Virus record (IMG/VR): IMGVR_UViG_3300030109_002113
Location: 1 to 29,069 of that record
From: a virus
DNA: 29,069 bases
Direction: 5' to 3' (one strand)
The notes beneath the pieces were generated by a model. The model saw only the letters and a program-made list of their open reading frames with translations, was not told where the DNA came from and made no database searches. Shown here piece after piece: positions 1 through 29,069 of this stretch. Numbering within the stretch: the first letter of the stretch is position 1; the number at the start of each line of letters is the position of its first letter. A program made the translations under genes and the position numbers.

Positions 1-17
1 CCGAAAGGATGGCCCTT
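1..17 (-). terminator. Partial terminator hairpin cut by the window edge
   Basis: The + strand starts with ccgaaa followed by ggatggcc. The other two terminators here (11057-11083 and 20512-20531) both have ccgaaa as the + strand loop between their arms. This looks like the loop plus one arm of a third copy that would end the leftward lysis operon. The model predicts that ggccatcc and then an A-run lie just outside the window. Only one arm is visible, so this is inference. Confidence 0.35.
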
Positions 18-76
18 GTTGTAACAATTAAAAAATTATTTACGTTTTTTAGCTAAGTCACCCTCCAAAATTTCGG

Positions 77-292
77 TCACACACCCTCGCAGCATGGCGC
101 AATATTTAGACCACATGACATGCACTGTCCATGCCCATGCACCCATACAATTTGGGTAACTGCTCCGCACCATCCGCAATCTGCAAGTTTATCAACTGAA
201 GTAGAGCTGCGTTTCGCGAGCTCTTCGCCTGACCAATCCTGAGACAATTCGCGAATTGGCTCGCCTCCACTGCCAGAAATTTTTCCCTGCAT
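77..292 (-). CDS. Small zinc-ribbon protein overlapping the endolysin gene
   Basis: This is a 71-aa protein whose C-terminal half holds two Cys-x2-Cys knuckles (CGWC and CMSC), a WVHGHGQC stretch between them, and a terminal CC pair, which is a zinc-ribbon layout. It has no membrane segment. The function is unknown; it could bind nucleic acid or protein. The first ~33 codons lie in another frame inside the 3' end of the endolysin gene. I chose the ATG at 292 because an AGGAG sits 9 bases upstream; a TTG at 298 is too close to that site. The strong ribosome site inside a coding region and the intact cysteine spacing argue for a real gene. The WVHGHxQC...C...CC pattern resembles small zinc-ribbon hypothetical proteins I recall from phages and bacteria. 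Confidence 0.65.
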   Translation of the reverse strand: MQGKISGSGGEPIRELSQDWSGEELAKRSSTSVDKLADCGWCGAVTQIVWVHGHGQCMSCGLNIAPCCEGV

Positions 293-641
293 TTTCAATT
301 TCTCCTCTCACTATATTAGATCTCACAGAGCTCGCTCGAAAGTTTCCAGATCCAATGTTAAAACATAAACTGGTAAGAGCTCCCATCTGATTATCTGTCA
401 GATCCTCGGTGTATGGCGCAGTGAGTCGCGCCACCGATCGATATGCGATATTAACATCTCTACGCAATAATTCTGTCGCATGTGCTTCGGTAATTGCCGG
501 ATCAGATTTTTTAACGCGCTCACCATTAATCGCATATATCGCTCCAAATCCAATTGTCCAATAATTTCCACTACAAAGATAAGTTGTGAGGCTTAACCCC
601 TCATATTCTTTTATTAGATCCAGCGATTCATCATTAATCAT
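192..641 (-). CDS. Endolysin, GH24 lysozyme (muramidase)
   Basis: The 149-aa protein is a T4/P22-type lysozyme that cleaves the MurNAc-GlcNAc bond of peptidoglycan at lysis. The E-(8)-C-(5)-T catalytic spacing is visible: E14 in YEGLSL, C23 in YLCSG and T29 in WTIGFG. Many family members have Asp at the second position; the Cys form is known from phage P1 Lyz. The C-terminal FxxWxxA...GLVRRRARE segment is typical of the fold. There is no signal peptide or SAR segment, so it should be cytoplasmic and need the holin. The start overlaps the holin stop as ATGA. The last 101 bases also encode the zinc-ribbon gene in another frame. The length is normal for the single-domain family. Confidence 0.92.
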   Translation of the reverse strand: MINDESLDLIKEYEGLSLTTYLCSGNYWTIGFGAIYAINGERVKKSDPAITEAHATELLRRDVNIAYRSVARLTAPYTEDLTDNQMGALTSLCFNIGSGNFRASSVRSNIVRGEIENAGKNFWQWRRANSRIVSGLVRRRARETQLYFS

Positions 642-1096
642 TTACTCATCTTCTCAAGTGACCTATTGCCAAACCAAAAAGCGATAATAAGACTCAGCAG
701 CGATTGTAGCTCTTCGGAAAAAGCTGCCTCAATCGCATCGACCACGCCAGCTCCGCTGTTATAAATTGCTAACGCTGCAACAACCTCGAGGCCAACCCAA
801 GTGAACACAACTATATATGTAACGACAGGCCGAACGCTTGCCGACAACGTGGATGTCCAAGGAGCTGCCTTCTTCGCCATTTGCGCATCGTGTCGGTAAA
901 TGCTTTTCATCTGCTCTGCTTCGGCTTGCACCTTAGTTTCCTCAAGCCGAGCTGCACCGATCTTCGCTTGCACATCCCCTTGCGCCTTAATCATATTGAG
1001 CTCATGTGCTTGATCAGATTTTTGTGTCCAAAGTTTTACAAGGCTCGGCACAACAGAGCCCATGAGGCCAACAGCCCCTGACAAAAGTGATAACAT
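638..1096 (-). CDS. Holin, GTA-type 3TM family
   Basis: This 152-aa membrane protein should form the inner-membrane lesion that releases the endolysin. It has an N-terminal hydrophobic stretch (about residues 3-22), a charged Gln/Glu/Lys-rich helical middle (about 25-75), then two strong membrane segments (about 88-112 and 128-145) ending in AFWFGNRSLEK. The SxRPVVTY motif before the second segment and the FWFGxR ending are features I associate with the 3TM holin family of gene-transfer agents and alphaproteobacterial phages. The stop overlaps the endolysin start by 4 bases, which fits coupled translation. The assignment rests on these motifs and on the neighbour. Confidence 0.85.
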   Translation of the reverse strand: MLSLLSGAVGLMGSVVPSLVKLWTQKSDQAHELNMIKAQGDVQAKIGAARLEETKVQAEAEQMKSIYRHDAQMAKKAAPWTSTLSASVRPVVTYIVVFTWVGLEVVAALAIYNSGAGVVDAIEAAFSEELQSLLSLIIAFWFGNRSLEKMSK

Positions 1097-1105
1097 GATA
1101 TTTTC

Positions 1106-1270
1106 CTATTTGTTAAAAAGGTTACATGTGTCTGGATAATGAGTGCATTTGATTTCGCGTTCTTGCTGTTGCATGTCACGGTGCGTCCAAAACATTTTTG
1201 ACCAATCGACAGGCATGGTTGTTTTGCATGATGTTAAAATTAACAGCAAACAAACTAGTAATAATTTCAT
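1106..1270 (-). CDS. Small lipoprotein, candidate outer-membrane spanin subunit
   Basis: A 54-aa ORF begins with ATG at 1270, one base after the stop of the upstream TM/coiled-coil gene. It starts MKLLLVCLLLILTSC, a short positively charged and hydrophobic signal peptide ending in a lipobox (L12-T13-S14-C15). The mature part is about 40 residues, rich in Gln/Glu in the middle (residues ~33-40), with two more Cys near the end (C43 and C50). Its size, its lipobox, and its place directly after a single-TM coiled-coil protein and before holin and endolysin fit an o-spanin (Rz1-like). It is not proline-rich as many Rz1 proteins are, so it could instead be another phage lipoprotein, for example one acting in exclusion. 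Confidence 0.68.
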   Translation of the reverse strand: MKLLLVCLLLILTSCKTTMPVDWSKMFWTHRDMQQQEREIKCTHYPDTCNLFNK

Positions 1271-1271
1271 A

Positions 1272-1628
1272 TTAATTTTTTCCAATTACTGGATGTTTAG
1301 AATTATGAATTTCATTTAAATGATTAACTTGAGCTTGAAGAACTTTTAATTCAGCTTGGATTGTGGCTAACTCTCGATTTTTAGACTCAAGATTTGGAAC
1401 TGAATTAATTTCTTTTAACACTTCAATTTGACTTGCGAACACCATGCGCTGGCCTTCTGCATCATCAAGGCGGTCATCCCACGCTACTCGCTGTTTTTCA
1501 TACCTTTTTATAAAAGACTCAAAATCTTCCATAATTCTGCTAAGATTTGACTTAACTACTGCATAACCCGCAATGACAGTTGAGGCCATAATTGCCAGTT
1601 GCATTCCTAACTTGCCATCAATTTCCAT
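1272..1628 (-). CDS. Single-TM coiled-coil protein, candidate inner-membrane spanin
   Basis: The 118-aa protein has a hydrophobic segment at about residues 9-25 (LAIMASTVIAGYAVV), then a long charged region predicted to form coiled coil (about 30-108), and ends NSKHPVIGKN. This is the plan of Rz-type i-spanins: an N-terminal anchor and a periplasmic helical rod that pairs with an outer-membrane lipoprotein. The lipoprotein-like ORF follows after one base, which supports pairing. Positive charges are more frequent after the TM than before it, so the topology is not certain. A hemolysin/XhlA-like accessory membrane protein is the main alternative. Confidence 0.6.
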   Translation of the reverse strand: MEIDGKLGMQLAIMASTVIAGYAVVKSNLSRIMEDFESFIKRYEKQRVAWDDRLDDAEGQRMVFASQIEVLKEINSVPNLESKNRELATIQAELKVLQAQVNHLNEIHNSKHPVIGKN

Positions 1629-1630
1629 AT

Positions 1631-1855
1631 TTAATCATCCACTATAATTTTTACAGGGTATTGCTTTCCGTCAATTGTTTTTAAAAGCAGTTTCCCTTTG
1701 CGACATATCCATCTTTCTTTCCCACGCGGTGGGTCTGATCTTTCAATAATGCGTTTAGTTTTTAAACAATCACTAAGACTGTCTCGAGGAGTAAATTCAA
1801 GCAAGCTCCCAGCTGTTGTATACAGGTAAAGTACGAAACCAACAAATGTTTCCAT
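1631..1855 (-). CDS. Small hydrophobic N-terminus protein, unknown function
   Basis: I do not recognise a named function for this 74-aa protein. It begins METFVGFVLYLYTTAGSLLEF, which could be a weak membrane anchor or a beta-strand pair. It then has a basic, Cys-containing part (KTKRIIERSDPPRGKERWICRKGKLLLK). The ATG at 1855 is preferred because it lies one base after the previous stop; the longer in-frame reading overlaps the upstream coiled-coil gene by 35 bases. Its place between two TM/coiled-coil genes of the lysis island suggests an accessory role, which is inference only. Confidence 0.55.
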   Translation of the reverse strand: METFVGFVLYLYTTAGSLLEFTPRDSLSDCLKTKRIIERSDPPRGKERWICRKGKLLLKTIDGKQYPVKIIVDD

Positions 1856-1856
1856 T

Positions 1857-2279
1857 TTACTTACCGTTGATTTGTAGATGCCTTTGGGCATCCTTTAATT
1901 TTTCAACTGCGCTTCGTACTTCCATCATGTCAGTCTGCAATCGGGTAATGTTGACACTGTTGTTTGATCTGTCCTCAACCTTTGCTGTCAGCTTTTCTAA
2001 CTGACCGCTGATATGCTCAATCAGCATGAAGGCTTCTTTAACTGCTGGCGACTGAGGACGTTCAATGCGAAAGGTTGTGTTCTTATCAATGTCGAGCTTC
2101 AAGGATGCAACATGGCTGGCAATATCTCGCTCTTGCAAAGCAGCTTTTGTCGATAATTTATTAATCGATTCGATAATTTTTGCGTAGCCTAAAGCCCCGC
2201 AGCTCACAATTATCAATAGTGAAATTACGGTCTTCATAGGCATCTGCACGTTAGTGCTATCGCTTATCTTTGTGGTCAC
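1857..2279 (-). CDS. TM plus coiled-coil protein, unknown function
   Basis: This 140-aa protein has a membrane segment near the N-terminus (about residues 16-33, KTVISLLIIVSCGALGYA) and a long, mostly helical region with coiled-coil character at about 80-135. The segment TTFRIERPQSPAVKEAFMLIEHISGQLEKL resembles small proteins found near the tail and lysis genes of marine phages. I chose the GTG at 2279 because an AGGTGA sequence sits just upstream; ATGs at 2243 or 2237 have no visible ribosome site. It is one of four neighbouring genes with one TM and a coil, and could also be a spanin-like or inner-membrane accessory protein. Confidence 0.6.
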   Translation of the reverse strand: MTTKISDSTNVQMPMKTVISLLIIVSCGALGYAKIIESINKLSTKAALQERDIASHVASLKLDIDKNTTFRIERPQSPAVKEAFMLIEHISGQLEKLTAKVEDRSNNSVNITRLQTDMMEVRSAVEKLKDAQRHLQINGK

Positions 2280-2283
2280 AACG

Positions 2284-2829
2284 TCACCTAATCTTCGGAG
2301 CTGTGGATGCCCACCAGAGAAACCATGTCATTAAACCAACACAAACGAGAATGACAACAGCCTTACTGCCTTCAATCAAAACCTTATGCCAAAAAACACG
2401 ATCACGCTCTTTTTTTGTTTTTGCTGCTAGCCTTTGCTTTTCAATCCGCTCTGCTTTTTCTTTTTTGCGCTGCTCCCTTGTCTCTAGGATAACTGTCCAC
2501 GTTTTCTTTTCACCTTGAGCGACAGGCCACCGTTTATTAATTTCATTTTCAAGGTGTTTAAGTTCGACCTCCATTCTTTTTTGAGCATCAATTTCATTCA
2601 CAATAGTTGACAGGTCATCTTCCTCGCCACCGTCATGGGTACGTTGCTGAAGAATATTTTGGTTTTTTTCAGCTATTGTATCGGCTGGCTTTTCAGATCT
2701 GTTCTTTTCATGCGCCTCTTTTGCATGGAGCAGCGCATCCATAGATGACGCAATCGAGCTAATATCTTTAGCCCCTTTTAACACTAGTCTGGTGGCGCTG
2801 ATAGCAGCTGCTACAGTGACAGGATCCAT
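2284..2829 (-). CDS. Coiled-coil membrane protein with MDPVT N-terminus
   Basis: The 181-aa protein starts MDPVTVAAAISATRLVLKGAKDISS, has a highly charged helical middle (about residues 38-145), and ends in one strong membrane segment (about 152-174, AVVILVCVGLMTWFLWW). The MDPVTxA opening followed by Lys/Glu-rich coils is a pattern I recall from small proteins encoded near the tail genes of marine podoviruses; no function is established that I know of. Whether it belongs to the virion or to lysis cannot be told from sequence. The ATG at 2829 lies a few bases after the stop of the 28-aa membrane peptide. Confidence 0.62.
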   Translation of the reverse strand: MDPVTVAAAISATRLVLKGAKDISSIASSMDALLHAKEAHEKNRSEKPADTIAEKNQNILQQRTHDGGEEDDLSTIVNEIDAQKRMEVELKHLENEINKRWPVAQGEKKTWTVILETREQRKKEKAERIEKQRLAAKTKKERDRVFWHKVLIEGSKAVVILVCVGLMTWFLWWASTAPKIR

Positions 2830-2832
2830 TTT

Positions 2833-2919
2833 TTAAAAAGTTACCTGACTTGCAAGGATGAACCCAGCGAAAAACGCCAAGCACATTAACCCCCAGATTT
2901 TTAAATATTTGAATTCCAT
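2833..2919 (-). CDS. 28-aa single-TM peptide
   Basis: This very short ORF encodes a peptide opening MEFKYLKIWGLMCLAFFAGF. The start is basic (K4, K7) and residues 8-24 are almost entirely hydrophobic, so it looks like a one-pass membrane peptide. The ATG at 2919 lies one base after the stop of the upstream gene, AAGGG lies 7 bases before it, and the ORF fills the gap between its neighbours exactly. It may act as a holin accessory or antiholin, but that is inference. At this length the coding potential is not certain. Confidence 0.45.
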   Translation of the reverse strand: MEFKYLKIWGLMCLAFFAGFILASQVTF

Positions 2920-2920
2920 G

Positions 2921-3124
2921 TTATGCCCTTAAAACTAAAGTTGCTAACAGTAGAATGATTGCACCAGCTGCTGACATTAAGACTCTTTCAGTTCTTTTAA
3001 GCCGAGCGCAGATCATAGTATACCGTGATTCGCAGACGGCCTCATGTTTCAACAGGTGAGCCGAGAGCTTATTTAAATCTTTCGCGATTTGCGCTCCGTA
3101 GCTTTTGTTTAGTTGCGTAGCCAT
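2921..3124 (-). CDS. Small XhlA-like membrane protein
   Basis: This 67-aa protein has an N-terminal helical part with a HEAVCESRY motif (residues ~27-35), a basic stretch (CARLKRTER), and a C-terminal membrane segment (about 49-66, LMSAAGAIILLLATLVLRA). The plan of helix/coil then one C-terminal TM, and the HExxCxxR-type motif, resemble hemolysin XhlA-like proteins that sit beside holins. The ATG at 3124 overlaps the receptor-binding protein stop by one base (TAATG), so I prefer it to a longer in-frame start inside that gene. It opens the lysis island. Confidence 0.66.
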   Translation of the reverse strand: MATQLNKSYGAQIAKDLNKLSAHLLKHEAVCESRYTMICARLKRTERVLMSAAGAIILLLATLVLRA

Positions 3125-6100
3125 TATCTTGCCCTGTTGTTTGAAGAAAAGGCACTTTCTGCCCAGCAAGCATAAAGATACGTTTCACCGCTGGCATTAC
3201 ATTCACTGTCTGAGTTACGAATTTTAAAACCATTTGAAAAAATCGAAATCGCCCCACCTGAAGTACCTTCAACCTCAAGTGTATTTGCTCGTAAATACGC
3301 ATCTGCATCATTATAAGTTGAACGAGCATTATCATACATTCGCCAATTTCCAGTGCTGGTTAAATCGCGTATCAGTATGAAAAATGGTTTAAAACCTGTG
3401 TACACAAAGGCGCCATCTGTCGCATTTCCATTTCCAGAATATTTTCCAAAAGAGGAATGGCCCTCCACTTCACTCCATGCGTGACAAATTACAGGCTGAC
3501 TTGAAGGGTTGCTGTAGATGTGAGTGCCTACCCCTAGCACAGAAGTTGTTGGTAAACTTCCCCACTGGCGCAAATCACTAAAAATATTCGCGTCAGGGTC
3601 AGAGTCATTATTTAAAACTAAATAACGTCTATCTGGATTTGACATGTCCCTGTGCCAAACCATCCAAGCAGCAGCCGTATCTAAACGCCTCAACCAGTAC
3701 ATCGCTGGTTTAACCCCCAGCCCATGTTGTAAGGTTGATGCAGAGCCATTACCTGTAAACGATATTATTGAAAATCCCGCAGTTGCGTTTACACTTCGTT
3801 CAATATCTGTTGTCGATGAGTCAGAAGTTTTAGTCATACCTCCCGAAACTGTGGATGCAGAATTGCCCGCCCTCCAACATAGAGCCACATAATTCGCACC
3901 AGAATTATTGACGTTCGTATCTGTCCCTAGAGTAAATCCATTTGAGTTAAACGATTTTAACGTCTGTGCATCTGTTGATTGCGCTGGGCAACTTTCAATT
4001 GCAGCTGATTTTGTAACACCGCGAACAACATCGTAAATAAAATGATTTGTTGTTGCGTCCGTACTTTTAATCCATACAAAATCTGGCTGAAAATCTAAAG
4101 ACGTAATGGCTAATTCGCTTCCTGTACCTGCGTATTTTACAGCTGCGCAATGCTCCTTTGCATTGTCAACAGCACACGCTGTCATAGAAGATGTATTCAA
4201 CGTAGAAAATCCATTGGGTGGGGAGTATTTTAATCCATTCTGTCCTGTGTTTAAAATAGATGTATACGCTGCTCCATACCCAAGAACAGGCGTGTAGTCC
4301 GTATCTGTCAAATCCGTATATGCGGCATTGCTTCCAGCGGCTGGATCACCAGAATTTTGCCAAGTATTATTGATGCCCCACCAAATCTTATTGTTATCTA
4401 AATCTAGTGCTACTTGGAGAGTGTCATTAGCCCCGACTGCATTTCCATAAGATGTCCCCGAACCATCTTTCATTTTTTGTCCATTTGATGGATTATAGTA
4501 ATAAATTCCAGTAGAGTTTAAATTTGCAGACCTGTCTAAAGTTCCGTAATAACTGCCTTGGATAACACCAGTTGAACCACTTTGGTTTGTTTGATTAGTT
4601 AACTCCCAGTAAAATTTACCACTGGTTAATCGAGCAATAGAAAACTCAGCAGCATGGTCAGCTACATACACAGCTTTTAGATTGCCAGCAGAAAGTGTAA
4701 CATCACTGTTTCCGGCAATATTGACAGCCTCTGGGTTTATCCTTGCGTAGTTTCCTACCCCTGTTACTGTTTGAGTTAACTCTCCAAATCCTGTAGGTGC
4801 TGTTCCTGTCCATGAGCTTGAAGCAAACCTGAGTGTTCCAGTGCCACTTGCAGAACTATCACCTATAGCAACAAATAACCCTGACCCATCGTAACTGCGT
4901 CCGTTTGTCGTATTTGTAGGCATATTTGTTACGGCTGCATTTGTCGTTGTACCAGCAGCAATTTCACTTGCAGTTGCCGAGGATTGCCATGTACCATTTT
5001 TAGCAAACCACAAGTCACCGCCATTGGTCATATCAATAGCAACACCTATAACATCATTGGTTGTCCAAGTATCTCCATAAGCATCGCCACTACCAGCAGT
5101 AAGGGGATTTGCATACAATTTACCATTCGATTGATTATACAAAAAACCTTTGTTCGCACCGTTGCCACTTTCGTTATTTGCACAACTTCCTACAGCAACT
5201 CCTAAATACAATCCAGAAGACCCACCAGCTACAAATTCAAAATAAAACTTACCAGTAGAAGGAAGCGGAAAATTAACTTTGGTATTTGTGTCAACTCCAG
5301 CATCAGTACCTGTGTGGGTCAAATTTGCATTTGTTAAATTTATTGTAGAGTTTTTAGTTAATGGATTTAACGCTGGATACAAAGTAACGGCTTCGTCATC
5401 TTTGTTGGTACAGGTGTCAACAACAACACTATTTGTCCCTAAAGTAGATTTTGCTGTCCAATTGTTGCCTTCACCACTTGTATCAGTGCCGACATCTGAT
5501 CCTTGAAATTGTAATCGGAAACCATGATTGCCATAAGTAACTGATGGTTCTATTGGAACCCATATTCCTGTGCCTTCATTAACTTCGCCAAAAGAAGAAG
5601 GGGTTAAGGCCAAGCCGTCTACCCAAATGCAGTCTCCACCTAAAATAAAACCTGCTTCATTTCGAGAAGAGGTGCTAGAGTGGTTCATATCTGTCCCTAT
5701 TACTTGAGTGGTTGTTCCACTTGCATAAGCAAATCCTCGCATGACCTGATCTTGAACAGGCCAGTTAGCAGAGGATGTGTCCGTAATTTGTGTTCCATTT
5801 ACATAGAGCTTTATTCTATTTGTATCGGTGGCCTGTGTCGTATCAATGGAAACACAAAAATGGAAAAAACTGCTGGTATCGGTAAATTTTGGCGACCATG
5901 TTACATCGTCTTGACCAGCTGCAAGGTAAATATTTATTTGATCACTTGCATTAAAGGTGATTACATCATGCCCACCACTTCCACCAGCCGTACCATTGTT
6001 GGCACCAAATATACCTTGAGCTGCGGTTCCCAAAACAGTCCGTTTTATCCACGCACTAAATGTCCCCTTTGTAGCTAAAGTGGATGATCCAGATATGGCA

Positions 6101-6201
6101 CGTTGTAAATATTCGTCAGCAGATCGATTAAATGCAAGTGCATTAGAGATTGTGTAACTGCCATCTGCCGATGACAGCATTGTGATTGGAAATGTAAACA
6201 T
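3124..6201 (-). CDS. Large LamG/SPRY-type tail receptor-binding protein
   Basis: This 1025-aa protein is built of beta-rich modules, and I infer a role in host-surface binding. Residues ~25-215 look like a concanavalin/LamG-type domain (KGTFSAWIKR, RIKLYVNG, DGLALTPSSFGE). Two SPRY-like modules follow at ~285-465 and ~485-675, each with a GKFYxEx strand and a DLWFAKNGTWQ or KIWWGINNTWQ strand. Residues ~690-1020 carry three related repeats (FQPDFVWIKS, VKPAMYWLRR and FKPFFILIRD, each followed by a conserved D/H and R), which resemble the DUF7483-type C-terminal region of phage tail proteins. It starts at ATG 6201, sharing one base with the fibre stop. The codon and amino-acid pattern (Ser/Thr/Asn-rich) differs from the structural genes upstream, as expected of a fast-evolving module. 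Confidence 0.82.
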   Translation of the reverse strand: MFTFPITMLSSADGSYTISNALAFNRSADEYLQRAISGSSTLATKGTFSAWIKRTVLGTAAQGIFGANNGTAGGSGGHDVITFNASDQINIYLAAGQDDVTWSPKFTDTSSFFHFCVSIDTTQATDTNRIKLYVNGTQITDTSSANWPVQDQVMRGFAYASGTTTQVIGTDMNHSSTSSRNEAGFILGGDCIWVDGLALTPSSFGEVNEGTGIWVPIEPSVTYGNHGFRLQFQGSDVGTDTSGEGNNWTAKSTLGTNSVVVDTCTNKDDEAVTLYPALNPLTKNSTINLTNANLTHTGTDAGVDTNTKVNFPLPSTGKFYFEFVAGGSSGLYLGVAVGSCANNESGNGANKGFLYNQSNGKLYANPLTAGSGDAYGDTWTTNDVIGVAIDMTNGGDLWFAKNGTWQSSATASEIAAGTTTNAAVTNMPTNTTNGRSYDGSGLFVAIGDSSASGTGTLRFASSSWTGTAPTGFGELTQTVTGVGNYARINPEAVNIAGNSDVTLSAGNLKAVYVADHAAEFSIARLTSGKFYWELTNQTNQSGSTGVIQGSYYGTLDRSANLNSTGIYYYNPSNGQKMKDGSGTSYGNAVGANDTLQVALDLDNNKIWWGINNTWQNSGDPAAGSNAAYTDLTDTDYTPVLGYGAAYTSILNTGQNGLKYSPPNGFSTLNTSSMTACAVDNAKEHCAAVKYAGTGSELAITSLDFQPDFVWIKSTDATTNHFIYDVVRGVTKSAAIESCPAQSTDAQTLKSFNSNGFTLGTDTNVNNSGANYVALCWRAGNSASTVSGGMTKTSDSSTTDIERSVNATAGFSIISFTGNGSASTLQHGLGVKPAMYWLRRLDTAAAWMVWHRDMSNPDRRYLVLNNDSDPDANIFSDLRQWGSLPTTSVLGVGTHIYSNPSSQPVICHAWSEVEGHSSFGKYSGNGNATDGAFVYTGFKPFFILIRDLTSTGNWRMYDNARSTYNDADAYLRANTLEVEGTSGGAISIFSNGFKIRNSDSECNASGETYLYACWAESAFSSNNRAR

Positions 6202-8018
6202 TAGCTAAACGCCAATTGAGCCACGCCAAACATGCTCGAGCCGTCTGACACAAACGTCAAAATATCGACTGCACTAGCAGTTGTCGTCAGGGTTGGCTCC
6301 GTCCCAGCGGGCCACTTATAGGCTGACGCACTTGTGTTCAGCGTCCTTGATCCTGTGCCGTCCTGTTTGACAATTAAGATATATGTGGCCCCAGCTACCT
6401 GATTGCTCGGGGCATCAAGGGTGCGGTTGCCAGCCAGCGTGACTGTTGCAACTTGATTTTGTGACAAGTCCCAGCTGATGTTCGCGCCATCGCTTAATGT
6501 AGTCATGTTAAAGTTTTGAGTCTTAGTGTATTCTCGAGCTGTAGCGGTTAGGTCAGCTGCGCCAAATAATTCAGTGGTGGTAATCTTCTTATGTGCGGTT
6601 GCATCCGCATCGTAAATTGCAAACTGATCGGCAGCTGCTGGGGAAGCGCTTAATGCTGATTGGCTATTTATAGCAACCGTTACCGTTCCTGAGCCTGTTA
6701 TCTCACCGCCACTAGCAAGGCCAGCTGTGCTTACACTTGTCACTGTACCACCCGATCCCGGATAAACCTTGGTGTAGGCAATAGCTGTTGAATTTAAAGT
6801 GCCACCAGAATTTGAGGTGTTTAAATAGAGATCGTCAGCGTTTGCTGTTCCCTCTTGCACTGAAATAAGCTGCCCTATGATTTCATCCCATGTATCAGCT
6901 TCAGTTGATCGACTTGCAGCCCCACTCGATGGCACTGTGTAGAGCCCATTTTCAGCACTAGTTGACTGCGATTTTACGAGTACCGTATTTCCTGTACTTA
7001 GTGATACACCATCGATTGTTACTCCGTTGGCAATTCCACCGCCTGACAGGTTTACGTTTGCAGTGGTTGCAGCTCGCACGGTAAGTCTGGTGCGCATCCC
7101 AGCTAAGGCTTGATCGACATATTGTTTTGACGCAATGCTAAGATCAGCCGAACCCATCGAGGCTAGGGTTGAGCTAGAAGTCATTGCGGAAAATGTACCA
7201 CCAGTTACCGTTTTTCCAGTAAATGTGATAGCATCAGGAATAGAAACAACTGGGTTGCCTGATACACCGTTACCATTGGTCAACGTGATCTGATTGCTTG
7301 TGCCTGTAATAGTTCGAGGTTCGGCAGCTCCACTGCCAGCATGGGCAATCATACCATTGCCCTCGGTAGCTAACAGATTTGTAAACACTTGAGCTGCGGT
7401 TTGAAACTCATAAGCTGTTTCACCAGAATTTACGCGAATCATTTTTCCAGCAGCACTGCTTAAACTGGTTGGCAAGATTATACTATCAACAACAGCTAAA
7501 CTATTACCGTCCGAGCTAAACCCTAAAACTTTAGATGCTCGAGAAGATGCGTTATCTGTAAACTCTGGCGTTGTGATCGAATTGGTGCTTGAAACTTTAA
7601 AACTTCGATCAGCTGTCTCTTGCAGCTGCTGCGTAATAAATGTCAACCGATCAAGAGCGTTTTCGTGATCATTAGCGCTAAATGTATCGTTTTCAATATA
7701 ATCTGTACTTTGAGTTAGACCGAGCACACGTTTAATTATGACTGTCTCGCCAGACGCAGGTCTATAATCACTCGTTGAATAATGCGCGTCACTGCTCGAA
7801 CCTGTATTGTATTTGAACAACACATTGCCCCCACTGGCACTACCTGCACCAGTAACAACATAATGTGTGTTAAGAGTTTTTGTTGTCTCTGCGCCCGCGC
7901 TTGATCTAATTATAACTTGCAAATCAGCGTCAGCAAAAATCTTAAACCCATACGCAAATGAATGAGTGCTCCCATTTCCAGATGCGCTGGCGAGTGTAGT
8001 AGTAGTGGAAACTGTCAT
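6201..8018 (-). CDS. Tail fibre with T7-type N-terminal domain
   Basis: In this 605-aa protein residues ~1-150 match the T7 gp17 N-terminal (particle-binding) domain: GNGSTHSFAYGFKIF, a G-rich strand, VIIKRVLGLTQSTDYIENDTF, then DRLTFITQQLQETADRSFKV. The middle (~300-425) is a fibre module with dG-VLVKSQ and ENGLYTVPS motifs. The last ~100 residues (ISWDLSQNQVATVTLAGNRT to the C-terminus) form a common beta-structured fibre tip in which DILTFVSDG is characteristic. The fibre should attach at the tail/adaptor junction, with the next gene's product as its likely partner in receptor binding. Both ends are one-base TAATG overlaps with neighbours, so the two are translationally coupled. It is slightly longer than T7 gp17 (553 aa) and has unrelated distal parts. 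Confidence 0.87.
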   Translation of the reverse strand: MTVSTTTTLASASGNGSTHSFAYGFKIFADADLQVIIRSSAGAETTKTLNTHYVVTGAGSASGGNVLFKYNTGSSSDAHYSTSDYRPASGETVIIKRVLGLTQSTDYIENDTFSANDHENALDRLTFITQQLQETADRSFKVSSTNSITTPEFTDNASSRASKVLGFSSDGNSLAVVDSIILPTSLSSAAGKMIRVNSGETAYEFQTAAQVFTNLLATEGNGMIAHAGSGAAEPRTITGTSNQITLTNGNGVSGNPVVSIPDAITFTGKTVTGGTFSAMTSSSTLASMGSADLSIASKQYVDQALAGMRTRLTVRAATTANVNLSGGGIANGVTIDGVSLSTGNTVLVKSQSTSAENGLYTVPSSGAASRSTEADTWDEIIGQLISVQEGTANADDLYLNTSNSGGTLNSTAIAYTKVYPGSGGTVTSVSTAGLASGGEITGSGTVTVAINSQSALSASPAAADQFAIYDADATAHKKITTTELFGAADLTATAREYTKTQNFNMTTLSDGANISWDLSQNQVATVTLAGNRTLDAPSNQVAGATYILIVKQDGTGSRTLNTSASAYKWPAGTEPTLTTTASAVDILTFVSDGSSMFGVAQLAFS

Positions 8019-11000
8019 TATCTTATTCCTATCCCATCTGCGGTTGATTGATCCCTTGCCATTGCTTCAATTAAATTTTGTAAAGGTGGCCCATAAACTG
8101 GGTGCGCAACTAATTCTCGATCTGCTAATTCAAGTGCGTCTAGATAAACACTGCGAATTTTATTTTTCATAAGCTCGTCTAGTTTTTCGTTTCTTTTTCC
8201 TGATGTTCTGGCAGCTTCAGACATTTTTATAAGATCTTGATATTGGTCACTTGCGATAAATTGTTTCAATTGTTCAAAACCAATCTTACCTCGCATCTGA
8301 TTGCGAAAATAACGCATGTCATCTGACAAAGTTATGGGCTCACGCAACATATCAACGTTTAAATCTGGGCTGTCGTTACGCAGATATACGCCCCCTAACC
8401 TGATCGTTTCCTCGTCAACAATATTTTTCTTTTCATCCCGCATGTAAACAGGGCTTAACAAGTCTGGCCCAAGTGCAAGATTACGTTTTCCATCTGCCCC
8501 CACAACCCCGCGAACTTTGTCGCGCCCCCATCTATCAACGCTTGGTTTCAATGTTGCGGATAAACTTGGAATTTGCGCCTTTACATCTTGCATAAAATTT
8601 TGAGCATCCCGAATAACAGGATCCGGCTCAATTACAGATTGCTCAATCCACGGTATATTAACGCCTGTGCGTTTAATATTTCCAAAAACACGAGGCACAA
8701 ATGATTTACCAAATTTATCCATCATTGGGCCAGTATACCTGTCGGGGTCTTGGATCACTTGTGCCATTGTTGCAAAGCCTTGCATGAAGGTTTTGTTACT
8801 GGCGTTGTACATAGTTGCTGCAATCGCTGCGCCTACAACGTCTTGCGGAGTTAAATCATCGTCATCCCATTCAGTGCTCGATAAAATTTCAACTGCGTCA
8901 GCCCAAACTCCGATAATAGAGCTCAACGGCTCAAACCCCGCATAGCTATGCCACCGCCCACCAACTTTAATGCTGTAAGGTTGCCATCCTTGTGAAACAC
9001 GCGCTTGCCTTAAAGATCGATTGCTGGGGCCACCGCCTGAGATGTCTCCTGTATAAACCATTGTTGCTGCTGCCATGCCAATGGTTGTGCCTAAAGCTAT
9101 TCGACTAATTGCTTCATCTCTTTGAGCTCCCCCAGCTCTCATCATTGCACCAGTTGAACCCCAAGCTACACCCAATGGTGTACGGTCAATAAAAGAATAT
9201 TTAGCTGCGTCATAAGGCGTTTTTACAAATGGTACAAAATATCTAAGAATTGGCAGCTTCGCTATTTTATTAATTGCCTTTCCAACCTCATCCAATTCTG
9301 TTTGCAAAGTTACATATTTCGCTTGCAAATCCATTTTGTTAATTATTTCAGCTGGCGGGTCTGCAATATATTCTGCAATATAATCTATTAAATCTTCGCC
9401 TTGTTTACCTCGCGCTTGGCCTTCGACCATTGCATTTTTGTAAAGTTCTCCGCGTCTAGCAACAACTTTAAAAAACGTATCACCTGCCTCGAGGGTTCGG
9501 TAAGCAACCCTACCAGCTGTAGCAATATTTCCGAGCACATCCAAACCAGTGCCAATTACACCTTCTTGCCCAAACGCCTCGCCTGAGAATGCGGGAATAC
9601 GTCTTGTGCCTTCTGCACCCCCCAAAGCCCCTGCCTCTGATCCTTCAATCTTCGATGGCATCGAACCTTGCATAAACGCTTTGCCCGATCCAATAATCGC
9701 CTCGCGAATAGCCACAATTTGCCCAAACATCTGCGCTTGTAAATCTGAAAGTTTTGCAGTATCTGTTGCATCTGTAAGACCACGCCTCACAGCTCCAATA
9801 GCAACTGCACCTCCCAGCTCAAGATTAGGAGCCATAAACGTTGTCCAAATTCCTGACACAATATTTTTTGTTTGAGAAATTGGATTAGTTAAAAGCGCGT
9901 GTTGCCAAACCTCGTACATGGCATTGCCAATTTTTCGCGTCAAACCAAGACCTCTAGCAAACCGCGAACGTGCAGCCGGATCATTGAGTGATAAATATAG
10001 TTTTGCCATCTCTTGCACAGATTCAGCGCCACCAAATCCATCCAACATATCTAGCAGATCCATGTCTGTTTTTGCAGCTGCATTTTGAGCAATATGCGGA
10101 TTGGTTGAACCTGCTCGAGCTGTAATGCGCATGCCTGATAAGGTGCGCGCATACTCTGTCTTTGCGCCTTTAACCTGACGTTGCAGGTTCGCAACAAACT
10201 CCATTTGATGTCGAAACGTTGCGAGATCAACAGGCTCACCACTTAATGCGCTTTTGGCTAAGCCGTCTAATTTTCTAACCTCGCTAACAACTAAATCTCG
10301 AGCAGCAAGCATTGCTTCCATCATGCCCATGCCCTCAACATTAATACCCTCACCCCTGCGCCTGTTAAGAACGGCTTCGGCTACTGCGCGCAGTTTCTTT
10401 GGATTAGCACCAACCAAATCGGCAACTTGTCGAGCTGCTGCGAAAGTGACTTTTTTCCTTCGGCTTTCAGAAATCTCTTTTGGATACATTTTTGAGATTT
10501 GTTCCATCCGCTCTTGAATACCATTTTCATCTGGTAAATTCGCAGCGTTGAAATCTGTCATGCCAGAACCAAGCAGCTCATCCCTGCGCTCGGGAGCTGT
10601 CATTACAAAATCAATATCCTCATCACCTACTTTAATATAATTGTCGTAAGGATCCGCTCTAATAAATCGCTCGGGTGTTTCTGGTACTGGGCTTGCTTCA
10701 ACTTCTTCAACAATCTTTTCTTTTGCTGGCGGTTCTTTAATTGCGGGTGCAACAGGAACTGACTCTTCCTCTGGCAGAATTATATTACCAAGATCATCAG
10801 TTTCTGGCTGCTCTTTAACAGCTGGCTGGTTTTGTATGTCTCGAGCCTTTTGTCGGCTCTTTTCCATAATGCCCCCGCCCTTGCCGAACATTGCCCGAGC
10901 TGCTTTTGCAGATAATCGACTTGACACCGAACCAAGACCAGCAACTTGTACAGGTTCTGGCTCGGATGGGCCAACAGTCGCAGGGGCTTCCATTCCCCCT

Positions 11001-11047
11001 TGCGAAAGCAAGCTGGTTGCTTTTTCTTCTACGTCAGTAAGTGCCAT
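8018..11047 (-). CDS. Giant internal virion / DNA-ejection protein
   Basis: This 1009-aa protein sits between the gp15-like genes and the fibre, where T7 has the ejection protein gp16. The N-terminus carries an acidic, proline-rich, low-complexity linker (about residues 75-125). The body is mainly helical with hydrophobic patches: ALLTNPISQTKNIVSGI (~385-400) and IALGTTIGMAAATMVY (~660-680). Segments such as LPILRYFVPFVKTPYDAAKYSF and NASNKTFMQGFA are of a kind I recall from large virion proteins of marine phages. I see no lytic transglycosylase (SLT) signature like that of T7 gp16. It starts just after a strong terminator and has only a weak ribosome site (GGAAAA), so it may depend on its own promoter or on read-through. 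Confidence 0.72.
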   Translation of the reverse strand: MALTDVEEKATSLLSQGGMEAPATVGPSEPEPVQVAGLGSVSSRLSAKAARAMFGKGGGIMEKSRQKARDIQNQPAVKEQPETDDLGNIILPEEESVPVAPAIKEPPAKEKIVEEVEASPVPETPERFIRADPYDNYIKVGDEDIDFVMTAPERRDELLGSGMTDFNAANLPDENGIQERMEQISKMYPKEISESRRKKVTFAAARQVADLVGANPKKLRAVAEAVLNRRRGEGINVEGMGMMEAMLAARDLVVSEVRKLDGLAKSALSGEPVDLATFRHQMEFVANLQRQVKGAKTEYARTLSGMRITARAGSTNPHIAQNAAAKTDMDLLDMLDGFGGAESVQEMAKLYLSLNDPAARSRFARGLGLTRKIGNAMYEVWQHALLTNPISQTKNIVSGIWTTFMAPNLELGGAVAIGAVRRGLTDATDTAKLSDLQAQMFGQIVAIREAIIGSGKAFMQGSMPSKIEGSEAGALGGAEGTRRIPAFSGEAFGQEGVIGTGLDVLGNIATAGRVAYRTLEAGDTFFKVVARRGELYKNAMVEGQARGKQGEDLIDYIAEYIADPPAEIINKMDLQAKYVTLQTELDEVGKAINKIAKLPILRYFVPFVKTPYDAAKYSFIDRTPLGVAWGSTGAMMRAGGAQRDEAISRIALGTTIGMAAATMVYTGDISGGGPSNRSLRQARVSQGWQPYSIKVGGRWHSYAGFEPLSSIIGVWADAVEILSSTEWDDDDLTPQDVVGAAIAATMYNASNKTFMQGFATMAQVIQDPDRYTGPMMDKFGKSFVPRVFGNIKRTGVNIPWIEQSVIEPDPVIRDAQNFMQDVKAQIPSLSATLKPSVDRWGRDKVRGVVGADGKRNLALGPDLLSPVYMRDEKKNIVDEETIRLGGVYLRNDSPDLNVDMLREPITLSDDMRYFRNQMRGKIGFEQLKQFIASDQYQDLIKMSEAARTSGKRNEKLDELMKNKIRSVYLDALELADRELVAHPVYGPPLQNLIEAMARDQSTADGIGIR

Positions 11048-11056
11048 GAATTTTCC

Positions 11057-11083
11057 AATAAAAAACGGCCCCGAAAGGCCGTT
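11057..11083 (-). terminator. Rho-independent terminator with TTTCGG loop
   Basis: Read on the minus strand, a perfect 7-bp stem AACGGCC/GGCCGTT encloses the loop TTTCGG and runs directly into a T-tract (TTTTTTATT). It lies between the stop of the small gene at 11109 and the start of the giant ejection protein at 11047. It therefore ends or attenuates the operon that begins upstream with the adaptor. Confidence 0.88.
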
Positions 11084-11108
11084 GGTTAACGTAACTTTTT
11101 AATTTAAT

Positions 11109-11279
11109 TTATTTATTCATTTCCTGTAGTTTCTGACCGACACCACCCATAAACAAACGCTCGGTGCTTTGACCCTCAGTTTTTTCCGCTTCCATTTGCA
11201 GCTTGATTGCTTTGGCAAAACGGCTATCTTCTCCAGCGCGCTCTACGGCTCTGTCGTAAACTTCCTGTAAGCTCGGCAT
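11109..11279 (-). CDS. Small soluble protein overlapping the ejection-protein gene
   Basis: This 56-aa, charged, mostly helical protein begins MPSLQEVYDRAVERAGEDSRF and ends QKLQEMNK. A strong AAAGGAG lies 6 bases before the ATG at 11279 (an ATG at 11282 would be only 3 bases away), so the start is well marked. The first 56 bases overlap the 3' end of the 1082-aa ejection-protein gene in another frame. I do not recognise a family with a function; similar short proteins opening with MPxLxxxY and carrying GEDxxF are known to me from marine podoviruses beside virion genes. Its strong ribosome site suggests a product needed in quantity, possibly a virion component or chaperone. Confidence 0.68.
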   Translation of the reverse strand: MPSLQEVYDRAVERAGEDSRFAKAIKLQMEAEKTEGQSTERLFMGGVGQKLQEMNK

Positions 11280-14200
11280 CATAATCTCCTTTGTCTCGGA
11301 AAAAAACTTCCGTATCAAACTCAGCGTATCGTATATTTGATATAAAGTCCATATCTTTTGGCGCTTGTTCAACAAGGTCTTGCATTTTGTCTCTAGCTTC
11401 AAGCATTCCTTTTTTACCCCCACCAAACTCAGGAATGTACTGCATCCGCAAACCAACATAATCGCCTACATCCGCGCCCTTACTGGTGCGCTCTGCAAAT
11501 CTAAAATCTGTTGCGAAAGTATACCCCACGCCTAAGTTTTGTTTATTAATATAACCAATAAGTTTATCAACATCCTCTTTTTCAAGAGTACGGTTAAAAT
11601 AAATTTCCATACCACCGTTTGCGCCTTCAACTGTATTTGGCTTTACAACCTCAGAAAAAAATGTGCTCTCTTGATTAGCATCCTTGGCTTCTTGAACGAG
11701 CTGCTTTACAACTTCGTCAGGGTTGTGGTCTTGGCGGGTAACGTACTCGAAATCCAAAGCACGTTCATCAAACACCTCATTCTCAGGATCAATATATCGC
11801 CCAATCGTTGAGGTATTTTTAAAGGCAATGACTGATGGGTCTGGCTCGAGAGGAGCGACTAAACGTTTTTGCGCGTCACTCATTTCAACATCAGTGGCTA
11901 TTTTCTTTTCTGTGTCGAGGGATGCCCCAGCTGTAAATCGCCTGACAGGCGCTTGGCTTTCCTGTAAAAGCTTTTCGCCTTCGGCAACCGCTGTCTCTTG
12001 TTTCTGAGTTAACCGATCCAATCGTGGCTGTAAGTTTTCACGTTTTTTAACTGCACGTTTTATTGGCCCAATTTCTTGTCGCAACGCAGCAACTTGCTCA
12101 TCAGCTAAATTCGGGTCTTCAATGCCTAAATTTTCCATGACCCATTTTCTTTTTTGAACAGGTGTCTTTGCTTGTATAAACCCATCGAGCTCGGCAAGCC
12201 TTGCTGATTGAACGTTAAAATCTTCTGTAGCTTTTGGGTCTGCAAGCTCAGCTTTAATTTGTTCTCGTTGTCGAAAGCTTGGATCAGTATCAACATCTTT
12301 TCGCGCAGCTTTAATCGCTTCTTGATCTGGAGCTCCGGCTAACGCAGCTTCAAATTCAAGACTACCACCCTCACCAGCTCGCGTGGTGTAACCTTTCTGC
12401 GCCCACAGCTCTTTCTCCATAAACCAGACTACAGCTTGCAGATCGTCATCTGCCAGTTCGATTCCTCTTTGTTTTAGTTTTCTCGAGGCTTGAGTAAAAA
12501 CCTCTTGACCAAAACCGAACTCGCCACCTGCTTTGTCGCTGTCAGCTAAAAACTTTCCAGAGACACCCTGCTCGGCTTTTGGTATTAATCTTTTGCCTCC
12601 TGATATCCTTTGTAAAAAACGACCCGCCCAAACATCAATTGTTGCCAAATCAGAATAGCCGATAAGATTGCCGGTAAAATTATACGTCTTAGGGCTTCCA
12701 CCTGTTGTTGTATTTCGAAACAAATCAAGCAGTGCCAGCATCGTCTGGGGGCTGTTCGCGTTGATCAGCTTTCCATTATCTTTTGTTATAAGTGGATAAG
12801 CAGCCTGACCCGCATCAAACGCTTCTTGATCAGTAGCGCCTTTTGCTTTCGCTTCATTGCGAACGCGCATATGCAAATCAACATAACCATCATTTTCTGG
12901 TTTGCCGGAACCTAACTTGCGCCCACTCTCTAACCATTCAGATAATCTCGTAAGAGCATCGTCATAATCTCCGCGAGAAAACTTTTGCATCACCTCGATT
13001 GAATTTTCCCAATTTTGCCGAACATTCGTTTGCGCAGACGTAGCCCCAATAACATCGGCAAAAACATCCGCCATTGATCCAAACTCTGCGCGCAGCTGAT
13101 TGCGCATATTTGAGTACCATGTTTTATGTTCGATAATATTCTGCGCTGCTTTGTCTCCACCCTCCGCACGTTTGTATAAGGCTGCAACCTCATCAACCAT
13201 TTTGTTTGATGACGTATCCACCATTTTTCGGTCTGGCACAGCAGGTGCTTGCTTTGCGCCCTTTGGCTTATTAAACCCATACGCTTGTTTTTGCACCTTA
13301 ATGTCTAAATTTTTTGATCTGTCTCGTTTTACGTCTGCAATTGTAAATTTTTGCCACCCATCGCGCTCGGGATACAATTGTTTTAATCTTCGATATTCTG
13401 CCTCAATCTCTTTTGCTGGAATTGTGTTTTCACTCGACAATTTATTAATCGTTGCACGATCTTCATCTGATAATTTTATCTGTTTGCGTTCACGCACTTC
13501 ACGGTTTTGAACATCAATTTTTTTTGTAACATTCGTATCTACAGGCCCAACGCCTGTATTAAAAGTTCCTGATTTCGCGTTTGAAACCATGTTATCAAGT
13601 CCAGCGCGAAATGTTTCTAAACCTTTTTTTGCTGCGCTAAAACCTATTTCAGCAACTTTAGGAAAAGCTAAACCTACTCCCATTCCCGCTGCCCCGCCAG
13701 CTCCTGTTGCTAAAAGATTTTGTCCAAACAAAAACTCGTCTTGCTGGTCTGCTTCTATTTTAACATTTTGCCGGATCGCATCATCAAGCGAGGAATATGC
13801 GCCTCCTTCAATTCCAGCAACAACAGATGCTGGCAAGGTAGCGCGTAAATAATTTTTAATGCCTTTTTTCCCTGCAAATTTTGCAGAATGTCTTGCAGCT
13901 AAACCATAGCCTAATGTTCCAGCCCCAACATATGTAGTTATATCTGACAACAAACCCTTCATCATCCGAACTGAACCATCATAAGTAAAATTGGGTAATT
14001 TTTCGTAAGACTGCATTAAATTATAAAACGCATAACGCTGACGTTTTGGCGCATCTTGCATTTTAAGCGCCATTTGCACCATATCGGTTAAATTCCAATT
14101 AAACTGCCCCATAAGTTCGATGCCCCATTGGGAAGCCTCAAGATCACTTATTTCTATTTCTGAATCTTCTTCAGCGCCAAAATATTTTTTTGCATATCGG

Positions 14201-14472
14201 CTGGTTGGGGTTGATTTATTTTTTAGGAATAAAGGCATTAAAGCTTTTGCGCTATCAATCCATAATTGATTATTGTGAAGAGTCGTTTCCGTCACTTGGT
14301 AGGGGCGCTCTGTTTCAGTATTTAGATCTATGTCTAAATCATCACCCATAACAATGTCTTCACGGTAACCGGCATCTTGAATTGCTTTAATAGCTTCTGG
14401 TGGCAAAACAGCGGGCGCAGGTTCTTTAAGGCCAAGCAAATCTTTTGTTTCATCAGTTTCAACTAGTATCAT
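11224..14472 (-). CDS. Large internal virion protein with DNA-glycosylase-like domain
   Basis: This is a 1082-aa protein. Residues ~1-160 are mostly helical and acidic. Residues ~175-290 contain glycine/alanine-rich amphipathic stretches (TTYVGAGTLGYGLA, LLATGAGGAAGMGVGLAF) that could insert in membranes during DNA ejection. Residues ~450-700 form a globular domain with TSAQTNVRQNW, NSPQTM, KTYNFTGNLIG, TIDVWAGRFLQ and LQAVVWFMEKELW. This order recalls phage DUF7178-type domains, and the K-N-F-TGN / T-D-x-W-x-x-R layout is faintly like helix-hairpin-helix DNA glycosylases. The C-terminal ~350 residues are charged and unassigned. The ATG at 14472 shares one base with the previous stop (TGATG), which is why I prefer it to the TTG one codon upstream. 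The position suggests an ejected protein, like T7 gp15/gp16. Confidence 0.7.
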   Translation of the reverse strand: MILVETDETKDLLGLKEPAPAVLPPEAIKAIQDAGYREDIVMGDDLDIDLNTETERPYQVTETTLHNNQLWIDSAKALMPLFLKNKSTPTSRYAKKYFGAEEDSEIEISDLEASQWGIELMGQFNWNLTDMVQMALKMQDAPKRQRYAFYNLMQSYEKLPNFTYDGSVRMMKGLLSDITTYVGAGTLGYGLAARHSAKFAGKKGIKNYLRATLPASVVAGIEGGAYSSLDDAIRQNVKIEADQQDEFLFGQNLLATGAGGAAGMGVGLAFPKVAEIGFSAAKKGLETFRAGLDNMVSNAKSGTFNTGVGPVDTNVTKKIDVQNREVRERKQIKLSDEDRATINKLSSENTIPAKEIEAEYRRLKQLYPERDGWQKFTIADVKRDRSKNLDIKVQKQAYGFNKPKGAKQAPAVPDRKMVDTSSNKMVDEVAALYKRAEGGDKAAQNIIEHKTWYSNMRNQLRAEFGSMADVFADVIGATSAQTNVRQNWENSIEVMQKFSRGDYDDALTRLSEWLESGRKLGSGKPENDGYVDLHMRVRNEAKAKGATDQEAFDAGQAAYPLITKDNGKLINANSPQTMLALLDLFRNTTTGGSPKTYNFTGNLIGYSDLATIDVWAGRFLQRISGGKRLIPKAEQGVSGKFLADSDKAGGEFGFGQEVFTQASRKLKQRGIELADDDLQAVVWFMEKELWAQKGYTTRAGEGGSLEFEAALAGAPDQEAIKAARKDVDTDPSFRQREQIKAELADPKATEDFNVQSARLAELDGFIQAKTPVQKRKWVMENLGIEDPNLADEQVAALRQEIGPIKRAVKKRENLQPRLDRLTQKQETAVAEGEKLLQESQAPVRRFTAGASLDTEKKIATDVEMSDAQKRLVAPLEPDPSVIAFKNTSTIGRYIDPENEVFDERALDFEYVTRQDHNPDEVVKQLVQEAKDANQESTFFSEVVKPNTVEGANGGMEIYFNRTLEKEDVDKLIGYINKQNLGVGYTFATDFRFAERTSKGADVGDYVGLRMQYIPEFGGGKKGMLEARDKMQDLVEQAPKDMDFISNIRYAEFDTEVFFRDKGDYDAELTGSLRQSRRARWRR

Positions 14473-16232
14473 CAATTTGCCTTTTCCAAATCTTTAGCTG
14501 CACGCTCTTGTGCAGCTTTTACCGCTGGGTTTTTAGTTTCAATGTATTTGCCGAGCATTTTTAATTTAAACAACTCAGTACCGAGCAACATAGGCTTGCC
14601 TTTATAATTTTTTAAAGTTAGCTGACGGCTTTCCTCAACATCTTCAACAGTCCATTCAGACAAAGATTTTCCCATACCTAAAGATTGTGCATCTGCTTCA
14701 AACGCTGGCAAAAATTGAAGTTTTGGAATCATGTTTAAATTTACTTTGCTAGTTACCCCAAACTCCTCAATTGCTTGTTCAAACGCAATTTTTGGATCTA
14801 TACTCGTTTCAGTTATTTTTGCTTCAAAATTAAAAAGTACCAACGCAGCGCGTTTACTTGCACCGCCCATAATTTTATCAAGTACACCTTCTGCTTGCAC
14901 TAGCGCATCTAAAAGATCACCATATTTCTTTGCAGCTTTTGCTCGAGGTGTTTGTTTTACAAATTGTTCAGCTGTTTGAACAATACGATCTATTTGGCCT
15001 TGGTCTAATGGAGTTTTAGAAGTTGGCCCATAATTGTCGTAAGCTTTTTTAACTAATGCATCAATTTCAGTTTTATTATCTGCCTCTCGGATACCTTTTA
15101 AAATTTCTCCAAAAAACTTTTTATCAGTAACAAGCGCGTCTTGATCATTTAATGAAGCAATTAGTTTTTCAGCATTGGCTGGGGTAATTTTTTGAAGTAA
15201 CAACGCTTTATTAATTTCGGCTATACTTGGTTTAGTACGTGTTTGATCATTAGGATTTAATTGTTTAGCAATTATTCTGTTTAAAAAAACACCAAAATTA
15301 ATTTTTTGATTTGCTGTTTTTCTCTTGTTTGCAGAAGCATCCCTGCGCGCAACTTCTCGAATCCGCGCATTTTCCAGCTGATTAATTAAATTATTTGTAC
15401 GTTCCATTGCGTCTTGTCGCGTTTGAACGTTTAAATTTTTTCCTATCTTTCCACTTTGTAAATCTAATAATACTTGGCGCGCTGCTTTTGCTGCTGCACC
15501 ATTTTTAATATCTTCTTTCTCTAACGACATCTGGTTGGCGTTAAGCAGCCGTTTATCAACCTGCAAGTTATCAATAATATTTCTATCGTTTTTTTCATAC
15601 TCAAAAGCTTGTTTAGCGTTTAAATGACCTAGATCTACTAAATTTTGATAAATACCCTTTACGCCTTTTTTTTCATTACCAAACAATTTGTTTAAATTTT
15701 GCTGGTAAGCTAATTGATCTCGCACAGGATCAAGGTTGCCTAAGTTTTGGCGAATCACTTCAGCTTCTGTTAATTGTTCAGTAATCGTTTCGGCAGTAAG
15801 CCGAACACGCGCTGTTTGTTTAATCTTTAATCGTAGAGTATCAGCAGCAGCAAAAGAATTTGCTGTAAATGTTTTTTTGGCTTGAGTGCCAACAACTGTT
15901 CCTGCAATTTTAGTTCTTGCAGATTTAGCTCTTCGATTAAATGCGTTGTTAATTATTTCCGGTTTAGAATTAAAACGCGGGTTTTTTTCAAGGTCAGTTT
16001 GTATTTCTTCAAGTTTAGTTTGATACGCCCTTTCACCTTTTGCCACCTCAGTAGCATTTTGTAATTTTTGTTCAGTTACAGCCCAATCCGCAGCAGCGTT
16101 AAAAAATTGTGAAGATTTTGCAGTAGCTTGCCCAACAGCTTCAAACGCTCCAGAATTTGCTTGCACATTAAGTGGCTGAGCAGCAATTTCAGCACTGCGT
16201 TGTACCTTTGCGCGATACGTTGGTATTTTCAT
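14472..16232 (-). CDS. Internal virion protein, gp15-like by position
   Basis: This 586-aa protein is almost entirely helical, rich in Ala, Lys, Gln and Asn, with long coiled-coil-like runs (about residues 45-115 and 240-320) and no membrane segment. It starts MKIPTYRAKVQRSAEIAAQPLN. It lies immediately after a gp14-like protein and before the 1082-aa ejection protein, the place of T7 gp15 (747 aa), a component of the internal core ejected into the cell to form the DNA conduit. The start overlaps the previous stop as ATGA. The function is inferred from synteny and composition, as I see no diagnostic motif. Confidence 0.66.
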   Translation of the reverse strand: MKIPTYRAKVQRSAEIAAQPLNVQANSGAFEAVGQATAKSSQFFNAAADWAVTEQKLQNATEVAKGERAYQTKLEEIQTDLEKNPRFNSKPEIINNAFNRRAKSARTKIAGTVVGTQAKKTFTANSFAAADTLRLKIKQTARVRLTAETITEQLTEAEVIRQNLGNLDPVRDQLAYQQNLNKLFGNEKKGVKGIYQNLVDLGHLNAKQAFEYEKNDRNIIDNLQVDKRLLNANQMSLEKEDIKNGAAAKAARQVLLDLQSGKIGKNLNVQTRQDAMERTNNLINQLENARIREVARRDASANKRKTANQKINFGVFLNRIIAKQLNPNDQTRTKPSIAEINKALLLQKITPANAEKLIASLNDQDALVTDKKFFGEILKGIREADNKTEIDALVKKAYDNYGPTSKTPLDQGQIDRIVQTAEQFVKQTPRAKAAKKYGDLLDALVQAEGVLDKIMGGASKRAALVLFNFEAKITETSIDPKIAFEQAIEEFGVTSKVNLNMIPKLQFLPAFEADAQSLGMGKSLSEWTVEDVEESRQLTLKNYKGKPMLLGTELFKLKMLGKYIETKNPAVKAAQERAAKDLEKAN

Positions 16233-16735
16233 GCAAACCTCATCGATCCAGCTGCTCTTGTTGCACCGCCAAGCAAACTTCCATAAGCTTGCATTTGATA
16301 GGCTTGCGAACGCGCTGCACCTTCAGCCCGAGTTACGTTGGCTGACATGCGCAAACCTGTTGCTTTTTCACGCGATTGAAGCGCTTCCAGTTTCACATTA
16401 TAATCGTTAGTTGCTAGGTCTTCATCAATTTGGCGCGCATTTTCAAGCAATACCAAAAGAGGCGTGTCACTAGTAGAAACCACGCCAGAATTATTATAAT
16501 TGGTTTGCGCTGAACTTAAAAAACGCGAATATTCCTGTTCAGCTCGAACGGTCTGCAAATCGTTAATTAATAATTTCTGATCCGCGTCTTGCTCAAAAAC
16601 TTTTGCGTTTCTTTCTTGTATTTTAGCATTGTATTCTGCAATAGCAATTCCAGATCTGGCAGATTTGGAATTACCCATAAATCCCATAATGCCACCCGCG
16701 ACATTTAACCCTGCTGCTGCTGCTGCCCAACTCAT
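16229..16735 (-). CDS. Internal virion protein, gp14-like
   Basis: This 168-aa protein has an N-terminal Ala/Gly-rich hydrophobic stretch (MSWAAAAAGLNVAGGIMGFM), a long helical middle with QERNAKVFEQDAD and VRAEQEYSRFLSSAQTNYNNSGV, and a Gly/Ala-rich C-terminus (YGSLLGGATRAAGSMRFA). This pattern and the position between gp13-like and gp15-like genes fit the T7 gp14 class (196 aa), which lodges in the outer membrane during DNA ejection. I chose the ATG at 16735 because it overlaps the upstream stop as ATGA, like neighbouring junctions; an in-frame ATG at 16747 would add four residues. Confidence 0.75.
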   Translation of the reverse strand: MSWAAAAAGLNVAGGIMGFMGNSKSARSGIAIAEYNAKIQERNAKVFEQDADQKLLINDLQTVRAEQEYSRFLSSAQTNYNNSGVVSTSDTPLLVLLENARQIDEDLATNDYNVKLEALQSREKATGLRMSANVTRAEGAARSQAYQMQAYGSLLGGATRAAGSMRFA

Positions 16736-17175
16736 GTGCGCACCCATGCAAAACGAAAATAGTCAGCCTGTTCCGGCCCAAACTTCTCCATAATACCTTC
16801 TTCTTTCATACCCATAAATTTTGCAAAACGAATTGCCGTTTTCCAATCTGTTCGGACATTTGCGTGAACGCGCCATAAATCCTTTGAGTCAACCCACTCG
16901 TAAAAACACTCATAGATCGCTCGAGCAATTGTAATCGGATATTTCGGCATCGTATTAGAACCTAAAAGCCACGCCTCTCCACACCCTTTCCACAGCGGAA
17001 TTATTCCTGTCGATAACACAGCTTCATTATCAGATAACAGGGTTACGCAAAAACCTGCCTCTTCCATAATAACAGCTTGCTCAGCCCAGTTATGACCCTC
17101 GTCAACCTGCAATCCCTGCTCCATAATTTCATGGGCATGTGCAGCAACAAATGGAACAATTTCTGTATTATTCAT
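16732..17175 (-). CDS. GNAT-like gp13-type virion assembly protein
   Basis: The 147-aa protein matches the T7 gp13 class (DUF2833, GNAT-like fold) in length and pattern: an N-terminal VPFVAAHAHEIMEQG helix, a central strand AVLSTGIIPLWKGCGEAWLL, then HANVRTDWKTAIRFAKFMGMKEEGIMEKFG, which is the typical acetyltransferase-like C-terminal half. In T7, gp13 is required for virion assembly and is not itself an established acetyltransferase. I see no clear acetyl-CoA-binding R/Q-x-x-G-x-G/A loop, so catalysis is doubtful. It starts with ATGA overlapping the nozzle stop. Confidence 0.82.
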   Translation of the reverse strand: MNNTEIVPFVAAHAHEIMEQGLQVDEGHNWAEQAVIMEEAGFCVTLLSDNEAVLSTGIIPLWKGCGEAWLLGSNTMPKYPITIARAIYECFYEWVDSKDLWRVHANVRTDWKTAIRFAKFMGMKEEGIMEKFGPEQADYFRFAWVRT

Positions 17176-19925
17176 GTGTCAAAAGTTTGCAACCTAATAT
17201 AAATACCCAGTAATGTCAGCGGTAGCGGTTGATCTTGAATCACTGTTACAAAACCGTCTGTGTCAAACCCGCTGTCAAATTCTATTTGCTTATCACCTGT
17301 AAATAACGCAATTGGTTGATCCATTTCATCGGCAGAAGATCGGAATGGTATTAAATCATTTACAGCTGCGCTTTCGCCAATTTTAACGCCAACAGAACGA
17401 TATAAACGCACAGTGGCATGATGCAAACGTTTTACTTTGCCTTGCGCTGTGCCATCAGCTGATCCCGCCTCAACGCGCATCGTGCGCAATGTAGATTGAT
17501 AATTTAAACCAACATGCGCTTTTGTTACATACCGTGCTAACGTAATGCTTCCCGCTGAAACTGTACGATCAGGATGCGTTGCGCCATCGCCTAAAATTGA
17601 AACTGTCTGTCCTTCTAAATGATGTAAATTTGTAAACGAGATAACCGCTTGCGTTACAGTTGCGTCATCCGCATGTGAACCATTCAATCCGGCAACCGTT
17701 CTTGTGCAGCCTGTCAGCTGATTTGATGAATTGCCTGTATAAGTAATTATTTCTTGTCCAATTTTAACAGCGCCAGAACTTGAAAAATCAGAACTTGAAG
17801 TTAACGTTATAGTTGTTGCTGTCGTATTAATTGCACCATTTAAAGTGTTACTGACACCTGTATAAGATAGAGAGCTGTCTACAAAAATCGCATCGGCAAC
17901 ATCAGTTCCAAAATTTAGCGGAGCCAACTTTTCAATATAACGTTTGGTTGCGGAATTGACGGTTCGCTTAACCACCACATAAACATCGTCTTCATCCAAA
18001 TCGCTCGGGATCGAGGCCACGCTTTCCACAATGCCATAATCATAAGATGCACTGGCATAAGATCCATGTACGCCTGTAAACGATCCTCCAATCTTATGTC
18101 GATGCCAAGCGACAACCTGCTCCTCTCTGCGATAAGTTAATCCGCATAATTCACCATCAGCGCGCACCGCCCAAATAATATTGTCCGGCTCTTGCTGGAT
18201 GTCCATATCATCAAAACCGCCTTCGCTCACATGCTCTGCAAGAATAGTCATGTCTGGCGCGATATAGCCATCGACATCAAAATTATAAACCAGCTCGCGA
18301 ATTTTACGCTTTGCACGTTGCAAAAACAAAACTGCATTACCCGATTGCACAGGGCTGACTTTTGACGCTCCATACGTTGTCTGTCTTTTTATTTGTACGT
18401 TTGTTGGCGTTAAAGGTTCCCCTGTTGCACTCGAGCTGGCAGCAAACTCACCGCCAGATGTTCCCACAACTAAAACTCGTAAAGGCTGTAAATAGCGAAT
18501 AATATTTACTTGTTGCGATGCAATTGTATAACGCATTGCATCACCATCCGCGCTGCCTTCCTTGAACTGTTCAAACCCCCCACTTTCCGAAAAGAAAATT
18601 GTTTGGGGCTGCTCGGTAGTTCCGGCAAAAACTAATCTTTCTTCATAAAAACAAACAGTACTTGGATAACCTGTTTGCGCAGAAAACGCACCTAAAGACC
18701 ACTCGTCACTAGCCTCAATCGTTCCTGTTAACGTATTGCCCGAGCTGGCAGCTTCATCAGCTAAATCATCTGAGGGGGAAACTAAAATTGTGTCATCGGT
18801 AACCCCTACAATTAAGCATGTTTTATTATTACTGCTCGTTCCTGTAATTGTAATTTTTTGTCCAATTTTAAATCCTTCACTAACAAACTTTTTATCCGAA
18901 TCTAAAATTCTGTCATTATGCTCTAACCCAGTGCTATCGGGATCACCTTCTTTAAATGATATTGTTGCAGCGGTGTAGGCAGGTAATAATTCTGCCCGCA
19001 AATCAGAGTTTGTTTGAACGGTTGCCACTACCTCTGTAGTGGAATTGCGCGCTGTAATTTTTGCATAGCCATCGAACATTTTAATCAAACGTCCGACATC
19101 ATTAGTCTGGAAACCTGTGTCGTTATTGATGCCTGTTACAGCTGATGCTGTAATTGTTACTGAACTGGTTAAGCCATTAGCTGTTAGTGTTGTTGTTGTC
19201 GCGTTTTCATCCATCAATGGGCCGAGCTCAAACTCAACTTCGGTTAACGTCCATGTTGTATGAGCGGTTCGCGTTAATTTACGAGGCGCATGGTTTGGAT
19301 GCACGATGTACATAACATCGTTTGACTGCGCTACTTGCAGCTCAAACAGTTCAGCCGTTAGATAAGGAGATGCAATCGTGTAAACGCGCTCTGCTGTTCC
19401 ACCAGATGCATACGTTGTATAGCTGGAAGAATTAATGTCTGTAGAGCTCATATCTTGAAGCTCAAATGTGTTTGTGGTTTTATCGGCTACTTTGTAACTT
19501 CTTTCGTTAACCTCAGTCATACCAACAACACCAGAGATAAAAACTTCTTCTCCATTTTCAAAACCATGACTGTTACTTGTCACGACTGCTACGCTGGCTT
19601 TGGTTATCGCGGTTATGTTTTTAGCTGTTTCGCGGATCTGCGCGCCTGATTTTATAAAACGAATATACTGATTGCCAAATTCTAAAATGTACGTTTGCTC
19701 GGTACTAAATTCAAAACCGATTAGTCTAGTTGAAAGTGCGCTGCTTTTAACTTCGGCAACATACTTTGTGCCGGATCTGCGATTTACACCGCCATGAGGC
19801 ATCACTGTAAAATTTTCCAATGTCGAACACATTGAAAAATATTTACTAAGATCAAAACGGCCCTCTAATCTGGGCGATCCTTCGCCAGCTGTAAAAGCGC
19901 TAAAGGCATAACTTGCCTTTGTCAT
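17172..19925 (-). CDS. Tail nozzle protein, gp12-like (tail tubular protein B)
   Basis: This 917-aa protein opens with SAFTAGEGSPRLEGRFDLSKY and NFTVMPHGGVNRRSGTKYV, the signature of phage nozzle proteins. Residues ~105-185 form a beta module like the E1 FCCH domain (ITKASVAVVTSNSHGFENGEEVFI...NTFELQD). The motif WSLGAFSAQTGYPSTVCFYEERLVFAGT (about residues 410-440) is typical of the family. A further short insertion at ~690-760 (TITLTSSSDF, EIITYTGNSSNQLTGC) is shared with many marine phage tail proteins. It is longer than T7 gp12 (794 aa) because of these insertions. It forms the distal tail tube below the adaptor. It begins one base into the adaptor stop (TAATG) and ends in ATGA with gp13. 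Confidence 0.9.
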   Translation of the reverse strand: MTKASYAFSAFTAGEGSPRLEGRFDLSKYFSMCSTLENFTVMPHGGVNRRSGTKYVAEVKSSALSTRLIGFEFSTEQTYILEFGNQYIRFIKSGAQIRETAKNITAITKASVAVVTSNSHGFENGEEVFISGVVGMTEVNERSYKVADKTTNTFELQDMSSTDINSSSYTTYASGGTAERVYTIASPYLTAELFELQVAQSNDVMYIVHPNHAPRKLTRTAHTTWTLTEVEFELGPLMDENATTTTLTANGLTSSVTITASAVTGINNDTGFQTNDVGRLIKMFDGYAKITARNSTTEVVATVQTNSDLRAELLPAYTAATISFKEGDPDSTGLEHNDRILDSDKKFVSEGFKIGQKITITGTSSNNKTCLIVGVTDDTILVSPSDDLADEAASSGNTLTGTIEASDEWSLGAFSAQTGYPSTVCFYEERLVFAGTTEQPQTIFFSESGGFEQFKEGSADGDAMRYTIASQQVNIIRYLQPLRVLVVGTSGGEFAASSSATGEPLTPTNVQIKRQTTYGASKVSPVQSGNAVLFLQRAKRKIRELVYNFDVDGYIAPDMTILAEHVSEGGFDDMDIQQEPDNIIWAVRADGELCGLTYRREEQVVAWHRHKIGGSFTGVHGSYASASYDYGIVESVASIPSDLDEDDVYVVVKRTVNSATKRYIEKLAPLNFGTDVADAIFVDSSLSYTGVSNTLNGAINTTATTITLTSSSDFSSSGAVKIGQEIITYTGNSSNQLTGCTRTVAGLNGSHADDATVTQAVISFTNLHHLEGQTVSILGDGATHPDRTVSAGSITLARYVTKAHVGLNYQSTLRTMRVEAGSADGTAQGKVKRLHHATVRLYRSVGVKIGESAAVNDLIPFRSSADEMDQPIALFTGDKQIEFDSGFDTDGFVTVIQDQPLPLTLLGIYIRLQTFDT

Positions 19926-20491
19926 TACAGCCTCGCGTCAGTAAAATATGTGCTCGTAACTTCCGCTGGCGTTCCCTCTGTCGCATCAACAAATTGAGCA
20001 GCCGAGATCTTATGTTCGTAAATATTGAACAACTGCGCCTGTAAGCTTGTGGAATTTGCCAAGGGATAAGCTAACTCGCTCGAAAGCCGAGCTGCTAAAG
20101 CCTCGATTAGCAAAGTGTCGTACTCATTCGCGTCCAAAACTCGCGCTATGTATTTTATTTTCATGGTTGCTTCATCCGATAAAATTTTACGGCCTTCAAC
20201 AACATAAGTAACCCCGCTTGCTTCACCATCGACCTCGAGAACTCGTAGGCAATAGGGCTCGTTAGGTAACGCAAAACTATACGCATATTCATAACTAGGC
20301 GTAGCACCTTGTGCGAGCTCTAAACGTTGGATTAAACAATTCCAAGGGTGGGTTCGAAATACAGCATCTCGGACAATCGGGTAACGCTGATTACAAACAC
20401 GCGCAGCTTTACTGTCCTCGGTAAGCGAAATTATATTTGTCGCACCAATATTATTAAGCGCAGCGTTACAGATATCAACGTCAGATGCCAT
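19925..20491 (-). CDS. Head-tail adaptor, gp11-like (tail tubular protein A)
   Basis: The 188-aa protein begins with SDVDICNAALNNIGATNI and continues ARVCNQRYPIVRDAVFRTHPWNC, the conserved opening of T7-type tail tubular protein A. A GRKILSDEATMKIKYIARV strand follows, then a C-terminal helix (EALAARLSSELAYPLANS). It forms the ring joining the portal to the nozzle. Its length is close to T7 gp11 (196 aa). A GGAG lies 7 bases before the ATG at 20491. It is the first gene after the capsid terminator, so its expression should depend on read-through or a nearby promoter. Confidence 0.9.
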   Translation of the reverse strand: MASDVDICNAALNNIGATNIISLTEDSKAARVCNQRYPIVRDAVFRTHPWNCLIQRLELAQGATPSYEYAYSFALPNEPYCLRVLEVDGEASGVTYVVEGRKILSDEATMKIKYIARVLDANEYDTLLIEALAARLSSELAYPLANSTSLQAQLFNIYEHKISAAQFVDATEGTPAEVTSTYFTDARL

Positions 20492-20511
20492 CTAGATTCT
20501 CCAAATAGAAA

Positions 20512-20531
20512 TGGGGGGCCGAAACCCCCCA
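20512..20531 (-). terminator. Tphi-like terminator after the capsid genes
   Basis: On the minus strand a 7-bp stem TGGGGGG/CCCCCCA encloses the loop TTTCGG and is followed by ATTTCTATTT, an imperfect T-tract. It sits 6 bases after the stop of the capsid-associated gene and 20 bases before the adaptor gene. T7 has its partial terminator Tphi in the same place, just after gene 10. The weak T-tract fits partial termination, giving more capsid than tail transcript. Confidence 0.8.
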
Positions 20532-20537
20532 ATCCTG

Positions 20538-20996
20538 TTAGTCAAGAGCATACAGCATTACGAGCTCAACCGTACCAGTGCCGTTAGCACCAGCGATTGA
20601 AACCGTAACAGGTATGCCATTTTTATCAGCATCAACTACACTGAATTTGCCAAGCGCTGTTGTCGCAGCGCAAGCAACCGTTGTAATTGAAGTGGAAGCA
20701 GCAGCAGCTTTATATTCATCAACGTCTGCTGCGACTGCTGTCCCAGCTGCGTTAGTATAAGCTGCATGACCTACACTTGCTGTTGTAGATGATCCCAATG
20801 CATCGTGAACTAGCTCACCTGAGATAATTCGCGCGCCATTAGGAAGATTAAACATGTGAATATCAGATTGCTCCGCTGATGCCTCATAAAGGCCATAAGC
20901 AATACGAACGCGACCAGCCATTTCATTTGGCTTGATCATATCCGATGGAGCGGTTTGATCCCACTTAGTTTTTTGAGCTGAATAAACTGTACCCAT
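20538..20996 (-). CDS. Capsid-associated protein, probable head decoration or stabiliser
   Basis: This 152-aa protein begins MGTVYSAQKTKWDQTAP. It has EMAGRVRIAYGLYEA, NLPNGARIISGELVHDALGSS and a strand-rich Ala/Thr-rich C-terminal half ending VELVMLYALD. This type of protein is usual directly after the major capsid gene in podoviruses of this group, and I take it to be a virion structural protein, possibly decoration. An AGGAGG lies 9 bases before the ATG, overlapping the capsid stop region, so translation should be strong. No catalytic motif is seen. The exact role is inferred from position. Confidence 0.7.
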   Translation of the reverse strand: MGTVYSAQKTKWDQTAPSDMIKPNEMAGRVRIAYGLYEASAEQSDIHMFNLPNGARIISGELVHDALGSSTTASVGHAAYTNAAGTAVAADVDEYKAAAASTSITTVACAATTALGKFSVVDADKNGIPVTVSIAGANGTGTVELVMLYALD

Positions 20997-21011
20997 TTTT
21001 TCAACCCTCCT

Positions 21012-21872
21012 TTAAGATTCGGTACAAAGAACAGAGACAACTTTGTCTTCTTCCATGCGCGTAGCACCTACAGTTTGACTGTAGTACACTTGCGTAGAAA
21101 AAGACTTGTCGCTTCGTTCTTCGATCCGAGATTTTTGATCTTGCCCAATAGCTAACAAGATTCCATCTTGCGCCCATGCAAAACAAGTTCGCGTGGTGCT
21201 CGATAGAGCAAGTCGATTGGACATGTGAAAAGTGAACCCGAGATAACTATTGAGCTCACCTTGTGCCAAGGCTTTCACGGTATTGAAGTCTGAACTTTTG
21301 ACCTCAGTCGTGTTCAACAGGTCTTTGATCTGTTGAGGCGCTACCGCAATATGACGCGGGATAGATGGATCAACATCAGCCAAATCAAGCTGCTCTTTTG
21401 CAGCCAATAATTTAGCAACTGTTAGCCCAGCTGAACCGTGCGCAATAATGTGTGCAGCAGCAAGATCAGTAGACGTAGATCCCGCCTTGCCTGTTTTACT
21501 CGTACCTGTTGCAGCAGCAATAATCTCGTCATCAACGGCACGATTCATTGCAGCAGCTGCGGATTGAGCATATGCAGATGTCGGATCAACAATGGTGGAA
21601 ACCATATCAGCATCATCAATCAAGTCTGCAAACTCGTAGGTTTCCATCACAACTTGTCTACGACTATGAGGAACTTCTACGAGGGGAGTGTCGGAGTGCC
21701 GTGTCGTTCTTTTCACAGCTGAAACTGAGGATACCTGATCGAAAAAAGCTTTCTCGCCAGTTACGCTTTCATTTCTAACCGCGTTCCGAAACACGCTACC
21801 CCTTTGTTGAGACAGAAGCGCGACTGTAGAGCCGAACTGCTGACTAAACGCAGTAGTTATTTGATTTGACAT
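21012..21872 (-). CDS. Major capsid protein
   Basis: This 286-aa protein starts MSNQITTAFSQQFGSTVALL. It has GEKAFFDQVSSV, HSRRQVVMETYEFADLIDDADM and DPTSAYAQSAAAAMNRAVDDEIIAAATG, the conserved N-terminal half of a phage capsid family (Phage_capsid_2 type, HK97 fold) common in short-tailed phages. The C-terminal part (QDGILLAIGQDQKSRIEERSDKSFSTQVYY) is the usual A-domain region. It is shorter than T7 gp10A (345 aa). AGGAGG stands 9 bases before the ATG, among the strongest ribosome sites in the window. It follows a 134-bp leader and the scaffold gene, the canonical order. Confidence 0.93.
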   Translation of the reverse strand: MSNQITTAFSQQFGSTVALLSQQRGSVFRNAVRNESVTGEKAFFDQVSSVSAVKRTTRHSDTPLVEVPHSRRQVVMETYEFADLIDDADMVSTIVDPTSAYAQSAAAAMNRAVDDEIIAAATGTSKTGKAGSTSTDLAAAHIIAHGSAGLTVAKLLAAKEQLDLADVDPSIPRHIAVAPQQIKDLLNTTEVKSSDFNTVKALAQGELNSYLGFTFHMSNRLALSSTTRTCFAWAQDGILLAIGQDQKSRIEERSDKSFSTQVYYSQTVGATRMEEDKVVSVLCTES

Positions 21873-22006
21873 TATATCAAACCTCCTAAGTTAAATTGAG
21901 TTTAAAAAAATTTCGGTCAGCTACCCAATTTGGACTACCCTTCGTTTTCGGAACGATCACCGGCTCTACTTTAGAGCAAGCAACAGGACGTTTCCGCTAC
22001 CCTGAT
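21873..22006 (-). promoter_or_regulatory. Capsid gene leader with repeats and stem-loops
   Basis: This 134-bp gap holds three minus-strand copies of GGGTAG (21997-22002, 21935-21940, 21921-21926). It also has a perfect 6-bp hairpin GCTCTA-AAG-TAGAGC (21963-21977), a weaker 5-bp hairpin TCGTT/AACGA just after it, a T-run, and then AGGAGG before the capsid ATG. I cannot see a standard -35/-10 pair. The layout suggests a regulated start or processing site for capsid transcripts. Confidence 0.4.
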
Positions 22007-22831
22007 TTAACCGCCTTCGGGATACTTAGCTTCATAAAGGCGTTTTCTTCTTTCTGTATATTCTCGATGCTGTGGATGCATGGGATCAAAGATTGGGCTG
22101 TTTGGAGCCTCGAGCTCTGCCAGCTGATCTGTAATATCATCTGGCGATAAACCGCCTTGTCCTTTGGCTATGCCTTCAAACGCATCCTCAGAAATTCTCT
22201 CTTTAATAAATTCTCCAATCGACACCATAGCGCGGATGAACTCAGGCCGATCTCCAAGGCGGGAACCATCTGCCATTGGCAGCTCGAGCATTTCCTGTTC
22301 GCCAAATTCGCTTACAATTGAACTTCCAAGCGCCATATTCTCGTCATATTTTCCACCAAATTCTTTTTTTAGCGCGTCAAATTGTTCACTTTGTATTGCC
22401 TTGTAATCAACAGTATTTGCTTCGGCATGTGCTTGCATAAAAGAATCATACTCGTTTGCCAGCATCTGCGCTTGCGCATTATTTAAACCAAGTTTGTGCG
22501 CGGTGTCTTTGTACCATCCGACAAATTTTTCATCTGTATTTTCTGGAAGTTCCATTTCATATTTGTCTGGGCCTTCGGGTCTTCCCAGCTTGTTATACAC
22601 CTGATCCCAATCCTCGGGTGTAGAATGCTGGCTTGGTATTGCAATCTTATCCCTGCCGATCATGGATTGTGCGTTTACAAAACTTTTTGCAAGATTTGGA
22701 ACATCATGGATCGATGATAACGCTGAATGATCCCTAATATCTTCGGGAAGCATACTTCTCCAATCGCTCGATGTTTCCGCTACAGACGGTGCTACCTCTT
22801 CCGAGACATCCGCTACCTGTTCATCTGCCAT
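22007..22831 (-). CDS. Capsid scaffolding protein
   Basis: This 274-aa acidic, helical protein carries the usual features of phage scaffolds: an acidic N-terminus (ADEQVADVSEEVAPS), then the conserved SDWRSMLPEDIRDHSALSSI and VPNLAKSFVNAQSMIGRDKI segments. A DQVYNKLGRPEGPDKYEM segment follows, and a charged C-terminus (HREYTERRKRLYEAKYPEGG) that should contact the coat. It guides procapsid assembly and is then lost, as T7 gp9 (307 aa) is. AGGAG lies 9 bases before the ATG. The position between portal and capsid confirms the role. Confidence 0.9.
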   Translation of the reverse strand: MADEQVADVSEEVAPSVAETSSDWRSMLPEDIRDHSALSSIHDVPNLAKSFVNAQSMIGRDKIAIPSQHSTPEDWDQVYNKLGRPEGPDKYEMELPENTDEKFVGWYKDTAHKLGLNNAQAQMLANEYDSFMQAHAEANTVDYKAIQSEQFDALKKEFGGKYDENMALGSSIVSEFGEQEMLELPMADGSRLGDRPEFIRAMVSIGEFIKERISEDAFEGIAKGQGGLSPDDITDQLAELEAPNSPIFDPMHPQHREYTERRKRLYEAKYPEGG

Positions 22832-22835
22832 GTTT

Positions 22836-23078
22836 TTATTCTCCTTCTAATTGTTTAATTTTCTCCTCGGAAATTAATTGCATTAAATACAGAACAACAG
22901 AGCGTTGCCCTTCGCGATAAGATGTCTCGTGAGGCTCAGTTGAAAAGTTAGGCGAATAAAAACCATAATTTTTTTTCATCTGCTCAAGTAAAATTTCGCC
23001 AGCTTCGCCATTAAAAATTTCTTTTGCAGCGTCAACCAACCGTTGTCTCTGTTCGAGAAATTCCTCTTGGTCAGCCAT
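22836..23078 (-). CDS. Small Bbp19-like phage protein
   Basis: This 80-aa charged protein contains a C-terminal EGQRSVVLYLMQLISEEK helix preceded by YGFYSPNFSTEPHETSYRE, a pattern I associate with the Bbp19-like phage domain that is often encoded between portal and scaffold. The molecular role is not known. It has no membrane segment or cysteine. The ATG at 23078 overlaps the portal stop by 8 bases, so it is probably translated by coupling. Confidence 0.68.
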   Translation of the reverse strand: MADQEEFLEQRQRLVDAAKEIFNGEAGEILLEQMKKNYGFYSPNFSTEPHETSYREGQRSVVLYLMQLISEEKIKQLEGE

Positions 23079-24687
23079 CGCTTTGTAACACTTTAGCCAT
23101 TGGAGCAGCTGAACCCATAGCCTCGCTGATCTGGGTTACCTCTGCCATTTCCTGTGCTTGCTGTTGCTGCATCGCTTGATTTTCACGATCCTCGGCAACT
23201 TGACCCTCACCCTTTGTAACCGTTGCAGGGATTGCGAGTGTTTTCAGTATATGACGAATTAAACCGTCAAAGTCGAAATGATCGAAAATCCCTGCATTGA
23301 TTGATGCCAATGGCGAAAGCAGCTCGAACATCTGCATAACAGACTGTATATCCGATTGACGCTGGGCTTTGGCTAATGGACTGACATATTCAACATCAAC
23401 ATCCCCGCCTTCAAGCATCATAGGGGGCTCGGCAAATTGGTTGTTACGCCCTAAAATGTTATAAACCCGATTTGTCATTGGATTAAGCAGCTCGGCTGTT
23501 AACCTACCCAGAACAGGCCCGAGAATACGCATTTTTTCTTCTGTAAGCTGGATCACCTCTGTAGCTGTTTTCTGTGGGCCTTGACCCATCAACAGCTGAT
23601 CAACGTAGTAACACGAACGAATATGATTTCGCCTCTGCTCCTCTATATTCAGCCCTAATGGATTTTGCGCACCAATCTGTAACGGCTCGATGCGATCCCG
23701 CGTTCCGGCTCGGTAAAAATTTAGGCCGGATGGTTTGGTGCGAACTGGCAGCATAAAGCCATCGTCAGGAACCATCAGCGGGGGATCCACCTGCTTTTGC
23801 GCAGCCTTGATCGTTGTCTCGCTCATGGCGTTCAGCATTTTGACATCCGGCAGCGCAACCATCGAAACGCTTCGCCCATAATTTTGCTCATGGCTTGCTT
23901 TAAAAAATCTGGGACACACATAAGGAAATTCGTCAAACCCGCTTTCCCTCAAAAGTGTTTTTGAGTCGGGATCGACATAGCACGATTTAAATGGCTTGTT
24001 CATGCTGTCTTTTTTGCCATAAGCGATCATATTGGCATCGCGGGGCATGACTACATGGACAATTTCAACTTCCTTATAAGGATCTTTTGATAACTCTCCT
24101 AAACGTTTTTCACTTAATTTATCGTTGCCAAATTTTTTCGCCATTGCGCGCAGCGACATTTTAAATTTGCGAAAAACCGTGTCCACCCGCCCCCACTCGT
24201 CCTCAGACAAAAAGCATTCGGAAATATGTCGAGTGCTAAAACGTATATCACCTTCAACATCCTCTATTAACATCACGCCTGTACCAAACGTAACCAGATC
24301 ATGGTACAGCTCGTGAATTTGTTCTGCAAAGTTCGAGCGCTGGTACGCCTTGTACATAACCTCGACTTGACCCTCGAGGTACTCCTTGGCCTCATCGTCA
24401 ACATTTAATTGATCGTTGCGATATTGCAGGTCAAACCATTTCGAGCTCGGATTGGTCAGCATGCCATGCAAGCTTGCCGACAACAACTCGGCAGCATGTA
24501 TGGCTGTCGCGTCATAGATTTTTTCCATGCGCTTATCGCCAGCGGTACGGCTCAACGTAACGTCAGCTTTACGCGGAATAATATAATCGCCAATTTCTTG
24601 CCAGTGGTTCTCCCACGTTTTGCGCTGCTGCTCGAGCTGTTGCAGCTGTTTTAGCAACGCAACGGCTTGCTCGTCTGGTTCTGTCAT
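23071..24687 (-). CDS. Portal protein, T7 gp8-type head-tail connector
   Basis: The 538-aa protein matches the head-tail connector family in length (T7 gp8 is 536 aa) and in motifs: QQRKTWENHWQEIGDYIIPRKA near the N-terminus, DATAIHAAELLSASLHGMLTNPSSKWFDL, and FGTGVMLIEDVEGDIRFSTRHISECFLSEDEWG. Further conserved stretches are KASHEQNYGRSVSMVALPDVKMLN and QKTATEVIQLTEEKMRILGPVLGRLTAELL. It forms the dodecameric ring through which DNA is packaged and ejected. The C-terminus is Gln-rich (AMQQQQAQEMAE). I prefer the ATG at 24687 (AGG 6 bases upstream) to a TTG two codons earlier. Confidence 0.93.
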   Translation of the reverse strand: MTEPDEQAVALLKQLQQLEQQRKTWENHWQEIGDYIIPRKADVTLSRTAGDKRMEKIYDATAIHAAELLSASLHGMLTNPSSKWFDLQYRNDQLNVDDEAKEYLEGQVEVMYKAYQRSNFAEQIHELYHDLVTFGTGVMLIEDVEGDIRFSTRHISECFLSEDEWGRVDTVFRKFKMSLRAMAKKFGNDKLSEKRLGELSKDPYKEVEIVHVVMPRDANMIAYGKKDSMNKPFKSCYVDPDSKTLLRESGFDEFPYVCPRFFKASHEQNYGRSVSMVALPDVKMLNAMSETTIKAAQKQVDPPLMVPDDGFMLPVRTKPSGLNFYRAGTRDRIEPLQIGAQNPLGLNIEEQRRNHIRSCYYVDQLLMGQGPQKTATEVIQLTEEKMRILGPVLGRLTAELLNPMTNRVYNILGRNNQFAEPPMMLEGGDVDVEYVSPLAKAQRQSDIQSVMQMFELLSPLASINAGIFDHFDFDGLIRHILKTLAIPATVTKGEGQVAEDRENQAMQQQQAQEMAEVTQISEAMGSAAPMAKVLQSDG

Positions 24688-24698
24688 ATTCAACCTAT

Positions 24699-24818
24699 CT
24701 ATTTATTTTTTTTTATTTTTGGCGGTTTTCTTTTTATGTTTGGCATTTTACGCATAGGGGTTGCTTTTTTTGACGGCCGTCCAATTTTAGAACCGTATGT
24801 ACCTTTTCCAGAAGGCAT
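24699..24818 (-). CDS. Tiny basic protein with GKGTYGSKIGRP motif
   Basis: This 39-aa, very basic protein opens MPSGKGTYGSKIGRPSKKAT and ends in a Lys-rich tail. The MPxGKGTYGSKxGRPxKK opening is one I recall from tiny proteins near portal genes of many phages; the function is unknown, and a DNA-binding virion component is possible. The ATG lies 2 bases after the stop of the previous gene, with AGGG 8 bases upstream. The next gene, the portal, follows after 11 bases. Confidence 0.68.
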   Translation of the reverse strand: MPSGKGTYGSKIGRPSKKATPMRKMPNIKRKPPKIKKNK

Positions 24819-24820
24819 AG

Positions 24821-25051
24821 CTATTGCCCTAACAAACTTTTTTGCGCTGTTGGCTCTTGACCCATAACCGTAGAAGGAATCCTTTGCCGATACGCGCCCC
24901 GCCTGATTTTCTTTTTAGCAGCTGCTTTATCTCCGCTTTTATCGCCAACATTAACGACAGCGCTGGGCCGGACAGCTGGTTTAGGCTGAACAGGCGTTGG
25001 CGGGGGCTCGGGTGAACCGCCACCTAAAACAGATGATACAACACTTCCCAT
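24821..25051 (-). CDS. Small proline-rich protein with C-terminal SLLG motif
   Basis: This 76-aa protein starts MGSVVSSVLGGGSPEPPPTP, with a proline-rich linker to about residue 35, a basic helix (DKAAAKKKIRRGAYRQR), and a C-terminal STVMGQEPTAQKSLLGQ. The end resembles that of the preceding gene (25054-25281), suggesting paralogy. The layout recalls T7 gp7.3 (99 aa, low-complexity, basic C-terminus), a tail-associated virion protein, but this is an analogy only. AGGAG lies 8 bases before the ATG. Confidence 0.6.
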   Translation of the reverse strand: MGSVVSSVLGGGSPEPPPTPVQPKPAVRPSAVVNVGDKSGDKAAAKKKIRRGAYRQRIPSTVMGQEPTAQKSLLGQ

Positions 25052-25053
25052 TT

Positions 25054-25281
25054 TTATGTCTCCTTTGCTCCACCAAGCAGAGACATTGGGGATGTCTCAG
25101 GCTCAGCTGTTAATCCTTGCGAACCCGACATAATTGTCGAGCTGCTTCCCTTACGTCTTTTAATCTGGTTTCTCAAATCATCCTCAACCCGCGTGTCTGG
25201 CGCTTCAATTGGCGCAGGGGGCGGTACAGGCGGGATAGGGGGCATAGCCGGTGTCGCTGGCTTTGGAAATAAAAAACTCAT
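25054..25281 (-). CDS. Small proline-rich protein with STIM...SLLGG motif
   Basis: This 75-aa protein begins MSFLFPKPATPAMPPIPPVP, then has an acidic helix (RVEDDLRNQIKRRKG) and an SSSTIMSGSQGLTAEPE...SLLGG tail. Similar MSFLFPKP... proteins with an RxSTIxxGxxG motif lie beside the terminase in many podoviruses; they may be virion or tail-assembly proteins, with no proven role that I know of. The start overlaps the TerL stop as ATGA. Confidence 0.66.
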   Translation of the reverse strand: MSFLFPKPATPAMPPIPPVPPPAPIEAPDTRVEDDLRNQIKRRKGSSSTIMSGSQGLTAEPETSPMSLLGGAKET

Positions 25282-26621
25282 GGGTGCGCCTCAAATGGGT
25301 TATATTGGTTATCTGCAAAAATTTGCGGTGGCGTTTTATCATTGCGCATTTCAGTTATTGCGGTAGCCATGTAACGGCATGCGTCACTGGAATGGCTTGA
25401 GAAATCATGGACAGGACGGTTCTTAAACACCCGCGCTTTTTCATCATAAGCACGATGATAATGCTTTAAATTTGCCAACAGCTGCTTGCATTTTACGCGA
25501 TCAAATACACACCTCGGCAACATCATCTTACAAGCATGGATGCCATCCTCTATCGGTATCCTCGGAACAATACGAAACCGTATGCCCTGTTCCGCAGCTG
25601 CATCCAAGCGCGTTATGCCATTGCCAAATTCTGTAACCGTTAAGTCATGCGGGCCATAATGCGCGCCAAAATTATATTCAGTTTCTTCCAGCAAGCGCCT
25701 GTAATGCGGTAAAGCATGGCCCCGATCCTCGATATGATCGATAACACGAATTTCCCCGCCTCTGCCAATTTGAGCCATAATGATGGACGTATAATCATGG
25801 ACACCGATATCCCAGTAAGTGTTAACTAATTGATGCGGATCATGCGGAACCTCGGTGATTTTTCCTTCATCCTCGAGTTTTCCAATCTCTTTTCCATATA
25901 TCGACCCGCTAACAGAGCTGCTCCAGCTGCACAGAAACTCCTGATTGTACTGTTCCTCAGTCATAGATGCCTTCGCAGCATCCAATTCTTCCTGATCAAG
26001 CACGTTTGTCTCGTCAGCCCTGTACATATGACGGTTCCAACCGCTCGTTGTCGCTGCCTGTTCCCATAAATCGTAGAAATAGTTCATTGTGCCATAGGGC
26101 GTACCGATAAACACGCAGCTGCCCTTTCTGTCAGATAAGGCGGGTCTTATAACCTCGGGGAACAAACTAGCCGGACACTGCGCTACCTCGTCAATCGCGC
26201 AAAAATCGAGGTAAATTCCTCTGAGGCTCGAGGGGTTTTCAGCTCCAAGCAGCGTTATTCTTGAACCATTAGGCAAATCACAGCGTAATTCTGTCTCATG
26301 CCAGCGGGTATTGGGTATTTTTGCGGTAAATGTTTTTAAATAATCCCATGCTATGTTCTTCGACTGCTTATAGCTGGGCGATATGTAGGCTCCGCGCCAT
26401 TTTGGTCTGTAGTTTGGTTTATTTTTATCTTTTGTATTTGCCATTAACGCTGCGCGCAGAAGGTGGTTTATGATGCAAAATGATTTGCCAAAACGTCTAT
26501 GAATAGCAAAAACGTTAAATCTGTACTGATCGAGCATTTTATGGAGCTCGAGCTGTAAAGGCCGAGGCACATAAGGTATTTCGATTACTGTCGTTTTGTT
26601 GTTTGTCTTAGAGACAGACAC
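25278..26621 (-). CDS. terL: Terminase large subunit
   Basis: This 447-aa DNA-packaging motor has Walker A HRRFGKS (residues 41-47), Walker B YLDFCAIDE (137-145) and the coupling motif GTP (173-175) in its ATPase half. The RNase H-like nuclease half has D271 in YWDIGVHD and D413 in HSSDACRY as likely metal ligands, with an acidic residue near 325-331 as the third. It is smaller than T7 gp19 (586 aa) and resembles other phage TerL groups that start near VPRPLQ. A GTG at 26621 is the only reasonable start, because an in-frame TGA lies just upstream; GAGG stands 4 bases before it. The gene lies after the small subunit across a 250-bp gap and before small virion proteins. Confidence 0.94.
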   Translation of the reverse strand: MSVSKTNNKTTVIEIPYVPRPLQLELHKMLDQYRFNVFAIHRRFGKSFCIINHLLRAALMANTKDKNKPNYRPKWRGAYISPSYKQSKNIAWDYLKTFTAKIPNTRWHETELRCDLPNGSRITLLGAENPSSLRGIYLDFCAIDEVAQCPASLFPEVIRPALSDRKGSCVFIGTPYGTMNYFYDLWEQAATTSGWNRHMYRADETNVLDQEELDAAKASMTEEQYNQEFLCSWSSSVSGSIYGKEIGKLEDEGKITEVPHDPHQLVNTYWDIGVHDYTSIIMAQIGRGGEIRVIDHIEDRGHALPHYRRLLEETEYNFGAHYGPHDLTVTEFGNGITRLDAAAEQGIRFRIVPRIPIEDGIHACKMMLPRCVFDRVKCKQLLANLKHYHRAYDEKARVFKNRPVHDFSSHSSDACRYMATAITEMRNDKTPPQIFADNQYNPFEAHP

Positions 26622-26673
26622 AGCGCCTCACTTTCTGACCCATTATACGTCTACGTCACTGCGCCCCAATCAA

Positions 26674-26689
26674 GGGGGGGTGGGGGGGG
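26674..26689. repeat. G7-T-G8 homopolymer tract upstream of terL
   Basis: The + strand reads seven G, one T and eight G, 53 bases upstream of the terL start; the mRNA strand is C8-A-C7. No other run like it is visible in the window. It lies in the only sizable gap of the packaging module. It could affect terL translation, mark a packaging site or vary in length; none of these is shown. Confidence 0.8.
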
Positions 26690-26725
26690 TCTTTTATTGA
26701 AAATACACCCCTATCGGTCTGAGGA

Positions 26726-26742
26726 TTAGGTTTGTAACCTAA
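26726..26742. repeat. Perfect 7-bp hairpin resembling a tRNA anticodon arm
   Basis: The + strand arms TTAGGTT and AACCTAA enclose TGT. Read as an anticodon arm, the loop TTTGTAA has T33, anticodon TGT (Thr) and A37, and is followed by AAGGTC, like a variable loop. No acceptor, D or T arm fits, so it is not a tRNA. It could be an attachment-site core or just an operator-like palindrome. Confidence 0.5.
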
Positions 26743-26871
26743 AGGTCAATCCAATTAAATCAATAACTTACCTACCAACGTTCGCAGAATATTCGCAATG
26801 TTTATAAATGTTCTTGCTTTGTTTTTATTTCTTCGCGCGCGAGCTGTGACAATGCCTGTCATCATCACAGG

Positions 26872-27321
26872 TTATTCGGTTAGCTCTTCAGCTTCAATCA
26901 ATGGAATAGTTTCTTGCAATGTATTACCACCCCAGCGAATAACAATCTCACCAGCTCCACTATCAACAGTGTCTTCTCTGCGATCACGCAATCCTAATGG
27001 CTGTAACTGTCGAACTAACTTGTCCTTATAGTCAGCCTCGAGCCTTCGCCTTCCAACTTCAGCCATTGCTAACTTAGGATCATTAGGCAATGGAGCTGTA
27101 ACTAGATCAACAATTTGATCACGCAACAATTCAGCTTGGAGAGCTCGAGCCTTTCGATATTCATAGTAAGCATCGTCACTGTCTTGAACGTAACGCAAAA
27201 CAGTTCGATAACTTGGTAAGTGATCTGAGTAATCACAAATCTTAGTTAAACTCTCACCATCCGCTAACCGTTTCAAAATTTCTTGAAACTGTGATTTATT
27301 AAGACGCGGTTTCTTAGCCAT
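26872..27321 (-). CDS. terS: Terminase small subunit
   Basis: This 149-aa protein has an N-terminal helix-turn-helix (about residues 10-45: EILKRLADGESLTKICDY...SYRTVLRYV). A helical part follows with EYRKARALQAELLRDQI and DPKLAMAEVGRRRLEADYKDKL, the pattern of small-terminase-like proteins with LxxGxSLxxIC and late RxxWxA/RRLEA motifs. It should recognise viral DNA and load the large subunit, whose gene follows. The tail VIRWGGN...EELTE is typical of the TerL-contacting end. The ATG overlaps the previous stop by one base (TAATG). Confidence 0.82.
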   Translation of the reverse strand: MAKKPRLNKSQFQEILKRLADGESLTKICDYSDHLPSYRTVLRYVQDSDDAYYEYRKARALQAELLRDQIVDLVTAPLPNDPKLAMAEVGRRRLEADYKDKLVRQLQPLGLRDRREDTVDSGAGEIVIRWGGNTLQETIPLIEAEELTE

Positions 27322-27458
27322 TATTTCTTAGGCTTCTTTTTTGGAAAACCAGCTTTCATCGCACTGTAAGATTTTGCAGAGATGGTTGATTTGCTCTTTG
27401 GACGCGATGTTCCAGATGCTTTGCGTTTATTAATATTATAATATAAACCTTTAGGCAT
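27321..27458 (-). CDS. Small basic phage protein (MPKGLYxNI)
   Basis: This 45-aa ORF opens MPKGLYYNINKRKASGTSRP and ends in a Lys/Pro-rich tail. MPKGLYxNIxxKxxRxxxGS proteins are frequent in tailed phages, in this kind of position, with no known function; the strong positive charge suggests DNA or RNA contact. The ATG at 27458 has GAGG 8 bases upstream, and the stop shares one base with the small terminase start. It is the first gene after the terminator at 27470-27513. Confidence 0.72.
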   Translation of the reverse strand: MPKGLYYNINKRKASGTSRPKSKSTISAKSYSAMKAGFPKKKPKK

Positions 27459-27469
27459 AACGATTCCTC

Positions 27470-27513
27470 AAAAAAAATGAGCCCGCTGGGAAATGAAAAA
27501 AACCAACGCGCTC
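27470..27513 (-). terminator. Terminator-like hairpin between early and packaging genes
   Basis: On the minus strand GAGC then CGTTGG pair with CCAGCG then GCTC (one G-G mismatch and one G-T pair) around a T-rich loop of 12 bases, followed by eight T. It lies 50 bases after the DUF6362 stop and 12 bases before the next ATG. Its loop differs from the other terminators. Confidence 0.68.
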
Positions 27514-27562
27514 ACACAAATATGCAACTTTAAAAAATTCTACGCTTATTTCGCACGGTTCG

Positions 27563-28003
27563 TCAACGTAAGCTTTTATTACATTTATACCACAGCTCCA
27601 ACACAGCTCGATCAAACCTTCTTTTAACTGTCTCGGGGTGCATATTCATTAGCCGACCAATTTTCTTCCACGCAACACCACGTTGTCTCCGCGCAGCTGA
27701 ATGCACAGATGCCCAAAGCAATTTTCGGTCTGACACCTCGAGCAACATGCCAACATCCAACGCCATATCATAACGCGAGATCTCACGAGGCGTAGCTTTT
27801 GGTAACCTCGTTTCTGTTTCATTGTAACCAAAACTTAAATTAGGATCAGGTGCATAATCGGGCCAGCAACTCTTGACACTTAACCGCCTAACACTCGGCA
27901 ACTTTTTTTCTGTCTCAGCTGCCTCAAAAAACAATCCGGCTAACCCTGCAACATCTCGAACCTCATCGATAATATCCCTTGCTCGATCCTGTTTTAACCC
28001 CAT
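27563..28003 (-). CDS. DUF6362-like helix-turn-helix protein
   Basis: The 146-aa protein has an N-terminal helix (IIDEVRDVAGLAGLFFEAAE), a central RRLSVKSCWPDYAPDP segment, and EISRYDMALDVGMLLEVSDRKLLWASVHSAARRQRG. A C-terminal HTH (about residues 111-132, VAWKKIGRLMNMHPETVKRR) leads into AVLELWYK. The combination of S-WP, then RxxxALxxxxxL, then W-KIGR-x8-TVxRR is what I know of DUF6362. The HTH suggests DNA binding, perhaps in replication or late-gene control. The ATG abuts the methyltransferase stop. A hairpin terminator follows, making this the last gene of the upstream operon. Confidence 0.72.
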   Translation of the reverse strand: MGLKQDRARDIIDEVRDVAGLAGLFFEAAETEKKLPSVRRLSVKSCWPDYAPDPNLSFGYNETETRLPKATPREISRYDMALDVGMLLEVSDRKLLWASVHSAARRQRGVAWKKIGRLMNMHPETVKRRFDRAVLELWYKCNKSLR

Positions 28004-28630
28004 TTACGCAAAACCCCCAATTCGGTGCAGTTTCGTTAGACCCGCGCACCGAATGTCTATAGACAATTCGGTGCTTTCGGTGCTAACTGCCCGATCACCG
28101 TTGAGCACCGAAACGGTGCTTTCGGTGCTTTCGGTGCTACGAGAAAAGAACAAAGTTTGAGCTGGTTTTTGTGCGTCAAATAACAACCATGCGCAGTTTT
28201 CAAACCCTGCTTTTTTGTTTCCCATCCATGACACGCGCCCGACTGAAACAACCTTTATGCAATAACGCATGTGTTTTGCCATGCGTTTATTATGGATAAC
28301 ATCAGCATTCAGTAAGAGCCATGTCGGTGCAAGCTGCGATAACTGCGCAATTAAAGGGCTCAGAATATTAAAAGACCAAGGGGGATTGGTTATAAAGTAA
28401 TCCGCTTGCGTATCTGTAATATCGAGCGCGTCTTGGCCTGTGATAATATCGCCCTTTTTAATACAAATGTGTCCCGCGCTTCCTAAGTGCCAAATAAGAT
28501 CATCCTCTCCACAGCAGGGCTCTTCGTAGCGTACACTGTCTGGGAGATGGTTCAGTAAAGGAATAACCGCCTTGTAAGGCGTTGGATAAAAATCTTTTTC
28601 AATCCTTGGAAAACTACTGCGCTTACCCAT
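28004..28630 (-). CDS. Adenine-methyltransferase-like protein with repeat-encoded tail
   Basis: This 208-aa protein resembles small class I SAM-dependent (N6-adenine type) methyltransferases of phages and prophages: DFYPTPYKAVIPLL (13-26), EPCCGEDDL (37-45) as motif I, the catalytic NPPW (82-85), APTWLLLNADVIHNKRM, VVSVGRVSWMG and ENCAWLLFDAQ (145-154). In relatives motif I usually reads EPCxGDGxL; here the second glycine is Asp and the first Asp is Glu, so cofactor binding may be weakened. After residue ~160 the conserved fold ends and the tail contains STESTEST and STEST, encoded by the repeats at 28021-28137. I chose the ATG at 28630, which overlaps the RepA-like stop by 8 bases; a longer start inside that gene is unlikely. 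Confidence 0.82.
   Translation of the reverse strand: MGKRSSFPRIEKDFYPTPYKAVIPLLNHLPDSVRYEEPCCGEDDLIWHLGSAGHICIKKGDIITGQDALDITDTQADYFITNPPWSFNILSPLIAQLSQLAPTWLLLNADVIHNKRMAKHMRYCIKVVSVGRVSWMGNKKAGFENCAWLLFDAQKPAQTLFFSRSTESTESTVSVLNGDRAVSTESTELSIDIRCAGLTKLHRIGGFA
28021..28137. repeat. GCACCGAA/TTCGGTGC repeat cluster with two palindromes
   Basis: Seven copies of TTCGGTGC lie in 117 bp: five forward (28021, 28067, 28076, 28121, 28130) and two reverse (28046, 28105). The spacing of 9 in the 28067/28076 and 28121/28130 pairs gives tandem units. Positions 28046-28074 form a near-perfect 29-bp palindrome with one unpaired A; its centre GTCTATAGAC is itself palindromic. Positions 28104-28120 form a perfect 7-bp hairpin with loop AAA. 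It is read as the C-terminus of the methyltransferase gene. It may be an iteron/origin, an operator or a transcript hairpin. Confidence 0.9.
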
Positions 28631-29069
28631 TGGGAACCAGCCATAAAAATTCGTTCTCGAGCCCCATAAATTCATCTGCGACAAGTGAGCTGATCGCATC
28701 ATTAAACCGCGATCTTTTGTGTCGCGCATCACAGCTAATCTTGCCCTTTGACAGCTCGAAAAATTTATCAATCGGTAATCCCTTGCATGTTATCGGCAAA
28801 CCCAGCCTGTTGTCTTGAAGATCACCGCCAGCTCCAAGGTTAATCATCGCCTTTAATAATATCTTTTGATTAGCGCCTCGAGGCTTGCGCTTTTTTCGGT
28901 CTGACTCAGCCTTGTCTGCTTCTACGACTACGCAGCTGGTAATTGTTTTCCCGCGCTGGTTTGTGCCGATTTCTACAACTTTTAATTTAAACGCAAACTC
29001 GCCAGATATCTCCATCTCACGCTGCTTTGTCACTGTGGCAACGCTGACATCACCGCCTTTCTTAATCTC
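28623..29069 (-). CDS. RepA-like AAA ATPase / helicase, C-terminal part only
   Basis: The reading frame is open to the right edge of the window, and the visible 148 residues are the C-terminus of a larger protein. They include VTKQREMEISGEFAFKLKVVEIG, then TSCVVVEADKAESDRKKRKPRG and a winged-helix-like end (LPIDKFFEL, KRSRFNDAISSLVADEFMGLENEFLWL). VxKQRdxExxxxFxFxLxVVxlGxxxxGxxxTSCVV is the tail I associate with RepA-like (AAA_25-type) replicative ATPases of phages and prophages, whose Walker motifs would lie upstream. A GTG inside this stretch (29033) is not a likely start, because family homology continues before it. The stop overlaps the methyltransferase start. Confidence 0.72.
   Translation of the reverse strand, partial: EIKKGGDVSVATVTKQREMEISGEFAFKLKVVEIGTNQRGKTITSCVVVEADKAESDRKKRKPRGANQKILLKAMINLGAGGDLQDNRLGLPITCKGLPIDKFFELSKGKISCDARHKRSRFNDAISSLVADEFMGLENEFLWLVPNG

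Follow-up and report, generated by a model that had tools for sequence, protein, structure and literature searches.

Why should the end of a DNA methyltransferase-like gene be made of short DNA repeats that are translated as STE? The question is raised by a minus-strand gene at 28004–28630 (ATG at 28630; phrog_799, E = 5.7e-28) in the window, by which we mean the whole stretch of 29,069 nucleotides analysed here, an incomplete phage genome with minus-strand terminase, portal, capsid and tail genes. The start of this gene overlaps the end of a RepA-type primase-helicase gene, the 3′ part of which lies at 28623–29069 (minus strand, remainder outside the window) and encodes a predicted C-terminal winged-helix domain. 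On the other side, a gene for a DUF6362 helix-turn-helix-like protein (27563–28003, minus strand) adjoins the repeats. Further along, at 26674–26689 and upstream of the large terminase start, a run of G broken by one T is found. The answer that we favour, with a probability of about 0.8 judged from sequence comparison, is that the cluster is an iteron replication origin bound by the C-terminal domain of RepA itself.

The repeat cluster and the methyltransferase gene

The putative origin, an iteron cluster with a stem-loop, spans 28018–28139 and has no assigned strand. Between 28021 and 28137 it holds five copies of TTCGGTGC and two of GCACCGAA, and a whole-window search gave no other copies in all 29,069 bases. 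The first iteron (28021–28028, minus strand) is TTCGGTGC on the shown strand and GCACCGAA in minus-strand sense. The inverted iteron at 28046–28053 (plus strand) and the iteron TTCGGTGC at 28067–28074 (minus strand) are, in minus-strand sense, the right and left arms of a stem-loop, a 29-nt near-palindrome with a CTATAG centre at 28046–28074 (no strand assigned), which changes symmetrically among relatives. A further TTCGGTGC follows at 28076–28083 (minus strand). In the 17-nt hairpin AGCACCGAAACGGTGCT (28104–28120, no strand assigned) a degenerate iteron copy faces the inverted iteron GCACCGAA at 28105–28112 (plus strand), and two more copies of TTCGGTGC are found at 28121–28128 (minus strand, 9-bp step) and 28130–28137 (minus strand), the latter being the first past the methyltransferase core. 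The architecture is that of two groups of ~9-bp iterons: the first has three direct copies leading into inverted copies, and the second two direct copies and then a stem-loop that ends in an inverted copy. All five direct and two inverted copies, the near-palindrome and the hairpin are present where the first-pass annotation had placed them, and in no other part of the window.

Order-1 Markov simulations of the window (n = 50) produced a largest cluster of 6 copies (mean 3.4), while 7 copies of the 8-mer were observed within 134 bp, so the copy count in the window is by itself just moderately unusual. Of 1470 control windows, each of 400 bp and taken from related loci, just 0.07% hold seven or more copies of any 7-mer. 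As DNA, the element is predicted to fold much more stably than its shuffles, with a z of −5.0, and of −6.1 for the palindrome by itself. An iteron origin would be expected to adjoin an AT-rich unwinding region, and against this the GC content is 53% in the element and 43% in the window; the 13-nt core of the stem-loop, with 31%, is the sole AT-rich part of the element.

The cluster had been described as lying directly downstream of the RepA gene. In the window this does not hold, as the repA stop is at 28623 and the cluster begins ~485 bp beyond it, past the methyltransferase core; it does lie directly after repA in close relatives without the methyltransferase gene. The conserved part of the methyltransferase stops at 28139 and the remainder consists of STE repeats encoded in frame by the cluster. 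A homologue with 51% identity (L002) ends within three residues of the repeat start, in agreement with the earlier remark that the STE repeats fall after the conserved enzyme fold. Since this homologue stops where the iterons start, the STE tail can be taken as putative origin DNA read in frame. The methyltransferase gene would then be a later arrival between repA and the origin and the tail a by-product, which would explain the odd repeat-coding end of the gene.

Recurrence of the layout in phages with RepA-type genes

The same repeats and stem-loop occur between a repA-type gene and the next gene, with no methyltransferase, in four relatives (L005, L013, L038 and L010). In L010 and L028 the cluster follows the helicase gene with the same iteron and a different downstream gene, which is not DUF6362. 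At least five copies of one 7-mer within 400 bp after the repA stop were counted in 70% of 107 loci, many of them mutually related, against 0.6% of the 1470 control windows, and in 74 of the 107 the stretch after repA holds the short repeat with the highest density anywhere in the fetched locus. The leading repeat differs widely, with 30 different 7-mers among the loci, and within one phage all copies change together; the commonest step is 9–10 bp. For instance, the leading repeat after the repA stop is ACCCTATTT in L039, ACCGCAAAA in L049 and ACACCGCAA in L111, while the Roseobacter phages have CTACAAA (CRP-811 and CRP-823) or GTATAAA (CRP-821 and CRP-831).

A CTWWAG-centred stem with at least three further pairs was found in 55% of the loci, as 28 distinct stems, against 0.07% of controls. 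The palindrome arms in relatives change symmetrically (TGTC/GACA, CGTC/GACG, TGCC/GGCA). Formal covariation, calculated on four palindromes only, is weak (51 of 500 shuffles were equally good), and the symmetric pairing is therefore based on the wider CTWWAG count.

Among cultured phages, this layout, or one close to it, was observed in Rhizobium phages 16-3 and RHph_Y3_1, Alteromonas phages PB15 and XX1924, Idiomarinaceae phage 1N2-2, Vibrio phage 1.210.O, Salicola phage CGphi29, E. coli phage sortkaff and Salmonella phage Lumpael, the last four with low leading 7-mer counts of 3 to 5. In sortkaff, which infects E. coli K-12, and in Lumpael, GTAAC-type repeats and strong CTAAAG/CTTATAG stem-loops follow the primase-helicase genes (L206 4246–4731 and L207 4243–4497, respectively). 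The layout may serve as a sequence rule for locating the replication origin in many phages in which it is unannotated, cultured ones included.

The pattern is not universal. No 5-copy cluster was found at the expected place in 30% of the 107 repA loci; no cluster was found in the repA locus of L187, L199, L201, L203 and L122, and the element was not seen in Mycobacteriophage Vista and Caulobacter phage RW, which have RepA-like helicases. In L134, L136, L138 and L139 the cluster is displaced from repA by inserted genes. Genes appear to insert at the junction of repA and the putative origin: a methyltransferase-like gene occupies it in the window (28004–28630) and a distant methyltransferase homologue in L138/L139 (L138 3829–4338), a gene resembling, by eye, a QueE-type radical SAM enzyme in L134 (3939–5265), and several genes in L136 (3951–6219). 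In L142, L165, L169 and L172 the repeats start within the repA 3′ end, so the putative origin and the C-terminal coding sequence overlap there.

In a second, divergent group (L041–L048, L050–L052, L054) GCGC-rich repeats precede DUF6362; in L048 these repeats (~3800–3970) follow a gene for a 681-aa protein (1737–3782) which by eye is Toprim/RepA-like. Perhaps this group has the same design with a different helicase lineage. Of the other viral contigs with TTCGGTGCTTTCGGTGCT, many have nothing but long tandem runs and were judged unrelated (e.g., L017, L018, L023, L025, L035–L037); in L017, L018, L025, L035 and L037 the long 9-bp tandem runs contain the same 18-mer.

RepA as the likely initiator and the alternatives

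A comparison of closely related Roseobacter phages bears on the question of what binds the repeats. The DNA identity of CRP-823 and CRP-821 is ~94% along repA, falls to 57–77% only where the C-terminal domain is encoded and in the iterons, and is back to 88–97% in the gene after the iterons. In CRP-831 and CRP-821 the block of C-terminal domain and iterons is 92–100% identical and the N-terminal parts of RepA differ. For 66 dereplicated loci, shared iterons were predicted by C-terminal identity with an AUC of 0.90 versus 0.83 for helicase identity, and in a residual test on these loci the effect of C-terminal identity beyond that of helicase identity was matched in 0 of 2000 permutations. L010 and L015 have the same iteron despite ~30% identity in the C-terminal domain; the RepA C-terminus of the window is ~68% identical to that of L015. 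The iterons and the part of RepA that would read them apparently change together between lineages, and CRP-821 and CRP-823 offer a natural experiment, as the origin and the specificity of its initiator seem to have shifted together between them.

The C-terminal domain of RepA from the window is predicted as a winged helix with pLDDT >90 over most of the domain. VIA-align placed it closest to the solved winged helices of CAP, MukF, MCM and ORC with Z of 8–9, values that common folds also reach, so that the winged-helix reading combines predicted topology with Z; Foldseek gave no match for the predicted domain at E <0.001. The helicase of L015 has an AAA_25 match and a weak Toprim match, and its RepA-type ATPase a weak sequence match to the RSF1010 RepA helicase (E = 0.003). 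From the co-variation of C-terminus and iterons and the predicted winged helix, RepA is the likely initiator. The likely iteron binder is its C-terminal winged helix, as modelled, rather than DUF6362.

Several short repeats lie beside a putative initiator gene, and the predicted DNA-binding domain of the encoded protein diverges in step with them, as would be expected of an iteron origin. The first-pass annotation had named iterons near an initiator gene as a known origin layout, and the persistence of the layout across relatives supports an origin. What is observed is the position, conservation, structure and co-variation; that RepA binds the site, that the DNA melts, that the helicase is loaded and primers are made, and that replication starts there, we infer along the following lines. 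The initiator would be the RepA-type primase-helicase encoded just upstream of the cluster; its C-terminal winged helix would bind the iterons, the stem-loop would be extruded or melted, the helicase ring would be loaded there, and the primase part of RepA would make the first primers. GC skew was discarded as evidence for the origin, since the skew of CRP-811 tracks the strand of the genes and is uninformative.

The repeats could instead be selected as peptide, the STE units forming either a tail with a function or a small protein. In the window and in L005 and L013 the STE frame indeed runs uninterrupted from an ATG that overlaps the stop codon of repA, and the sense frame is open in 49 of 63 clusters against 25 in base shuffles, which by their nature break the repeats. 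Nevertheless, in L038 and L010 the frame is broken and the DNA repeats are kept, the peptides encoded by relatives with other iterons are unrelated in sequence, and the methyltransferase homologue ends ahead of the tail, which makes a selected peptide hardly credible. The first-pass annotation had suspected that the DNA form matters more than the peptide and had proposed to compare the locus across relatives; the repeats and stem-loop persist in L005, L013, L038 and L010, where methyltransferase and STE tail are missing, and this argues for its suspicion.

Operator, terminator, packaging-site and phase-variation readings, of which the first and last had been offered earlier as alternatives, fit less well than a replication origin. 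As an operator, the repeats would be bound by an HTH protein, DUF6362 or another, that regulates the gene downstream. DUF6362 resembles a helix-turn-helix protein, the element lies just upstream of its gene in the window and many relatives, and with genes inserted (L134, L136, L138) the element stays by DUF6362 and not by repA. The element also exists without DUF6362, with an identical iteron in L010/L028 and with another downstream gene in the CRP phages, so DUF6362 was rejected as the binder; a phage-database search with DUF6362 gave no match. Moreover, the downstream proteins of CRP-823 and CRP-821 are 89% identical and their iterons wholly different, and a promoter scan shows no excess in the region. 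We regard an operator as improbable. The strong predicted stem-loops with symmetric changes, in a cluster mostly between co-oriented genes, might also suggest a structured RNA in the operon (terminator, processing site or translational control). An intrinsic terminator would be a GC-rich stem and then a T-run; here no T-run follows the stems, the terminator scan found no terminator-like site in the element, and an Rfam search of it gave no match. RNA folding also leaves unexplained why several direct repeats change in concert and follow a DNA-binding domain, and a structured RNA is distinctly improbable. A packaging (cos/pac) or partition site is suggested by the position of the element one gene upstream of the small terminase gene in the window, but the CRP phages have no annotated terminase gene beside it, the annotated cos of Rhizobium phage 16-3 is ~4 kb away, and the partner in co-variation is a helicase C-terminus; such a site is very improbable. 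Nothing in the analysis pointed to phase variation.

The origin reading can be extended, tentatively and at a little under an even chance, to a large set of tailed phages of several bacterial groups. They would share one origin design, a RepA-type primase-helicase with 3′ iterons and a common CTWWAG stem-loop. Winged helix and iterons would together act as a cassette that determines specificity and can be exchanged; it would diversify much faster than its flanks, set replication compatibility groups and perhaps escape origin-directed attack. What drives the diversification of phage origins thereby becomes a testable question.

Relation to known replication systems

In the open-licence literature we found analogues and no description of the design of RepA, 3′ iterons and CTWWAG stem-loop. 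In RSF1010, the RepA helicase of which is the sequence relative found here, oriV likewise has iterons and stem-loops for priming; RepA, RepB′ and RepC are three separate proteins and RepC binds the iterons. In the model of plasmid pRN1 and phage BIP-1, the origin also lies 3′ of a primase-helicase gene, the C-terminus is a winged helix, and the stem-loop is conserved in structure and not in sequence (PMC4234260). That system differs in having an SF3 helicase with an archaeo-eukaryotic primase, no iterons and a ~100-nt stem-loop (PMC4234260), whereas L015 has the AAA_25 and weak Toprim matches. The record of Streptococcus phage Sfi21 (AF115103) has an annotated 302-bp origin, non-coding and 3′ of a primase gene, which holds inverted iteron sets; the likeness observed is one of position and of repeat arrangement.

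By analogy, the origin may work like those of PICI, PLE and P4 alpha, in another helicase family. In the pri-rep-ori of PICI/SaPI, where rep-ori drives plasmid replication, the origin is immediately 3′ of the initiator gene and has two iteron sets that vary between elements (PMC6092414). Those are satellite islands with PICI pri/rep genes and an AT-rich melting site between the iteron sets (PMC6092414); here the genomes are those of tailed phages, the window having capsid, portal, terminase and tail genes, and a CTWWAG stem-loop is present. RepA/ori modules of the Vibrio cholerae PLE swap, as those described here appear to, and a possible driver of this exchange is a phage nuclease directed at the origin, though the PLE initiator is of the RepA_N type with iterons of ~30 bp and ours is a primase-helicase (PMC8263062). 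The alpha protein of phage P4, like the RepA proposed here, joins primase, helicase and an origin-repeat-binding winged helix in one protein (PMC4234260), with a helicase of a family different from the RepA type.
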